DNA of 64,000 nt, from positions 248,001 to 312,000 of the forward strand of contig NZ_CP166840.1 of NCBI RefSeq assembly GCF_041346925.1, read 5' to 3'. This stretch comes from Agaribacterium sp. ZY112 (lineage in GTDB: Bacteria; Pseudomonadota; Gammaproteobacteria; Pseudomonadales; Cellvibrionaceae). How positions within the stretch are numbered: position 1 is the first letter of the stretch; the number at the start of each line of letters is the position of its first letter. The position numbers and the translations under genes are program-made. Shown one piece after another: positions 1-64,000 of this stretch. Under the pieces are notes generated by a model. That model ran no database searches and was not told the DNA's origin. It worked only from the letters and a program-made list of their open reading frames with translations.

Positions 1-1
1 T

Positions 2-511
2 GCAAATAGTATTTGTATGTGTGGTACAAGCCCTTGTGATAACGGCTCAGATGATGACACTTCTGACGACTCCAATGGAGGCGACTCTAATCTCGTAAGT
101 CTAAGAAAAGGAAACAGCAGCAACTACGCCCTTGATGCAGGAAATGGTGGTAGCAACGGCCAAAACATTGCTCTTTGGAATTACAGCGCCAATAACATTA
201 ACCAGCAGTGGCTAGAAATAGACCGTGGCAATGGCTATTACAGCTACCAAAAAAACAGCACCAATTATTGTATCGATGGAGGCAATGGCGGTTCTAATCT
301 TGCAAACCTATATCTATGGACCTGCAATAATAACAACCATAACCAACACTGGAAAAAGATAGCCCTAGGCAATAACAAATATAGATTAGAAAAACGTAAC
401 GCCAGTGCCTACTCGATAGATGGCAATAACGGTGGCGCTGCGGGCCAGAATGTCTATTTATGGTCATCGAATAGCGGTAACGGCAACCAACAGTGGATTA
501 TTAGTAACTAA
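2..511 (+). CDS. Secreted protein with C-terminal ricin-type beta-trefoil (CBM13) domain, 5' partial
   Basis: The reading frame is open to the left edge of the window, so only the C-terminal part is visible. The first ATG at 17 is probably internal, because it follows Cys-rich coding sequence. An acidic Ser/Asp/Gly/Asn linker of about 30 residues precedes three repeats of about 45 residues. Each repeat ends in a QxW-type motif (NQQWLEI, NQHWKKI, NQQWIIS), the hallmark of the ricin B/CBM13 beta-trefoil. Such modules bind galactose- or xylose-containing polysaccharides and are usually appended to secreted hydrolases; the catalytic part would lie upstream, outside the window. Cysteines in the first repeats suggest disulfides. 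The family call is firm; the sugar ligand and the enzyme are unknown. Confidence 0.85.
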   Translation, partial: ANSICMCGTSPCDNGSDDDTSDDSNGGDSNLVSLRKGNSSNYALDAGNGGSNGQNIALWNYSANNINQQWLEIDRGNGYYSYQKNSTNYCIDGGNGGSNLANLYLWTCNNNNHNQHWKKIALGNNKYRLEKRNASAYSIDGNNGGAAGQNVYLWSSNSGNGNQQWIISN

Positions 512-517
512 CCTGTT

Positions 518-552
518 TAGCTTGGTTTAAGCGCAGCATTTAAACCAAGCTA
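518..552 (+). terminator. Hairpin after the CBM13 gene
   Basis: A perfect 13-bp inverted repeat (518-530 with 540-552, nine-base loop) starts seven bases after the stop codon. It has no clear T-run afterwards, so it may be a weak terminator or an mRNA 3' stabilising stem. Confidence 0.5.
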
Positions 553-577
553 ATTCTTAAGACAAAGTACAAATAAG

Positions 578-645
578 CGGCAGCCTAAAAACTGATTAGA
601 ACGGTGGCTAAACAACCGTTCATAATAAGCTGTTTCTAGCTGCCG
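578..645. repeat. Nested inverted repeats in the intergenic region
   Basis: Outer 7-bp arms (578-584, CGGCAGC, with 639-645, GCTGCCG) enclose inner 7-bp arms (599-605, GAACGGT, with 615-621, ACCGTTC). No ORF covers the region. This could be the leader of the next gene or a small structured RNA; no function is assigned. Confidence 0.35.
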
Positions 646-689
646 ATTTAGCCCTACTTTTTTTATACCCATCAACCTTAAAAACATGT

Positions 690-2096
690 ATGAACACAGT
701 AAGATCACTCAATATTAAAACATGGAAACTAGGCATTTTGACCCTGGCCTGCTTCACACTGGGGTTTTTATGTCACGCAACCTTGTTTTCAAAAAATAGT
801 GATCTAATCCCCAATGGAAAAATATCGTTTGCACAATCCAAAATCAACAACACAACAAGTGATCAGCGCACAAACAGTTACAACAAAAGTTTACAAGAAT
901 CTAGCGGCCTAACAATTAAAGCCCACCATCAACCCGTATTTAAAAGTGCCAAACAAATAAAAAAACAGATAACTCAACTAAACAAGGCACCGAACAACAG
1001 CTTAAACGACTCCATACTAAACATCTCTATTGCTGAGTGGGCACAAGTATCCCCAGAAGAAGCCCTACAACACCTACTCACTTTAAACAATCAAGAACAG
1101 CAAAAACTAATACCTGTACTTATGGCTGTGGCAGGCCAAAATAAAAATAACTTTATAGAGAACTGGCTTCAACAGAACAAACAACACAAGCAGCACGCTT
1201 ATTGGGCACAAGCTTATTATCATAGCTATGCCCACAGCGCCCCAGAAGCAGCACTACAGAGTTTAAATGAACATTACAGTGCGGATGAACGAGGAGACCT
1301 ACTAAGCAGCATCATTGATGCTTGGGCCAAACTAAATATTGACGCCACACTTAACTGGTTAGATCAACAACAAACCAATACGCTTACACAAGAGCTATAT
1401 AATCGGGCCATAAACCAATATATTCAGCAAGATCCAAGTAGTGCGGCATTGCTCGTGACAAAACTTAATGCAAGCGATAACAAAAACCAACTCATTTCTG
1501 CTACTGCAAATGCTTTAGCACAACAAGATATCTATGGCGCCCTAGACTGGGCAGAAACACTTCAAGGGAATGAGCGCGCGATTGCACTCTCAACAGTGAT
1601 GAACGACTGGGCTTCGCAAGGCATTCCAGAAGCGGCTCTAGACTATGTTTTAGCAGATAACAACCTTCAATCTAACAGCGATGTTTTAGTTGCTACAGTG
1701 AGTAATATTGCCAACCACGATCACTATTTATTAATCGAGCGACTATCTGAATTTAATGAATCAAACAAAGTTATCGTCGTACAAGAAATAGCTAACGCTT
1801 TTATGCGCCAAGATCATGTTAATGACTTTGAACTTTGGTATCAAAATCTTAGCAATGGTGCACAAAGGGAAGCCGCAAGCGTAGCTGCTATTAACGCTAA
1901 CTTACGTAAGCGGCCACAGCTGGCCTTTAAATATGCTGAGAACGTCATATCTTCTCAAAGCAGGAAAAACTATTTAGCGCAAGCGGCCAAATCTTGGGCG
2001 AATGAATCCCCCGCCCAAGCGAGAATAGCAATAGAAACAACAAATGTGCTTAATCCTGAACAGAAGCAAAGCATCTTAAAACAGTTAACAAACTAA
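690..2096 (+). CDS. Membrane-anchored alpha-helical repeat protein of unknown function
   Basis: The 468-residue protein has one hydrophobic segment near the N-terminus (about residues 13-32, a signal anchor or uncleaved signal). A low-complexity Asn/Lys/Gln-rich stretch follows to about residue 100. The rest is helical repeats of about 30-35 residues with a shared pattern in which a Trp-Ala pair begins a helix and 'P/I-x-x-A-L' begins the next. Examples are WAQVSPEEALQHLL, WAKLNIDATLNWL, WAETLQG and WANESPAQARIAI. The pattern resembles TPR/HEAT-type solenoids that serve as protein-binding scaffolds. No catalytic motif is seen, and the gene stands alone between a hairpin and the convergent thiGH genes. 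I do not recognise a named family. Confidence 0.75.
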   Translation: MNTVRSLNIKTWKLGILTLACFTLGFLCHATLFSKNSDLIPNGKISFAQSKINNTTSDQRTNSYNKSLQESSGLTIKAHHQPVFKSAKQIKKQITQLNKAPNNSLNDSILNISIAEWAQVSPEEALQHLLTLNNQEQQKLIPVLMAVAGQNKNNFIENWLQQNKQHKQHAYWAQAYYHSYAHSAPEAALQSLNEHYSADERGDLLSSIIDAWAKLNIDATLNWLDQQQTNTLTQELYNRAINQYIQQDPSSAALLVTKLNASDNKNQLISATANALAQQDIYGALDWAETLQGNERAIALSTVMNDWASQGIPEAALDYVLADNNLQSNSDVLVATVSNIANHDHYLLIERLSEFNESNKVIVVQEIANAFMRQDHVNDFELWYQNLSNGAQREAASVAAINANLRKRPQLAFKYAENVISSQSRKNYLAQAAKSWANESPAQARIAIETTNVLNPEQKQSILKQLTN

Positions 2097-2156
2097 CTTA
2101 ACTCTTAAAGTCTATTACATTCACCTATTGAAACCGTTTATTAAACAAGAGCAATC

Positions 2157-3293
2157 TTAAACACCAGTGGCTGATTCGTTATCCAAACCGATAAAAGCCT
2201 CACTCCAATCTTTCCAAACTACATCGTAGCCACTTTGCTTTAGCATTGTAGCTACGTCACTTGCACTGCGCTCATCACAAATCTCAAACTGCTCCAGCTC
2301 TTCATTTTCTAGGCTATAAGCGCCAGGAGAAGTTCTTGCACCAGCACTCATACTACTAATACCTAGTTTAAATACATGATCACGATAGTGTTGTGACTCC
2401 CGGGTAGATAAGCTCAGATCCACAAAGGGGTTAAACAAACGATACGCGCAGATCAGCTGCAATAGTTCCTTATCACTGATTTCATTTTCAGGTTTAAAGC
2501 CTTCGGCATTACGCAAGCGAGGAAAACTAACACTAAATCGGCTCTGCCAATATTGCCGTTCTAAATACGTTAAATGCAAGGCAGCAAACGCACTGTCTAC
2601 TCGCCAATCCTCTAAGCCTAGAAGTACTCCCAAACCAATCTTATGAACTCTCGCGGCCCCCACTCGATCGTGTGATGCTAAACGGTAGTTAAAATTAGCT
2701 TTATTACCACTTAGGTGATAAGCGCCATAACGTTCTTTGTTATATGTTTCTTGATACAAAGTGACACCATGTAAGCCCTTAGCTCTTAGATACTCATACT
2801 CATCTTGCTCAAAAGGCTGGGTCTCTATACTGACAGAACTAAATAATGGAGACAGAAGATCAAGCGCATTCGCTACATAATCCACGCCAATCTTAATTGT
2901 CTCTCCCGTCACCAATAACAACTGTTGATGGCCTTGATTTTTTAAAGCTTCGGCCTCCATTAAAATTTGGCCGTCTTTTAAAGAACGACGCTTAAATCGA
3001 TTTTTAATACTAAAGCCACAATAAATGCAGTGATTAGCACATTTATTTGACAAATACATCGGTACATAAAGCTGAATGGTTTTACCAAAACACTTACGTG
3101 TTTGCTGCTGGCTTAGCTGGGCCATAGGCTCTAAATAATCTACGGCTGCAGGCGAGATCAAAGCTAGGAAGTCTTGCCAGTTGCGCCTACCTTTTTTATA
3201 CAAAGCGTGCTCAACTTGAGCGGTACTAGAGCTATAGATACGTGTTTTTAATTCACTCCAGCTGTGCTTTTCAAATTCGTTTACAAAACTCAC
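2157..3293 (-). CDS. thiH: 2-iminoacetate synthase ThiH (radical SAM)
   Basis: ThiH cleaves tyrosine using S-adenosylmethionine to give dehydroglycine (2-iminoacetate), the glycine-derived donor for the thiazole ring of thiamine, and p-cresol. The 378-residue length is normal for the family. The radical-SAM cluster motif CANHCIYC (CxxxCxxC) is present near residue 90 and would bind a [4Fe-4S] cluster. The C-terminal half carries the conserved ThiH region (LGVLLGLEDWRVD, PRLRNAEGF, and SAGARTSPGAY). It begins 9 bases after the end of thiG on the same strand, so the two are very probably co-transcribed and act together as in E. coli. The other thiamine genes (thiC, thiE, thiF, thiS) are not in the window. 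Confidence 0.95.
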   Translation of the reverse strand: MSFVNEFEKHSWSELKTRIYSSSTAQVEHALYKKGRRNWQDFLALISPAAVDYLEPMAQLSQQQTRKCFGKTIQLYVPMYLSNKCANHCIYCGFSIKNRFKRRSLKDGQILMEAEALKNQGHQQLLLVTGETIKIGVDYVANALDLLSPLFSSVSIETQPFEQDEYEYLRAKGLHGVTLYQETYNKERYGAYHLSGNKANFNYRLASHDRVGAARVHKIGLGVLLGLEDWRVDSAFAALHLTYLERQYWQSRFSVSFPRLRNAEGFKPENEISDKELLQLICAYRLFNPFVDLSLSTRESQHYRDHVFKLGISSMSAGARTSPGAYSLENEELEQFEICDERSASDVATMLKQSGYDVVWKDWSEAFIGLDNESATGV

Positions 3294-3301
3294 ACTGGCA
3301 C

Positions 3302-4114
3302 CTACAGCTCAAGAAAAGCAGTTAAAGAGCTGCTTTCAACCGCCTGCCGACTAACAGCCGGCAAGGCTGCTTCAAATGCCGTTCGACCACACTCTACGCC
3401 CTGTTTAAATGCCGCCGCCATTGCAATGGGGTCTCCAGCTGCAGCAATCGCGCTATTAACAAGCACTGCATCAGCGCCTAACTCCATAGCTGCAGCCGCA
3501 TGTGAAGGCGCCCCCAAACCCGCATCAATCACAACCGGAACCTGTGTTTGCTCAATAATAATTTCCAACATACTCAAGGTGCTTAAGCCCTGATTACTAC
3601 CAATAGGTGCGGCTAAAGGCATCACTGCCGCTGCCCCCGCTTCCTCTAAGCGCTTACACAAAACTGGATCAGCACTGCAATAAGGCAGAACAACAAAACC
3701 TTGTTCGGTTAATAACTCACAGGCCTTTAAGGTTTCAATGGGGTCGGGTAATAAATAGCGAGGGTCAGGATGAATCTCGAGTTTAAGCCATTGGGTACCC
3801 AACATCTCACGCCCCATCAGGGCGATTTTAAAAGCCTCTTCGGCCGTTCTTGCACCTGATGTATTGGGTAATAAATCGACCCCCAAATCGATCAAGGCTC
3901 GGGCTAAATCAAATTCAGGTTTATCTGGATTCACCCGACGGAAAGCTAGGGTGACCAACTGCGTCGCACTAGCAGCAATGGCGTGCTTCATCTGCTCAAA
4001 AGACCCAAACTTTCCCGTCCCCATAAACAGGCGAGAATCAAAGCTTCTATCGTGTATTTTTAAGTTCGTTTTTTTCACTGCAAGCCCATCCCCAAGATTG
4101 CCAAAGTCGACCAT
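3302..4114 (-). CDS. thiG: Thiazole synthase ThiG
   Basis: ThiG is a TIM-barrel enzyme that joins deoxyxylulose 5-phosphate, thiocarboxylated ThiS and dehydroglycine into the thiamine thiazole phosphate. Family signatures include [12 protein letters not shown] near the N-terminus, [14 protein letters not shown], the KLEIHPD segment holding the Schiff-base lysine, and [21 protein letters not shown] at the phosphate site. At 270 residues it has about 15 extra N-terminal residues relative to E. coli ThiG. A start nearer the MGTGKF block is not obvious, so the first ATG is kept. No ThiS ORF precedes it, and no TPP-riboswitch consensus is visible between its start and 4270, so regulation by thiamine cannot be shown here. 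Confidence 0.95.
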
Positions 4115-4246
4115 ATAAGGGCAGCTATCCTAACTTCGATTTTGTCGTTCACATTAGCCGATATCAAAAAGACCGCGGAAGGCAGAAGCTCACACACGAC
4201 TTATGCCCCTCACCCAAGACTTGAGTGTCGAACCTCCATGTATAAC

Positions 4247-4288
4247 TTGACTCCTTAGACTCACAAAAGCATAATGCGAATCATTATT
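4247..4288 (+). promoter_or_regulatory. Sigma70 promoter with overlapping Fur box
   Basis: A -35 TTGACT (4247-4252) and a -10 CATAAT (4270-4275) are separated by exactly 17 bases. The segment 4270-4288 matches the 19-bp Fur consensus at 15 positions and covers the -10 element, so Fe(II)-Fur would block RNA polymerase. The promoter points toward the small membrane ORF and the flavodoxin operon. Fur control is inferred from the match. Confidence 0.75.
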
Positions 4289-4312
4289 GTTTGCATGTAT
4301 TATTCACGCCCT

Positions 4313-4498
4313 ATGACCTACCGGCCTAAACTCTTGCTCACTAGCTTCTTTGCGCTTACCACAAGCTCACTGATGTATACGCTGCATCAACACGCAAAGT
4401 AGTTTTATTTACCTAACCTTAGGGCTCGGCTTAATGGGGCTTATGTTAGTACTCCTCAAACTTATTGATTACTCGTCACAACAGGCTAGCCCTAGAAC
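4313..4498 (+). pseudogene. Possible frameshifted two-TM small membrane protein downstream of the Fur-box promoter
   Basis: An ATG at 4313 opens a 29-codon frame (MTYRPKLLL...) that contains one hydrophobic segment and stops at 4400-4402. A second frame overlaps that stop and runs on with a strongly hydrophobic stretch of about 20 residues (YLTLGLGLMGLMLVLLKLI), ending at 4496-4498, but it has no ATG before residue M at about 4434. Joined by one frameshift near 4395-4402 the two would make one protein of about 63 residues with two membrane segments. It may equally be two tiny membrane proteins, or chance. The position directly behind a Fur-box promoter makes a real gene likely. Confidence 0.35.
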
Positions 4499-4555
4499 TT
4501 CGTCTATTTAGTCACAGAGAAACAGCTTCACCCAGTAAACAACAAAGGAATACCC

Positions 4556-5092
4556 ATGAACCTAAATTGCGCTCTTATCTTTGGTACTGACACAGGTAAC
4601 ACCGAAGAAATGGCCGAAAAAATAGCCGATGCCTTTGTACAGCACGGGCTTAGTTTAGAGCTGATAAATGTTAGCGACTGCAGCGTTGAACAGATTGAGA
4701 CGTTTGATTTTATTATCATGGGCATACCAACCTGGGACTTTGGCGGCATACAAGAAGACTGGGAAGAATTCGAGCAAGACATCTTGCGCTGCCAACTTAA
4801 AGAGAAAACCGTCGCACTTTACGGCATGGGTGATCAACTAGGCTATGGCGACTATTTTGTAGATGCTATGGGCTGGCTGTATGAACGAGTTGCAAAAAGT
4901 GGGGCAAGGGTTATTGGCGCATGGCCAACAGAAGGTTATGACTTCGCCGCCTCTCTTGCCGTCAATGAAGATAACAGCCTATTTTGTGGATTAGCTATTG
5001 ATGATGACCAACAGTTTGATTTAACAGATGAACGAATAGAACGCTGGGTACTGCAATTATTAGCTGAACTTAATGAAATCGAGGCTGCTTAA
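4556..5092 (+). CDS. Flavodoxin (long-chain type)
   Basis: Flavodoxins are small FMN electron carriers that replace ferredoxin when iron is scarce. The N-terminal FMN-phosphate loop FGTDTGNTEEMA (T-x-T-G-x-T, about residues 9-20), the GIPTWDFGG loop and the YGMGDQLGYGDYFVDAMG segment around the second FMN loop are all present. The length of 178 residues with the inserted loop indicates the long-chain class (FldA-like). It lies about 270 bases behind a promoter with a Fur box, which fits induction under iron limitation. The next gene begins one base after its stop codon, so the flavodoxin heads an operon with a two-component system, which is unusual. The partner redox enzyme cannot be deduced. 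Confidence 0.93.
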   Translation: MNLNCALIFGTDTGNTEEMAEKIADAFVQHGLSLELINVSDCSVEQIETFDFIIMGIPTWDFGGIQEDWEEFEQDILRCQLKEKTVALYGMGDQLGYGDYFVDAMGWLYERVAKSGARVIGAWPTEGYDFAASLAVNEDNSLFCGLAIDDDQQFDLTDERIERWVLQLLAELNEIEAA

Positions 5093-5093
5093 T

Positions 5094-5534
5094 ATGTTAA
5101 GCCAACATCATCAGATAATCAGCCCAAAGCCCAAGCAACAAGTAAATTACAAGCCCCACTTAAAACAAGCTCGGCACTATTTAAAACAAAATAACTGGGA
5201 TACAGCCGTTCTTTTTTATAGCGAAAGCCTAAGTGCTCTAGAAAAACAGCTCTCAAGTAACCAGTGTGAAAACTGCAAACGCATCTTAGCTCAACAGTTT
5301 TGTAGAATAAGTATTGAGCTAATTTACAGTTTAAGACGCTGCAAGCAGGTCAACACCTCTAACTCTGTAGTGAAGCTTCACTCTTGGCAATTACGTAAAG
5401 AACTTGGCAGTACAGTTAGCCAAAACTATATTAAAGCACTAAATAAAATGAACAGTTTATGCCTGAATAAAGCAGGCGTCTGGCTTAAAGTACTATTCGC
5501 CCAAGATGAAAAAGCCAATGCTGTCCTGCATTAA
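5094..5534 (+). CDS. Unknown protein between flavodoxin and response regulator
   Basis: I do not recognise this protein of about 146 residues. The ATG at 5094, one base after the flavodoxin stop, is preferred over one at 5073 that would overlap the flavodoxin. The sequence is basic and rich in Gln, Lys and Leu, with no signal peptide. The segment HLKQARHYLKQNNWDTAVLF resembles a TPR-like helix pair, and a Cys pair (CENC) follows at about residues 62-65. Its 3' end overlaps the response-regulator ORF by 29 bases, so translation is probably coupled. Position suggests an accessory to the flavodoxin or the two-component system; CENC could bind metal or be redox-active, which is speculation. Confidence 0.65.
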   Translation: MLSQHHQIISPKPKQQVNYKPHLKQARHYLKQNNWDTAVLFYSESLSALEKQLSSNQCENCKRILAQQFCRISIELIYSLRRCKQVNTSNSVVKLHSWQLRKELGSTVSQNYIKALNKMNSLCLNKAGVWLKVLFAQDEKANAVLH

Positions 5535-6225
5535 TACAAACAGCGCCACGACGGCACACATTCTCATTGCCGAAGATGACCCTGAATTAAATTCTCAAAT
5601 GAGCCAATTACTGCAGGAGTCCGGCTACTGTGTAGACAGCTGTTTTGATGGTGACGAGGCTTTAATTCTTGCATCGAATAATCGCTATCAAATGTTGTTA
5701 TTAGATTTAATGCTACCTAAGCGAGACGGCTTAAGCACCTTAAATATATTGCGAAAAAAAAGCCAACTTCCTGTCATTATCGTCACAGCCAAAGGGGCTG
5801 AAGAAGAGCGTATTCTTGGTCTGCAAAATGGTGCGGATGACTATATAAGCAAACCCTTTAACAGTACCGAACTGCTACTTCGTATTGAAGCTTTATTAAG
5901 ACGAAGTCAAACAAGCGAAATCGAGCATAAACTCATACAAGAGCTTCACAATCTAGAATTAAACTCAAAACAACAAAGTGCCATATTTAACGGTATCAAC
6001 CTTAATTTTAGCCAAATACAATTTCAATTATTATGGGAACTTGGTATCAACCAAGGGCAAGTACTAAGCAAGGCCTATCTATCCCAACAAATTCTCAAGC
6101 GTCACCTTGGCGCTTACGACAGAAGCTTGGATATGCATCTAAGCCGTATTCGGCGCAAGCTCAATGAAATAGGCTGGCAAGGTCAACTACAAACCATTCA
6201 CGGAAAAGGGTATTGCTACATATGA
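5506..6225 (+). CDS. OmpR-family response regulator
   Basis: This 239-residue two-domain regulator has an N-terminal receiver and a C-terminal winged-helix DNA-binding domain. The receiver shows the acidic pocket (AEDD, about residues 22-25), the phospho-acceptor Asp67 in LLLDLMLPKRDG and the conserved Lys116 in DYISKPF. The effector domain ends with SRIRRKLNEIGW and TIHGKGYCY, typical of OmpR/PhoB members. Translation could begin at 5506 or at the ATG 5518. Its stop overlaps the kinase start as ATGA, so kinase and regulator form a coupled pair. Plausible targets are its own operon and the adjacent receptor gene, which carries a long palindrome upstream. Confidence 0.93.
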   Translation: MKKPMLSCINTNSATTAHILIAEDDPELNSQMSQLLQESGYCVDSCFDGDEALILASNNRYQMLLLDLMLPKRDGLSTLNILRKKSQLPVIIVTAKGAEEERILGLQNGADDYISKPFNSTELLLRIEALLRRSQTSEIEHKLIQELHNLELNSKQQSAIFNGINLNFSQIQFQLLWELGINQGQVLSKAYLSQQILKRHLGAYDRSLDMHLSRIRRKLNEIGWQGQLQTIHGKGYCYI

Positions 6226-7565
6226 GTCGTCGTCTTTTTTGGCGGCTTTGTTTGTTCTTTGCTGCGGGCATTGTTGCGCTCTTTTATGTAATCAACCTCT
6301 TGGCAATACAAGCAGAGCAAGACATGAGCTTATTAGCCGAAGAAGATCGCCAGCAATTAAAGACCTGGGGTTTAGAGGCGGAGCAATTATATCTAAGTGG
6401 AGATTACGAAAAACTAAAACAATGGTTACTCAAGCTTGAGCAACAGGAGCAAAGCCAAGCTGCTGTTCTGGAACATAACATAAAGCTAGTAGCCGGAGAT
6501 AAACTAAACCGTGATCGCTACACAGCTTATAATTTCGGCCGGAGTGTCGACTGGAAAATTCATCTACATTTCAAAGACAGCCCTGTTATGGAAGTGCCCT
6601 TTAGCCAAGGACAGAGTAGCTTTTTAATCCAGCTTCCCGAGCGCATGCACCCCGGAACCTATTGGCAGACAACACGCTGGTTATTACATATTGTTTTACC
6701 AATGGCCTTACTTGCCCTACTCGCTATCCGTCTTTACGCTTATATTATGCAGCCCTTAAGCCACTTACAAAAAGCGACCAAAGAATTTGCTCGCGGTAAT
6801 TATGATGTAAGAGCAAGTCAATCCATGCTTAGACCTCACGATGAGTTAAGCGAGCTGGCTCAAACATTTGACCAAATGGCGGCCCATATTGGTAAACAAT
6901 TAGTTAATCAACGTCAGCTTATTGCCGATTTAAGCCACGAATTACGTACACCACTTACTCGCTTGGACATCGCTTTAGACGCCGCACAAAAAAAGCAGAA
7001 CAGTAAAGTAAATTTAAATCGTGTTGAACGCGAATCAAAAAATATAAGGCGCTTGGTTAATGATGCCCTAAGCTTGGCGTGGTTAGAAAATGAAACACCG
7101 GAACACGATAAAGAAACATTAGATCTAGTTGATCTATGCGATGTAATTGTAGACGATGCTCACTTCGAATTTCCTCACAAAGAAATAGACTGCCAACTTC
7201 CAAAACATGCAATTTTACAAAACAGCAGCCATAGAGCGGTAGGTCAAGCCTTAGAGAATGTGCTACGTAACGCCCTACGTTTTACTCCACATGGCAAAAA
7301 AGTGGAACTGTCACTAAGCGATACCAACAGTACTTACCTACTCAGAGTAAAAGACCGCGGCCCTGGTGTTCCTGAAAACCTGCTTGAATCCATCTTTGAA
7401 CCCTTCTTTCGTGTCGATAAAGCCCGCTCACAAGACAACTCCAGTTTTGGTCTTGGTCTCGCTTTAGCCCGTCGCCAACTCGCCCTAGTTGGTGCGAGTA
7501 TTCATGCAAGTAATCGCCGCTCTACTGGGCTGTGTATTTCTATAGAGCTACCTAAAGCACTTTGA
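6222..7565 (+). CDS. Membrane sensor histidine kinase
   Basis: The start at 6222 (MSRRLFWRL) overlaps the regulator's TGA and is preferred over an ATG nine bases earlier. One membrane helix lies at about residues 8-25. A periplasmic sensor of about 130 residues and a second helix (LLHIVLPMALLALLAI) follow. After these come a HAMP segment, a HisKA domain with the phosphorylated His239 in DLSHELRTPLTRLD, and a HATPase domain with N-box (ENVLRNALRF), DRGPGVP and FGLGLALA. Its partner is the preceding OmpR-type regulator. The periplasmic domain has no motif I recognise; the neighbours suggest a signal tied to iron or to the receptor's substrate. Confidence 0.93.
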   Translation: MSRRLFWRLCLFFAAGIVALFYVINLLAIQAEQDMSLLAEEDRQQLKTWGLEAEQLYLSGDYEKLKQWLLKLEQQEQSQAAVLEHNIKLVAGDKLNRDRYTAYNFGRSVDWKIHLHFKDSPVMEVPFSQGQSSFLIQLPERMHPGTYWQTTRWLLHIVLPMALLALLAIRLYAYIMQPLSHLQKATKEFARGNYDVRASQSMLRPHDELSELAQTFDQMAAHIGKQLVNQRQLIADLSHELRTPLTRLDIALDAAQKKQNSKVNLNRVERESKNIRRLVNDALSLAWLENETPEHDKETLDLVDLCDVIVDDAHFEFPHKEIDCQLPKHAILQNSSHRAVGQALENVLRNALRFTPHGKKVELSLSDTNSTYLLRVKDRGPGVPENLLESIFEPFFRVDKARSQDNSSFGLGLALARRQLALVGASIHASNRRSTGLCISIELPKAL

Positions 7566-7638
7566 TTCACACATAAGACTTATTACCCACATCAGTATAA
7601 ATATCGAAAAATTTTCTGCGCCCTGAATTTAAGCCGTA

Positions 7639-7677
7639 ACAGCACTGTTGCATATGTAACAAATGCAACAGTGCTGT
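7639..7677. promoter_or_regulatory. Palindrome with 15-bp arms upstream of the TonB-dependent receptor
   Basis: The arms 7639-7653 and 7663-7677 are perfect inverted complements (ACAGCACTGTTGCAT and its complement) with a nine-base spacer. Each arm also contains a smaller ACAG-N2-CTGT dyad. No T-run follows, so an operator for the adjacent response regulator is more likely than a terminator, although a stem at the end of the kinase mRNA cannot be excluded. Confidence 0.55.
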
Positions 7678-7746
7678 ACCAACAAAGCCTTAATGGGAAT
7701 AATTCGCAATTAGATTTATAGCTAACTTCACACTGAAGGAACATTC

Positions 7747-9774
7747 ATGTCTTACCTTTTACATAAAAAGGCAGCGGTTTCATTAAGCGCCGCTATTACT
7801 GCAATTATTTGGGGTAATTCGGCCCTAGCGCAAACCCAAACTACAAATGACAAAGAAATCACTGAGCAAGTCATTGTCGTAGGCCGTATGACCAACACCG
7901 AAGTCACTCCCGAAGAGCTTGAAAAGCAACAAGCTATCGACCTTAGTGACATCTTTCGCTACATTCCATCGGTATCGGTAGGCGGCTCTTTAGGTGTTGC
8001 ACAAAAAGTCTATGTGCGCGGTATGGAAGACACCTACCTAAACGTAACAGTTGATGGCGCACCTCAAACGAGCACGATGTTCCACCACATAGGCAGGGTA
8101 AACATTGAACCTGAGTTGTTACAGCAGGTGGAAGTACAAGCCGGTGCCGGTGAAGCAACCAGTGGTGCAGGTGCTATTGGTGGTGCCATTCGCTTTAAAA
8201 CTAAAAGCGCTTCCGACCTACTTTCTGAGGACAGCACCTTCGGTGGCACAGCCAAAGCCACTTACGCCTCCAACAGTAATTCCAGAAAAGGCGTAGCCTC
8301 ACTTTATGGCCGTTTAGGTGATAGCTGGGGCATACTCGGCTCTTATGTAGCAGTAAATAGCGACGACATGGTCGATGGCAATGGCGATGACATTAAAGCA
8401 ACTGGTGCCGAACAGCGCTTAGGTTTTATTAAAGCCGATGGTGGTATTGGTGATCACCAACACCTGAGTTTAAGCTACGAAAACAGAGATGAAAGTGGCG
8501 ACTACGCTCAGCGCCCTAATTGGGACCCAAGCCAACAAACCAATTTCTTCCCGATGGACGTTCAACGCGAAACCAGTGTTGTTAATTACAGCTTGAGCCC
8601 CAACCAAGCCCTTAATTTAGAAACGACCGTTTATTACACCGAGCAGACTTTAGCTCAAGATACGGGCCCAGAAAACTGGGGTACCTACAGTGCTAAAGTT
8701 GAATCCATCGGTACGGATATTCGCAATACCTCACGCTTTGGCAGCAACAGCCTGACCTACGGGGTGGACTACCGCCAAGATAAAGTCACAGGCACTGGCG
8801 ACGGCAAAGGTCTATACCCAGCAAGTAAAGACTCCGAAGAAGGCACCGTAATGGGCGCCTACATTCAGGATCACTGGAGCATCACCGATGCACTATTACT
8901 TAGTGCCGGTGTGCGCTACGACAACTACGACCTAGACCAGAAAAAAGCTGCTTTGGAACCCGGGACCGATACCAAAGTTTCGAGTGATGGCTTTAGCCCC
9001 AATATTGGTTTGAATTTTAAAGCAAACGAATATGTGACTATGAATATCGGTTACGCCGAAGCTATGCGCGGTAAAGAAGTCGGTGATGGTTTCACCCTAG
9101 AGGGCAGTATTATCGCCCCTAACCTTGAGCCAGAAAAAGTTAACAATACCGAACTTGGTATTGAGTACGCCGACGAAAACCTTTTCTTAAGTGCGGCGGT
9201 TTACCAAAGTGAAATCACCGATGTGATTATGGATCAAATTGGCCGTGGTACTTATTATGAAAACGCTGGTAAATTCGAAACCCAAGGTTTAGAACTTGCA
9301 GCAGCATACCAATGGGATTCACTGCGTGTAACAGCTAACTACAGTAAAGAAGACCCACAATTTAACGGCCACGATGTTGAAGGCTACGAAGAGATTGGCC
9401 TGGCAAACAGCCGAGGGGACACTTGGAACTTAGGTGCAAGCTACATTCTTTCTGAAGCATGGGAATTTGAATACCAATTCACTTACACCCAAGACATCAC
9501 CGTCAATACACTTTATCGAGCCAAAGAAATAGGTTGGATAGACGATATTCAGCAAGTTGAGAAGCCCGGCTACCAAGTGCACGACATATTTGTACGCTGG
9601 AAACCTCTTGGCGACAGCCTCAACGTAGACTTAGCGGTACTGAATTTATTTGACGAACACTACCGTGACCAAAGCAGTGTTGCCGACTACGGTAGCGTAC
9701 CTGGCTGGAATATGGTTAAAGGCCTTTATGAGCCCGGCCGCGATGTACGCGCAACCGTAACTTACAACTTCTAA
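7747..9774 (+). CDS. TonB-dependent outer membrane receptor
   Basis: The 675-residue protein begins with a signal peptide ending near ALAQ (about residue 28). A TonB box-like EQVIVVG and a plug domain follow, with DIFRYIPSVSV, KVYVRGMEDTYLNVTVDG and the GAGAIGGAIRFKTK segment. The C-terminus is a 22-strand-type barrel rich in alternating aromatic strands and ends in VTYNF, with the terminal Phe used by the BAM machinery. Plug features are closest in my memory to heme and ferric-siderophore receptors, but the substrate is not proven. A possible but weak Fur-like site lies at 7689-7707 (12 of 19 positions). The flavodoxin/two-component operon upstream and the PepSY-type protein downstream support an iron-acquisition role. 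Confidence 0.92.
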   Translation: MSYLLHKKAAVSLSAAITAIIWGNSALAQTQTTNDKEITEQVIVVGRMTNTEVTPEELEKQQAIDLSDIFRYIPSVSVGGSLGVAQKVYVRGMEDTYLNVTVDGAPQTSTMFHHIGRVNIEPELLQQVEVQAGAGEATSGAGAIGGAIRFKTKSASDLLSEDSTFGGTAKATYASNSNSRKGVASLYGRLGDSWGILGSYVAVNSDDMVDGNGDDIKATGAEQRLGFIKADGGIGDHQHLSLSYENRDESGDYAQRPNWDPSQQTNFFPMDVQRETSVVNYSLSPNQALNLETTVYYTEQTLAQDTGPENWGTYSAKVESIGTDIRNTSRFGSNSLTYGVDYRQDKVTGTGDGKGLYPASKDSEEGTVMGAYIQDHWSITDALLLSAGVRYDNYDLDQKKAALEPGTDTKVSSDGFSPNIGLNFKANEYVTMNIGYAEAMRGKEVGDGFTLEGSIIAPNLEPEKVNNTELGIEYADENLFLSAAVYQSEITDVIMDQIGRGTYYENAGKFETQGLELAAAYQWDSLRVTANYSKEDPQFNGHDVEGYEEIGLANSRGDTWNLGASYILSEAWEFEYQFTYTQDITVNTLYRAKEIGWIDDIQQVEKPGYQVHDIFVRWKPLGDSLNVDLAVLNLFDEHYRDQSSVADYGSVPGWNMVKGLYEPGRDVRATVTYNF

Positions 9775-9803
9775 ACTTCTAAACTTCTTCCTTCAAAGGT
9801 TTA

Positions 9804-9843
9804 AGGAGTGGTGCCGCCCCAAACGGTGCTGCTCCTATTTTTT
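9804..9843 (+). terminator. Rho-independent terminator after the TonB receptor gene
   Basis: The 13-bp stem (9804-9816 with 9824-9836, several G-U pairs, seven-base loop) is followed by A and six T (9838-9843). The T-run touches the ATG of the next gene at 9844, which is an unusual arrangement. Confidence 0.7.
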
Positions 9844-10410
9844 ATGAGATCAAAAACCCGTTTACTGTGGATGCATTTACACAGCTACATCGCCTGTTTT
9901 TTTCTTCCTATTGCTCTACTTTATTTAGCTACCGGGCTTGTTTATATGCTCGGTTATGAGGGAGAAGAAAGTGAATTATTACATCAACCTTTTACACTAG
10001 AGAATAAAACCTGGCCCATCGACGAAGCTAAAGTTAAAGCCGAGCTCGAGCCTTTTATTAAAGAAAATAAACTAGGCCCTTTTCCAACCGACTTTTATAA
10101 CGAAGAGGGAAAATGGTTAAGCTGGTATAGCTACAAAGGCGCCATCACTCTCTTCCCTACTGAAGATCCTGGTGAATACACACTGGAAGTAATTGAACAT
10201 GATTTTTGGAAAAGTTTACTGCTTATCCACAAAAGCTATGCTGGGCCTTTTTTTTGGTACCTAAGCTTTGCCTTTGGTTTAAGCCTCTTATTTAGCCTAA
10301 CAAGCGGTTTGATCATTGCTATAGCAAGCAAAAAATTTAGATCAAACTCTCTAATTAGCTTAGTTATTGGTTGCGCTACTTTATTACTAGCGTATTTACT
10401 AGGAAATTAA
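9844..10410 (+). CDS. PepSY-type inner membrane protein
   Basis: The protein has about 188 residues from the ATG at 9844. An upstream GTG at 9808 lies inside the terminator stem and is less likely. It has an N-terminal membrane helix (LHSYIACFFLPIALLYLATGLVYML), a soluble middle of about 100 residues (EESELLHQPF ... EVIEHDFW) and two C-terminal helices (FWYLSFAFGLSLLFSLTSGLIIA and ISLVIGCATLLLAYLLG). The helix-periplasmic domain-helix plan with HLHSYIA and LLIHKSYAGPFFW resembles PepSY-associated membrane proteins, often beside iron-siderophore receptors and sometimes acting as periplasmic ferric reductase components. The family call is moderate. No good ribosome binding site is visible, so expression may depend on the receptor gene. 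Confidence 0.6.
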   Translation: MRSKTRLLWMHLHSYIACFFLPIALLYLATGLVYMLGYEGEESELLHQPFTLENKTWPIDEAKVKAELEPFIKENKLGPFPTDFYNEEGKWLSWYSYKGAITLFPTEDPGEYTLEVIEHDFWKSLLLIHKSYAGPFFWYLSFAFGLSLLFSLTSGLIIAIASKKFRSNSLISLVIGCATLLLAYLLGN

Positions 10411-10461
10411 CAAGTAAGGCCAGAAAATCTTCGTTCTCTGGCCTTACTAAATCGTTAAAGA

Positions 10462-12087
10462 TTAGTCACAGCCACTATTAAAACGCTGCCCACCTTCTTC
10501 CCAAGTACACTGACCATCAATGCACTGGTATAAGTTATTATCAAATTGATTCGTTGCGTGATCAAAAATCTTAAACCAACCACCATCATCCCAAACGGCC
10601 GTAGCCTGATTTTTTTCAGAGGCAAATTCCGCATCAAACTTTTGATACCAGTAGCGAATATTATTACAGTTCATCGCTTGATAACGCGAGCCCCAGCCGC
10701 TGCCCCACTCACCAATATAAATCGGCATATTATTGCCCACACTAGTCGACCACTGGATCATAAGATCCATGGGCTCATAAATATGGCTATCAGTCCAGTT
10801 ATCGTTGTAATCACCTTGATGATTACCGTGGAAAGACCAGGGGTTGTAGTGATGGAAGGTAGCCATCAGATAAGGATCTTCACCTCTACCCACGTCATCA
10901 AGATGAGGCCAAGTCTCAGCCATCTCGTGAGCACCAAACCAGCGGTTACCGCCGATTAAAATAATACGCTTAGGATCAAGTTCACGAATTTTACGATAGG
11001 CCTTACCCGTCATATCACGTAAAGCGGCAGGGTCCATACCTTCATTACTACCGGTAGATTTATGCGGCTCATTTAAAATTTCATAAGTCAGACGGTAATC
11101 TCTATCAATATATAAATCGGCAATATCACTCCAGAGTCGCTCTAGCATAACCGCATTTTCTTGATCCTTAAGCCCCTTTTCATGGTGCGCATTAATAACA
11201 ACATGCATACCCGATAGTGACAGGGCGTAATCAATGGTTGCTGTAATTTCCGCTAAACGAGGGTGTTGACGATTAATTTGACCATTATTAGCACTTGTTA
11301 ATAGATTCGAGCCATCAATACTTTCCGTCCACGTGATGGGGATACGTACATTTCGATGCCCTAAAGCATAATAGGCATCTATTTTTGCTTTAGCTGCCGT
11401 AAACGTACGTGGATGCTGATCACTTTCAAACATTTGACCTAAATTAAAACCTTTGCCCATTGCTTCTATCGCAACATGCGCTGTAATGCCTGCAGGCTCT
11501 GGCGAGTTTGAAGGGATAGGACTTGGTGAAGATTCAGGTGAGGGGCTAATGACAGGCGAAGGACTTACACTTGACACAGGGCTTGGGCTTAGTGAAGGAC
11601 TAGGAGTCGGAGTAAGGCTAGGTATAACACTTGGTTCAGGACTTGGCATGACAGAAGAGCCACACAACTCGCCATTTAAACGAAACTCATTTACCTGCAC
11701 CGCTTTTGATGAACTTTTATTTATTAGAAAACCAAAGTTTGAACTGCCATTAACAGCAATTCGCCCATTCCATGAATTTGATTTATTAGCAGCTTCTATA
11801 TTTTTACCACTATTACTAAAGTTTGCATTCCAACCGTTAGCAAACGTTTCACCTTCACCGAGTTGCCACTGCAATTCGTAGCCATTAATACTTTCAATAC
11901 CTGTATTGTTAATGCTAATGTTAATTTGCGCGCCACTATTCCACTCATTAGTAATTGTGTAATCAACATCACATGATAATGCACTGCTTACGCCACTAAA
12001 CAACAGAGTACTTAGGCCTACAAGCGCCGTGATAGGTTTAAGCCGTCTACGATGACAAATATCCGATATAACAAGCTTCTTTTCCAT
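10462..12087 (-). CDS. Secreted endoglucanase: CBM2, Ser-Pro linker, GH5 catalytic domain
   Basis: Translation most likely starts at 12087 (MEKKLVISD), behind AAGGAT about eight bases upstream. The longer frame to 12222 adds an unlikely hydrophobic leader. Residues 1-37 form a signal peptide. Residues about 39-142 are a CBM2 cellulose-binding module (terminal Cys pair, conserved Trp and WNGRI). Residues 147-198 are a Pro/Ser linker. The rest is a GH5 (clan GH-A) domain with the RIPITW strand, acid/base Glu340 in YEILNEP and nucleophile Glu460 in YIGEWG. GH5 enzymes hydrolyse beta-1,4-glucans or mannans by a retaining mechanism. The CBM2 favours cellulose, but substrate within GH5 is inferred only. 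The gene is monocistronic. Confidence 0.93.
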   Translation of the reverse strand: MEKKLVISDICHRRRLKPITALVGLSTLLFSGVSSALSCDVDYTITNEWNSGAQINISINNTGIESINGYELQWQLGEGETFANGWNANFSNSGKNIEAANKSNSWNGRIAVNGSSNFGFLINKSSSKAVQVNEFRLNGELCGSSVMPSPEPSVIPSLTPTPSPSLSPSPVSSVSPSPVISPSPESSPSPIPSNSPEPAGITAHVAIEAMGKGFNLGQMFESDQHPRTFTAAKAKIDAYYALGHRNVRIPITWTESIDGSNLLTSANNGQINRQHPRLAEITATIDYALSLSGMHVVINAHHEKGLKDQENAVMLERLWSDIADLYIDRDYRLTYEILNEPHKSTGSNEGMDPAALRDMTGKAYRKIRELDPKRIILIGGNRWFGAHEMAETWPHLDDVGRGEDPYLMATFHHYNPWSFHGNHQGDYNDNWTDSHIYEPMDLMIQWSTSVGNNMPIYIGEWGSGWGSRYQAMNCNNIRYWYQKFDAEFASEKNQATAVWDDGGWFKIFDHATNQFDNNLYQCIDGQCTWEEGGQRFNSGCD

Positions 12088-12375
12088 TATTTTTATCCTT
12101 AAAGTTTGCATGAAAGTCATACGACTTATCCATACTACAAACTTAATGCATACAAAAAGTGCAAATAAGCACAGATTAATAGTTAAAATAATAAAATTCG
12201 TAGAATATGTGAAAGCCTTCAAAAAAACTCAAGGCGAAGCCCTAAGTAAAGCAAAGCCTAGTACGCACCAACAGACAAACACTAGATACTTTTAAGGGCT
12301 AATAGGTGGGACCAATTCTTTACGAGATAATGGCTAAGAGCAAGGCGCAGATATTAAGGCTCATTAATTTAACCG

Positions 12376-13179
12376 CTACTCACCAAGTAAACGTAAAACA
12401 CCTTTAGCTTGCTCGTTAGCCTGAACCCTAAGCGCAATAGCCACTTCAGATTGAATTTGATTAGCGCTTAGCTCAGAGATCTCTTTAGCAAGATCGGCAT
12501 CTTGAATCCGTGAGCGCGAACTTACCGCTTCTAACTCACGACTAAACAAGCCATCAATCGAAGACTCTAAGCGATTAGTTTGAGCGCCAATTTGAGAGTT
12601 AGAGTTATCCACCTCAGTTTGAACATCATCAACAATACTAAGGGCTTGCTGGGCCGAAGCCACACTTGAAAGATCGATGTTTTCGAAATCAAGCTCTTCT
12701 AAGCTTTGCTCAAAATTAGCCAAGCTAATGTCAATTTCGGCACCCTCATCACTGCCTAAAACAATACTGACACTTTGGTTCGTATTTAAAATAGTCTGCC
12801 CATTAAAACTGGTGTTCTTAACACTACTTTGGATCTCGGCTTTAAGCTCTTGAGCCTCTGTATTTAAAGCACCTCTATCTGATTCACTCAGCACCCCGTT
12901 AGATGCCTGTAAAGCCAATTCACGAATGCGATCAAGGCCTTGCGTAATATTTTCAAAAGCGCCACCAGCAACCTGCAAATAACTGATACCGTCATTCGCA
13001 TTGCGCCCCGCTTGTGATTGTTCCTGGATCTCCGTGCTTAAACGATTGGAAATAACCAAGCCAGCGGCATCATCTGCGGCAGAGTTAATATGGCTGCCAG
13101 AAGCAATACGCTCAGAAGTCTGCTGGATATTATTCGCCGTCTGTGTAAGCGTATTTGATCCGATAGTATTAATAGCCAT
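12376..13179 (-). CDS. Flagellin (short form)
   Basis: The 267-residue protein shows the flagellin N-terminal D0/D1 signature (INTIGSNTLTQTANNIQQ, ERIASGSHINSAADDAAGL) and the C-terminal signature (DADLAKEISELSANQIQSEVA, ANEQAKGVLRLLG). The central region is short, with little or no D2/D3 variable domain. Such proteins build the flagellar filament outside the cell. No other flagellar, chaperone or glycosylation gene is nearby, so this is an isolated copy, perhaps a secondary flagellin. The intergenic region upstream has no clear sigma28 or sigma54 promoter in the right orientation. Confidence 0.93.
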   Translation of the reverse strand: MAINTIGSNTLTQTANNIQQTSERIASGSHINSAADDAAGLVISNRLSTEIQEQSQAGRNANDGISYLQVAGGAFENITQGLDRIRELALQASNGVLSESDRGALNTEAQELKAEIQSSVKNTSFNGQTILNTNQSVSIVLGSDEGAEIDISLANFEQSLEELDFENIDLSSVASAQQALSIVDDVQTEVDNSNSQIGAQTNRLESSIDGLFSRELEAVSSRSRIQDADLAKEISELSANQIQSEVAIALRVQANEQAKGVLRLLGE

Positions 13180-13398
13180 AAAGCATCACCCTATAAGACA
13201 AGTAGCGACTAAAAATAGGGCGTTAATCACCCAAGAACAGCCAAACAAAATAGAACGCTAATCCGCAAGCTTACGCCGATAGTAAAGTGAATAGAAAGGG
13301 TATTAATTTATTAAAAAAAACTGCTAAGACGTTTTGGTTATGTATACCCCCTTAGCATGAGAACAATAGGGCAATAAGCTCCGATCTTCTGAACAGAT

Positions 13399-13722
13399 CT
13401 AACGTTTTAACGTTATCGACTTCACCCCTTCAGCTTTCCAAAACACAGCGCAGGTGTTTAAGCTTTCAGCCTCGACTCTAAGTCCATTTAAATAAGCATG
13501 ACGAACCAGATCAAACAAAGCCATACCGCCTGGCGCACTTAAATCTATAGCGTAAGCCTTATGCTCATTACAACGCGCAGGCTCTTTTAACTCACTAGAA
13601 AGCTGAAAAAGAACAGCTTCAGAGGGCGTCATAGCTTTAATCATTACAACCTCGCCAGACCAAGAAGCAGCCAGTACCGATGATGTTCCAAATAAAAAAA
13701 CTAATGCCAACAATAGTTTCAC
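13399..13722 (-). CDS. Small secreted protein, array member 1
   Basis: A GGAGG lies directly against an ATG at 13728, but a GTG two codons later (13722) has the correct six-base spacing. The GTG start gives MKLLLALVFLFGTSSVLA, a clean signal peptide. The mature part of about 88 residues has one Cys before the middle (EPARCNEH), a helix-like stretch (MALFDLVRHAYLNGLRV) and a second Cys near the end. The same plan (signal peptide, beta-rich start, Cys, a helix with small residues and 'A..G', a closing Cys and beta strand) recurs in ten other genes up to 20541. The function is unknown; export to the periplasm or beyond is likely. Confidence 0.75.
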   Translation of the reverse strand: MKLLLALVFLFGTSSVLAASWSGEVVMIKAMTPSEAVLFQLSSELKEPARCNEHKAYAIDLSAPGGMALFDLVRHAYLNGLRVEAESLNTCAVFWKAEGVKSITLKR

Positions 13723-13830
13723 CGCCATCCTCCGAAAGTTAAAAACGCTATAAACCTACAGGCCATACTTAACACATAACTACCACACCAACTCATAGCA
13801 ATGAGACAAGAAGCCGAAAAGTCACTATGA

Positions 13831-14175
13831 TTACTTCAAACCAATACTTATAACACTGCACGGTGTAAATACAACACCAGGGCAGTGATTAGTATCACCA
13901 CTATTATCACTGTAATAAAACCAAACATTCTTTCCTGTAGCTTTAGCATGAAGAGCTGCTGAAAGTAAGGCGCTATTATTATTTCTTATAGCAACATAGC
14001 CACCTGAACACTCAGCAGATAATTCACTACTCACTTTTAAACATGTCACTCCAGAGTTAGGTGAATCTTGACCACCATTAACCAATATACGAGTAATATT
14101 TGTATCACCAATCACGATAGATTCAGCCCAAGAAAAGCTGCTAAGCACCAGAGCCAAGAAAATAGAATACTTCAT
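13831..14175 (-). CDS. Small secreted protein, array member 2
   Basis: The 114-residue protein has a signal peptide (MKYSIFLALVLSSFSWA). Its mature chain carries four Cys and the array's central helix (ALLSAALHAKATGKNVWFYY), followed by CPGVVFTPC and a final strand ISIGL. The helix with the 'A..A..GK' ending and a following beta strand align by eye with the neighbouring family members. No catalytic motif is apparent. It lies about 100 bases from its neighbours with an AT-rich leader, so it could have its own promoter. The function is not recognised. Confidence 0.72.
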   Translation of the reverse strand: MKYSIFLALVLSSFSWAESIVIGDTNITRILVNGGQDSPNSGVTCLKVSSELSAECSGGYVAIRNNNSALLSAALHAKATGKNVWFYYSDNSGDTNHCPGVVFTPCSVISIGLK

Positions 14176-14263
14176 AAAACACCAACAAACTTAAACACTA
14201 TAAAAAAATAAACAGTACAGCAAGCTAACGAGCAACACTCAAAAACAGCATAATAAGTATTTA

Positions 14264-14830
14264 CTAGCAACGCCCAGACGCTTGATCAACTTTAACTAAT
14301 AATGCTTGTAACTCCAACTTTAAGGCCTGCTTTACTTCATCAGCTTCCGCCTTAGATTTATCTAGAGAAATAGTGGAAGCCGCTCTATCACTGAGCCACT
14401 CACACGAACGCCCCCCATCATCAAAGTTAGTTTCTAAGCTCCAGTAAGCATACATCTGATCATCACTACCAGGCTCTAAAGTAAACCCATATTTTTTTAC
14501 TATCAGACTAAACCCGCTTACATAGCCGATACTGGTTTGACTGAGCGCCGACAAAACTTCGTCTTTAGCACTAAAACCCGCTTTAACAGCGCTAGCATCA
14601 ATCTCTTTAGCGATGCCTTCATCTATCGCAACACCAATGGCGATACCCATGGCGCCCATAGATGAACTGAGCATTAAGCCCGCCCCAGCACCTTTACCAG
14701 AAAACCTAATGCGATCCGGCTCTGCTATAGAGACATCAGCTTTAATCGATTTTTCACCGGGAAAGCCAGAGCAAGCACTTAAAAAAACGCTTAAAATAGT
14801 CGAGAGAAAAAAGAATCGAGACAACCCCAT
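14264..14830 (-). CDS. Lipoprotein within the small-secreted-protein array
   Basis: Translation from 14830 (MGLSRFFFLS), preceded by GAGG seven bases upstream, is preferred over an upstream ATG at 14908. The lipobox LSAC at about residues 17-20 predicts lipidation. The mature protein (about 170 residues) has a Gly-rich hydrophobic stretch (GKGAGAGLMLSSSMGAMGIAIGVAIDEG) that could insert in or cross a membrane, followed by a mixed alpha/beta domain with a Cys pair. It differs from the surrounding small proteins in length and pattern. I know no named family for it; its place inside the array suggests a shared process. Confidence 0.75.
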   Translation of the reverse strand: MGLSRFFFLSTILSVFLSACSGFPGEKSIKADVSIAEPDRIRFSGKGAGAGLMLSSSMGAMGIAIGVAIDEGIAKEIDASAVKAGFSAKDEVLSALSQTSIGYVSGFSLIVKKYGFTLEPGSDDQMYAYWSLETNFDDGGRSCEWLSDRAASTISLDKSKAEADEVKQALKLELQALLVKVDQASGRC

Positions 14831-14922
14831 AACAACCTCAATTAAAAACCTATTAAACACAAACACGCGCCTAAGAAAAGCATTCAAAGGCGCGCTCACC
14901 GCTTTCATAGAAACTACGTCAA

Positions 14923-15240
14923 CTAGGGGTTGTAAACGTAATTAATCCTACAACGACTACCATTCATGGAGCTCGTTACCGCCTGAATACATACCCTATT
15001 ATTTTGAGCTTTTTCTGCAAGAAGAAAACTCATCACATAATCTTTATTATTTGAGTCATGCTTTAAATAAAATCCACCTGGGCACAAAGAAGGATTCTCC
15101 TCATACTCAACCCAAATACCATAGGTATCATTACCATTAGCCCATATTCTAAATGTATCGATAGGACCACAAAACTTTTGCGTGTCAGCTACAGATTGAA
15201 ATGACAAAAAAAGAAATAAGAACGCAGAAATAAACTTCAT
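14923..15240 (-). CDS. Small secreted protein, array member 3
   Basis: The 105-residue protein has a signal peptide (MKFISAFLFLFLSFQSVA). The mature part has four Cys: one just after cleavage, one in SLCPGGFYL, one after the central helix (VMSFLLAEKAQNNRVC) and one near the end (RCRINYVY). The overall plan matches the array family, ending in a short beta strand INYVY. The gene lies between the lipoprotein and the hydrolase on the same strand. The function is unknown. Confidence 0.72.
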   Translation of the reverse strand: MKFISAFLFLFLSFQSVADTQKFCGPIDTFRIWANGNDTYGIWVEYEENPSLCPGGFYLKHDSNNKDYVMSFLLAEKAQNNRVCIQAVTSSMNGSRCRINYVYNP

Positions 15241-15318
15241 AAAACACCTAAGTCAGTAAAAAACATACAAGCATGCGAGGAGTCATTACCATCAAAAAGA
15301 CCTTACATAGCCAAAACT

Positions 15319-16860
15319 CTAATTAAGAATTAAAGAAATAACAGGAACAAGCCATGGATAGTTATAAGTATCACTAATAGCCATATCATATAAATCACTA
15401 ATATTGCTGGACATTGCCCCACCCACACCATACTCGGACATGTGAAAATCATTTACACCGTTAGCAACAACCACGTCAAAGGGGCTTTGAGATAAGTCAA
15501 CAGGGGAAACAGTGTCAACTGGAACCGTATTAATAGCCAAAGCACTTAATGTTGGTATAAAGCACGAGCTTTCTCGATGCACTTCAATTCCATCACTGTA
15601 TGGATTTGGCCATGTTTCACTAAGCACATCACCTAATCGCTCACCAAGCTGTTTAGGTACATCTACAGTCGAACAAGGGATGTCATCTAAATGAGGCGCC
15701 CACTCCCAATAGATAGTTTTTTCGTACTTGTCCGTTCCGTCACCAAACGACAATTCTTCGCTTGCATCTTGGTAATCCATCCTCCCCCAAAACATAACAG
15801 GACCTGAGTTCGGACGCGCTTGGTGTACATTCAGCCAAAGCTTGTTATAGCTATTAACACTATCTGAGTGAGACTTATAATATAAGTACTTATCACCGGT
15901 TACCCCGGCTTGATACCCTCCACTTATTGAACCATTCGCGATGGCGGAATTAGTTTTTGTGTTTTTAGGAAAGCCCAAAGCAGCCAGCTCAGCCTGAAGC
16001 GCAAGCCCTAGAGAATGCATTTCATTACCATATAGTTTGTTTTGTATAAGTAACTGCTTGCCTGCATTCGAATCAATACTCTCAGTAATCAAAAGCTGCG
16101 CTGTGGTAATAGTCGACTTAGCTTTTCTCAACTCTTCATGAGCCGTTTCACTCAAGAGTAAATCATGGTTAAAAGCGAAATCATCAACAAGCCACTCACC
16201 TATATCCATCAATTTGTCTGATAACCAACCTGTATTATCAGCCTTGGCTCTCTCCGTAGCATCTCTTAGGAAGATTGGAACATACTGAAGAGAAAGAGGA
16301 ACATGCGCACCTAAATGAGGAGAATCATATGAAATATAATGGCTTACATTATGAACCACCCCCTGCTGCTCCATAGTAGTCAGCGCATACCTAGCGACAA
16401 CGCCGCCCAAACTCAAACCAACCAACACCACTTCCTGATTAGAAGTACGAAGCGATTCAATTTTCTTTATTGCTTGAACTAAGGCCAAACCTTTATTTTG
16501 AAGATAATCTTCATTGTTATTAGAAAAATCAAAATACACAACATCGACATTTGAAGCCTTGGCCTTATCTAGCAAATCCCGAGGGATATTACCTAGCCCC
16601 AGCGGTTCTAATCCCTCGGAAAAATCTAAATCGTAGGGCCCCACCACATAGAGAATTCTATTCAGATTAGCCCCGTTATCAGCAGGCACTATCTTTACAT
16701 CTAAAGAACCAAAATCAACATAGGACTCTTTTGCATCAACTGAACACCCAGACGGATCGTAAAAATCCGCTACATTTTCACAGGTACCAGAGTGAGCCTT
16801 TAAAGCCACCAAAAACAAGCAAAGCCCAACAAAGCTAAAAACCTTTAATAAAAACCTCAT
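15319..16860 (-). CDS. Secreted alpha/beta-hydrolase (lipase/esterase-like)
   Basis: The 513-residue protein starts at 16860 behind a GGGGGA ribosome binding site and has a signal peptide (MRFLLKVFSFVGLCLFLVALKAHS). The nucleophile elbow GLSLGGVVARYAL places the catalytic Ser at residue 150. An oxyanion-type strand (ILYVVGPYDLDF) and a following strand with SYDSPHLGAH are consistent with a lipase or PGAP1/DUF676-like fold. The catalytic Asp and His are not assigned with certainty; YDSPHLGAH and NDFHMSEYGVGG are candidates. Cys near both ends suggest disulfides. It sits in the middle of the small-protein array on the same strand as most members, so a joint function (enzyme plus binding proteins) is possible but unproven. 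Confidence 0.8.
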   Translation of the reverse strand: MRFLLKVFSFVGLCLFLVALKAHSGTCENVADFYDPSGCSVDAKESYVDFGSLDVKIVPADNGANLNRILYVVGPYDLDFSEGLEPLGLGNIPRDLLDKAKASNVDVVYFDFSNNNEDYLQNKGLALVQAIKKIESLRTSNQEVVLVGLSLGGVVARYALTTMEQQGVVHNVSHYISYDSPHLGAHVPLSLQYVPIFLRDATERAKADNTGWLSDKLMDIGEWLVDDFAFNHDLLLSETAHEELRKAKSTITTAQLLITESIDSNAGKQLLIQNKLYGNEMHSLGLALQAELAALGFPKNTKTNSAIANGSISGGYQAGVTGDKYLYYKSHSDSVNSYNKLWLNVHQARPNSGPVMFWGRMDYQDASEELSFGDGTDKYEKTIYWEWAPHLDDIPCSTVDVPKQLGERLGDVLSETWPNPYSDGIEVHRESSCFIPTLSALAINTVPVDTVSPVDLSQSPFDVVVANGVNDFHMSEYGVGGAMSSNISDLYDMAISDTYNYPWLVPVISLILN

Positions 16861-16944
16861 ACATCCCCCTAAATGAAACCATTAATCCGAAACAACAAGA
16901 CCACCTAACTATAACACCCGGCCCAACAAACAAAGATCTATTAC

Positions 16945-17334
16945 GTGCCAAACACCTATACAATAAAAAATTTAATTCATTACAAATTAAATGACCATAT
17001 CCTTTCCCAACCATTCCTTAATGAGAAAAAATATGTACAAAAAATAGCAACCATGCTACTTCTAGCATCATCATTAAACACTCATGCTGCCTGGCACAAC
17101 TTGACTGGCGAAATAACCCACATAAATTTTTATGCTACGACAGACACCGTGCTAGTAAAGCTTGAAGGCCCAGGAATCCCTGTGGATGCATGTTCAAGCA
17201 AAGATTACTTCGCTATTGATGGAACCACGCCTGAAGCAAGAAGAAGTCAAATGATTGCAGCATTACTTTCTGAAAAAACAGCAGGAACAAAGGACACTAT
17301 TGCATACGACTTCACCAGCTTCTGCGTACCTTAG
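16945..17334 (+). pseudogene. Small secreted protein, array member 4, probably with a disrupted start
   Basis: This is the only array member on the plus strand. The mature part (AAWHNLTGEITHIN ... YFAID ... MIAALLSEKTAG ... FCVP) clearly resembles its convergent neighbour at 17464, but ends about 12 residues early after the last Cys. The expected signal peptide start (MRKNMYKK, from the ATG at about 17021) is in another frame and stops at a TAG after a run of six A at about 17039-17044. One extra A would restore MRKNMYKKIATMLLLASSLNTHA. As written, only an unusual GTG at 16945 gives a long start. It may be a pseudogene, phase-variable, or a sequencing slip. Confidence 0.6.
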
Positions 17335-17392
17335 TAACAACCCGAGCGCATACAGAAGCATATTAAGAGTAGTTAGATAATAACCGACAACC

Positions 17393-17427
17393 GTACAACA
17401 ACGAAAAACCGGCACACGCTGTTGTAC
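17393..17427. terminator. Inverted repeat between convergent array members
   Basis: Arms of 11 bases (17393-17403 and 17417-17427, one mismatch) flank a 13-base loop. The repeat lies between the 3' ends of two convergent genes, as expected of a bidirectional terminator, but has no clear T-run next to it. Confidence 0.4.
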
Positions 17428-17463
17428 TGAACGCATCACACTTAAGCTTTTTTAGATTCCCCA

Positions 17464-17790
17464 TCAACCTACCCGGTACACCTTCATACGACCATGGGAA
17501 CAACCACCTTCTGCATCATAACCAATATTAATTGGCTCACCACTTGCGTAGGCTAAAAGTAAACGGGAAAGGACCTGCTGCCTAGTTGCATCAGGTGTTG
17601 ATGCATCGATAGAAAAATAGTCCGTCTGGCAAGCTGGGTGAGAGGACGGCTGATTTTCTAGCCTTATCAGTATATGATTGGTATAGGTATAAGTAAGCAC
17701 ATGGGTTACCTTGCCAACTATATTAGCGTTGTAACCAGCATAAGATTTAAAGCTAAAAAACAGCAAAAACAACACACAACAAAATTTCAT
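17464..17790 (-). CDS. Small secreted protein, array member 5
   Basis: This 108-residue protein starts behind AAAAGGAG and has a signal peptide (MKFCCVLFLLFFSFKSYA). The mature protein shows the family plan in its clearest form. It begins with a beta-rich start (GKVTHVLTYTYTNHILIRLE), then C-x3-YFSIDASTPDA, a helix (QQVLSRLLLAYASGEPINIGYD) and CSHGRMKVYRV. Two Cys in the mature part could form the conserved disulfide. Small proteins of this size and pattern can adopt OB-like folds such as AB5 toxin B subunits; this is only an idea, based on size, disulfide and strand-helix-strand order. It is most like array member 4, its convergent neighbour. Confidence 0.78.
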   Translation of the reverse strand: MKFCCVLFLLFFSFKSYAGYNANIVGKVTHVLTYTYTNHILIRLENQPSSHPACQTDYFSIDASTPDATRQQVLSRLLLAYASGEPINIGYDAEGGCSHGRMKVYRVG

Positions 17791-17933
17791 AAAAACTCCT
17801 TTTAAATAAATTTATTGCAGTCAATGGCACCAAGGCATATCACAAACATACAAAAGCCAATGCAAAGCACATCTAATATAAAACAAAGCAATACTTACTA
17901 TAGAAAAATAACAAAGTCATAAAACACGAAAGG

Positions 17934-18275
17934 TTAATAAGCGGCAATGCGTGAAGCGACCACTTTACCGGATAAAAATGCCACACCACCAGTACCACAT
18001 TGACTCGAGCTTTCCGCAACCTTTATCAATGAACCACTTTTCTGCGCAGCTAATAGCACTGAAAGAACTCGATTAATTTCGCCTTCACTACCTTCATAAG
18101 CATATTTAGTAGCATCTGGGCAAGAAGCTGGATTGATAATTGCACCTGTTGTTTCAAACAGAATAAAGCCACTATAACCGGCATAAATAACTGTTACCTT
18201 TTCTTTACCCGTCCAAGAATCAGCATAAACAAAACAAGGAAGCAAACAAAAAAGTAAAAAAATACGTTTTAACAT
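17934..18275 (-). CDS. Small secreted protein, array member 6
   Basis: The ATG at 18275 (MLKRIFLLFCLL) is preferred to a TTG at 18293, giving about 113 residues with a signal peptide ending VYA. The mature part has CPDATKYAYEG, a helix (INRVLSVLLAAQKSGSLIKVA) and QCGTGGVAFLSG, with two Cys placed as in other members. The gene ends close to its neighbours and shares strand and spacing with members 7 and 8, so the three may be co-transcribed. Function unknown. Confidence 0.75.
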   Translation of the reverse strand: MLKRIFLLFCLLPCFVYADSWTGKEKVTVIYAGYSGFILFETTGAIINPASCPDATKYAYEGSEGEINRVLSVLLAAQKSGSLIKVAESSSQCGTGGVAFLSGKVVASRIAAY

Positions 18276-18299
18276 TTTAATCACCCTGAACAACTTAAC

Positions 18300-18635
18300 C
18301 TATAAATTCCAAAAAACATCAACTTTTGCAGCACCATTGATACATGCGTCTTGCTCATACTGAACACGCATTTTTCGCCCCTCATTCATAGCCGTTAAAG
18401 CCGCAGAGTAAAACAAATACGCTTCCGGCCCCTCTAGCAGCATAGAGTATACCTTCCCATCTTCACAGCTCGTCCCTTCAGCAGTTTGATCGCCTTTTAT
18501 AAATACTCTGTTAGTATTTTTTGACAGACCCACTTCTACAACATCAATCACCATTCTAGATGCTGCACTTGCAACTCCAGAAACTACTAACAGCATCAAT
18601 ATAGAACAACGCACCGCTATGGTTTTAAAAAACAT
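18300..18635 (-). CDS. Small secreted protein, array member 7
   Basis: This 111-residue protein starts behind AAGGAAG and has a signal peptide (SILMLLVVSGVASA). The mature part contains TSCEDGKVYSMLLEGPEA, a helix (YLFYSAALTAMNEGRKMRVQY) and a closing ACINGAAKVDVFW. Two Cys are placed as in the rest of the array. It begins 25 bases before member 6's start region on the same strand. Function unknown. Confidence 0.76.
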   Translation of the reverse strand: MFFKTIAVRCSILMLLVVSGVASAASRMVIDVVEVGLSKNTNRVFIKGDQTAEGTSCEDGKVYSMLLEGPEAYLFYSAALTAMNEGRKMRVQYEQDACINGAAKVDVFWNL

Positions 18636-18655
18636 ACAACTTCCTTATATACATA

Positions 18656-18997
18656 TTACATCTGAATAGAATCAACCAAGCAGTTAGGACTATCGTCATG
18701 GTTGATACGGATAGGTTTATTAAGTGAATATGCAAGCATAACCACACTCAACATGCTCTTTACACCTTCAGAACCTAAATCATCTTTTGCATAAACCTTA
18801 AACAAAGTTTCATTTTCAAAACACCCAGACCCGATCATTGAGGTTTTAGAAGTGATACGAAAATCACCATTAGAAAGCACTTCTACACCTTTAACTTCAA
18901 CATTAGAGGTTTTCTTTGGCGATGTGTACTTATCAGCAAAAGCACTAAACGAAAAGAACACCACAAAAAAAACAAAACAACATCTCTTAAAAAACAC
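18656..18997 (-). CDS. Small secreted protein, array member 8
   Basis: A GTG at 18997 with GAGAG about seven bases upstream gives MFFKRCCFVFFVVFFSFSAFA, a good signal peptide. The longer frame from 19027 adds residues that weaken it. The mature part of about 93 residues has a Lys/Thr-rich start, GCFENETLFKVYA, a helix (VKSMLSVVMLAYSLNKPIRIN) and a final Cys in NCLVDSIQM. It is slightly shorter at the C-terminus than its relatives. Function unknown. Confidence 0.7.
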   Translation of the reverse strand: MFFKRCCFVFFVVFFSFSAFADKYTSPKKTSNVEVKGVEVLSNGDFRITSKTSMIGSGCFENETLFKVYAKDDLGSEGVKSMLSVVMLAYSLNKPIRINHDDSPNCLVDSIQM

Positions 18998-19110
18998 GAC
19001 ACACTCTCTATACAAAAAAACCAACAAAGTTAAACAGAGAATAAATATAACTAAGATTAAACCTCAGCAGCACAAACAAATTACGAGAAAAAAACAAACA
19101 TACAGACACA

Positions 19111-19428
19111 TTAATTTTGAACACTTAGAATGGTAATAGGCTTCATATTATTTGACCCACACCACGATATAGGCTCTCCCGGATATACATTTGCAGTTCG
19201 CTTACCCGAAGCCATCATAAACATTGCCATTGACAAGAAATGAGAAAGCTTTTGCTCACCCACTCTAGACTTCTGCACGAGATACCACTCCCCATTACTC
19301 ATCTTAAGAGCAAAATCACTACTACAGTAATATATTTGCTCAATTTTTAACCCCGCCCCACTGGCATGCACTCCCATTGAAGCGATAGAAACCGAACAAG
19401 CTAAGAAAAAAACCAACAGATTCTTCAC
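19111..19428 (-). CDS. Small secreted protein, array member 9
   Basis: As in member 1, AAGGAG abuts an ATG (19434) while a GTG two codons later (19428) has ideal spacing, giving MKNLLVFFLACSVSIASMGVHA. The mature part has YYCSSDFALKM, a central helix (LSHFLSMAMFMMASGKRTANVY) and SWCGSNNMKPITILSV. The helix is unusually rich in Met. The Cys positions and terminal beta strand agree with the array family. Function unknown. Confidence 0.73.
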   Translation of the reverse strand: MKNLLVFFLACSVSIASMGVHASGAGLKIEQIYYCSSDFALKMSNGEWYLVQKSRVGEQKLSHFLSMAMFMMASGKRTANVYPGEPISWCGSNNMKPITILSVQN

Positions 19429-19679
19429 AAACATCTCCTTAATATTTTAATCACACAAAACACAATCAAAAAAACCTACCAATCGAAAATATCGACCAAT
19501 AAGTAATTCAGCCAAACAAACAAGGAGGGAGAGAAGCGAAAAAACATACGATAAAATTTAATAACAAAGCACTCCTTGCTTACTCGAAAATAAAGCATAC
19601 CCATAAAAAGATATTAACTATTTCGCACTTACAACATTCCTTATATCTCGCTATATTTGGCTTAACGTATTAGAAAGCT

Positions 19680-19721
19680 AGTAGCGATAGCACGCATGGA
19701 TAAATGCGTGCTATCGCTACT
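19680..19721. repeat. Long perfect hairpin overlapping the stop codon of array member 10
   Basis: Arms of 18 bases (19680-19697 and 19704-19721) are perfect complements with a six-base loop. The TAG of the gene at 19717 lies within the right arm. There is no T-run beyond it on either strand, so this is not a classical terminator. A palindromic element or an mRNA 3' protective stem is plausible. Confidence 0.6.
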
Positions 19722-20061
19722 CTATGTACATACCATCGGGAAAGACTGTTGAATTAGACGAAGCCACATCACAGCTCTTTGCTCCATCCGAGCTATAATA
19801 CTGAAGAACAACTTGCTTATTGGCCATTTGTGCGGCAAGAGCCATAGAGTGCCGAACTCTAACCAGCTCATTATCAAAAGTTCCGATATAGTACGATACA
19901 CCATTACCACACTCTATTTTTGATTTAGAGCTATTCCCTGTACCACCAATAAATCCAGCATGCAATTGATTAACTGTGCACTTACATGTATGAGTTACCG
20001 CATAACTATTAGATACATTCAAAACACAAGACAAAACAACTAGAAATATCAATTTTCTCAT
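19717..20061 (-). CDS. Small secreted protein, array member 10
   Basis: Start at 20061 (MRKLIFLVV), with GGGAG five bases upstream, is preferred over 20088. The signal peptide ends near SYAVT. The mature part is Cys-rich (CKC near the start, KIECGNGVSYYIG, and KSCDVAS) and carries the family helix (RHSMALAAQMANKQVVLQYY). The stop codon is embedded in an 18-bp hairpin. A 280-base gap without genes separates it from member 9. Function unknown. Confidence 0.74.
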   Translation of the reverse strand: MRKLIFLVVLSCVLNVSNSYAVTHTCKCTVNQLHAGFIGGTGNSSKSKIECGNGVSYYIGTFDNELVRVRHSMALAAQMANKQVVLQYYSSDGAKSCDVASSNSTVFPDGMYIE

Positions 20062-20187
20062 AACACTCCCTATAAGACCAAAGTACAATTATTCAAAACA
20101 CTGGTCACAAAACACTGCATAAAAACCCACCTTAGATCTTTACTCTACCAATTCAGTAATAAACGGCTTAAGCAAGACACAACGAGA

Positions 20188-20541
20188 TTAAAGAACAGGC
20201 GAGCCCACGGTTATATATGTTGCTTTGCAGTAATGTGAAGCTGCTGCTCTTTTTGAATCATCATAATGCACACCAATTTCTTTACCTGCCATATGCGCAG
20301 ATAAAGCCATCGAATATGCTTCACTACTATCCATAGCAAAAAGGGCTCGCCCCTTCCATGTACCGCACTCCCCTACTTCGGCAACCCCTTTTAAAGTAAA
20401 CCAAAATACTGGGGGCGACCAACTTGGGTGCACTTCTCCATCATGAATACGAACGTATTCAACAACACCTTTCACTTCTCCTGTTTCTGCTATAGCCGAA
20501 ATACCAAAAAATAATAAAGTAACAACAAGTAACCTAGCCAT
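20188..20541 (-). CDS. Small secreted protein, array member 11
   Basis: The 117-residue protein has a signal peptide (MARLLVVTLLFFGISAIAE). The mature part shows GVVEYVRIHDGEV, a strand (FWFTLKGVA), GECGTWKGRALFAMDSSEA, a helix (YSMALSAHMAGKEIGVHYDD) and SHYCKATYITVG. It is one of the better matches to the array consensus, with helix, 'AGKEI' turn and closing Cys strand. It is the most upstream of the minus-strand members and lies next to the transposase unit. Function unknown. Confidence 0.76.
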   Translation of the reverse strand: MARLLVVTLLFFGISAIAETGEVKGVVEYVRIHDGEVHPSWSPPVFWFTLKGVAEVGECGTWKGRALFAMDSSEAYSMALSAHMAGKEIGVHYDDSKRAAASHYCKATYITVGSPVL

Positions 20542-20650
20542 TTATAACTCACCTTTATTTATCTACATTAAAAAAACAAAATACAGATGATCAATTAAAG
20601 TTAAAACCTACACACTCCAAAGAGCAGCAAGATATGTAACTACATCAGGG

Positions 20651-21887
20651 CACCCACTTTGTTATTACTTAAAAAATATGACGCAAGCCGTAATAATAGC
20701 GTATAAGAGTTAACCAGATCTATAAGATTACCAAAGAATAGACATGAGAAATTAGCCTTCCATTTCAGGCAAGAGAAAAACTAAAAGTGAGGATAGGCTA
20801 AACCAAGTAAACACTAAGAACCGAATAAGGCCTTGCAACTACGTACACCAGAAGCTTGTTTAAGGCCAAACTGCTCTGCACATATTCTAACTACATGACC
20901 TCGACCAACAAGCCCTTTAAATCTTACTTCAAAATCCGTAGTTACACTTAACCATCTGTTTTGATCAATATGGAGACGTTCTAATATATTAGGCAAATCA
21001 TCATAAATACGCCCACGCTTATTCACACGAACCTGCCTACCCGTCCAATCAACTAACTCTATATAATCTTGCAGTCGAAACGGCAAGCCTTTAGGCATTG
21101 TTTTGCGCGGATTGCCAACAAAGGCAAGTAAATCGGCTGGTTGTTGTCGGGCTTGGTTCGGAGAGTTGGACGATTTAGCTTTTTTTATTCGGCGTTTAAT
21201 ACTTGTATTATCTGAGCTTTCTGGAGTTTTAGCCATCTTTGCACGGATAGGATTTAAATCAACATACGCCATACAAGCAGCCAATGCGGCTTCATCTAAT
21301 AAGGCCTGGCTTTTATAACGACCTTCCCAGAAACGCCCAGTGCATTGATCTTCGGAATTAGCTTCGCGAGCGACACCTTCATTAATCAATTGCATAAACT
21401 GGCTTATGCTAAATAAGCGTTCACGCCAATTTTCGATAATCCCTTTTAAAACACTCATTTCAGCGTTATCGAGCGATTCATCTCGAATAAAGCGCTGGCT
21501 AAGCAAATTACCTTTAAAAATACAGTGCCAACGCTCAACAACCTCTTTATTTGACCAACTAAGCGCCTGCGCCTTATCAACCCGTAGCACCACATGGTAG
21601 TGATTTGACATCACCGCATAGGCGCAAACATCAATGGCAAAGGTCTTGGCAAGCATAAGGATACGCTCTTCTACCCACAAACGTCGATGCTCATAATCAC
21701 AGCCTGTTAGTTGATCTTTACCACACAAAAACGCCCTACGTACACAGCGGCTAACGCAGTGATAGTAAGGCGTGGCATCTAAACATATCTGTTGTTCGCG
21801 CGCTTTGGTCATACGATCTAGTCATCAGCTAGTTGAGAATAACTGAAGACTAGACCAAATTATAAAATACAGACAACTTAGTGGGTG
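20651..21887. mobile_element. Candidate REP-associated transposase unit bounded by inverted repeats
   Basis: CACCCACTTTGTTAT at 20651-20665 and the complement of 21873-21887 (CACCCACTAAGTTGT) agree at 12 of 15 positions and enclose one Y1 transposase gene. HUH/Y1 elements of the RAYT group do not usually have classical terminal repeats, so these may instead be REP-like recognition sequences. No target duplication is evident. Confidence 0.45.
20814..21812 (-). CDS. REP-associated tyrosine transposase (Y1, HUH family)
   Basis: The 332-residue protein carries the IS200/RAYT-type Y1 domain. The N-terminus YYHCVSRCVRRAFLCG is followed at about residue 70 by the HUH metal site in MSNHYHVVLRVD, and MAYVDLNPIRAKMA is typical of TnpA-REP proteins. 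The nucleophilic Tyr is probably within the IDVCAYAVMSNH or later YVDLNP segment; I do not fix it. These enzymes cut and join single-stranded DNA at REP palindromes and are mostly single-copy, domesticated housekeeping-like genes. The C-terminal 100 residues include a helix-turn-helix-like region. No ordinary IS partner gene is present. Confidence 0.88.
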   Translation of the reverse strand: MTKAREQQICLDATPYYHCVSRCVRRAFLCGKDQLTGCDYEHRRLWVEERILMLAKTFAIDVCAYAVMSNHYHVVLRVDKAQALSWSNKEVVERWHCIFKGNLLSQRFIRDESLDNAEMSVLKGIIENWRERLFSISQFMQLINEGVAREANSEDQCTGRFWEGRYKSQALLDEAALAACMAYVDLNPIRAKMAKTPESSDNTSIKRRIKKAKSSNSPNQARQQPADLLAFVGNPRKTMPKGLPFRLQDYIELVDWTGRQVRVNKRGRIYDDLPNILERLHIDQNRWLSVTTDFEVRFKGLVGRGHVVRICAEQFGLKQASGVRSCKALFGS

Positions 21888-21928
21888 TCCTTTTATTTTC
21901 GTGCTTTTATTTTCTTGGTCCCTTTTAT

Positions 21929-22240
21929 TTAGTTATTACCTCTTAATTCAATCAACTTTTTTTGTACAGACCTCATCTCTTCTTTACTAAGCCCTATAAC
22001 ATTTGGGAAGTCATGCTCATTCAGTTGAACACCATGAATTAATGCGTTTATCGTACTTAATACCGCATAAAACTCATCATCTCCGAGCAAAGACAAGGCA
22101 TCACCACCAATAGAAGAAAGCAACTTGTCTACCACTAAATTTGGTAACGCCGTCGTTATAACTATGTCCCCAGAAGACTCCAGGTCTTGTAAAACAAGCG
22201 CAATCTTACTTCGAAGATTTGTTGGATTAACATCTATCAT
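21929..22240 (-). CDS. Probable immunity protein for the upstream CDI-like toxin
   Basis: Start at 22240 (MIDVNPTNLRSK) is chosen because GGGAGG lies five bases upstream; an ATG at 22261 would overlap the toxin gene. The 103-residue protein is acidic, helical, without signal peptide or membrane segment, so cytoplasmic. It begins 11 bases after the stop of a large exported protein with a toxin-like C-terminus. That is the invariant position of CdiI immunity genes. I do not recognise its family. The assignment rests on position and size. Confidence 0.65.
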   Translation of the reverse strand: MIDVNPTNLRSKIALVLQDLESSGDIVITTALPNLVVDKLLSSIGGDALSLLGDDEFYAVLSTINALIHGVQLNEHDFPNVIGLSKEEMRSVQKKLIELRGNN

Positions 22241-22250
22241 GAAGCCTCCC

Positions 22251-25200
22251 TTACGGCTCATTAATAAAATAATCTAAAGTCTCTTTAAATACTGAACCGC
22301 CATCAGGATCCCTAGGGTTTAAAACAACAAATGTTTCAGTAGGAAGATCATAAAAATATTCTCGCCCTCCATTAGCAAGCCGTTGATGAGTAGGATATGT
22401 CATAACTTTCTCGATATGCTTTGCAAACTCCTCCCTTGTCTCAACAAACGGAAAGTATCCATCGTCAGTCACATGCTTAAACGCATGACCATTTGCAAGC
22501 CTTACAGACTCTTCCTGGGCTTTTAACTGACGCTTCAATAACGCCTTACTTTCATTAGTCACCCCATAATGATTAACGGGGCTATTAAGATCTGTAACTT
22601 GGTTACTACTCTTTAGAAAAAACTTACCCGCAAACTTGCCAACAATCGGAATTGCAAGCAACACAGTCTCGTAACTTACTGCCCCTCCCCCAGATATGCG
22701 CTTAATTTCAACTACAGTTGAGCACCCAGTCATATCACAAGCAAACGCCCCAAGACTCTCTACAGCCTCCCCTAAATCTTCCAGAAAATTTAGTGCTCCC
22801 AACATTCCCTGCTGCCCTGGAGTTCCTTCTGAAAAAACTATTGGCGTATCCAAATCAAACCCTACCGGCTCAGTCCAGGCACAAGGCTGACCATTAAACT
22901 GCCCACTCATAGCACATGCCGTTTCCTTATCTAAGTGGCGAGCTCTTGATTCCGACTTTACAGCTGCAGCGGCCTCCAGTTTAGCCACCAGATCGGGATC
23001 TTCTTTTACATCGTAGCCATTAGGGTAAGTACTCCCAAAATGCCATTTACCCTCTTCATCTTGCCATCTATACCCACTGGAAACCTTCTCAGCCAGAAGA
23101 GTTTCCCTGTCATCAAGAGCATTAAAACGTGCTGCAGTGTATCCAGCAGTTGCAGCAATATTCACATCCATACCAGCAACAAATGCTGAAACAGCAGCCG
23201 ACAGCTTAGCCATATCTGCACCACGAGCAACGAGTAAATCCGCCTGATACATAACCTCGTCAAGAGGAAGGGCTCCATCGGGCCCTATAGCCTCGTTAGC
23301 CCACTCCAACATATCCTCATCTAAGCCCTCACTGTAATATTGCCCCACTAACTCGCCCACCACAGCGCCACCTGCTCCACTTTGACAAGCCATATTGGAA
23401 TCTATTTCACCCTCAGAAATAGAAGCACTAGCAACACCCGATATACAGCCTGCACCTGCATGCGCAACATATTGAATCGCGGTATTAATATGCCCATTCT
23501 CTGCGGCATCACCAATAGCCGTAGCCATTTTCTGACCTATCGTATTGACAGCAGTCATTGCAATGCTTTGACCTAGAGCATCGCCAAAATCAGAGAAATC
23601 ACCTTCATTAATAGCCGTTTGCACACCCGCCGACACCACAGAATTAGCAAATGCTTGAGTTGCCTGGCCAGTAAGCGATAACTCTCTTGGCGCTGAAAAC
23701 AGCCATGAATCATCTACTTTATTTACATCAACTTCAGTGAAGAATTCGGCGCTAACTTGGTTCATAGCCCAAGCAGTTACCATGGAGGTGGCTATCGTTC
23801 TTGCACCTTGCTCACTAAGAATGGACTCATACGCGGCCTCAAACACTTCCAATGGATTCTCTCCATTTACCGCCGCATTGGCGGAAGCTTGAGCAGCCAA
23901 GGTCGCCATAGAAGCTACCGCCGCCTGCGTAACAGCTACTGTTGTTGCATGCGCGGTTGCAGCCGCTGCGGCTGTCATACCATGTGCTGCTCCTACCAAA
24001 GCCGCACCAGCCCCCATCGTCGCTACTGCAGCCACGATGGCAATAACTGCCATAGCTGCCGCATTCAGTGAGGTATCGTGCTTATCCCAACTCTTATAAA
24101 CAACATCTACTTCTTCCCAATCAATACCCGTTGTCTCGTCATAATAGAGATCAGCAACCCATTCCATGCCCTCAATTTCTTGAAATGCATCGACCTGATC
24201 TTTAAGGCTTAAGCCTTCTTTACCTCCATATTGAATATGGATTGATTGTGCTGCCTCAACCGAGAAGCCTCCAACAATACTGTTATAAACTGCTGTTTCG
24301 CGTGTATGACCACGATTTATTGTTGAGGTGGTAAACAAGTTTTCTTTTACATTGCTGTAACTATAATGATCATTTTCTTTAGCCAACAATAACTTCAGCG
24401 CACCGCCTGCAGCAGATACGCTGGTACCATCCACCGAAGTAATATCAGCAGCCCTTAAAGTAATATCACCAAACTCACTGCGAATAGTGATGCCTTTACC
24501 CGCATCTAAGAAAGATCGAATAGCAACCGATTTGTAGGCCTCTTCAGTCTCACTTCCCCGCTGATAATAACTCTGCGTTGAACTCAACTGATCCTGGACA
24601 GTTATCCCCATCCCGGCCAACAAACTAATATGCCCAGAGTCGGAAATTATTTCAGAAGCATCAATTAATATTTTACCAGCGGCCATTAACTCGATGGTAT
24701 CTTCAGCGGTAATATAAGACTGTAAATATGAGGTAGCAGAGCGGCTCTCTTGCGCCGAACCATAACGAGATGAACTACTACTAAAGATAGGCAAGCCAGC
24801 AACAACAATATCGCCAGCTGAGCTTAAAGTGACACTGCCTTCATTTGCAGAGACCTTTGCTCCAAGGATTTTAATATCTTCAACTGTACTTTCTAAAGTA
24901 ATACTACCATCAGTCGAGTTAATGCTGGCGATCGTGCCGTATGAAGTCCCTTGCTCATAACCCAGATCATAACGGTATACGATAGTATGGTTATGAATAC
25001 TTTTCCCAGAAATATCTAAGTTACCGTTAGCACTTATAATGCTTGATGCGTTATCAAAGGTTCCGCCTGCAACAATTTTTAAGTTGCCTTCACCGGTCAA
25101 TCTGGAGTTCGTAAACTGTATACCTTGAGTAGCATTTATAAATGTATTACGAGCAGTCCTAATATCAACATTAGTTGCATCAAACGCTTCAAAGTTTGCC

Positions 25201-25925
25201 CAACCACTTATTTCATTTGTGTTTCTTGTGATCTTTTGATCTTTAACGGTTTCTTTAGTGAGATAAACAATAGGCACAATAACCGAACGACCATTAATCG
25301 TTCTAAGCTCAGGCCACACCATGTCTTTACCTAAACCACTATCGGTTTGATCTAGGCTTAAAGGCACACCATATTTCACATGTGGCGGCCGCGCCTCATT
25401 ATTTAAATAGTCATAGGCATTTGAATACAGCTCATCTAACTGGGCAGCTTCATTACTGAATTCTCTTTTTATACTTCGCCCAAGTAATGCTTGTATTTGT
25501 GTACGTACATAACGGGCCTGTGCCGATACGGTGCCAACATAATCATACTGTCTATGGGTTGTTATAAACGTAGTGATATCGCCCACTGCGATAGGCACGT
25601 AGGTAGTAGGGCTGATTAAATCTGAATTAGCTTTAAGCGTTTCCTGATATAGCCACTCCGAGCTTTTTAAACCACTGCTCGACCACTCCAAATAATGTGG
25701 TGTTTCGTATTCATAACTTGAGTTTTTTGCATCAAGGTATATTGGGTTGCTTGCAAAGTCGCTCTGAATCACTGGTGTATTAAGCACTTGGGCTAGCGCT
25801 GGAGTGAGCGGGTTCATGAGCACAAGTGCACTTAATGCATATGCGGTTATACGTTTAATAATTTTTTTACTCACAGAACCTTGTTCTTTGGCAACTATAT
25901 TCACGTTATTGTTTCCCTTACTCAC
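22251..25925 (-). CDS. CDI-like exported protein with C-terminal toxin-like domain
   Basis: The frame is open from an ATG at 25943, but a GTG at 25925 overlaps the upstream stop as GTGA and is a likely start, giving about 1224 residues. A long signal sequence (KKIIKRITAYALSALVLMNP, ending PALAQ) resembles the extended signals of two-partner-secreted proteins. Beta-helix-like repeats follow (GNLKIVAGGTFDNASS, GSITLEST). An Ala-rich hydrophobic region follows, then a linker (VLLAIPIVGKFAGKFF). The last 80 residues resemble a recurring toxin domain (NGHAFKHV, TREEFAKHIEKVM, RLANGGREYFYD, VVLNPRDPDGGSVF). That domain may be a small RNase of the colicin/RelE-like (BECR) kind, which is inference. 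The immunity-like gene follows. Confidence 0.7.
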   Translation of the reverse strand: MSKGNNNVNIVAKEQGSVSKKIIKRITAYALSALVLMNPLTPALAQVLNTPVIQSDFASNPIYLDAKNSSYEYETPHYLEWSSSGLKSSEWLYQETLKANSDLISPTTYVPIAVGDITTFITTHRQYDYVGTVSAQARYVRTQIQALLGRSIKREFSNEAAQLDELYSNAYDYLNNEARPPHVKYGVPLSLDQTDSGLGKDMVWPELRTINGRSVIVPIVYLTKETVKDQKITRNTNEISGWANFEAFDATNVDIRTARNTFINATQGIQFTNSRLTGEGNLKIVAGGTFDNASSIISANGNLDISGKSIHNHTIVYRYDLGYEQGTSYGTIASINSTDGSITLESTVEDIKILGAKVSANEGSVTLSSAGDIVVAGLPIFSSSSSRYGSAQESRSATSYLQSYITAEDTIELMAAGKILIDASEIISDSGHISLLAGMGITVQDQLSSTQSYYQRGSETEEAYKSVAIRSFLDAGKGITIRSEFGDITLRAADITSVDGTSVSAAGGALKLLLAKENDHYSYSNVKENLFTTSTINRGHTRETAVYNSIVGGFSVEAAQSIHIQYGGKEGLSLKDQVDAFQEIEGMEWVADLYYDETTGIDWEEVDVVYKSWDKHDTSLNAAAMAVIAIVAAVATMGAGAALVGAAHGMTAAAAATAHATTVAVTQAAVASMATLAAQASANAAVNGENPLEVFEAAYESILSEQGARTIATSMVTAWAMNQVSAEFFTEVDVNKVDDSWLFSAPRELSLTGQATQAFANSVVSAGVQTAINEGDFSDFGDALGQSIAMTAVNTIGQKMATAIGDAAENGHINTAIQYVAHAGAGCISGVASASISEGEIDSNMACQSGAGGAVVGELVGQYYSEGLDEDMLEWANEAIGPDGALPLDEVMYQADLLVARGADMAKLSAAVSAFVAGMDVNIAATAGYTAARFNALDDRETLLAEKVSSGYRWQDEEGKWHFGSTYPNGYDVKEDPDLVAKLEAAAAVKSESRARHLDKETACAMSGQFNGQPCAWTEPVGFDLDTPIVFSEGTPGQQGMLGALNFLEDLGEAVESLGAFACDMTGCSTVVEIKRISGGGAVSYETVLLAIPIVGKFAGKFFLKSSNQVTDLNSPVNHYGVTNESKALLKRQLKAQEESVRLANGHAFKHVTDDGYFPFVETREEFAKHIEKVMTYPTHQRLANGGREYFYDLPTETFVVLNPRDPDGGSVFKETLDYFINEP

Positions 25926-28891
25926 GATGCCAGCCCCCACCAATCAAACTCATCAAATACGGCGGTAAACTTCTCTTTTACCGAGCTGTAATATCCTTTA
26001 ATCAATGAGAAAACAGACACCTGTTTTGTTTCGCCTGTTGTACCGGCCACAGTATATGGTGTTGTATCAACATCGGAAGGACTCCCATGATTAACAGTTC
26101 GCCCATTCAGACCACTAAGCTCCTCATCTTCATCGTAATACGTATCTGTATAAGTAGTTTGTTTTATTCCATTCAAAATCACACTACCAGTATTAATAGC
26201 CTGCCCCATATTAAAGTCCCAACCGTATTGAGTAACCCCCCTAGAGCGATATGCCGTCCCATTGTATTTGTGCGACTGCAAGGTAGTTTTCCCTGGAATA
26301 TTCCCCTGCGCGCCTATATAAGCTTCACTATAATAAGTAGTTGTTTTAGACGTTTGACTAGGAATTCTGTATTCGTTAGAGGCTTGTTTTAATAAATATT
26401 CAAATGGATTTATTGTTTCTGCAGAATAAATTGATTGATCAGCGTCAAATCCTCCTCCAATAGAAAACAAGGCGTCCAGCTCTCTAGGATTCTTAACAAT
26501 GCTGCGTGTACCACCTGCATTTGCATCATTAGTAACCGCTGTACTATGCTCGCTAATACCTTGATTTTCTAAACCTACGCTTTTTAATAGTGGTGAAGTT
26601 AAAGCGCCACCTTTAAAAAACTCTACATAGCCAAGCATGTTGGCAAAGAAGTGGCTTGCCCGTATATTTACCGCCCCCATTGACGAGAAAAATCCAGGAG
26701 GTGAATAAACAGCCGTTACTGTCGTATAGGTTTCTTTAGTCGACTGAACGTAGTCCCAATACTCTTTATTGAGCTCTTCAAAACTCGATGTTAAATACGT
26801 AGCTACTCGATAGCGCTGATTAATTAAACGCTTAGTATTAATATTGACAATACCATCAGGTCCATTTTGCAATAAAATAGCTGAAGCGTTCAGGATATAT
26901 TCTGCTGCTGTAGCAATATTAGAACTATTAACAGGGCCACTTATAGCCAGTTCGTTATCTGCTAAAACTGCAACCTGAGTAATACGTCTACGATCTAACT
27001 CAACCGCAGACTGCTCCTCTCCTAGTCGAGAGTAATAAGGGTTTATATTTTCAAACGCTTTGGCTTTAATCTTTACATCACGACCGATTATGTGTGCGGT
27101 ATTTTCACTTGCCATAGTAAGCGCAGAGCTTTGTACAACGGATACTTTATTTGGGACGAGATAAAAAGCCCCCAACTCAGTACTGTTATAGTTATAAGAT
27201 GCAATCATAGAATTGGGAGCGAGGAAAGCCTGTAAAAACTCTGAGCTCTCCAAGTTCAACATTCCATTAAAGCTTACCATTGGCGTTCGATAAGGGGTTC
27301 TGGAACCATTTCTTACAACACCACCTGAAGATTCCAGCTCAATCAACTGGGCTTGAATCACACCTCCATACTGGTTGACCAATGTATCTTCTGTCGTTAT
27401 AAATACTCTGTTTGTTGCCGAAACATTAGCTTCATTGGTAAATGAGCCTGAGGCCATCTCTACTACTGGTGCATTTAAATCTGCATAATTATTAATGGCC
27501 CCACGCGCGATTAGTTGTACTTTAGGCGTCGTGATTCTTGCTGTACTACGAAGTACTGCATTCTCAGCCGAGCGAATGACTAGGTGTGACTCATCTAGAA
27601 TTCGCCCTGAAACATCAACCCGCCCCCCCAGAGACAAACTCTGTAAAGTCACGCCAGGGCTAGGCAGATTAATTTCACCGTTATAACTGACACCACTCAA
27701 GGCATCGACGCGACTATCTACTGTACCTGTAAAAAATAAACTTCCCGCTGAACTAACACTAACTCTTGGCGCCTTTAAGACCCCATTAATTAATGTCTCT
27801 CCATCACCAGTAAGATTTACGATAGAAGCGTATTCGTATTCCCATGTAAACCCGCCGGAGACCACATCGATAGCTCCTGTACCCAACTTATAAGAACCAT
27901 GAGGAACTGCGCTGTAGGCAATATCAGCTCCACTTATATTCTTCATTGCAGGCTGATTGATATCGACCACACCATTGATCGTTATATTTTGTGCAACAAC
28001 ATCTAAACCAATAGCTCCTGGTGCATAAAGTCCTTTTAGCCATATCCGAGCCGGGCCGGAATCAAATATACCAAGGGCGGATGCGTCCGAGGGAATATTC
28101 TTACCCTCACTTGAAAGCAATGACAGGCGCAGGACATTGTTGATCTCACAATTATTACAAGCCAGCATATTTGAATCTGTTGCTATAAACACGAGATCTG
28201 AAGCTGGGCCAACAATATCAATCACAGAGGAAAGGTTGGCACCACGCACTAAGAAAACAATAGTTTTAGCTGACGAAATGGCTTCACCAGTGACGCGGTC
28301 ATAACTGGGCGTATTAGAGATAAAGAGCGGGGAAGTCACACCAAAATCTGAAAACTCGTTAATCGATATACCGTGTTCATTAGGTGGTGCAACGTAAATA
28401 ATATCTCGACCAGACATGCCCTCAGATTCAAAACGAGCACCAGATATTGGAGTAATTGTTGTTGCTAAACCGTTCGTTGAAAGAACAGGAGCTTGTGGCA
28501 CCCCTCCCAAACTGACGGAAGGAGCTTGTCCCAAGTTATCTCTAACCTCCACTGAAACAACAGGGCTATATGTTCCAACACCATTGCCATAAACAACTCT
28601 CATCCGGTATTGATAAATGCCGGGCAATCGGTCATCAATTGCGATACTAGTAAGCCTATCCGGGCTTGGGTATGTATTTGCAATACCTCCCCAAGCACCT
28701 CCCGGAGCTTTTTCTTCAGGGACAGCAATATAGTTGTCCCCACCATAAGAAATTATATAATCTCCATCACTATCAAATGTAGGTACATTTGGAGAATTTA
28801 CAGCATAAGCATTAAGTGAGAATAAAAACCCACAAAAGGCTAGTATTATCAAACGGGAGTGAGACCAGCTCGGCATAACAGGGTTGTCCAT
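25922..28891 (-). CDS. Filamentous-hemagglutinin/TpsA-like exported protein
   Basis: The 989-residue protein has an N-terminal signal peptide (LIILAFCGFLFSLNAYA). A fibronectin-III-like stretch follows (YQYRMRVVYGNGVGTYSP), then a region like the TPS secretion domain: GISINEFSDFGVTSPLFISN and LACNNCEINNVLRLSLLSS recall the NPNGI-type and NVNRxxLL motifs of TpsA proteins, in diverged form. The rest is beta-helix-like repeats rich in Val, Asn, Gly and Ser. It lacks a toxin domain; the overlapping downstream protein supplies one. No Shine-Dalgarno sequence is clear at the start. The partner pore TpsB is not in the window. The split arrangement is unusual for CdiA, which is normally one chain. 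Confidence 0.7.
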   Translation of the reverse strand: MDNPVMPSWSHSRLIILAFCGFLFSLNAYAVNSPNVPTFDSDGDYIISYGGDNYIAVPEEKAPGGAWGGIANTYPSPDRLTSIAIDDRLPGIYQYRMRVVYGNGVGTYSPVVSVEVRDNLGQAPSVSLGGVPQAPVLSTNGLATTITPISGARFESEGMSGRDIIYVAPPNEHGISINEFSDFGVTSPLFISNTPSYDRVTGEAISSAKTIVFLVRGANLSSVIDIVGPASDLVFIATDSNMLACNNCEINNVLRLSLLSSEGKNIPSDASALGIFDSGPARIWLKGLYAPGAIGLDVVAQNITINGVVDINQPAMKNISGADIAYSAVPHGSYKLGTGAIDVVSGGFTWEYEYASIVNLTGDGETLINGVLKAPRVSVSSAGSLFFTGTVDSRVDALSGVSYNGEINLPSPGVTLQSLSLGGRVDVSGRILDESHLVIRSAENAVLRSTARITTPKVQLIARGAINNYADLNAPVVEMASGSFTNEANVSATNRVFITTEDTLVNQYGGVIQAQLIELESSGGVVRNGSRTPYRTPMVSFNGMLNLESSEFLQAFLAPNSMIASYNYNSTELGAFYLVPNKVSVVQSSALTMASENTAHIIGRDVKIKAKAFENINPYYSRLGEEQSAVELDRRRITQVAVLADNELAISGPVNSSNIATAAEYILNASAILLQNGPDGIVNINTKRLINQRYRVATYLTSSFEELNKEYWDYVQSTKETYTTVTAVYSPPGFFSSMGAVNIRASHFFANMLGYVEFFKGGALTSPLLKSVGLENQGISEHSTAVTNDANAGGTRSIVKNPRELDALFSIGGGFDADQSIYSAETINPFEYLLKQASNEYRIPSQTSKTTTYYSEAYIGAQGNIPGKTTLQSHKYNGTAYRSRGVTQYGWDFNMGQAINTGSVILNGIKQTTYTDTYYDEDEELSGLNGRTVNHGSPSDVDTTPYTVAGTTGETKQVSVFSLIKGYYSSVKEKFTAVFDEFDWWGLAS

Positions 28892-29226
28892 TATGGTGGG
28901 GAATATAAGAGCGGATATAGCTTCAAAACACTAAAGGGGAGAGAAAGATTAATAGAACACTAACCCTACAAATATTGCCTGATCTTAATCAAAAACATAA
29001 AACATGCTCTTTGATTAACACTCACACCTTGATCGTCAAGCCTTCCTAGAAAATCTGATTATATAAGAAAAAACGCCAATCAGACAACAGACACGACACA
29101 CCCAATATAGTATTAACAATATGTCTGCAAAGTACTATTCATAAGAACTTTAATTAGCAAAACTATAAAACATCGAACATAAAAATAAGCAGTAGAAAAG
29201 TACAAACTCAAGAAGAAAGGAGCCAT
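28892..29226. other. Intergenic region upstream of the TpsA-like gene
   Basis: This AT-rich stretch of about 330 bases holds no ORF I can support and no clear -35/-10 pair. It presumably contains the promoter of the minus-strand tpsA-like operon and, at its right end, the AAAGGAG ribosome binding site of the small peptide at 29227. Confidence 0.4.
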
Positions 29227-29358
29227 ATGAAACATATAACCCTACTGCACATCCTAGCGCTTACAGCCACCCTCTCTCATGCAGGCGGAGACTCATGTTC
29301 AGGACAAGGAAATAATTTCCAGATAATCACCACAATTAAAACCCTTAGCGGAAGCTAA
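29227..29358 (+). CDS. Small secreted peptide ORF with in-frame stop
   Basis: An ATG preceded by AAAGGAG (spacing about six bases) opens a 43-residue frame. It begins with a convincing signal peptide (MKHITLLHILALTATLSHA) followed by a mature part of 24 residues with one Cys. A TAA at 29356 ends it, but the same frame continues for 18 more codons to another TAA at about 29413-29415. So it could be a full-length small secreted peptide or a longer (about 62-residue) gene broken by a nonsense mutation. Confidence 0.5.
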   Translation: MKHITLLHILALTATLSHAGGDSCSGQGNNFQIITTIKTLSGS

Positions 29359-29427
29359 GACGAGCATAATAAGGATACTGGCAAATTACTCGGTCTAATT
29401 AAGAAGAGGCACTAAGTAAGCCCCGAA

Positions 29428-30264
29428 CTACCTTGTCCAAAAGGTCCTAGCCAATAACAAACTCACTGCAAAATAATCATTGGTTTCAACTAGCGGACTG
29501 TTTTGTGCGAAGTCGGTTCCGCTTAGGTTGTCGTAGCGCAAAGCAATACCATAACGCCAAGGGCCTCGGCGCTGAGTAATAGAGCTTTTAAAGTAAGTTC
29601 CGCTATAACCCGCTTTGGCGTTGTAATAAGGCCGATCGGGCAAGACAAACTCGTCATCCACTTGGTAATAATAATCGTGGTAACTTTCATCCGCCCAGGT
29701 CACACCTAAGGAGGTGGAGTAGCGCCAATCTTTTTCTTCGTGCTGCTCTTTGGTCCAGGTGACTTTGGGGTTAAAGACATAACCCACGTATTCCACTCCG
29801 GATAGGCTTGCACCAAAAACACCACGCACAGGCATGCGCAATACCCAACCGTCGTCATTCACATTGCCATCGAGAGCGATATTTAATGAAGGACCTAATT
29901 CAAAGGTGGAATCTAGCTCGGGCATGTCGCGGCGTAGATAATTGTCATCTCGGCCGCCACTTAGAGCGACTTCACCACTAACGGTAAATTCCCAGTAGAG
30001 CTCTTTAATGAGCTCTCCACGCAGGCCTTTCCTATCAATTTTAATTCGGTCTCCGCGATAAATTAAATACGGCACCGGCAGAGCTTTGGCGCCGTAACTT
30101 TTTGAGCCTCGGTAGTCGGCTAGATACTGAGCACCAAGGGCCACACCTAATTCAATTTTAGGTTTGTGCTCGTAGTCGTCAGCACTTGTGTTCTCACCTG
30201 TTTCAACGGCCAGCGCTGGCACTGACAAACAACAGGATAAAAACGTTAATACAAATTTGTTCAT
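29428..30264 (-). CDS. MipA/OmpV-family outer membrane protein
   Basis: The ATG at 30264 (MNKFVLTFLSCCLSVPALA) is preferred over 30357 because it begins a clean signal peptide. The protein of about 278 residues has the family's start (ELGVALGAQYLADYRGS) and alternating aromatic beta strands, and ends in FAVSLLLARTFWTR. MipA/OmpV proteins form beta barrels in the outer membrane; in E. coli MipA scaffolds murein hydrolase and synthase, but most members have no known substrate. The last residues deviate from a terminal Phe or Tyr. No operon partner is seen. Confidence 0.85.
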   Translation of the reverse strand: MNKFVLTFLSCCLSVPALAVETGENTSADDYEHKPKIELGVALGAQYLADYRGSKSYGAKALPVPYLIYRGDRIKIDRKGLRGELIKELYWEFTVSGEVALSGGRDDNYLRRDMPELDSTFELGPSLNIALDGNVNDDGWVLRMPVRGVFGASLSGVEYVGYVFNPKVTWTKEQHEEKDWRYSTSLGVTWADESYHDYYYQVDDEFVLPDRPYYNAKAGYSGTYFKSSITQRRGPWRYGIALRYDNLSGTDFAQNSPLVETNDYFAVSLLLARTFWTR

Positions 30265-30460
30265 ACATTTCTCAGAAACAGGAAAGGTCGACGGAAATAT
30301 CAATACCGTGCAAAACATGAATTTGCTAAAAACAACTGAGATGCGGCGTGTATCCATATAGCCATATGCTGCTAGTGCTCTCGTCTACTTTCAGCAAATC
30401 GATGTTGTCTAAATGCGCAGGGTAATAAGCATCTCAATTATCAACTTTCTTACAGACATA

Positions 30461-30486
30461 AAAAAGCCCGCAGAAGCGGGCTTTTT
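30461..30486. terminator. Bidirectional terminator downstream of pnp
   Basis: An 11-base perfect stem (30461-30471 with 30476-30486) with loop AGAA has T-runs on both strands. It lies 16 bases past the pnp stop and would terminate both pnp and plus-strand transcripts. Confidence 0.9.
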
Positions 30487-30501
30487 AAAACAACAGGGCA
30501 A

Positions 30502-32625
30502 TTACGCTTCTGGAGCTTCGTCTTCAGCAGATTCTTCAGCCGCTGGCGGATCTAGCAATTCTTTAATAGAAAGCTTGATACGGCCACGGTTATCTACATC
30601 TAGACACTTAACTTTTACTTCTTGACCTTCTTCTAGGTAGTCACTGACGCTTTTAACACGCTCGTGAGCGATCTGGCTGATGTGAACCAAACCGTCTTTT
30701 CCTGGAAGGAAGGTAACAAAGGCACCAAAGTCTACGATACGAGCAACAACACCGTCGTAAACTGCACCGATTTCAGCTTCAGCTGTAATTTCTTCAACTT
30801 TAGCAATCGCTGCACTTAAACAGTCGCCGTCTGGAGCATAGATCTTAAGTGTACCGTCGTCTTCAATATCGATAGAGCACTGAGTCTCTTCAGTAATAGC
30901 GCGGATGGTTGCACCACCTTTACCGATAACGTCGCGGATCTTGTCTGGATCGATCTTAGTCTGGTGGAACTGAGGCGCGTTTTCAGAAAGAACCTGACGA
31001 GGCGCATCGATCACTTTGTTCATCTCAGCAAGGATGTGCAAACGTGCTTGCAAAGCCTGCTCTAAAGCGATGGTCATGATCTCTTCGTTGATGCCTTCGA
31101 TCTTGATATCCATCTGCAAAGCAGTGATACCAGCTGAAGTACCAGCTACTTTAAAGTCCATGTCACCTAGGTGATCTTCGTCACCCAAGATGTCGGTCAA
31201 TACTGCAAAGCCGTCGTCTTCTTTGATAAGACCCATGGCGATACCAGCAACAGGCGCGCTTACAGGTACACCAGCATCCATCAATGCCAAGCTAGTACCA
31301 CACACAGAAGCCATAGAGCTTGAGCCGTTAGATTCGGTGATCTCACTAACTACACGAATGGTGTAAGGGAAGTCATCTTGGCTAGGAAGCGTAGCGGCAA
31401 TACCGCGACGAGCCAAACGACCGTGACCGATTTCACGACGGCCAGTTGCACCAATACGACCACACTCACCTACAGAGTAAGGAGGGAAGTTGTAGTGAAG
31501 CATAAACGGGTCTTTGCGCTCGCCTTCAAGGGCGTCGATGATTTGTGCATCACGAGCGGAACCAAGCGTGGCAACAACCAATGCTTGAGTCTCACCACGG
31601 GTGAACAAAGCTGAACCGTGAACCTTAGGAAGAACGCCAGCTTCAACTGCCAAACCGCGAACGGTGCTGTTGTCACGACCATCAATACGAGGTTCGCCGT
31701 TAATAACTGCGCGACGTACGGTTTGCTTCTCGATTTTAGAGAATACAGATTTCACTTCGTCAGCATCGACTTCCTCAGAAGCAAGCTGAGCAACAGCTGC
31801 GTCGCGAACTTCGCCTAAGCGAGCGTAACGAGCCATTTTGTCAGTGATACGATAAGCTTCAGCTACTTGAGCACCAAAACCATCTTTAACTTGGGCGATA
31901 AGTGCGTCGTTAGAAGCTGGTGCTTCCCAAACCCACTTTTCTTTACCGGCTTCAGCAACCAAGGCGTTAACGGCTTCGATAACAGCCTGTAGCTCTTGGT
32001 GAGCGTAAAGCACAGCGCCAAGCATGATGTCTTCAGGAAGCTCAGAAGCTTCTGATTCAACCATCAATACCGCGTCTTTAGTACCGGCAACAACCATGTC
32101 CAACTCAGACTCTTTTAAGCCACTGTGAGTTGGGTTTAGGATGTAACCTGCTTCTTGAGTGTAACCAACACGTGCCGCACCAATTGGGCCAGCAAAAGGA
32201 ACACCAGAAATAGCCAACGCTGCAGAAGTACCGATCATCGCGCAGATATCTGGGTCGATGTCTTTTTCAGCTGAAACAACGGTACACAGTACCTGAACTT
32301 CGTTTTGGAAGCCGTTCGGGAACAGTGGACGGATAGGACGGTCGATTAGACGTGAAGTCAGAGTCTCTTTTTCAGAAGGACGCGCTTCACGCTTAAGGAA
32401 GCCACCAGGGATTTTACCGGCAGCGTAATATTTTTCTTGATAATGTACAGACAGCGGGAAGAAGTCTTGACCTTCTTTGGCGCTTTTAGCGGCTACCACA
32501 GTACAAAGTACGGTAGTTTCACCAATGCTTACAACTACTGCACCAGTAGCCTGACGAGCGACACGCCCTGTCTCTAGAGTTACGGTTTGATTACCGTACT
32601 GAAATTGCTTTTTAACGGGATTCAC
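30502..32625 (-). CDS. pnp: Polynucleotide phosphorylase (PNPase)
   Basis: The 707-residue protein carries two RNase PH-like domains, with the first at about residues 5-230 and the second at about 310-550, where [10 protein letters not shown] and the FPPYSVGE segment lie. A KH domain ([24 protein letters not shown]) and a C-terminal S1 domain ([20 protein letters not shown]) follow. PNPase degrades RNA 3' to 5' with phosphate, in the RNA degradosome and alone. Asp residues for metal binding lie in the segment around [17 protein letters not shown]. It follows rpsO with a terminator between, as in E. coli, where PNPase regulates its own mRNA. Length is normal. Confidence 0.97.
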
Positions 32626-32763
32626 TATTTTGCCCTTTTCCAGTTTTACTTTTACTTCTATATATTTAATTTTAAAGCTGGGAAGCTCTGAGCAGTGCTC
32701 TTAGTTAAGCCGCTATAACTGGCCTTAAAAACCCTGTTCAGAACTTCCCGATGAAACAACAAA

Positions 32764-32788
32764 AAATGCCCGCGCAAGGCGGGCATTT
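32764..32788 (-). terminator. rpsO terminator
   Basis: A 10-bp perfect stem (32764-32773 with 32779-32788) followed on the minus strand by six T lies directly after the rpsO stop. It separates rpsO from pnp, and read-through or cleavage probably sets pnp expression, as known in E. coli. Confidence 0.9.
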
Positions 32789-32795
32789 CCGGTTC

Positions 32796-33056
32796 CTAGC
32801 GACGCAGGCCCAGCTTTTTGATCAGCTCGGCGTAAGCGCTGAGGTCTTTACCTTTAAGATAATCAAGTAACTTACGACGCTGGTTTACCATACGAATCAA
32901 ACCACGACGACTGTGATTGTCTTTCTTATGATCAGCGAAGTGACCTTGAAGCTTGTTGATATTTGCAGTCAACAAAGCAACTTGTACTTGAGTTGAACCA
33001 GTTTGGCCGCCGTTATCAGCGACGATTGCTTGTTTCTCTTGAGCGCTCAATGCCAT
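32796..33056 (-). CDS. rpsO: Ribosomal protein S15
   Basis: The 86-residue protein is a complete S15, with [41 protein letters not shown] and a C-terminal [10 protein letters not shown]. It binds 16S rRNA helices in the central domain and helps form an intersubunit bridge. It is three residues shorter than the E. coli protein. The order truB-rpsO-pnp is conserved in gammaproteobacteria. Confidence 0.97.
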
Positions 33057-33190
33057 GGAGCTTTACCTCTAAAATTACTGTGAATATGCAAAACCAGCCG
33101 ATCGCACAAACAATCATGCTGGGCTCTACGGCCTACCCGTGCATATTTACAGGCAGGTCGTTGTTCAATTCAGCTCAACAAGAACTGAAT

Positions 33191-34126
33191 CTAGACCACT
33201 AAACGCTTTGGCGCCAAGCAGCCATCGTCCGTTATCTGGGCTAGACCTAGAAAACGTCCTGATTCTTCGAAAACGCGCACGGTATCACCTTCATCACCAA
33301 TTTGATAGACCCGAATGTCCATCAAACGTTGGCCGCGGCCAAAGTAGAATGCGCCATCTTCGTCTAAGTCTATTTTAGGCAGACTAGCGACCGGGGCATC
33401 CATAGGCTGAAGGTGGTAATCAAGCACCTCGGCAAGCTGCTCACCGCGCTCGGCTTCCAGCTCATCTAAGTCCAAAGCCTGGCTTTCATCAAACGCCCCA
33501 CTCTGGATACGATGCAAAGTTTTAACTCTAGCACCCACACCAAGAACCTCACCTAAATCGGCAGCTAAACTGCGCACATAGGTGCCTTTGGTGCAGTGAA
33601 TTTCTACTTCGACGTAAGCGCGCTCACCAGCTTCAAAACTTAAAAGCTCATAGCTATGAATGGTTACTGTACGCGCTTTGCGCTCGACTTCAATGCCCTG
33701 ACGCGCCAATTTATAAAGCGGCTGGCCATTTACTTTAAGTGCTGAATACATAGGCGGCACTTGGTCAATTTCACCACGAAACGCTTGCATGGCCTCTTCG
33801 ACCGCAGCTTGGGTGATTTGTGCCGCACTGGTTTCTTGCAATATGTCGCCATCAGCATCAGCCGTATCGCTAACCACCCCTAACTCAAAGATTGAGCGGT
33901 AGGCTTTATCGGCATCAAGTAAATACTGTGAGAACTTAGTCGCCTCACCAAAGCACAGGGGCAATACGCCCGTTGCTAAAGGATCTAAAGCACCGGTGTG
34001 GCCAGCCTTATTGGCAAAGAATAACCGCTTAGCGCGCTGCAATATACCGTTAGAGGTCACACCTGCCGGTTTATTGATAACTAGCACACCATCGAGCTTG
34101 CGCCCAAATTTACGTCTACGCCCCAT
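33191..34126 (-). CDS. truB: tRNA pseudouridine-55 synthase
   Basis: TruB converts U55 in the T loop of most tRNAs to pseudouridine. The 311-residue protein has the signature GVLVINKPAGVTSN and AGHTGALDPLATGVLPLC, where the catalytic Asp lies. A thumb and PUA-like C-terminal domain follow (DIRVYQIGDEGDTVRVFEESG). The start overlaps the rbfA stop by one base, so the genes are translationally coupled in the nusA-infB operon. Confidence 0.97.
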   Translation of the reverse strand: MGRRRKFGRKLDGVLVINKPAGVTSNGILQRAKRLFFANKAGHTGALDPLATGVLPLCFGEATKFSQYLLDADKAYRSIFELGVVSDTADADGDILQETSAAQITQAAVEEAMQAFRGEIDQVPPMYSALKVNGQPLYKLARQGIEVERKARTVTIHSYELLSFEAGERAYVEVEIHCTKGTYVRSLAADLGEVLGVGARVKTLHRIQSGAFDESQALDLDELEAERGEQLAEVLDYHLQPMDAPVASLPKIDLDEDGAFYFGRGQRLMDIRVYQIGDEGDTVRVFEESGRFLGLAQITDDGCLAPKRLVV

Positions 34127-34527
34127 TAAGCCTTATCGCCCTGCTCTTCAAGATCATCGTCAACACGCTTATCAGCGGCAATGGCCTGATCGATTTTGTG
34201 ACTAAGCTTCTGACCTTCTACGGCAACTTTGTCATAGACAAAAAAGACACGTGGAACGATACGCATTTTTACGTCTTTAGCGATTAAAGTACGAATATAA
34301 GGTGCGGCTTCGTTAAGCACATCAATGGCAGCATCAATGTCTTTTTGCTCATACAAACCAATAAAGGTGGTAAATACTTTGGCCGACGTTAAATCGTTAG
34401 GTACGTGAACCGCATTGATATTAGGCATACCAATGCGAGGGTCACGCATCTCTGAGCGCAGTATTTCAGCAATACTACGCTGCAGAGCATCGGCTACGCG
34501 ATCTGCGCGCTTAAACTCACGTGCCAC
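34126..34527 (-). CDS. rbfA: Ribosome-binding factor A
   Basis: The 133-residue KH-type protein acts in 30S maturation, near the 5' helix of 16S rRNA. Family features are RADRVADALQRSIAEILRSE, the DPRIGMPNINAVHVPNDLTSA segment and MRIVPRVFFVYDKVAVEG. It sits between infB and truB with one-base overlaps on both sides, which is the standard arrangement. The C-terminal tail is acidic (about 15 residues). Confidence 0.96.
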   Translation of the reverse strand: MAREFKRADRVADALQRSIAEILRSEMRDPRIGMPNINAVHVPNDLTSAKVFTTFIGLYEQKDIDAAIDVLNEAAPYIRTLIAKDVKMRIVPRVFFVYDKVAVEGQKLSHKIDQAIAADKRVDDDLEEQGDKA

Positions 34528-37277
34528 TAGCTAAGCTCTCGCGCTACGTGTTTAACTTCAAAGACTTCGATCTGATCGCCGACTTTAACGTCGTAGTTCT
34601 TCACACCGATACCACATTCCATACCGTTGCGCACTTCGTTAACGTCATCTTTAAAGCGACGTAGTGATTCAAGCTCGCCCTCGAAGATAACAACGTTGTC
34701 ACGTAATACACGGATAGGCTTGTTACGTAATACGGTGCCTTCAGTCACCATACAACCAGCAACCTGGCCAAACTTAGGTGAACGGAATACGTCGCGAACT
34801 TCAGCATAACCCAAGAAGTCTTCAACACGCTCTGGTTCAAGCATGCCCGAAAGCGCAGATTTCACTTCATCAATAAGCTGATAAATAATGCTGTAGTAGC
34901 GAATCTCAATTGATTCTGCTTCGGCTAATTTCTTCGCGCTGTTATCAGCACGTACGTTAAACGCAAGTACGATAGCGCCAGACGTTAAGGCAAGGTTTAC
35001 GTCGTTTTCGGTGATACCACCTACGCCATCACCAATGATGTTTACTTGAACCTCATCATTACCTAGATCCATTAACGCAGCCGAAATAGCTTCAAGTGAA
35101 CCGCGCACGTCGGTTTTAACAACCACAGGTAAAACTTTCTTACCAACGTTGCTGCCGTCAAAACTTGCAAACATATTTTCAAGTTTGGCCGCTTGCTGAC
35201 GCTTAAGCTTGTCTTGGCGTTCTTGCTCTGCACGGAACTGGCTCACTTCACGCGCTTTACGCTCATCGGCAACAACGAGGAATTCGTCACCCGCTTGCGG
35301 CGGAGAATCCAAACCAAGTAGTTCGACCGGCGTAGATGGGCCAGCTTCTTGTACCGTCTCGCCGCGCTCATTCATCATCGCACGCACTCGACCAAAGCTT
35401 TGACCTGCAAGCAAGATATCACCACGCTTAAGCTCACCACCTTGAACAAGAACGGTAGCGACAGCACCACGACCTTTATCCATACGTGATTCAACCACCA
35501 CACCACGAGCAGGAACATCAACAGGCGCTTTAAGCTCAAGCAGCTCAGCCTGAAGCGCTACGGCTTCCAATAAAGCATCGATACCTTCACCGGTATGAGC
35601 CGATACTGGGATAAACTGAGTATCACCACCCCAATCTTCTGGGATAACTTCTTTCGCAGACAGCTCGTTCTTAACACGATCAGGGTCTGCAGACTCTTTA
35701 TCCATTTTGTTAATAGCAACAACCATAGGCACGCCGGCCGCACGACTGTGCTGAACAGCTTCTTCTGTTTGCGGCATCACACCATCGTCGGCTGCAACAA
35801 CCAAGATAACCACATCGGTACACTGGGCACCACGAGCACGCATTGCGGTAAACGCGGCGTGACCAGGGGTATCTAAGAAGGCCAACTCGCCGTGGCTAGT
35901 TTGTACTCGATAAGCACCAATGTGCTGAGTAATACCACCCGCTTCACCAGAGGCAACTTTTGCTTCACGGATATAATCAAGCAGTGAGGTTTTACCGTGG
36001 TCAACGTGTCCCATAACCGTAACGATAGGCGCACGTGTCACTTGCTGACTACCACTGTCAACGTCTTGCACAGACTCAGCCAACTTGTCTTCAACTTCAG
36101 TCGCACTAACCAGCTTGACATTATGGCCAAGCTCTTCAACAACCAACTGCGCTGTTTCTTGATCAATGCTTTGGTTCATAGTGGCCATGGTACCCATCTT
36201 CATTAGGGTCTTAACCACTTCACCAGCTTTTATACTCATGCGCTGAGCGAGATCACTCACAGTGATTTCTTCAGGCACTTCCACGTCGTAGGTAATCTTG
36301 CCTGTTGGCTTTTTAAAGCCGTGCTGATTAGCAAGCTTAATTTGCTTACGAGGCTTAGGAGAAGTGACCTTCTTGCGCTTATCGATGTGCAGAACTTCAT
36401 TCACTTCTTCTGCATCTTCAGCGTAATCAAGAGCTGATTTAACCTTCTTAGGCCCTGCAACTTTCTTAACAGCTTTACCCGCTTTTTTGTGGTGTTTGCT
36501 GTTCTCTTCATCTTTATCAGCAGGTGTTGGCGCAGCTTTTAAATGCTTAGGCTTTTTCTCAGCACCTTTATTTGCAGCAGTATTAGCAGCAGGCTTAGCG
36601 CCTTTCGCTTTATCAGCAGCGGCTTTATCTTGCTTCGCTTTTTCTGCATCTTTACGTGCTTGAGCTACTTTTTCAGCTTCTACCTTTTTACGGGCAGCCG
36701 CTTGCTGACGCAGCAATTCGATATCATCGCTATAAGCACCAACAACTGCTTCTTGCTTAGGTGGCGCTTCTTTTTCAACAACGGGCTCTTCAACAACAGG
36801 TTCTGGCTCAGGCTCGGGTTCTGGCTCAGGCTCGGGTTCCGGCTCAGGTTCTGGCTCTACTACCGGCTCAGGCTCAACAACAGGCTCAGGTTCTACAGCC
36901 TCAACTTCCGGCGCTAGATTAGCAGTTTCTTCGACCTCTGCAGCTGCGGCCGCTTCAGCTTCTGCAACAAGCTCCGCTGGATCACGCTTCACATAAGTAC
37001 GCTTTTTACGCACTTCAACATTAACGGTTTTACGTGAGCCACCACTGCCTGTTTTAAGGGTCGTGGTGGTTTTACGCTTAAGCGTAATTTTCTTTGGGGC
37101 TTCTGCGCTTTGACCATGGCTTGCTTTTAAGAAACCTAACAAGGTCTGCTTTTCTTCATCAGAAACCAAGTCATCGGCAGCAGTGTGCGTTAAGCCTGCC
37201 TGCTTCATTTGCGACAGAATACGATCGACTGAGGTGCCGACCGATTTGGCGAGTTCACTTACTGTTACGTCAGCCAT
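34527..37277 (-). CDS. infB: Translation initiation factor IF-2
   Basis: The 916-residue protein has an N-terminal IF2-N domain ([18 protein letters not shown]) and a long charged linker with an Ala/Lys-rich part and an EP-repeat segment (about residues 130-175). The central GTPase follows (G1 [20 protein letters not shown]) with domains II-IV after it. IF-2 positions initiator tRNA on the 30S subunit and promotes subunit joining. The EP run is unusually regular and may be variable in length. It overlaps rbfA by one base and lies about 60 bases behind nusA. Confidence 0.97.
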
Positions 37278-37335
37278 AAATTCTTTCTTACCTACTCTGG
37301 TTTTATTCGGTTAAAGGGCGTTTGTTTACATAAAC

Positions 37336-38817
37336 TTACGCAAACCACGGCTCGCGCGCTTTCATAATCAGTGTCGATGCGCGCTCTTCAGTCATGCCGT
37401 CGATCTCCATTAACTCGTCGACACTCTGCTCTGCTAGATCTTCCATTGTGCAGATCGCTTTTGCCGCTAAAGCAAAAGCTAAAGGCTCGTCCATGCCTTC
37501 CATAGTAAGCAGGTCTTCAGCCGGCTGCCCGCCTTCTGCCTGCTCTTCAGTTGCTAAAGCTTGAGTTAAGAGGGCGTCTTTAGCCCTGTTACGCAATTCT
37601 TCAGCGATATCTTCATCAAAGCCGTCAATGGCTAAGAATTCTTCCATTGGCACATAAGCCACCTCTTCAAGAGATGCAAAGCCTTCATCAACAAGAACGC
37701 CTGCAACGTCTTCATCGATATCAAGCGCATCCATAAAGGTGCTCATTAAGTCGCCACTTTCTGCTTGCTGCTTTTCTTCCCAAGCATCAACGCTCATGAC
37801 GTTGATGTTCCAACCGGTAAGCTCAGAAGCCAAACGTACGTTTTGACCACCGCGACCAATTGCTTGCGCTAAGTTATCTTGCTGAACAGCAATATCCATA
37901 GCGCCGGTCTCTTCATCCATAACGATGGATTCAATTTCAGCAGGAGCCATTGAGTTAATAACAAATTGCGCAGGGTTATCGTCCCAAAGCACAATATCGA
38001 TACGCTCATTACCAAGCTCATTTGAAACTGCCTGTACACGTGCACCACGCATACCAACACAAGCACCAACAGGATCGATGCGACCATCATTTGTTGATAC
38101 TGCAATCTTTGCTCGTGAGCCTGGGTCACGAGCTGCACCTTTAAGGGAGATAACTTCTTCTGAAATCTCAGGCACTTCAATTTTAAATAGCTCGACCAAC
38201 ATTGCAGGAACAGCGCGACTTAAAAACAACTGTGGACCACGTGCTTCTGGGCTAACTTCGTTAAGTACTGCGCGAACTCGATCATTCATGCGAAACACTT
38301 CACGTCCAACTAACTGGTCGCGAGGAAGTAGACCTTCTGCATTACCACCAAGATCAACAATAATATTGTCGCGGGTCACTTTCTTAACTGAGCCAGCAAG
38401 AATTTCACCTAGGCGTCCACGATACTCTTCGACAACTTGCGCACGCTCTGCTTCACGAACCTTTTGTACGATTACTTGCTTGGCCGTTTGCGCTGCAATA
38501 CGACCAAAGTCTTCGTTTTCAATCACTTCGCTATGAATGTCACCAATCTTTAAGTTTGAATCAGCTTCGGCAGCTTCTTCAGTTGTCAGCTGCGTACCCA
38601 ATTCAGCCAGTACGTCATCGGCAACCACTTCCCAGGTACGCACGGTTTCATAATCACCAGTATCGCGATCAATCGTGACTTCAATATTACTTTCTTCTTC
38701 GTAGCGCTTTTTGGCTGCCGTAGCTAAGGCAAGCTCAATCGCTTCAAAAATAATTTCTCGGTCTACACCTTTCTCGTTGGATACAGCGTCTGCGACCAAC
38801 AGAATTTCTTTTTTCAT
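37336..38817 (-). CDS. nusA: Transcription termination/antitermination factor NusA
   Basis: Start at 38817 ([19 protein letters not shown]) with GAGGAAG upstream is preferred over a frame opening at 38865. The protein of about 493 residues has an N-terminal RNAP-binding domain, an S1 domain ([20 protein letters not shown]...), two KH domains ([38 protein letters not shown]) and two acidic C-terminal repeats ([20 protein letters not shown] and [16 protein letters not shown]). NusA binds RNA polymerase and modulates pausing and termination. It is the second gene after rimP. Confidence 0.97.
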
Positions 38818-38827
38818 CGAGCTTCCT

Positions 38828-39289
38828 CTAATCCTCAAAAGTGGGGACAACGTTGGCTTTATCAATTAATTCATAAGGAAGAATGTATTCTTCCTTATCA
38901 ACCTGAAGCACAACCTCATCTCCCTCGACGCCTTTAAGCAGGCCGGAAAATTTTCTCTGCCCCTCAAATGCAATGCGCAATCGTAAACGTACTTTTGCAC
39001 CAGCATATTTTTCAAAATGCTTTAATTTATAAAGGGGTCTATCTGTGCCTGGAGAAGATACCTCTAAAGTATATTCTCCAGTAATAGGGTCTTCGACATC
39101 AAGAACGGCACTTACTTGGCGACTGACTGACTCGCAGTCCTTCAAACCTATACCGCCTTCTTTATCGATATAAATGCGAAGCATAATCTGCTTGCCGTGG
39201 CTTTGGTATTCCAAACCCCACAGTTCACAGCCAAGCGCTTCAGCGACTGGCTCTATCAGTGTTTCTAGTTCAGTTTGTATTGAACTCAT
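38828..39289 (-). CDS. rimP: Ribosome maturation factor RimP
   Basis: The protein starts at [12 protein letters not shown] (39289); upstream ATGs at 39295 and 39304 are in frame but add nothing conserved. It carries the RimP fold: [29 protein letters not shown], then [25 protein letters not shown] and an SH3-like C-terminus. RimP assists 30S assembly. It heads the nusA operon (10 bases before nusA). Two terminators and a tRNA gene precede it, so its transcription depends partly on read-through from tRNA-fMet, as in E. coli metY-rimP. Confidence 0.96.
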
Positions 39290-39306
39290 ATGCATATATG
39301 ACAAAC

Positions 39307-39329
39307 AAAAAATGGGCTAAGCGCCCATT
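39307..39329 (-). terminator. Terminator in the rimP leader (proximal)
   Basis: A 7-bp stem (39311-39317 with 39323-39329) is followed on the minus strand by six T. It lies just before rimP, so it can act as an attenuator for the nusA operon. Confidence 0.75.
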
Positions 39330-39412
39330 AGAGATTCTTCGAAGCGCTGTATTAACAAAAAGCACTTCATTCTAATACAGAAATTCGCTGGTTACATTTC
39401 AAACAGGTACAA

Positions 39413-39435
39413 AAAAACCCCATATAGGGGTTTTT
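39413..39435 (-). terminator. Terminator in the rimP leader (distal)
   Basis: A 9-bp perfect stem (39413-39421 with 39427-39435) with a five-base loop is followed by T on the minus strand. It lies about 110 bases after the tRNA-fMet gene. Confidence 0.85.
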
Positions 39436-39546
39436 CGCCGCGCTCATAATGCGCTTTTTTTCGCAGCGATCCATTCTGGGCTACCTGACTAATAAAAATA
39501 ACTTTAGCCAGTTGCGAGCTACTATCCATATAGCTTGCAAAAAAAT

Positions 39547-39623
<77 letters not shown>

Positions 39624-39660
39624 CCAACGTCGCGAGAGACATGTCTCAAGCGAGGCGCGC

Positions 39661-39689
39661 ATTATAGGGAGAGGCCCCATAGCGGTCAA
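39661..39689 (-). promoter_or_regulatory. Strong sigma70 promoter for tRNA-fMet and the nusA operon
   Basis: On the minus strand, TTGACC (39689-39684) and a perfect TATAAT (39666-39661) are 17 bases apart. The -10 box is followed by GC-rich bases (GCGCGCC), the discriminator typical of promoters under stringent control by ppGpp. A 12-base palindrome lies at 39636-39647 in the leader. Confidence 0.85.
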
Positions 39690-40078
39690 GCCTTATTTGG
39701 TTTTTATTTCAATAAGAATGAAATTAGATTTTTAAGGGCCTTAAAAGCAGACAAGCAGAGGCACTTAAACCAAACACAAAGCCTAGATAGTAGCGCAACA
39801 TAAAAACCGAGAACCAAATTCAAAAACAAAAACAAGCAAAGTGAGCGAGACAGCAAACCATACCCCCGCACAGAGAACCGCCCCACAGAACCAAGCCCGC
39901 CCACCTACATAAAGAACCTTTTTATGAGGGCGCCCACAAAAACACAGGAAAGCGATCATGGGTACAAGAGCCTGCGCGCGCCCATAGGAGCGAGAGGCAT
40001 AATCGAGAAACAGGAAGCCTCAAACCACCCCGGAGACAAGTCCGACCTTTATGCAAAGAGCTCGACCAGCAACAACGA
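39690..40078. other. Gene-free stretch between the two tRNA genes
   Basis: About 390 bases without a supported ORF. It holds a few short dyads (TAAGGGCCTTA near 39735; GGGCGCCC near 39929) but no recognised RNA. It probably carries the upstream elements of the tRNA-fMet promoter. Confidence 0.4.
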
Positions 40079-40112
40079 AAAAAGGCCCCTCACTTACGTG
40101 AAGAGCCTTTTT
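40079..40112 (-). terminator. Terminator after tRNA-Leu
   Basis: An imperfect stem with outer AAAAGGC/GCCTTTT arms and inner TCAC/GTGA lies four bases beyond the CCA end on the minus strand and is followed by a T-run. It should terminate the secG-tRNA-Leu transcript. Confidence 0.8.
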
Positions 40113-40115
40113 ATT

Positions 40116-40200
40116 TGGTGCCCAAGGCCGGACTTGAACCGGCACGGCTTGCGCCACTACCCCCTCAAGATAGCGTGTCTACCAATTCCACCACTTGGGC
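40116..40200 (-). tRNA. tRNA-Leu (GAG)
   Basis: The 85-base class II tRNA, read on the minus strand, has acceptor GCCCAAG/CTTGGGC, D loop with TTGGTAGAC, anticodon loop TTGAGGG (anticodon GAG), a long variable arm and encoded CCA. It follows secG, as leuU does in E. coli, and may be co-transcribed with it. Confidence 0.95.
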
Positions 40201-40270
40201 AAAAACCTAGATATTTTTCGCTTATTATGCGCACGGAGGGGGTCCCGACACGCTAGGCGTTGTCACTCTC

Positions 40271-40335
40271 TGCATCCTGCTTCCGTGACACTTGTGCATC
40301 CTGCACCTCATCTACCCATTCACCACTTGGACAAA
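40271..40335. repeat. Direct repeats and a partial tRNA-Leu 5' copy upstream of tRNA-Leu
   Basis: TGCATCCTGC occurs at 40271-40280 and 40295-40304. The segment 40311-40335 repeats the 5' end of the tRNA-Leu gene with a few differences (TCTACC ... CACCACTTGG). This may be a remnant of a duplicated tRNA or of an integration event. Confidence 0.5.
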
Positions 40336-40381
40336 GGGGTATAATAGCCGCCGAAGCGACTATTAATATTCTGCACTACAA

Positions 40382-40744
40382 CTATTGAGCCGGAGCAGGA
40401 ACTTCTTCAACTTCGAGCACTGGAACGTCGTTTGCCGGAGCAGTTTCAACTTCGAGTACTGGAACATCAGCTTCCTGCAGAGCAGGTAGATTAATTTCAT
40501 CACTAATTGAGCTTTGTTTTTTAGCAATAATTGCCAAGCTAAAGCTCGTAACAAAAAAGACAAATGCAAAAATAGCAGTAAGTTTTGCAAAGAAATTACC
40601 TGTGCCTGTAGCACCAAATAAGGTTTGCGAAGCACCGGTACCAAAAGAGGCACCCATTTCTGCACCCTTACCTTGCTGCATCAAAATCAAACCGATGATG
40701 ATTAGGGCAACCAGTAAATGTGCAAGTAATATCAAATTTTCCAT
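40382..40744 (-). CDS. secG: Protein translocase subunit SecG
   Basis: SecG is the small accessory subunit of the SecYEG channel. The 120-residue protein has two membrane helices (NLILLAHLLVALIIIGLILMQ and LTAIFAFVFFVTSFSLAII) joined by QGKGAEMGASFGTGASQTLFG, the conserved loop. The C-terminal tail is an acidic repeat with VPVLEVE twice (about 40 residues longer than the E. coli core), likely cytoplasmic or flexible. It lies between tpiA and tRNA-Leu, as in E. coli. Confidence 0.95.
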   Translation of the reverse strand: MENLILLAHLLVALIIIGLILMQQGKGAEMGASFGTGASQTLFGATGTGNFFAKLTAIFAFVFFVTSFSLAIIAKKQSSISDEINLPALQEADVPVLEVETAPANDVPVLEVEEVPAPAQ

Positions 40745-40763
40745 CAGTCTCTACCAATAGCTT

Positions 40764-41504
40764 TTAGTCAGCCGCACGGCAAATGGCTAAGAAGTCTTCT
40801 ACTTTTAACGAAGCTCCGCCTACCAATGCGCCATCAATGTCTTGCTGAGCAAAAAGTGCCGCCGCCGTATCTGGCTTTACACTACCGCCGTATAGAATAG
40901 CGGTTTGCTCACCTTCAGGCCCAAGCACCTCACGAATATATGCGTGAACATCTTGCGCCATTTCTGGCGTTGCTGAAAGTCCAGTACCAATGGCCCATAC
41001 AGGCTCATAAGCAACAACACCTTTGGCAACACCCTCTAAACCACAGCGATCAATAACCGCTCGTAGCTGCTGACCAACCACATCAAAAGTAAGCTCTGAC
41101 TCACGCTCTGCTTGCGTTTCACCAACACAAAGAATCGGAGTAAGACCTTTATTAATGGCCGCTTCAAATTTTTCCGCTACTAACTCAGAGCTTTCACCCT
41201 GGTATTCGCGACGCTCACTGTGACCAACAATTGCATATTTGCAACCTAGGTCCAGCAACATATCAGCACTTACCTGACCGGTATAAGCACCGCTCTCATG
41301 CTGACTTACATCCTGAGAACCAAAAACAATGTTACTTTGCTCAAGCAACTCTGCCGTTTTGGCAAGATAAGGGTAAGGAGGACAAACCGCTACCTCGGCC
41401 TTGTGAACTCCAGACCAACCTTCACTCAAACCTGCTAACAACTCAGTAGTCTGGGCAAAGCTGGCATTCATTTTCCAGTTTCCAACAACTGTAGGACGAC
41501 GCAT
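40764..41504 (-). CDS. tpiA: Triosephosphate isomerase
   Basis: The TIM-barrel enzyme interconverts dihydroxyacetone phosphate and glyceraldehyde 3-phosphate. All catalytic elements are visible: Lys in NWKMN, His in IVGHSERR, Glu in VAYEPVWAIGTG and the phosphate loop ILYGGSVKPD. At 246 residues it is of ordinary length. It is placed directly before secG, and after glmM, as in many gammaproteobacteria. Confidence 0.97.
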   Translation of the reverse strand: MRRPTVVGNWKMNASFAQTTELLAGLSEGWSGVHKAEVAVCPPYPYLAKTAELLEQSNIVFGSQDVSQHESGAYTGQVSADMLLDLGCKYAIVGHSERREYQGESSELVAEKFEAAINKGLTPILCVGETQAERESELTFDVVGQQLRAVIDRCGLEGVAKGVVAYEPVWAIGTGLSATPEMAQDVHAYIREVLGPEGEQTAILYGGSVKPDTAAALFAQQDIDGALVGGASLKVEDFLAICRAAD

Positions 41505-41599
41505 TACAGCTCCTTTTTCTCTTCATGGGCACACCCATGCTCAAGCGGGCGGCAATTGTAGGGGAAGCGCTTATTACTTACAAGCGCCAATTAAAACGA

Positions 41600-42940
41600 T
41601 CAAGCAAGTGCCTTAGCAACCACTTCGGCCAATTCTTCACAGAGCTGATTGACCTGATCAATGTTTTCACCTTCGACCATAACTCGAATAACGGGCTCAG
41701 TACCCGAAGGACGCAATAACACTCGGCCGCGCCCAGCCATGGCTTTTTCTACAGCACTAATTGCACTGCAAACAGGCTCATTCTTACTGAGGTCTACACG
41801 GTTAACAACGGGCACATTGATCATGCACTGAGGGAACATACTAAGCTCAGCACAAGCATCCGCCATGCTGATATCTCGGCCACGCAACGAATTAAGCACC
41901 TGCAACGCAGCAATAATACCGTCACCGGTGGTGGTTACGTCATTACAGACGATATGACCAGAGCTTTCCCCACCGATCAACCAACCTGTTTGCGCCATGC
42001 GCTCAATGACATAACGATCACCAACATTCGCTCGCTCAAAACCAATACCTAAGTCTCGCATAGCAAGCTCAAAACCATAATTGGTCATCAATGTTCCGAC
42101 AACGCCCTCACAACCTTGATCGCCCTGCTGACGATAACTAGCAATAATATAGAGGAGTTGATCACCATCAACTTCACGACCTAGGTGGTCAACAAATAAG
42201 ACGCGATCACCATCTCCATCAAATGCAATACCTAAGTCAGCCCCTTTCTCTATGACCGTTTTACTCAAGGCCTCAAGGTGAGTCGAGCCGCACTCGAAGT
42301 TAATGTTAAGTCCGTCAGGTTTATTACCTATAACTGTGACTTGAGCCCCCAGCTCAGTAAACACCTTAGGGGCAATGCTGTAAGTTGCACCATTGGCGCA
42401 ATCCAAGACGATATTCATACCTTCAAGGTTAAAACCCCAAGGTAGAGAGCCCTTACAAAACTCAACATAACGCCCTTCAGCATCATCAATACGTCGAGCC
42501 TTACCTAACGCAGAACTCATAACCATTGGCTGATCAAGCTGATGCTCAATAGCTAATTCCAACTCGTCGGCCAATTTAGTGCCACTGCCATTAAAAATCT
42601 TAATGCCGTTATCGGTAAACGGGTTATGCGATGCGCTAATAACAATGCCGGCCTTAGCCTGGAAGGTTCTTGTCAAATATGCAATGGCCGGTGTTGGCAT
42701 AGGACCAAGTAAACCAACATCAACACCGGCAGCAATCAAACCTGCCTCTAAGGCGGACTCAAACATATAACCACTAATGCGAGTATCTTTACCTATAAAC
42801 ACAGCGCCGGGTTTATGTGAGCCATGATGACCAAGCACCTTGCCCACCGCCCAGCCAAGCTGAAGCAAAAACTGCGGGTTAACATGCTCATCACCAACAC
42901 GACCACGAATTCCATCCGTGCCAAAATACTTTCTAGACAT
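41600..42940 (-). CDS. glmM: Phosphoglucosamine mutase GlmM
   Basis: GlmM converts glucosamine 6-phosphate to glucosamine 1-phosphate for peptidoglycan and LPS. The 446-residue protein shows the serine phospho-site [17 protein letters not shown] at about residue 100, the metal loop [13 protein letters not shown], and the sugar-binding SGHIV, with the C-terminal [14 protein letters not shown]. It is encoded after folP in the same direction, as in E. coli. Confidence 0.97.
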
Positions 42941-42968
42941 AAGTCCTGCCTATGCGCCGAACAACAAT

Positions 42969-43805
42969 TCAGCGTAAAAATTCATATATCGCTCTGATAT
43001 CGGCTGTTTCAGCAACATCATGAACTCGTAAAATTGTCGCACCTCGACTCAATGCGTCGTAGGCAAGCGCCAAAGAACCAGCGAGACGCTGATCAAGCTC
43101 CCGGCCCAATAAACGACCTAGCAGCGACTTTCTTGAAACACCGATTAATACGGGGTGCCCCTTCGCAACAAACTGGTCCGTTGCTTTTAAAAGGGCGAGA
43201 TTATGCTCATCCAGCTTGCCAAAGCCAATACCCGGATCAAGAATAATATTTTGCTTTTTCAGGCCTTGATTAACACAAAGCTCAATTCGCTTGTCGAACC
43301 ATGCCAACACCTCGCTGACCACATCCTCATAAACAGGAGCCTCTTGCATGCTAGAAGGCTGTCCCTGCATATGCATCAGACAGACAGGCAGAGCACTTTC
43401 GACAGCCGCAGCCATTGCGCCTGGGCGCTGCAAGGCTCGCACATCATTTATTAATGCGGCGCCTTCTTGTGCCGCAGCCGCCATAACAGAAGCAGTACTT
43501 GTATCAACAGAAACAGGCACCGAAAAGCGTTCAACAATGGCCCTTACGACCGGCAGCACACGCTCGTGCTCTTCTTCTTCACTAACTGGGGCCGCACCTG
43601 GACGAGTTGACTCGCCACCAACATCAATAATATCAGCCCCATCTTCTAGCAAGGCCTCAACTTTCATTAATACGGCATCTAGATCCAAGCCCGAAGCGCT
43701 TGAACCGTAAAGGCGACCACCATCAAAAAAAGAGTCTGGAGTGACATTTAAAACCGCCATAATCCTAGGGCGCGAAAAAAATGCCGACTGAATTAAATTA
43801 GACAT
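42969..43805 (-). CDS. folP: Dihydropteroate synthase FolP
   Basis: FolP joins p-aminobenzoate and dihydropterin pyrophosphate in folate synthesis and is the target of sulfonamides. The 278-residue TIM barrel has the signatures MAVLNVTPDSFFDGG, IIDVGGESTRPGA, PVSVDTSTASVM, and LDPGIGFGK. It follows ftsH with a terminator between them. Starting at 43805 (MSNLIQSAFF) it is of normal length. Confidence 0.97.
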   Translation of the reverse strand: MSNLIQSAFFSRPRIMAVLNVTPDSFFDGGRLYGSSASGLDLDAVLMKVEALLEDGADIIDVGGESTRPGAAPVSEEEEHERVLPVVRAIVERFSVPVSVDTSTASVMAAAAQEGAALINDVRALQRPGAMAAAVESALPVCLMHMQGQPSSMQEAPVYEDVVSEVLAWFDKRIELCVNQGLKKQNIILDPGIGFGKLDEHNLALLKATDQFVAKGHPVLIGVSRKSLLGRLLGRELDQRLAGSLALAYDALSRGATILRVHDVAETADIRAIYEFLR

Positions 43806-43815
43806 GAAAAACTAA

Positions 43816-43839
43816 AAGGCCAGCGCAAAGGCTGGCCTT
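43816..43839 (-). terminator. Hairpin between ftsH and folP
   Basis: A 9-bp perfect stem (43816-43824 with 43831-43839) is followed by T on the minus strand and lies just after the ftsH stop. The folP start is only about 10 bases beyond it, so it is probably a partial terminator. Confidence 0.75.
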
Positions 43840-43850
43840 ACCTACATTAT

Positions 43851-45758
43851 TTATTTTTCTTCTGCGGGCCCACCGACGGGCTTTTCATCTTCAGCATTTG
43901 CCGCCTCAGCACTAGGAGCGGCATCATTAGAACCTCCCCACTGGCCTTCACCCCAATCACGCGGCGGGCGAACCTTACGGCGCTGCATCAAGTCTTCAAC
44001 CTGATCGCTGTCGATGGTTTCATACTCCATAAGGGCGTCTTTCATCGCCTCGAGAATATCTCTATTGGCCGCAAGAATCTCTTCTGAACGCTTATAAGTC
44101 TCATCGATTAAACGACGCGCTTCATCATCAATCAGCTTGGCTGTCTCGCCACCATATTGCTGAGTACCTGTACCTGGGTAAGCCCCCTCATCTTCACCAT
44201 AGTGAACAGGCCCAAGCTTCTCGCTTAACCCCCACTTAGTGACCATGTTACGAGCCAACTGGCTAGCACGCTCAATGTCATTTGAAGCACCGGTGGTGAC
44301 ACCATCAACGCCAAGTGTCATTTCTTCGGCAATACGACCACCAAATAAAGAGCAAAGCATAGACTCCAAAGCACGCTTGCTGTGGCTGTGCTTATCTTCT
44401 TCTGGCAGGTACTGAGTAACACCCAAAGCGCGACCGCGCGGAATAATACTGACTTTATGCACGGGATCATGCTCTGGCACTAGATAACCCACAATGGCGT
44501 GGCCCGCTTCATGATAGGCCGTATTTTCTTTTTCCTTCTCGTTCATCACCATTGATTTGCGCTCTGCACCCATCAAGATTTTGTCACGAGCGCGCTCGAA
44601 CTCTTCCATGCCAACCAAGCGCTTATTCGAACGAGCAGCAAAAAGAGCTGCCTCATTCACCAAGTTCGCCAAATCCGCACCACTAAAGCCGGGTGTACCA
44701 CGCGCAATAATCGACTCTTCAACATTGTCATCTGCAGGTACTTTACGCATATGAACTTTAAGGATCTGCTCACGACCACGAATATCTGGTAAGCCAACAA
44801 ATACCTGCCTATCAAAACGCCCAGGGCGTAATAAGGCTTTATCAAGCACATCAGGGCGGTTAGTGGCAGCGATGACAATCACACCTTCACTACCTTCAAA
44901 ACCATCCATCTCAACAAGCAACTGGTTTAGCGTTTGCTCGCGCTCGTCGTGACCACCACCATGACCGCCACCACGATGACGACCTACTGCATCGATTTCA
45001 TCAATAAAGATAATACAAGGGCTGTGCTTTTTAGCCTGATCAAACATATCACGCACACGTGAAGCACCCACACCAACAAACATTTCAACAAAGTCGGAAC
45101 CCGAGATACTAAAGAAAGGAACTTTAGCCTCACCAGCAATGGCTTTAGCAAGCAAGGTTTTACCCGTACCTGGAGGCCCTGCCATCAAGACACCACGAGG
45201 AATCTGTCCACCTAAACGCTGAAAGCGGGAAGGGTCTTTTAAGAATTCAACCAACTCTTGTACATCTTCTTTGGCTTCGTCGACACCAGCAACATCGGCA
45301 AAGGTCGTTTTAACCTGATCTTCGCCCAACATGCGCGCCTTACTTTTAGCAAAGCTCATAGGGCCGCCTTTACCACCAGCGCCACCTTGCATCTGGCGCA
45401 TAAAAAAGACAAACACAGCAATAAAAAGAAGAATAGGAAAGCTGGCGACTAAGAGCTGCTGCCACAAGCTGCTTTGCTCAGGTTCCTTGCTAACAATCTC
45501 GACCTTGTTATCAAGCAACAAAGGCATCAGATCTAGATCCGTTATCTGAGGCCTAACAACAGAGAAGTCTTCACCACCATCAGCGGTCACACGAATGACT
45601 CGGTCGTCGACGTCAACACGGCTTACTCGGCCTTGCTCAACTTGTTCGATGAACTCGCTATAGCTCATCTGGAACTTAGCTTTGGGCTCGTTAAAGTTCT
45701 GAAAAACCATGAACAAGATAGTGGCTATCACCATCCAGAGCATCAAATTCTTAGCCAT
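43851..45758 (-). CDS. ftsH: ATP-dependent membrane zinc metalloprotease FtsH
   Basis: FtsH degrades short-lived membrane and cytoplasmic proteins. The 635-residue protein has two membrane helices ([17 protein letters not shown] and [19 protein letters not shown]) that flank a periplasmic domain. The AAA domain follows (Walker A GPPGTGKT, Walker [34 protein letters not shown]) and then the zinc protease site HEAGH. The C-terminal tail is acidic and Pro-rich. It follows rlmE in the same direction with 120 bases between, in line with the E. coli order. Confidence 0.97.
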
Positions 45759-45879
45759 ATTTCTTCTTTACCTGAGGCCCTCTTGGGACCAACCATTTAA
45801 TTTGTTACTACTAATACACCTTAGCGTGCCATAGTAAGTATACGTTGTACTCAAAGAAAGACGAATCGCCTACTTTGCC

Positions 45880-46509
45880 TTAACCTTTAAAGCCCTTTGC
45901 AACCACATACACCTCGCGTGAACGCGCTCGAGATGAATCTGGCTTTCGAATAAGTACGGTCGCAAAGCTCTCGCGACAAGCTTTAACATAATCATCAAAG
46001 CCCTCTCCCTGAAAAACTTTACAAGCAAAACCGCCCTTTGGCGCTAGGGTTCGCACAGCAAAATCTAAGGCCAACTCCACCAAATACATTGAAGCGGGCT
46101 GATCAACAGCACTTACTCCACTCATATTGGGGGCCATATCTGAAATTACAAGGTCACATTTATTATCACCTAATACGTCTAACAAACGCTCGTAGACCAC
46201 TTCTTCAGTGAAGTCGCCCTGTACAAACTCAACTCCCGCGAGAGAATCCATAGGCAATATATCTGATGCGATCACAGAACCTTTATGGCCCGCCAGCTTC
46301 GCTGCAACTTGTGACCAGCCGCCCGGTGCCGCCCCCAAGTCAACAACCGACATACCAGGGCGAAACAAACGATCCTTATCGTTTAACTCAAGTAACTTAT
46401 AACTCGCACGTGAGCGATAACCATCTTTCTGGCTTTGTTTGACATACTGATCGCTAAAATGCTCCTGCATCCAGCGATTTGAACTCTTAGATTTACTCGA
46501 TTTGGACAT
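45880..46509 (-). CDS. rlmE: 23S rRNA 2'-O-ribose U2552 methyltransferase RlmE
   Basis: RlmE (FtsJ/RrmJ) methylates U2552 in the A loop of 23S rRNA. The 209-residue protein begins with a basic tail and has [19 protein letters not shown], the SAM-binding [15 protein letters not shown], the SDMAPNMSG loop and the CKVFQGEG strand, with the K-D-K-E catalytic pattern in place. It is divergent from yhbY at 46603, as in E. coli. Confidence 0.96.
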
Positions 46510-46602
46510 TAACTAGCTAGCCTCTATACATCAGGCATGGATCAAAAAACACTAAAGGCTTAAAATAGCATATTTCGCCACCTATAACTTCTGGAAAAGC
46601 CT

Positions 46603-46902
46603 GTGCCTCTATCTCGTGACACCATAAAAAGCTATCGCAACATCGGCCACGACCTTAAACCTGTCGTCACCATCTCTGAAAACGGTTTAAGTGAAGGTGT
46701 TCAAAACGAACTTGATCGCGCTTTAACAGACCACGAACTCGTCAAAGTAAAGCTCGCCATTGGCGATAGAGAGGCTCGAAAAACCATTTGTGCAGAGGCC
46801 GCCAGTAAGGCCGGCGCTGAAATTGTTCAAGAAATTGGCAAGGTTGCGCTGATGTACCGAGAATCAAACAAAAGCAATATCAAGACCTCTAATATCCGCT
46901 AG
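46603..46902 (+). CDS. yhbY: RNA-binding protein YhbY (CRM domain)
   Basis: The 99-residue protein consists of a CRS1-YhbY (CRM) RNA-binding domain: IGHDLKPVVTISENGLSEGV, LTDHELVKVKLAIGDREA and a C-terminal IGKVALMYRESNKS. It associates with pre-50S particles and assists ribosome assembly. Translation begins at GTG (46603), with GGAAAAG upstream. It is divergent from rlmE, the usual arrangement. Confidence 0.93.
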   Translation: MPLSRDTIKSYRNIGHDLKPVVTISENGLSEGVQNELDRALTDHELVKVKLAIGDREARKTICAEAASKAGAEIVQEIGKVALMYRESNKSNIKTSNIR

Positions 46903-46933
46903 GCCAAGCAGGCCTCAGCCGAATAAGGAAACT

Positions 46934-48454
46934 TTGCGCAAGCTAACGCTTAAGCCTTGCGTAAAGTTAAGAAAAACGGCTACCTTGGGCACAACATCCA
47001 TAAGAGCCCGCTACGTGTTCAAGTTCAACAGCATCCATTTTAAGCTATGGCTTGCCATTGCCATCCCTCTTATTGCCTTGTTAGCAATACTGCTTAGCGT
47101 TAATTTTTTACAGTTAAAAAAACGCTTTATTCACTACAGCCAACAGGCTGCTGCCGAACAACTGCCAAGCCTTAGTAATCGACTTGCTGAAATCTACGAA
47201 CAGCGCGGCTCCTTTGCCCCCTTTAAGCACAAACCTCCGCTGTGGCAAAAAGTCGTTGGCCGCAGCTTAAACCTAGCGCCTCCTCATAGGCCACCCAAAC
47301 CTAGGCCCCACGATAAAAAGCCCCACAAGGCCAAACCACCCGAACGGCGTGAACCTCACATAGAAAAGAACCAGCAAGCGTTTGCGCGCAGCCTCACCCT
47401 TTATAACAGCGAGCGGCAGTATATTAGCGGCAATACCAAGCCAGCCGACGACATTCAATGGCTAGCCGTTGAGTCGCAGAATAAAATAGTGGGCTGGATC
47501 AGTTACGAGCCCCCCAAAACCATCTTACGTAAAAGCGGGCAACGCTTTTTGCTTAAGCAATTACACTTTTTTCTCTGGGCCAGCCTAGGCCTTACCCTTG
47601 CCGCCGCCTTAATTGCCGCCCTCATTGCTCGCTGGCTCACGAAGCCTCTCAAAGCAATCAAAGTCAAAGCTCAAGAAGTTGGGCAAGGGAATTTCAGTGT
47701 TCGCCTGAACTATCAAAGCAGCGATGAGCTCGGCACCCTATGCACTAGCTTTAACAGCATGGTAGAGCAGCTGGAACAAAGCGAAGAGCTGAGGCGGCGA
47801 TGGTTTGCAGATATCAGCCACGAACTGCGCACTCCTGTGTCAGTTCTCAAAGCTCAAATTGAAGCAATGATTGACGGCGTGCGCCCTAGTGACAGCGACA
47901 ACCTAGGTGTGTTGAATAAACAAATCAAACAGATGCAGCAACTGATCGATGACATCTTCACTCTTGCTCTAGGCGACGCTCAAGCACTTAGTTTAAGACG
48001 TGAACGTGTGGATATCGACGTGCTTTTACAAGACTTCAAACAAAGCCAAGCTTCGCGCTGCAGCCAACAGGGTTTTGAATTTCGCCTACTGACAGACAAC
48101 GAGCCTTTAAGCTGTAACATCGACGCCCAGCGCTTCGAGCAAGTACTCAATAACCTTGTTAGTAATAGCCTCAGTTACAGCGATGCGCCGGGCCACATAC
48201 AGTGGACGTTAAAAAGACAGCACGACCACATAGAACTTCTCTGTGAAGATAGCAGCCCCGGCGTCAGCAAGCACGAGCTACAGAAAATATTCGAACGTAT
48301 GCACCGCGTAGAAAAGTCTCGAAGCCGAGCTAGTGGAGGTGCCGGCCTTGGCCTTGCACTCTGTAAAACCATCATAGAAAACCATGGTGGCAGTATCGAA
48401 GCACAAGCGAGCTCGCTTGGAGGCTTAGCCATCTTAATTAAATTACCAAGCTGA
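46934..48454 (+). CDS. Sensor histidine kinase with a His/Pro/Lys-rich periplasmic region
   Basis: The frame opens at a TTG (46934) with AAGGA just before; a GTG at 47015 (MFKFNSIHF) starts nearer the first membrane helix and could be the true start. The protein has helix 1 (LWLAIAIPLIALLAILLSV), a periplasmic region and helix 2 (FFLWASLGLTLAAALIAAL). A HAMP segment, HisKA with the phosphorylated His296 (numbered from TTG) in DISHELRTPVSVLKAQ and a HATPase domain follow (N-box VLNNLVSNSL, GAGLGLALC). It resembles BaeS. Residues about 98-145 are extremely rich in Pro, His and Lys, as in metal-binding sensors, which is inference. It is paired with the response regulator directly downstream. Confidence 0.9.
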   Translation: MRKLTLKPCVKLRKTATLGTTSIRARYVFKFNSIHFKLWLAIAIPLIALLAILLSVNFLQLKKRFIHYSQQAAAEQLPSLSNRLAEIYEQRGSFAPFKHKPPLWQKVVGRSLNLAPPHRPPKPRPHDKKPHKAKPPERREPHIEKNQQAFARSLTLYNSERQYISGNTKPADDIQWLAVESQNKIVGWISYEPPKTILRKSGQRFLLKQLHFFLWASLGLTLAAALIAALIARWLTKPLKAIKVKAQEVGQGNFSVRLNYQSSDELGTLCTSFNSMVEQLEQSEELRRRWFADISHELRTPVSVLKAQIEAMIDGVRPSDSDNLGVLNKQIKQMQQLIDDIFTLALGDAQALSLRRERVDIDVLLQDFKQSQASRCSQQGFEFRLLTDNEPLSCNIDAQRFEQVLNNLVSNSLSYSDAPGHIQWTLKRQHDHIELLCEDSSPGVSKHELQKIFERMHRVEKSRSRASGGAGLGLALCKTIIENHGGSIEAQASSLGGLAILIKLPS

Positions 48455-48478
48455 TCCGCAACAAATGAGCAAGATAAA

Positions 48479-49165
48479 ATGAGCAAGCACATTGTTATTG
48501 TTGAAGATGAAAGCACCCTTGCCGACATCATTAAATCTTATTGCGAAGCAGCTGGCTTTAGCTGCTCGGTGCTTAATGATGGGGCCATCGCTTCACAATG
48601 GTTTGAAGAGCACCAAGCAGATTTAGCCATTCTCGACCTTATGCTACCGGGTAAAGATGGTTTAACACTCTGCCGCGAGCTCCAGCAACACAGCCCGCAC
48701 ACAGTTATCATAATGGCGACGGCTAAAACAGAAGAGGTCGATCGCTTGTTAGGTTTGGAAATTGGCGCCGATGACTATATATGTAAACCTTATAGCCCTA
48801 GAGAACTGATCGCGCGCATTAAAGCCATTTTTAGGCGCTTAGAGGCACATGAGGAGCCATACACCCAGGAGATTAGACTGGAAGAGCAACGCCTCTGCGT
48901 TGTAGTAAAGGGGAATGAACTACAACTAACCGCCGTCGAAATGGCTTTATTTAGCTTGTTATTTCATAAACCCGGCCATATTTTTTCTCGCTCCTATATT
49001 ATGGACAGCATCTATAACGACTATCGTATCGTGAGCGACAGAACGGTTGATAGCCACATTAAAAAACTGCGTAAGAAACTGAATGAAGCAGCCCCAGAAC
49101 TACAGCTTATCCACTCAATCTATGGGGCGGGCTATAAATACGAATTCCAGAAGAATGAAGACTAA
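48479..49165 (+). CDS. OmpR-family response regulator (BaeR-like)
   Basis: The 228-residue regulator has a receiver domain with phospho-acceptor Asp53 in LAILDLMLPGKDG and Lys103 in DDYICKPY. A winged-helix DNA-binding domain follows (AVEMALFSLLFHKPG, DSHIKKLRKKL, IHSIYGAGYKYEF). It starts 25 bases after the kinase stop, so it is part of the same operon, and its 3' end overlaps the following lipoprotein gene. By analogy with BaeSR it may respond to envelope stress; the kinase's His-rich sensor suggests metals instead. Confidence 0.93.
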   Translation: MSKHIVIVEDESTLADIIKSYCEAAGFSCSVLNDGAIASQWFEEHQADLAILDLMLPGKDGLTLCRELQQHSPHTVIIMATAKTEEVDRLLGLEIGADDYICKPYSPRELIARIKAIFRRLEAHEEPYTQEIRLEEQRLCVVVKGNELQLTAVEMALFSLLFHKPGHIFSRSYIMDSIYNDYRIVSDRTVDSHIKKLRKKLNEAAPELQLIHSIYGAGYKYEFQKNED

Positions 49166-49580
49166 ACACTTTAAGCAACCAAGCCTTATTTTGGCCTTAA
49201 GCACACTCTGCCTCAGCGCCTGCAGTAATTTTGGCCAGGAACTAAGTGAAAATAGTGAGTTTCTAACCCGAATGAGTGACTCCGGTTTAAAACACTTTGA
49301 ATTACGCTATTTACCACCCGAAGCAAAAGAAAAATCTAAAAAGCAACAGCAAGAACAGGCGAGCAGGCCCACAAGCCCTAAGCGTCGTTATAAAAAAGTA
49401 CTGTCACAAATGACAGATGAAGCCGAACGTCAGATCGAAGAAAACCACTATTGCAGAGAAGGGTTTTGGATTATGAGCTTGGTGCGCAAAGGCCCATCAC
49501 TAAGAATGCGAGGCGAGTGTAACGAACTCGCCTCCAAGGAAGACAGAGATACCTACCCAGATTCGATCAAGCATTGGTAG
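49155..49580 (+). CDS. Small lipoprotein in the two-component operon
   Basis: Start at 49155 (MKTKHFKQPSLIL), inside the last codons of the regulator, is preferred over 49083. The lipobox LSAC at about residues 20-23 predicts a lipidated product of about 141 residues. The mature part is polar, with Gln/Lys/Pro-rich (KEKSKKQQQEQ) and charged helical segments and two Cys in the C-terminal third, ending KHW. No family is recognised. Its overlap with the regulator gene suggests co-regulation, perhaps as target or modulator of the kinase. Confidence 0.8.
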   Translation: MKTKHFKQPSLILALSTLCLSACSNFGQELSENSEFLTRMSDSGLKHFELRYLPPEAKEKSKKQQQEQASRPTSPKRRYKKVLSQMTDEAERQIEENHYCREGFWIMSLVRKGPSLRMRGECNELASKEDRDTYPDSIKHW

Positions 49581-49586
49581 GAATAA

Positions 49587-51188
49587 TTAAACCTCTATAT
49601 TGGCAGTTTCTCCTTCGAGCAATATTCGACGCTCGGGCAAAGCCAGATCCAGCTCGTGCTCCGCAATTACCTCTAATATTTGCAAATTAATATCTTCGGT
49701 AATGGCTTTGGCTTCATCAATTTTTACAACGTTGATATAAGCATTTAAGACAACAACATAAGCATCTTCACTGATATCCTCAAAGCGAATGCGCAAATCA
49801 TCATCAAGAATTTGCTCATGGGCCTTCATCATCTCAGTTAACGATGCCAATAAAGATCGCAACTGCTCAGGTTTGGCTTTTAATGACAGCCTTAACTTGC
49901 GGTAATAATGCCGTCTATCAATAGAGGAGTAGTTTTCAACATGCTTGGAGGCAAATTCTGAATTGGGAATATAAACCAAGGTGCGATCCAGCTTACGAAT
50001 CAAAGTGGAGCGCAAGCCTATTTCTTCTACCACCCCCAAAGTTGTACCAAAACGGCAAAAATCACCTGGTTTAATAGGGCGAGCAACGTAGAGCGTAAAT
50101 GCGCCAAAGACATTCTCTAAGGTTTTCTGAGCCGCAAGCGCAACGGCCAAACTACCAATACCTAAACCAGCAAGTAAGGCACCAATGTTAAAGCCCTCAG
50201 CTTTCAGCCAAACCAAAGCCAAGACAAAAACAAAAACAAATTTCAGCGTTGTCGCTAAGGGTCTAGCTACCGCAACAGAGAAACGATTTTTATCACCTTT
50301 ACGAATGTAGATAGAAGCAGCAAGCTCAATAACAACCAAGCCAAGCATCACCATCGCTAAATAATGCAATACTGATGGGTTCACATAAACCTTTGCACGC
50401 AAAGACAAACCTAAATGTGAAACGCCTTCTTGCAGCAATTTTAAAAATAGAAAGTAGCGAAACCCATAACGTACAAGATATTCATAAGGCTCACGGTAGA
50501 GTTCATCTATCCGTACAAATTTTAGCGGCAGAGCTAAAAGGGCCAAACCAAACCATAAAACAACACAAAGTAAAACCAGAGCAACAAACTGCCAATTGTG
50601 CATATCCCAAATTTGAAAAGCAGGTAGGTGCTGCTCTAAACGCTCAACCCAAGGTGGGTAACCAAATTCATCCCACAGTACTGGAACCTTCTGCAAGCTC
50701 GCATTGGATATACGCCAAACCTTACCACCTTCAGCATAGGGAATACGCTGAATATAAACGGGTACTTCACCGTTACTGATTTCTAATACGCCCAATAAAT
50801 CTCTGTAATTAGGTAAATCATCATCGAGATGCCCCTCCTCCTCTGAACTGATGGTAGAAAGATCTACAATTTTTTGCTGGCTCCAGACAAGGGCCAAACG
50901 ACGAATCAATTCAGGCCCACCTAAAGCAGCAACGTCTTTATCCAAATAGCGCATATCAATATATTCGGACGCTTGCTCCCAATCACCTTCAACTGCTGCT
51001 GCACGTAATTTCAACATCGCAGATAAGGGACTTCGACCTGGGTCGTCACGCTCAAGCTCTAAGCTCTGCTCTATCTGTTCAGCATTCTCACTGATATCAG
51101 AAATAGTCTTTAGGTTAATCTGCTCCTCGGCATATACAGAGCAATTTAAAACAGCTAAGAGAAAGGCAACAACAAACGTAAGCTTCAC
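49587..51188 (-). CDS. MscS-type mechanosensitive channel
   Basis: The 533-residue protein starts at a GTG (51188) with AGGAT upstream. It has a signal peptide and a periplasmic N-terminal region of about 180 residues. Several membrane helices follow. The core includes GALLAGLGIGSLAVALAAQKTLENVFGAFTLYVARPIKPGDFC, the pore-lining TM3 and beta-domain signature of MscS. MscS channels open under membrane tension and release solutes after osmotic downshock. The long N-terminus places it among the larger MscS-like proteins. The 237 bases upstream hold no gene. Confidence 0.92.
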   Translation of the reverse strand: MKLTFVVAFLLAVLNCSVYAEEQINLKTISDISENAEQIEQSLELERDDPGRSPLSAMLKLRAAAVEGDWEQASEYIDMRYLDKDVAALGGPELIRRLALVWSQQKIVDLSTISSEEEGHLDDDLPNYRDLLGVLEISNGEVPVYIQRIPYAEGGKVWRISNASLQKVPVLWDEFGYPPWVERLEQHLPAFQIWDMHNWQFVALVLLCVVLWFGLALLALPLKFVRIDELYREPYEYLVRYGFRYFLFLKLLQEGVSHLGLSLRAKVYVNPSVLHYLAMVMLGLVVIELAASIYIRKGDKNRFSVAVARPLATTLKFVFVFVLALVWLKAEGFNIGALLAGLGIGSLAVALAAQKTLENVFGAFTLYVARPIKPGDFCRFGTTLGVVEEIGLRSTLIRKLDRTLVYIPNSEFASKHVENYSSIDRRHYYRKLRLSLKAKPEQLRSLLASLTEMMKAHEQILDDDLRIRFEDISEDAYVVVLNAYINVVKIDEAKAITEDINLQILEVIAEHELDLALPERRILLEGETANIEV

Positions 51189-51425
51189 AGATTCATCCTG
51201 AGTCGAGCGGGCATAGAGTCTTTAACCCACTAAGAGTCTTCAACGCATAAGAAGCACTAAAGCAACAAAGCCCTAACGGGTATTAGAAAAATGGCACGAA
51301 ATATAAACACAGACAAGTGTACGCGATTCTTTATACAAGACCCAATACACAAACATGAATACAGATAAGCAAAACAAATAAAGATATACAAATAGACAGG
51401 CCGCAACAAAAACTAACTACAGAAG

Positions 51426-51890
51426 CTACTCAAGTAAGCTTTGTTGATATTTTCGACCCAATTCACGCGCCATATTCATAATAAGCAAGGCAAACAGCTC
51501 CAAATCTTTATCATGCAAAGCCATAAGTGCATCACGATCAAGCACTAAGAGAGTCGCAGCAGCTGTCACTTTAGCTGTACCAGATTGGGGTTGAATGCCA
51601 ATAAAAGCGCTTTCACCAAAAACGTCACCGTAACTTAAGCTTGCTTGTAGGGTGTGCAGTTCTTCACTATCAAAAACGCAGTCCACACGACCATCAAGTA
51701 AGACATAAATACTACTAGGCGGCTCGCCCTGAGAAAAGATGGTGTCGCCCGCTTTGTGTTGTTCGACATGAAGGTAGGCGCACAGTTCATTGAGCTGTTT
51801 TTCATCTAAGGCGCCAAATAAAGAGATACGCTCAGCGTCAAAATCCTTTGCGCTGAGAAATAAAGCTTGTTGTGCTGCTTGGACTGTCAT
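51426..51890 (-). CDS. Cyclic-nucleotide-binding domain protein
   Basis: Start at 51890 (MTVQAAQQALF) is preferred, with AAGGAG about eight bases upstream. The protein of about 154 residues is a single CAP-type cNMP-binding beta barrel. It carries GDTIFSQGEPPSSIYVLLDGRVDC, followed by the phosphate-binding-cassette-like FGESAFIGIQPQSGTAKVTA and a C-terminal helix. There is no DNA-binding domain. It may bind cAMP or cGMP, or be a ligand-free signalling module; the target is not apparent. Confidence 0.88.
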   Translation of the reverse strand: MTVQAAQQALFLSAKDFDAERISLFGALDEKQLNELCAYLHVEQHKAGDTIFSQGEPPSSIYVLLDGRVDCVFDSEELHTLQASLSYGDVFGESAFIGIQPQSGTAKVTAAATLLVLDRDALMALHDKDLELFALLIMNMARELGRKYQQSLLE

Positions 51891-52149
51891 CACACACTCC
51901 TTGGGCTTTTGGACAAAGCTCTTTACCTGCAAGCGGCAGGTCCTTGCCAAATTACCATCACTTTTACCACTTAAACATAAAGCTGCAAATCGTAGGCCAT
52001 TTACCAGCGCCTATATCTTTATAGACCTTAGCTTTTGCTTACAGTTTCTTACGCTAAATACTCACTAAGCGATCAAACTGCTTAATAGGTATTTCGACCA
52101 TGACGGTAAGGGCTTTAGTTCTACCTTAGCTTATCAGAAGCGTAGATAC

Positions 52150-52192
52150 AAAAAAGCCCGCACTTAGCAGTAAATATGCTTAAGTACGGGCT
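52150..52192 (-). terminator. Terminator of the fibro-slime lipoprotein gene
   Basis: A near-perfect stem (52155-52169 with 52177-52192, one bulge and one G-U) is followed by T on the minus strand. It lies about 20 bases after the stop of the 1220-residue gene. Confidence 0.85.
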
Positions 52193-52213
52193 CTTATTAC
52201 ATCCAGTTACAAC

Positions 52214-55200
52214 TTACTCTTCAAGACACTCAAGGTTAATACTGGTTTCAAACTGGAACTCACTGCGAGTGGTATGACGCTCGGCAAAGAACAAGTCAAA
52301 ACTATAGGTCTCACCAATAACCAGGCCTAACTCTGCAGCCACATTATCAACGGTAACCGTTGCCGTTTCAGCGCCGTGAACACCACCTAAGTCAATCACG
52401 CGATGACCATTGATATACACCCAAAGGTCATCATCACCAACAAAGGTAAAGGTTTCACCACCGTTATAATCAAACTGCATGTTCGCTTCTAAAGTAAAGA
52501 AGAAGTTTTTATCGTAACCATCTGTATTACCCCAGCCTTCACCGTTAAGAGGGAAGAAGTCGAAGTCAGAGTAAGTCCAAATGTTAGAACCAGGCTCACG
52601 TGTCAGGCTTAGATTGTGGGTAAACGGAATGTTGATTCCTTCAACCGTGTTATACCACTGATCAAATTCAGCACGACCATTGGTTGTCTTTGAATATCGC
52701 CCTTCTTTGGCATAGACAGGCTTACCATCAGCTCCGAGCATGTCGGTGACAATGCCCTTCTCTGAACCAATTTCATATTCAAAGTCAGGATGGCTGGCTT
52801 TAAAGTCTCTTAAAGTAACAGGAAGCAAACGTGTAGTTTCATCACTGACATTACAGGCGATAGGCTCGCTGGTTGCGCTAAAGCGAACCGTTACCGCATC
52901 ACTATTATCAAGGCCATCACTGACAATAAGTTGTACAACATAATCGCCTTCAGTCGCTAGCTGCAAACTGGGTTCAGCACTTGTTGCATGAGCAAGAGAA
53001 GCGCTTGCACCGTCAGGCTGACTCAGCAGACTCCAACTGTAGCTTAGAGTGTCACCATCATCATCGTAACTATTTAGACCACTAAAGCTGAGCTCAGTAC
53101 TAACATCAACTTCCTCGGCAATATCATCAATAACAGCGACGGGTTTTACGTTTAAAGTACTAAGCGTTAGCGTATCTAACTCACTATCTAACTCACCATC
53201 ATTCACCATCAACTGCAGCACATAACTACCACGCACATCTATGGCCAATGTCGGCATTGCTAGATCCGCACCAACAAGTACAGAGTTTGAATCCGAAGGT
53301 GCATTTACAAGCTGCCAGTGATAACTCAAGGCATCACCATCTGGGTCATAACTATTCGAACCGTTAAGCATCACTTCCGAATTTAAAGTAACAGCCTGAT
53401 CGTCCCCCGCATCAGCAATGGGTCGCTGATTTTCATTAGCACTTGTTACCGTGACTTCATCAATTTGTGAATCGAGCTCGCCATCATTAACAATCAGTGA
53501 AAATACATAAGTACCAGCCTCATCTAGGGTCACTGTAGGGCGAATCACATCTGTCGCACTTAGCTGAACCGTGCTTCCAGCTGGTGTTGTAACAACAGCC
53601 CAACTATAGCTCAGAACATCGCCATCAATATCCGAGCTACCACTCGCATCCAAACTAAGCGTCTCATGAACAACGGCACTAAGATCATCGCCGGCATCAG
53701 CCACAGGAGCATTATTCGGCTCTGGCGACGGTGAAGGGCTCGCAACCGGGCTAGGCGTTACAACCGGGCTCGGAGTTACAACCGGGCTCGGCGTTACAAC
53801 CGGGCTCGGAGTTACAACCGGGCTAGGCGTTACAACTGGGCTAGGCGTTACAACTGGGCTAGGCGTTACAACTGGGCTAGGCGTTACAACTGGGCTAGGC
53901 GTTACAACTGGGCTAGGCGTTACAACTGGGCTAGGTGTTACAACCGGGCTAGGTGTTACAACCGGGCTAGGAGTCACGACAGGGCTCGGTGTTACAACTG
54001 GGCTCGGTGTTACAACCGGGCTAGGTGTCACAACAGGGCTCGGAGTCACAACAGGGCTCGGAGTCACAACAGGGCTCGGAGTCACAACAGGGCTCGGAGT
54101 CACAACAGGGCTCGGAGTCACAACAGGGCTAGGTGTTACAACAGGAACAGGTGTACCTGGGCTAGGCATGGTACTTGGAGCAACACTTGGTGTGACGCCC
54201 GGAACCGTGCTTGGCATCACACTTGGCATAGAGCTAGGCTCTGGACTGGGGTCAACGCCTGGGTTACGGCAAATTAATGAACTGCCTTCATCATTATCAA
54301 CATAACCCAGCTTAAAAGGACGATAAGGCCAAGGGGCACCGTTATGAGGACGACTAATCGCTAAGTCACTAAATACGGTGTTTTTACTTGCTGGCACTAA
54401 AGGCAATTGACTGTCAGTTTCAGCGTCATAAACCCATAAACCGTATTTACTTTCTACATCACCGGCTTCGCCACCCATATTACAGAAACGGCTAATGCCA
54501 TCATCATTTAAGGTACAGCTCGACCAACTTACCACTGTTCGGCTCGAGCCGTCACGATAAGGCCAAACGGCACTGTACCAGCCTGGATCGCTTAACTGAC
54601 CAGGGTACAAATTCACACTGCCATCAATGAAGGCTTCCGGTGCTAACTCATTAAAAATATATTCGCTGCTGCCTGTACCAGGAGCATGAAACTCTAGAAT
54701 ATTACCGCCTTGCTGATCACTAAACTTGTGACGCAACAAACCAAGTAGATGACCATTTTCTGCTTGTACAAGCTTATCGATAGCAATAAAGCCTGCATCA
54801 CTGGCATTCAAACTTACGGTTTCATAGAGCTGATCTAGCTGCCCTGTTTCAGGGTTAATACGTAATACAGTGTAATTATTTTTAGCTAGAGCCGCACCAA
54901 TAGGAGTACTAATGGTGTAATTACAAATTTGCTCAGAATCCCAGGTTGTCGGAGTTTGAATACCTGCAGGCATTGAAGCCGAAGACATAAGAGCTGGTTC
55001 AATGGTCTCTGCAAAAAGAGCATCACCGGCTTTAGAAAGCACAGACTTTGCTCGCACGCCATTACACTCTTCGAGTACTTCGTAAGACTGCGACCAACGC
55101 ACAAACGCAACCTCTCCATTTTTAAGCGAAGTGGTTGTCAAGTCGTGATTATTGCCAAAGGTGAGCTGAACAATGTTATCGCCATTTACATGCATCTTAT

Positions 55201-55876
55201 GAAGTAGAGACGGACGCTGAGGCGGGCCAACTTTCACACAGTTATCATTTTCTGCAACAAAACGATCGATCTCACTATCGGGGTTGCCAGCTGCGCGGTC
55301 AGAAGAAAATACAATGGTGCCATTAGCCGCAAAAGCTGGAGCGGTGTCATGCCCTGAGTTAGCCACACCGTCATTAACAATAATGCGCTGAATCTCTTTA
55401 GTGGCAAAATCGTAACTATAAATATTCCACGTGTAATGGCTTTCACTGCTCTCTGGACCGTGAGCAGCAAAAAGTAAGGTGCTGCCATCAGCACTTACGT
55501 TTAAATCTTTAACGTCGTAATCACTAGAACCAAAGTAGCCTGCTAGAACATCACTCACACCAGCATCGATATCAACATTGGCCTGAAGTAATAACTTTGC
55601 ACCACCGGTACGCTCATAAGGTGAACTTCTGTCCTGTATCGATTGAGCTTCATTTTGCAGGCTCGTTTTCAAGGACTTATTGTTCGCTTCCTGTGCAGAA
55701 TCAATATCTCGCTTTACATACACCAAAGGAGTATCGGAAGTAATGTCTCCACTAAGGCTGGCATCAGGGCCTGCGCTTTTTTCAGAGCCTGAGCTCGCGC
55801 CACCACAAGCGACTAACAACTGAAGGCTAGCTGCGGTGCCAATAAGAGATAAATAACGACGTGTTTGCTTGTTCAT
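52214..55876 (-). CDS. Large lipoprotein: TolB-like domain, Ser-Pro linker, PKD/Ig-like domains, fibro-slime domain
   Basis: The 1220-residue protein has a signal with lipobox LVAC at about residue 24. The N-terminal part (about residues 50-540) has TolB/beta-propeller-like repeats ([29 protein letters not shown]). A Pro/Ser/Thr/Val linker follows, containing 22 copies of the six-residue unit VVTPSP. Then come three PKD/Ig-like modules of about 95 residues (each begins with 'VADAGDD...'-type and 'DGDTLSYSW'-type motifs). The C-terminus is a fibro-slime/PA14-like domain ([41 protein letters not shown]). The fibro-slime domain is common in secreted adhesins and carbohydrate-associated proteins. 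Surface attachment to polysaccharide is a plausible role, which is inference. Confidence 0.88.
53748..54143. repeat. 18-bp tandem repeat coding for VVTPSP (22 copies)
   Basis: Twenty-two units of 18 bases encode the linker. Adjacent units share the same synonymous variants in blocks: for example six or so identical units near 53829-53930 and five near 54046-54125. This is the pattern of slippage or unequal exchange, so copy number probably varies between strains. Confidence 0.9.
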
Positions 55877-56102
55877 AGTGAGGTCCAGAGTCTCAGTACA
55901 AAAACTAAATCTTTAGACTGAGAATTTTGCCATCATGAGCAAAAAAATAATGAGATGCAGTTCCGCTGAAAGGCTCTGATCGATAAACGGTTAAGCAATT
56001 TGAGTTAAATGTGAGCAGACCCCCATTAATCGATTAAAAATCAAACAAGCAACATGAACAGCACATTAGGGAAGGTACTACCTAGAGAAGAAAACAGAAA
56101 AA

Positions 56103-56122
56103 GCAGGCCTTTATAGGCCTGC
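56103..56122 (-). terminator. Terminator of the motor operon
   Basis: A 7-bp GC-rich stem (56103-56109 with 56116-56122, loop of six) is followed by five T on the minus strand, 16 bases after the stop of the AgmX/TonB-like gene. Confidence 0.85.
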
Positions 56123-56137
56123 CTATCAACAAGCTGA

Positions 56138-57082
56138 TCAGCTTGGCAAAAACACAAAGGTATATTCAACCTTGGTGGTAATCACATCCTCTTCACCAAA
56201 GTTAACACGTTTAATTTGCGAGAGAATATCTTGCTCAAGACTGCTTAAGTCGAGCTCGCTTAATAGCAATGACAGCGAACTAATGACACCACTTGGCTCG
56301 ATCACTAACTGAAAGCGAAACTTACCAGCAAGATCTGGGTTTTCACTTAAAGCACGCTGATAGTGAGCATAAACTCGACTTTTAGCTGCCTCTAAAGCTC
56401 GACGCACACTTTCCATATCGCGCATGCCACTGCGAAGCTCGCCATAGTTATCACTCGAACTAACTAAACCCGAACTTAAATCCAAGCCATCCACCGAGGT
56501 CGCCTGATGAGAGCTAAGCTGAGCTGCGTTGTTACGCATGGTTTTTTCATCAATGATGACACCACCACTACGCTTAGTAACACTATCAGCCCCTAGGCGA
56601 GAGCTCGCACTTTGCGCTTTGGTGCCATTAACCGAGCTACTGACGTTTTTCTTACGCATTTTTTGCAGATCTACAGCTGAGCTCAATGAGGCCAGTGAAC
56701 TACTTAAGGTATCAAGCCCTTGAGATTCAATAACACTCGGCTTGTCTTGCTGTTTTTTACCCGGAGCGGCCTTACTGCGCGTTGCTAATTTTTGCACAGG
56801 TTTTTGCTTGGGCTGCTCTATTTCAGGCTCGGGCTCAGGTTCAGGTGTCGGAATCTCTTTCGGCTCCAGTATCAGTACCGTTTTCACCACGGTTTCTGTA
56901 GGTTCCGGCTCGGAAAAAATAGGCAGAAACTGAAAAACGGTAAAAACTAATACAACCGCTGCACAGGTACGCTGAATATTGCGTTTTAATTTACGCTCGC
57001 GTTCCTCGTCAGCTACCCAAGGTAGCTCAAGCTCCAGAGCCATTGGCTCATAAGGGCTTGCAGGCATAGGTATCGTACTCAT
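56138..57082 (-). CDS. AgmX/TonB-like energy transducer
   Basis: The 314-residue protein has a cytoplasmic start, one membrane helix (TCAAVVLVFTVFQFLPIF, about residues 34-51) and a Pro/Glu/Lys-rich periplasmic linker ([20 protein letters not shown]) as in TonB. Ser-rich segments and a C-terminal domain follow (VRRALEAAKSRVYAHYQRAL, GKFRFQLVIEPSGVISSLSL, LDLSSLEQDILSQIKRVNF) that resembles AgmX/PglI and TonB C-termini. It would couple proton-driven motion of the ExbB/ExbD motor to an outer membrane or envelope partner. It is the last gene of the operon and overlaps ExbD2 by one base. Confidence 0.85.
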   Translation of the reverse strand: MSTIPMPASPYEPMALELELPWVADEERERKLKRNIQRTCAAVVLVFTVFQFLPIFSEPEPTETVVKTVLILEPKEIPTPEPEPEPEIEQPKQKPVQKLATRSKAAPGKKQQDKPSVIESQGLDTLSSSLASLSSAVDLQKMRKKNVSSSVNGTKAQSASSRLGADSVTKRSGGVIIDEKTMRNNAAQLSSHQATSVDGLDLSSGLVSSSDNYGELRSGMRDMESVRRALEAAKSRVYAHYQRALSENPDLAGKFRFQLVIEPSGVISSLSLLLSELDLSSLEQDILSQIKRVNFGEEDVITTKVEYTFVFLPS

Positions 57083-57654
57083 TAGCCCTCTCCTCCCTTA
57101 TTAGGAACAAAATCCAAAGCCAAATCTGCACTCAAAGCCTCAGCAGCGGCAGGGCTTCCAAGAGGAATATCTTGAACTCGGTTCACGGCTAATGAAATAT
57201 TGCGGAAATTCTCAGTCTGACAGGTTTCCATCACAATTTTTAGTAGCTCATAATCAACATGTTTATCAGCTTGAATCGTGATCGCATGACCAATCTTCTC
57301 TTGCAGAGCCACCTCGTCTTCACCCATCACCAGCTTCTGCTCTTGCAGCACAGTAATTAAAGCCTCAATCGGCTTTTTCGGATCTTTGAGAATCTCGCTC
57401 ACTTCAGCTATTTCTGTTTTATCAAAGATCAAGTGATCTTCACTTACAAACAGCATTAAATCAGTGTGCGGGCTTTTACCTGCCGAAGAGTCAGGTAAAT
57501 CCACTACCTTCATCACTTCGATATTTTGTGTTTCGCCTGAATTCAGCATCAAGAAAAACACCAAAATAGTAAAGATATCCATCAAGGAAATAAGGCTAAG
57601 CTTGGCGACAAGCTCATCTTTACCGCGCCTCATTAATAAACTTTGACCGATCAT
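57082..57654 (-). CDS. ExbD/TolR-family protein (second copy)
   Basis: The 190-residue protein has one membrane helix (LISLMDIFTILVFFLML, with the conserved Asp of ExbD/TolR) and a periplasmic domain of about 150 residues with an insert of charged residues. It overlaps the first ExbD-like gene by four bases (ATGA type), a sign of translational coupling. ExbD-like subunits sit inside the pore of the ExbB ring and transduce proton flux. Having two different ExbD-like subunits in one operon is a feature of Agl/Gld-like motors. Confidence 0.87.
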   Translation of the reverse strand: MIGQSLLMRRGKDELVAKLSLISLMDIFTILVFFLMLNSGETQNIEVMKVVDLPDSSAGKSPHTDLMLFVSEDHLIFDKTEIAEVSEILKDPKKPIEALITVLQEQKLVMGEDEVALQEKIGHAITIQADKHVDYELLKIVMETCQTENFRNISLAVNRVQDIPLGSPAAAEALSADLALDFVPNKGGEG

Positions 57655-58148
57655 GTGGCATCTCCCAGTGATATTTCTGGAAACAGCTCAAGCTCGACCA
57701 ATGAGCTAACCACCACACTCTTAAAGCTGGTCACAGCGCCCATTACCTGCACAATATTTTGGTAATCGGTATCTTTAGCAAGCTTAATAACAATGTCGCG
57801 TTTATCTGGGTGCTCTTGCTTAATAGCCTGCATCACTAACGATAACTCGTCATAATCGTAACTAAGCTGCTCACCTTCCTGAATAGCACTGATCTGTTTG
57901 ATCAATCTTTTTTCCGGAAAGTACACATTAATACCCTCAGGCTGAACAACAACTTCAAGCTTACTTTGTGCCGTGGTGCTTTCGCTGTAGCCCCCAGTTA
58001 ACTCTGGTAGGCGCAACTCAAGTACTGTCACATTTGCAAAGCTCATACTCAATAGTAATACCGGCACTAACACAATCATCAGATTGAGAAAGGCGGTCAC
58101 ATCAAGCTCGGCGTCATCCTCGGCCCGGGCTGGTTTTTTTAAAGCCAT
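57651..58148 (-). CDS. ExbD/TolR-family protein (first copy)
   Basis: The 165-residue protein has the N-terminal ExbD membrane segment (DVTAFLNLMIVLVPVLLLSMSF, beginning with the conserved Asp) and a periplasmic ExbD-type domain with PDKRDIVIKLAKDTDYQNIVQVM. It follows the ExbB-like gene with a 14-base gap and precedes the second copy. Both ExbD-like proteins have divergent sequences, so they are not a recent duplication. Confidence 0.87.
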   Translation of the reverse strand: MALKKPARAEDDAELDVTAFLNLMIVLVPVLLLSMSFANVTVLELRLPELTGGYSESTTAQSKLEVVVQPEGINVYFPEKRLIKQISAIQEGEQLSYDYDELSLVMQAIKQEHPDKRDIVIKLAKDTDYQNIVQVMGAVTSFKSVVVSSLVELELFPEISLGDAT

Positions 58149-58162
58149 GGGAAGAGCCTCGC

Positions 58163-58921
58163 TTAAGCCATTACCGCATCGCTAGCCACATCGGCCGCAT
58201 CGCCACCACTATCACGTAACTTCTGTAAATCAGCAGGAATAGCTGTTTGTGGTTCTGCCGCAATACGCGGGCTATTACTTTGAATCATGCGATGCACAGT
58301 CATTAGATTTAAGAACTTAACCGCAGCCATTTCTAAACCGTTGGTGATTTTGGCTGTTTTGTTTTTAAGAATTGCATGCATCACCAACAGAGGGATCGCG
58401 GCAATCAAACCAAAGGCAGTGGTATTCATTGCAACTGAAATAGACTCAGAAAGAATGCGAGATTTCTCGGCAGGATCCGCACTAGCAACGGCAGTAAACG
58501 CACCAATAAGACCAATAATCGTTCCAAGTAGCCCCAGCAGTGTGGCCACATTAGCCAATACCGCAAGATAACCTGTGCGCTGCTCTAAACGAGGCAAGGT
58601 TTCTAATATGCCTTCACTCATTGAGTTTTCGATATCAGCACGCTGATCACTGACTTTCATCATATCTAAACCACAACCGATAATACGGCTAACTGGCGCC
58701 GTACTCTCACGCGAAAAGTGCAGCATTTTTTCAAGATCGGTGGTGCGTAATAGCGGTAACCACTCTTGAAAAGCTCGGGCGTTGCGGAATTTCTCTGCGC
58801 TTAAGAAAACCCAGCGCTCAATGCAGATGACTATACCGATAGCCAGCACTATGCCGATTGGGATAAGGAAAAAACCACCATCCTGGAAGAATTTTACGAT
58901 CATACTGTAAATGTCAGTCAT
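58163..58921 (-). CDS. ExbB/TolQ/MotA-family motor protein
   Basis: The 252-residue protein has three membrane helices: FFLIPIGIVLAIGIVICIE near the N-terminus, then GYLAVLANVATLLGLLGTIIGLIGAF and SVAMNTTAFGLIAAIPLLVMHAIL. The last two form the proton-pore helices of the ExbB/TolQ family, with the conserved ATLLGLLGTVxG and T-x-A-F-GL-IAIP signatures. It drives the energy-transduction unit formed with the two ExbD-like proteins. It is the first motor gene of the operon, 41 bases after a small exported protein. Confidence 0.92.
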   Translation of the reverse strand: MTDIYSMIVKFFQDGGFFLIPIGIVLAIGIVICIERWVFLSAEKFRNARAFQEWLPLLRTTDLEKMLHFSRESTAPVSRIIGCGLDMMKVSDQRADIENSMSEGILETLPRLEQRTGYLAVLANVATLLGLLGTIIGLIGAFTAVASADPAEKSRILSESISVAMNTTAFGLIAAIPLLVMHAILKNKTAKITNGLEMAAVKFLNLMTVHRMIQSNSPRIAAEPQTAIPADLQKLRDSGGDAADVASDAVMA

Positions 58922-58961
58922 GCTAAGGGCTCCTGGTGTAGTACACCTAAATCTACGCCGC

Positions 58962-59261
58962 TCAAGGTTGAGCGTTTGGGTTTTCTATATTCATTTGGTC
59001 GTAAATACGTATAGAACGCAGCATGATATCTCGATCTGCCTTGTTTAACGTATCGTCGTATTTTTCATCCATTTGCCACTGCAATTTATCGGGCGTTCCG
59101 ACTTCTTGCCATGGCACAAAATAACTTACGGCGGGCTGTTCCTTGTCGCCTGTTATCGTTGATTCGATTTTTAACAAATGTTCGGGCTCTTCGTCTGCGG
59201 CAAAGCTCACAACTGAAGAAAAAACCAGCAAAAAAGCTAAAAAACGTGCGGCTTTACTCAT
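58962..59261 (-). CDS. Small exported protein in the motor operon
   Basis: Translation from the ATG at 59261 (a GTG three bases earlier also fits) overlaps the end of the TPR lipoprotein gene. The product of about 99 residues has a signal peptide (MSKAARFLAFLLVFSSVVSFA) and a short charged mature part (LLKIESTITGDKEQPAV, then DKLQWQMDEKYDDTL). I do not recognise its family. Its place between the TPR lipoprotein and the ExbB-like gene suggests a subunit or adaptor of the motor complex. Confidence 0.8.
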   Translation of the reverse strand: MSKAARFLAFLLVFSSVVSFAADEEPEHLLKIESTITGDKEQPAVSYFVPWQEVGTPDKLQWQMDEKYDDTLNKADRDIMLRSIRIYDQMNIENPNAQP

Positions 59262-60003
59262 CACCTAACTCCACTTCGGGCGCCTGATCATCCCCCACCT
59301 GTAATTGCAAAGGCAAGCCTGTGCGCACCTGAATTTCTTCTAACCAGCGCTGTCCATTGGCATCTTTAGCGTCAGTCAAAAACTGATAGGCCTCATAGTG
59401 GCGTTGCGCACGAATAGGATGGTTCAGGTACAAGTCATAGACAATCGCCAAGTTAAGATGCGCCTCTGGGAAATCAGGCCAACTTTGTAAAGCTTCAACC
59501 AGGGTGTTTTGAGCCTCAAGGTACTCGCCCTGCTCGCGCTGAACCAAGGCCTGCTTAAGGTAGGCATTTACATTGTCTTGATTAACAATGATGGCTGTCG
59601 CATAGGCAGCCTCTGCCGCTTCTAGCTGCTTCTCCTCAAGCTCAATATCGCCAAGCAATACCCAAGGCCCACTCAACTTTTTGTAATTCACGGTTAAGCT
59701 TTGCGCCATGATTTTAGCTTGTGCGTAATTACCGGCACTATAAGCACGCTGGGCATCAATAAATTGAACGATTGCCTCTTTATCGATACGCCCTTTTTGG
59801 CCGCTATAAGGATTAGGCGCAGCCACATAAGGCACGGGCAAGCCGGTTTTATCCTTCTGTACAACAGGAATATAGTTTTCGCTGACCATTAACTCTGCTT
59901 TAGGCTCAGGGTCAAGCTGATCTTTTTGGGGCGTGCTGTTGCAACCAAGTAAAAAAACCACGGCTGCAACAATAAGCCAAGGCTTAGCGGATTTCTTCAC
60001 CAT
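59254..60003 (-). CDS. TPR-repeat lipoprotein in the motor operon
   Basis: The 249-residue protein has a signal with lipobox LLGC at about residue 21. After a linker, four to five TPR-like units follow (AQRAYSAGNYAQAKIMAQSL, LLGDIELEEKQLEAAEAAYA, ALVQREQGEYLEAQNTLVEA, LNLAIVYDLYLNHPIRAQRH). TPR arrays bind other proteins; in TonB-TPR or gliding-motor operons such lipoproteins are periplasmic scaffolds. It overlaps the upstream large TPR gene by 20 bases. Confidence 0.85.
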   Translation of the reverse strand: MVKKSAKPWLIVAAVVFLLGCNSTPQKDQLDPEPKAELMVSENYIPVVQKDKTGLPVPYVAAPNPYSGQKGRIDKEAIVQFIDAQRAYSAGNYAQAKIMAQSLTVNYKKLSGPWVLLGDIELEEKQLEAAEAAYATAIIVNQDNVNAYLKQALVQREQGEYLEAQNTLVEALQSWPDFPEAHLNLAIVYDLYLNHPIRAQRHYEAYQFLTDAKDANGQRWLEEIQVRTGLPLQLQVGDDQAPEVELGDE

Positions 60004-62824
60004 AATTACTCAAGCTTTCTTGTTTATTAAATCGTTCAGGGTTCAGCTGCTTTAATTGATCAAAGCTTTTCTGGATCCACGTGTTATACAAACCTTGCCA
60101 AGCGCGCTCAACATTCGCCATATGCAACTGTATGGCGACATCGACTAAAGGCTGACTCTGCTGCTGCAGTACATTATTATAAGTATCTAAATCCCCACCC
60201 TTTAAGGCTCTTGGTCTAGGACTTTGCTGTACCGAATCGGCTAAATCGGTATATAAACCCGCAATTTTGTAACCTGACTGAGTGACAAACTCAAGGAAGC
60301 CTAAGTCGGCACTCTGCTCGTAACGCGAGATCGCATCTCCCATCGCCTTTTGCTTAAGTGGCAAACTTTTCGCTAACGGCAGACGTAATTTTTTACGCTG
60401 GAATTCAGAAGCAAAATAATCACCATATTCCATATGGGCCCAAGCAGCTAACCAGCGGCTTCTCTCGGTACGCTGATCACCAGCTTTTTTGTCGCCATCA
60501 ATAATACGTCGCAACCAATATAACGATTTATTCTTATCGCCAACTTGGTCATAGATCGAGGCTAATTTGTAACGAGCCTCCATTCTTACATCAAAAGGAT
60601 CTTCGTAGTTGTATGCATAACGACGAAACTTAACAATGGCTGTCTCGTAATCTTTATTTGCCTCAAACATCTCTGCGGCACTAAATAAAGCCTCTCGCTG
60701 TACTTCGGGATCTTTATCGCGCTGATACAAAAACATATAGGCTTCTGAAGCTTCAGCCCATTGTTCATTTGAACGATAAGCAAAGGCAAGCTTGCGAGGG
60801 AATTCTGCCGCCAATTCATGCTTAGGGAAAAGCTGCTTAAGCTCTTGCAGCTCAACAATGGCTTTATCCCAGTATTTGTTTTCAAGCATCAAGGTTGCAG
60901 CATCATATTGCGCAATAACTCGCACTGGAGAATTGGGCGTCCAAGCTTTAATTTTTAACAATTCAGCAATGGCTTCGTCTGCACGTTCTTCGTTTAAACG
61001 AGTTTCTGATAATTTATATGTGGTTGACGCTAAGCGTTCAGAAATAGCTTTGTATTCGTCACTTTCGGAATCAACAAAGGTTCTCTGCTCATAATAAAAA
61101 TGCTGAGCACGCTCATAGTTTTCTAACTTAAAGTAAGAGTGCGCAACAATACCTAGAGCAGTTTTGCTCAGTTCAGGATCCAATTGCTCGTTACCATCCA
61201 ATAAATTCAAACCAATATCGATGGCACGCTGATACTGATCTAAACCAAATAGATATTCTGCAGCATTGGTTAATACCCCAGGCGAACGCTCATCACTGTG
61301 ATAAACCTCAGCAAAGTGCAACATAGAATCAACAGCACTCGCCTGCCATTGCTTTTTCTCTTCACTGTTATCGCTCAAACTTTCTACATACTTTTGGTAA
61401 GCGATGATGGCGGCATAACCAGCATCAGCTGCATGTTGTTTTGCACTTGATCCTTTAGGGTTATAAGCAACATGTTCATAACCTTTAGCGGCTAAGTCAT
61501 AACGACCCGCAACAAACCACGCCTCTGCCTGCAAGAAGATAACCTCATCGATACGTTCATCATCGGGAAAGGTTTCGATGTATTGGCCATAAAACGTGGC
61601 GGCCAAAGTGAAGCTAGATTTTTCTTTCTCCGAGCTTTCTGAAATTTTGTCTACATCCAGATCTTTCTGCTGCTTAAGCTCTTCAACAGCTTTACCCGCC
61701 GCAAGGCCTTGCGCATAGTTGTGGCGAGCTAGTTCGTCCAAATAGATCTTAAGTGATGCCAAGGTCGAATCAATGGCGCCATGCTCTTTATAATATTCAG
61801 AATAAATACCAAAACGATTAATGAAATTATACTTCTCATCTAAGGCGCGCTTAGGGAAACCACCATCGACATAGGTAGTAATTATTTTCTCATGGAAAGC
61901 AGGGGCTCGCTTACTGTTTGCATTATTATCCAAGAAGGCACGATAACTGTGAGCAGCTTGCTCATACAATTCTTTGTCAAAATAAAATTGGCCAAGCTTT
62001 TCATAAACTAGCCAGACGTAAACTTTTTGATCCAACTGATCCAAGCTGGCGATGGCATCGGCACCGCCAATTTTATCCAACGCTAGACTTAAAGAATGAA
62101 TGGCATCTTCGGCAACAGCCGCTTGCTTTTTATCAAGTTGATCCGTGCCTTCATTGGCGCCAAGCAGGCTATCAAGCACAAAGGCAAAACTGCGAGCAGA
62201 AGCGCGGAACTGCGAGCGTTTATACTGGGACCAACCAAGCATATAGTGGGCGTTAAGCGTAATGCTGCCACCGCCTATCTCTGTTACCGATTGATAAGCT
62301 TTTTCGGCGTCACTATAGCGCTCATGACTAAAATAAATATCACCTAGCCTAAAGTACGCTTCAGCATTATTAGCATAAGTAGGATGGCGGCTCACCAGTT
62401 GCTCAAGCATGGCCTGAGCCTCATCTTGCTGCCCCTCCATATCATAAGCTTTAGCTAACTGATATAAGACCTCTGCATTATCGGGGCTATTTGGATAGCG
62501 CTCTAAAATATTACGATAGGCTTTAATTGCATCAACGTAATAGCTCGCATCTTGTGTGTTTTCGGCCTGATCTTGAGCACCTTCAAGCATATACACATCG
62601 GCAATACGACGTTCAATATTCTCTTTTAGCTTCTCATCCTCAAAAACATCCAATAATTCTTTGTACTCTTCTCGAACTTGTTCGTGACTTAAAGCCTCAA
62701 ATTCGATTTCCTGTTCTTCCTCAGGCTCGTATTCAAGCTGCCCTAAGGTTTTTGTATTACCACCACAAGCACTTAACCCTAAGGCCATGATGCTTATGTA
62801 GAGCAAACGGTATTTACTCATCAT
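59984..62824 (-). CDS. Large TPR-repeat lipoprotein in the motor operon
   Basis: The 946-residue protein has lipobox LSAC at about residue 20 and is made of many TPR/SEL1-like units across its whole length (for example AYRNILERYPNSPDNAEVLY, YFRLGDIYFSHERYSDAEKA, AVSAAEMFEANKDYETAIVK). It is very rich in Tyr, Asp and Glu. The gene overlaps the next upstream one by four bases (ATGA) and the downstream TPR lipoprotein by 20 bases. It is likely a periplasmic or outer-membrane-facing scaffold for the motor complex. Other TPR envelope complexes (BamD-like) are possible relatives. Confidence 0.87.
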   Translation of the reverse strand: MMSKYRLLYISIMALGLSACGGNTKTLGQLEYEPEEEQEIEFEALSHEQVREEYKELLDVFEDEKLKENIERRIADVYMLEGAQDQAENTQDASYYVDAIKAYRNILERYPNSPDNAEVLYQLAKAYDMEGQQDEAQAMLEQLVSRHPTYANNAEAYFRLGDIYFSHERYSDAEKAYQSVTEIGGGSITLNAHYMLGWSQYKRSQFRASARSFAFVLDSLLGANEGTDQLDKKQAAVAEDAIHSLSLALDKIGGADAIASLDQLDQKVYVWLVYEKLGQFYFDKELYEQAAHSYRAFLDNNANSKRAPAFHEKIITTYVDGGFPKRALDEKYNFINRFGIYSEYYKEHGAIDSTLASLKIYLDELARHNYAQGLAAGKAVEELKQQKDLDVDKISESSEKEKSSFTLAATFYGQYIETFPDDERIDEVIFLQAEAWFVAGRYDLAAKGYEHVAYNPKGSSAKQHAADAGYAAIIAYQKYVESLSDNSEEKKQWQASAVDSMLHFAEVYHSDERSPGVLTNAAEYLFGLDQYQRAIDIGLNLLDGNEQLDPELSKTALGIVAHSYFKLENYERAQHFYYEQRTFVDSESDEYKAISERLASTTYKLSETRLNEERADEAIAELLKIKAWTPNSPVRVIAQYDAATLMLENKYWDKAIVELQELKQLFPKHELAAEFPRKLAFAYRSNEQWAEASEAYMFLYQRDKDPEVQREALFSAAEMFEANKDYETAIVKFRRYAYNYEDPFDVRMEARYKLASIYDQVGDKNKSLYWLRRIIDGDKKAGDQRTERSRWLAAWAHMEYGDYFASEFQRKKLRLPLAKSLPLKQKAMGDAISRYEQSADLGFLEFVTQSGYKIAGLYTDLADSVQQSPRPRALKGGDLDTYNNVLQQQSQPLVDVAIQLHMANVERAWQGLYNTWIQKSFDQLKQLNPERFNKQESLSNYGEEIR

Positions 62825-64000
62825 TGTTTTCCTACTTCACTTGCTTGCTGCTTTACACGTTTTTTAGCTTTATTAAGATCTTGCAAAGTGGCGTCATAAA
62901 GACGGGCTTTTGCTAACCGAGCCTGAGCCTGATAATAAGTCATGCGCGAACGGTGGCGACTTAATTCATGTTTAACCTGTGCACGAACAATAACTTCAAG
63001 ACGCTCGACCAGCTCATTAGTGACTGCTAGCTTTTCACGTATCTGTTGCTGTTTTATTTTGATTTCAGGAGCCAAATGCGACGGAGGCCTATAGGGCTCT
63101 TCAATTTCTTTAACAAGCCTTATTCTCTCATTTACTTTCTCTAACTCTGTTCGCGTTGCCCCCAGCAGGGCTTCAAAACGATCTTGCTCGTCTTGTTCAA
63201 GCGACAACAACAATAAACGCTGTTCTTTTTCCAAGCGAGCCAATTGCTTTGCAAGCTTGTCTCTATCATTAATATGCTCTCGCGTCTTAGCATCAAAATC
63301 TTTCTTTTTAGATTCCTCTAAAATAAGAAGGTGCTGCTCTTCTTGCAAAGACCAATATTCAAGGTTTTCTTGCACTGAATATAGATCCCCAAGTTCTCTC
63401 AATACTTCGTTAAAATTATTAGCCGCTAATAGGTCAATTAGAAAAGGAGTAAGTTTTCTATAATCAACCTCTGGGCGTTCTCCATACCAGTCTGTTTCTC
63501 TAACAATATTATTTAAGTTAGCGATAAACTCTTTGGGAACATCCTTCATATTAATAATGCGTTCTGCCTCATCAAGCATTAACAAGCCTGAGGCGAATTC
63601 TTTTTCAGCAACAATATTTTGCTTTAAGGCTTTACGTGGCAACTGGTCTTGCTCATAAAGATGAGCCAACAATACTTTCGACTCTTGCACTTCAGGCAAA
63701 GCAATTGAACGACTATCTAATATTTGCAAGGCGGGTATAGCTGCCTTGTATTGCTTAAGTTTAATAGCCGTCCATGCATATGAGAGCAGAGCGCGATTAC
63801 TGTATAAGCCCGTTGTTCTAACTGAACTTAATTGACGCCACGCCTCAGCAAGATCTCCTTGCTGGCTCGCAACAATAGAAAGGCCATGCTTAGCACGATC
63901 AGCAAGTACCTCATACTCTTCACCTAAATAAGCGTAAGTTTGAACCTCGGCCATAAGTGATCGAGCATCCTCAACACGCCCTTCATCAAGCGCAGTGACA
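62821..64000 (-). CDS. Helical/TPR-like protein in the motor operon, 5' partial
   Basis: Only the C-terminal part is in the window: the frame is open past 63954 to the edge with no stop, so the start lies beyond 64000. The visible part (about 390 residues) starts with TPR-like repeats (LSIVASQQGDLAEAWRQLSS, ALLSYAWTAIKLKQYKAAIP). A long coiled-coil-like charged segment follows (KKKDFDAKTREHINDRDKLAKQ, about residues 220-340 of the visible part) and the end is basic. It shares a four-base overlap with the large TPR gene, so it is the first gene of the operon seen here. Function is unknown; a structural role in the motor complex is likely. Confidence 0.75.
   Translation of the reverse strand, partial: VTALDEGRVEDARSLMAEVQTYAYLGEEYEVLADRAKHGLSIVASQQGDLAEAWRQLSSVRTTGLYSNRALLSYAWTAIKLKQYKAAIPALQILDSRSIALPEVQESKVLLAHLYEQDQLPRKALKQNIVAEKEFASGLLMLDEAERIINMKDVPKEFIANLNNIVRETDWYGERPEVDYRKLTPFLIDLLAANNFNEVLRELGDLYSVQENLEYWSLQEEQHLLILEESKKKDFDAKTREHINDRDKLAKQLARLEKEQRLLLLSLEQDEQDRFEALLGATRTELEKVNERIRLVKEIEEPYRPPSHLAPEIKIKQQQIREKLAVTNELVERLEVIVRAQVKHELSRHRSRMTYYQAQARLAKARLYDATLQDLNKAKKRVKQQASEVGKQ

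Follow-up and report, generated by a model that had tools for sequence, protein, structure and literature searches.

Why would a marine bacterium keep eleven small, divergent genes for exported proteins side by side, with a secreted hydrolase and a lipoprotein among them? This question is raised by positions 13399 to 20541 of the window, the whole stretch of 64,000 nucleotides of Agaribacterium sp. ZY112 that was analyzed. An ORF check of the window confirmed open reading frames for all eleven small genes, as well as for the hydrolase and the lipoprotein, at the positions listed below. The small ORFs encode 105–129 residues, which agrees with the lower end of the approximately 105–125 codons given by an earlier, sequence-only reading and exceeds its upper end. 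Ten of the small genes lie on the minus strand, and 16945–17334 alone lies on the plus strand. N-terminal export signals were recognized on the array proteins when the translations were inspected by eye. The lipobox of the lipoprotein (LSAC, also identified by eye) fits a start at 14830 better than the ORF opening at 14908. The features are as follows, where "B-like" refers to the predicted fold discussed below; proteins 1 to 4, 6, 8, 10, and 11 were assigned by ORF, array profile, and leave-one-out scoring, and protein 7 by the latter two.

13399–13728, minus: B-like OB-fold exported protein 1, 109 aa; relative P0029 65% identical
13831–14175, minus: B-like protein 2, 114 aa, four Cys; relatives at 56–63%
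14264–14830, minus: lipoprotein with no assigned function, ORF from 14908; its relatives lie close to family genes in three further genomes
14923–15240, minus: B-like protein 3, 105 aa, four Cys; relatives at 60–68%
15319–16860, minus: exported hydrolase of the alpha/beta type, 513 aa, with GLSLGG as nucleophile motif; putative payload or A-like subunit
15319–15363, minus: hydrophobic tail at the hydrolase C-terminus, NYPWLVPVISLILN; putative docking peptide
16945–17334, plus: B-like protein 4, start uncertain
17464–17790, minus: B-like protein 5, 108 aa; the member modeled, pLDDT 95.5, with fold matches
17934–18293, minus: B-like protein 6
18300–18635, minus: B-like protein 7; weak similarity to DUF5992 (15.1 bits, cut-off 23.8)
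18656–19027, minus: B-like protein 8
19111–19434, minus: B-like protein 9, most divergent, without the usual first Cys; relatives at 61% and 54%
19717–20088, minus: B-like protein 10, four Cys; relatives at 57–73%
20188–20541, minus: B-like protein 11; relative at 47%

Sequence comparison indicates that the eleven small genes are real and form a single family, as the sequence-only reading had proposed. When a profile was built from ten of the mature proteins, the left-out member scored above all 1100 shuffled sequences in 10 of 11 cases; the exception, 19111–19434, was weaker, its score being reached by 2 of the 1100 shuffles. This member matched an iterated profile over related loci, from which it and its two close relatives had been excluded, at E 3e-6; an earlier value of E 3e-10 was not independent, because that profile contained the member. 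With full-length proteins, every left-out member outscored the best non-array ORF of the window, although the margin was narrow for 13399–13728 and 19111–19434. Pairwise identity of the mature parts ranged from 15 to 37% (median 24%), matching the low identity judged by eye, and the shared Cys positions, helix, and G(K/E) turn held over an alignment of 149 sequences (A2). In that alignment, Cys accounts for 97% of the residues present in the two Cys columns, Ser makes up 90% of a helix column, and the helix is followed by a turn with G (59%) and then K (44%). The array profile also matched eight other places in the same genome, all with E values of 0.0012 or below.

AlphaFold modeling of one member, the product of 17464–17790, predicted with high confidence a five-strand, one-helix OB fold in the order strand-strand-strand-helix-strand-strand, as in the OB fold of AB5 B subunits. 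Most of the 50 PDB fold matches listed were B subunits of AB5 toxins. A sequence-profile search with signal peptides included found ArtB at E 3.7e-5; with signal peptides removed, the best match was marginal (E 0.052), and B subunits accounted for 13 of the 14 matches listed. By predicted fold and by the ranking of profile matches, an OB-fold binding protein resembling AB5 B subunits is the best fit for the family, and this part of the initial interpretation was supported. The B subunits concerned (ArtB, PltB, SubB, Shiga-B, and cholera/LT-B types) are likewise small exported OB-fold proteins, carry the helix between strands 3 and 4, as predicted for the array member, and are the best PDB matches of the family both by fold and by sequence profile. 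Unlike them, this family forms arrays of up to 14 divergent paralogs (L057), its neighbors are hydrolase, RHS, TED/cyclase-like, or subtilase proteins, and sequence similarity between the two is marginal after signal-peptide removal.

Neither Pfam nor NCBIfam holds a named family for any of the eleven proteins, and PADLOC gave no match for the seven proteins scanned. Likewise, no named system with this make-up was among the results listed by literature searches, in line with what had been stated from the sequence. DUF5992 (PF19454) is similar in length to the array proteins, and a protein of the same genome scores above the DUF5992 cut-off and is found by the array profile as well (E 0.0012). 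No array member, however, reaches the cut-off of 23.8 bits (the best score being that of protein 7), and just 2 of the 149 family members match DUF5992 at E 0.01.

Among 293 genomes of the order, 45 carry the family, the genome studied here included, and several arrays may occur in one genome (e.g., loci L051–L056 of G010). Eight of the eleven members have relatives of their own elsewhere at 47–73% identity, so that the array gathers mostly old sub-types; relatives of the remaining three (16945, 17934, and 18656) are only 31–43% identical. The fast evolution suggested earlier is thereby not supported for the array as a whole. Eight ORFs encode homologs of the REP-type transposase; they lie at loci in five genomes, one of these loci being the window, and some family members are located among small ORFs with attC-like repeats.

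The main rival explanation, which we regard as unlikely, is an exported polyimmunity locus, in which the array would stock distantly related immunity or inhibitor proteins that act in the periplasm against polymorphic toxins and secreted hydrolases. The available text of PMC3482391 describes polyimmunity loci as tandem, distantly related paralogs, and the array matches this description, here beside toxin genes. DUF637 haemagglutinin-type proteins adjoin arrays in the window and at four other loci examined, SpvB/RHS-type proteins lie near arrays at other loci, and 4 of 17 fresh sites (L311/L312, L316, L322, and L323) are within approximately 2 kb of such toxin-type proteins; the attC-like repeats fit as well. 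Against this, the toxin at L064 has its own adjacent Imm49 match over the cut-off, that at L059 has an adjacent Imm49 match under the cut-off, and the YwqJ-deaminase toxin at L087 adjoins an unassigned 322-residue gene that is a candidate immunity gene. The array also differs from polyimmunity loci in that its products look Sec-exported, that no Imm model matched the eleven proteins (Pfam and NCBIfam) or the 149 family members (Pfam), and that several arrays per genome are possible. Moreover, polyimmunity does not predict a common C-terminal tail on unrelated neighbors, unless the tail is the target of the inhibitors.

The hydrolase, which carries such a tail, looks like a partner of the B-like proteins and not a bystander. 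It is a PGAP1-like alpha/beta hydrolase (35.6 bits against PF07819, cut-off 24.3), and its AlphaFold model (pTM 0.79) matched esterase folds, while a PDB search with its sequence matched nothing of note. A scan of the genome collection gave 36 loci with one close full-length relative, in Agaribacterium haliotis, where B-like protein 5, the hydrolase, B-like protein 3, and the lipoprotein follow in the same order, with the hydrolases 46% identical. Three partial matches to the hydrolase were found in a plasmid search, and a viral-contig scan with P0037 gave no match. The catalytic domains known from AB5 A subunits are ADP-ribosyltransferase, N-glycosidase, subtilase, and DNase, and the hydrolase falls outside these classes.

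Residues 475–513 of the hydrolase modeled below pLDDT 50 with a short terminal helix, and at other loci, unrelated exported proteins encoded near family genes have C-terminal tails of a similar hydrophobic kind. In A subunits with a C-terminal tail, such as PltA of typhoid toxin, the tail is a docking element. The hydrolase differs from these in its enzyme class and in its uncharged tail, the like of which is found on unrelated proteins. SubA is a subtilase with a C-terminal tail, and one tail-bearing neighbor elsewhere (L177) is also a subtilase.

Tail-bearing proteins were statistically associated with family genes: 8 of 9 lay within 1.5 kb of one, compared with 0 of 21 tail-less relatives. 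None of the nine had been used in defining the tail. Among the matches listed, ten outside the training set reached at least profile position 56, and of these L246 (a different type of C-terminus) and L247 (no reading frame identified) were left out; L239 scored positive once the remainder of its contig was included. The 21 controls were our choice among the matches listed, all from genomes with the family. Because four control genomes (G052, G093, G103, and G239) carry just 1–4 family matches each, the eight controls from family-rich genomes were also tested alone. Controls L248, L252, L253, and L254 had one or both flanks short (a very long protein or a contig end), and L260 and L262 lie on contigs of less than 4.4 kb. 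A 214-residue ORF at L127 (E 0.012) was not scored as B-like, and family members of more than 190 residues were left out of one neighborhood count. The tail profile gave five matches under E 0.001 among 58 relatives, namely those of the window, A. haliotis, and G025, which are all in the profile, a new one in G030, and one in G047. A second candidate for a docking tail, the FHA2-type C-terminus (DWWG), was dropped, as a similarly ended TSP3 protein (L257) had no B-like neighbor in 12 kb.

The association speaks against the view that a large family of small exported OB-fold proteins simply accumulates in mobile islands, with tails and toxins nearby by chance, as does the gene order conserved in A. 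haliotis. Tail tests based on hydrophobicity alone were weak, and this result, the transposase homologs, and the members among attC-like repeats fit chance neighborhood, which we nevertheless hold to be very improbable. The tails could also serve a surface-anchoring or secretion module, in which the B-like proteins would bind glycans of the producer itself or aid export and so hold tail-bearing proteins at the surface. Domains that are frequent in surface proteins (TSP3, Ig, cohesin, or TED/cyclase-like) are present in several of the tail-bearing proteins, and the available text of PMC12064104 describes a SubB-family protein of another genus as an outer-membrane-associated lectin. We consider this module improbable, given that the hydrolase and subtilase payloads and the toxin neighbors suggest antagonism, and that no CTERM sorting-signal model covered a tail in an NCBIfam scan of 10 tail-bearing or tail-like proteins.

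The reading we favor, with moderate confidence, is an AB5-like system in which eleven mostly old OB-fold paralogs would form rings that dock tail-bearing secreted payloads. The B-like proteins would probably come together as ring-shaped pentamers outside the cytoplasm, either homomeric or mixed, and these may bind surface glycans. The hydrolase here, like unrelated exported neighbors at other loci, would thread its short hydrophobic tail into the ring pore, as does the A-subunit tail in typhoid toxin. Exchange of the ring paralog would give a different target and exchange of the tail-bearing protein a different payload, and the system would presumably act on other cells instead of anchoring proteins to the surface of the producer.

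These results suggest that an AB5-like system of mix-and-match design exists outside the known pathogens. More tentatively, it might represent a widespread modular platform, in which interchangeable ring arrays and a common hydrophobic C-terminal tail dock unrelated payloads, among them lipase-like, subtilase, TED/cyclase-like, and RHS proteins. Pathogens would then have derived their AB5 toxins from this environmental system as a specialized offshoot. If so, the AB5 architecture would be a common plug-in design for secretion and targeting in environmental bacteria, beyond the few pathogen toxins. It would have a readable code, in which the C-terminal tail marks the payload and the neighboring array supplies the ring, so that payloads could be found by sequence through their tails, and where AB5 toxins came from and what their orphan B subunits mean would become testable questions.

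The array at 13399..20541 comprises eleven small proteins with export-like N-termini, together with one hydrolase and one lipoprotein. Ten of the small genes lie on the minus strand, and 16945-17334 lies on the plus strand. The mature proteins share 15-37% pairwise identity (median 24%). In leave-one-out profiles of the mature sequences, 10 of 11 members scored above all 1100 shuffles, and the score of the most divergent member, 19111-19434, was reached by 2 of 1100. With full-length sequences every left-out member beat the top non-array ORF of the window, by a narrow margin for 13399-13728 and 19111-19434. When 19111-19434 was excluded along with both of its close relatives, an iterated profile built from 40 related loci plus the window recovered it after the first round (E 2.9e-6 to 8e-6). 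An alignment of 149 family sequences contained two columns that were 97% Cys and a helix with seven of ten positions hydrophobic. Judged by sequence, the eleven proteins are one family, as the sequence-only reading had held.

The array profile matched 21 of 58 relatives. With a larger profile and at most 13-16 candidates scored per genome, matches were obtained in 45/293 genomes of the order, 32/369 of a class sample and 5/299 of a phylum sample, the own genome of the window being included in each count. Arrays of at least nine genes also occurred in several other genera (L057, L058, L064, L171, L188, and L312). Eight of the 11 members had relatives elsewhere at 47-73% identity; the closest relatives of 16945, 17934, and 18656 showed 43, 36, and 31%, respectively. 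Two family genes at distant places in the own genome (6410-6685 and 565415-565690) had identical profile scores and are probably a recent duplication. At another place in this genome (L070 5191-9657, ~2.24 Mb), a 48-base repeat occurs in seven copies (63-100% alike) among small same-strand ORFs that include one family member. Most of the repeats end in GTTATG, as attC sites do; family genes may thus also be carried as integron cassettes. At L055 (8989-11802), three family genes neighbour a protein in which an eCIS core domain scored 90.5 bits (cut-off 22).

The hydrolase lies within the array:
15319..16860, minus strand, exported-looking hydrolase of 513 residues, PGAP1-like (35.6 bits; cut-off 24.3)
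15319..15363, minus strand, its hydrophobic C-terminal tail

The same-genus relative Agaribacterium haliotis (G003) also has the hydrolase. Among six aligned relatives, the tail was aromatic-hydrophobic in the window, A. haliotis, P0037, and P0039, and P0036 and P0038 had no such tail. The structure model (mean pLDDT 76.8) matched esterases in Foldseek; residues 475-513 fell below 50 and include a short helix (504-512). Genome G118, from a different family of the order, encodes a homologue by sequence (E 1.1e-10; PGAP1 match below the Pfam cut-off) that bears the tail and is flanked by genes for B-like proteins, the name used here for homologues of this family, one array member of which is predicted to have an AB5 B-subunit-like OB fold. 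When 42 hydrolase-homologue ORFs were compared (one per locus, 42 loci among L091-L135, flanks of at most 1.5 or 8 kb, some ended by the contig), the three bearing the tail (window, A. haliotis, and G118) were the same three that adjoin B-like genes.

Similar tails occurred on other proteins near family genes. Across 83 loci with 332 family genes, a strongly hydrophobic end was found in 7 of 39 exported-looking proteins adjoining a family gene (two of the seven being one protein in two genomes) versus 5 of 168 that do not adjoin one. Two of these five are the tail proteins of L177, at distances of 1.3 and 4.2 kb from a family gene. Without the exported filter the link was weaker (p 0.052 at 500 bp, 0.005 at 1000 bp, and 0.044 at 2000 bp). 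The tail-bearing proteins are mutually unrelated, and their aligned ends gave the approximate consensus [VW]L[IV][PV][IV][LI]..[LI]L:
L067 and L205, 891-residue protein, sub-threshold zinc phospholipase C match
L174, RHS protein with TSP3
L172, L177, and L183, cyclase or TED matches, some sub-threshold
L177, subtilase with TSP3
further tail bearers, hydrolases

At L067 (2650-7706), the 891-residue protein, a small lipoprotein, and a second hydrolase-like protein stand in a row by family genes, a possible set of effector and immunity pairs.

Five TSP3-plus-tail ends were built into a profile that was searched against 293 genomes, and a protein was called tail-bearing if it was a listed match outside the training set that reached profile position 56 or beyond of 61 at a true C-terminus. 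Among the matches listed, the eight tail-bearing proteins each lay no more than 1.5 kb from a B-like gene (0, 35, 36, 36, 174, 969, 1028, and 1494 bp). A ninth, found via the tail profile (L272/L295), had no B-like gene in 14 kb, its contig ending 405 bp downstream. By comparison, of 21 TSP3 proteins that lack the tail and come from family-carrying genomes, none had a B-like gene in the stretch covered (8/9 versus 0/21; Fisher p 1.5e-6). Counting three near-identical copies once gave 6/7 (p 1.9e-5), and dropping an orthologue of a training protein as well gave 5/6 (p 7.4e-5). Restricted to the eight controls from family-rich genomes (G304, G069, G105, G185, G047, and G133), the p values were 3.7e-4, 0.0014, and 0.003, respectively. 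Other families contributed 20 more stretches (17 sites), where two out of three proteins called tail-bearing were 9 and 27 bp away from a B-like gene (p 0.036 at 500 bp; 0.07 at 1000 bp). The two have Ig/TSP3 and cohesin domains.

Two haemagglutinin-type proteins are encoded upstream of the array, in the following context:
20814-21812, REP-type tyrosine transposase (PF01797, 26.3 bits; cut-off 23), situated between the toxin gene and the array
21929-22261, gene of 110 residues overlapping the end of the DUF637 protein gene, candidate immunity gene
22251-25943, haemagglutinin-type protein with DUF637 and a probable C-terminal toxin domain
25922-28891, partner haemagglutinin-type protein, with a terminal DWWG preceded by an amphipathic-looking stretch

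The L059 homologue of the partner ends alike, and similar ends were seen at L087 (WWEDE) and in a TSP3 protein at L257. Homologues of the transposase occur in family-gene loci of other genomes. The haemagglutinin-type pair has homologues at the arrays of four other loci (L059, L064, L083, and L087), and SpvB/RHS-type homologues were found at six loci in five genomes. Of the 17 fresh sites, four had a haemagglutinin- or SpvB/RHS-type protein within ~2 kb; at the G861 site, a 2468-residue SpvB/TcdB-like protein is followed by a 175-residue gene and then ten B-like genes. The toxins near arrays in the window, at other loci, and at fresh sites speak for the array being an exported polyimmunity locus, storing immunity or inhibitor proteins against polymorphic toxins, an explanation that we consider improbable. 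Some of the adjoining toxins have a candidate immunity gene of their own (Imm49 above the cut-off by L064 and below it by L059).

A search of literature that comprised only a minority of subscription papers and no bioRxiv preprints found neither such arrays nor such a tail described; an earlier description may exist. In typhoid toxin, the pore of a PltB or PltC pentamer holds the C-terminal tail of PltA (PMC8749428), and in a related toxin one mixed pentamer of two B paralogues surrounds an amphipathic tail (PMC12629460). The family helix is mostly hydrophobic, which could equally hold for a helix that lines a pore while packing against a barrel. Because of the PltA tail in its pore, the mixed B pentamer, and this hydrophobic helix, we propose that the B-like proteins would assemble as rings and that a tail-bearing payload would dock in such a ring via its tail, the ring, the docking, and the target all being putative.
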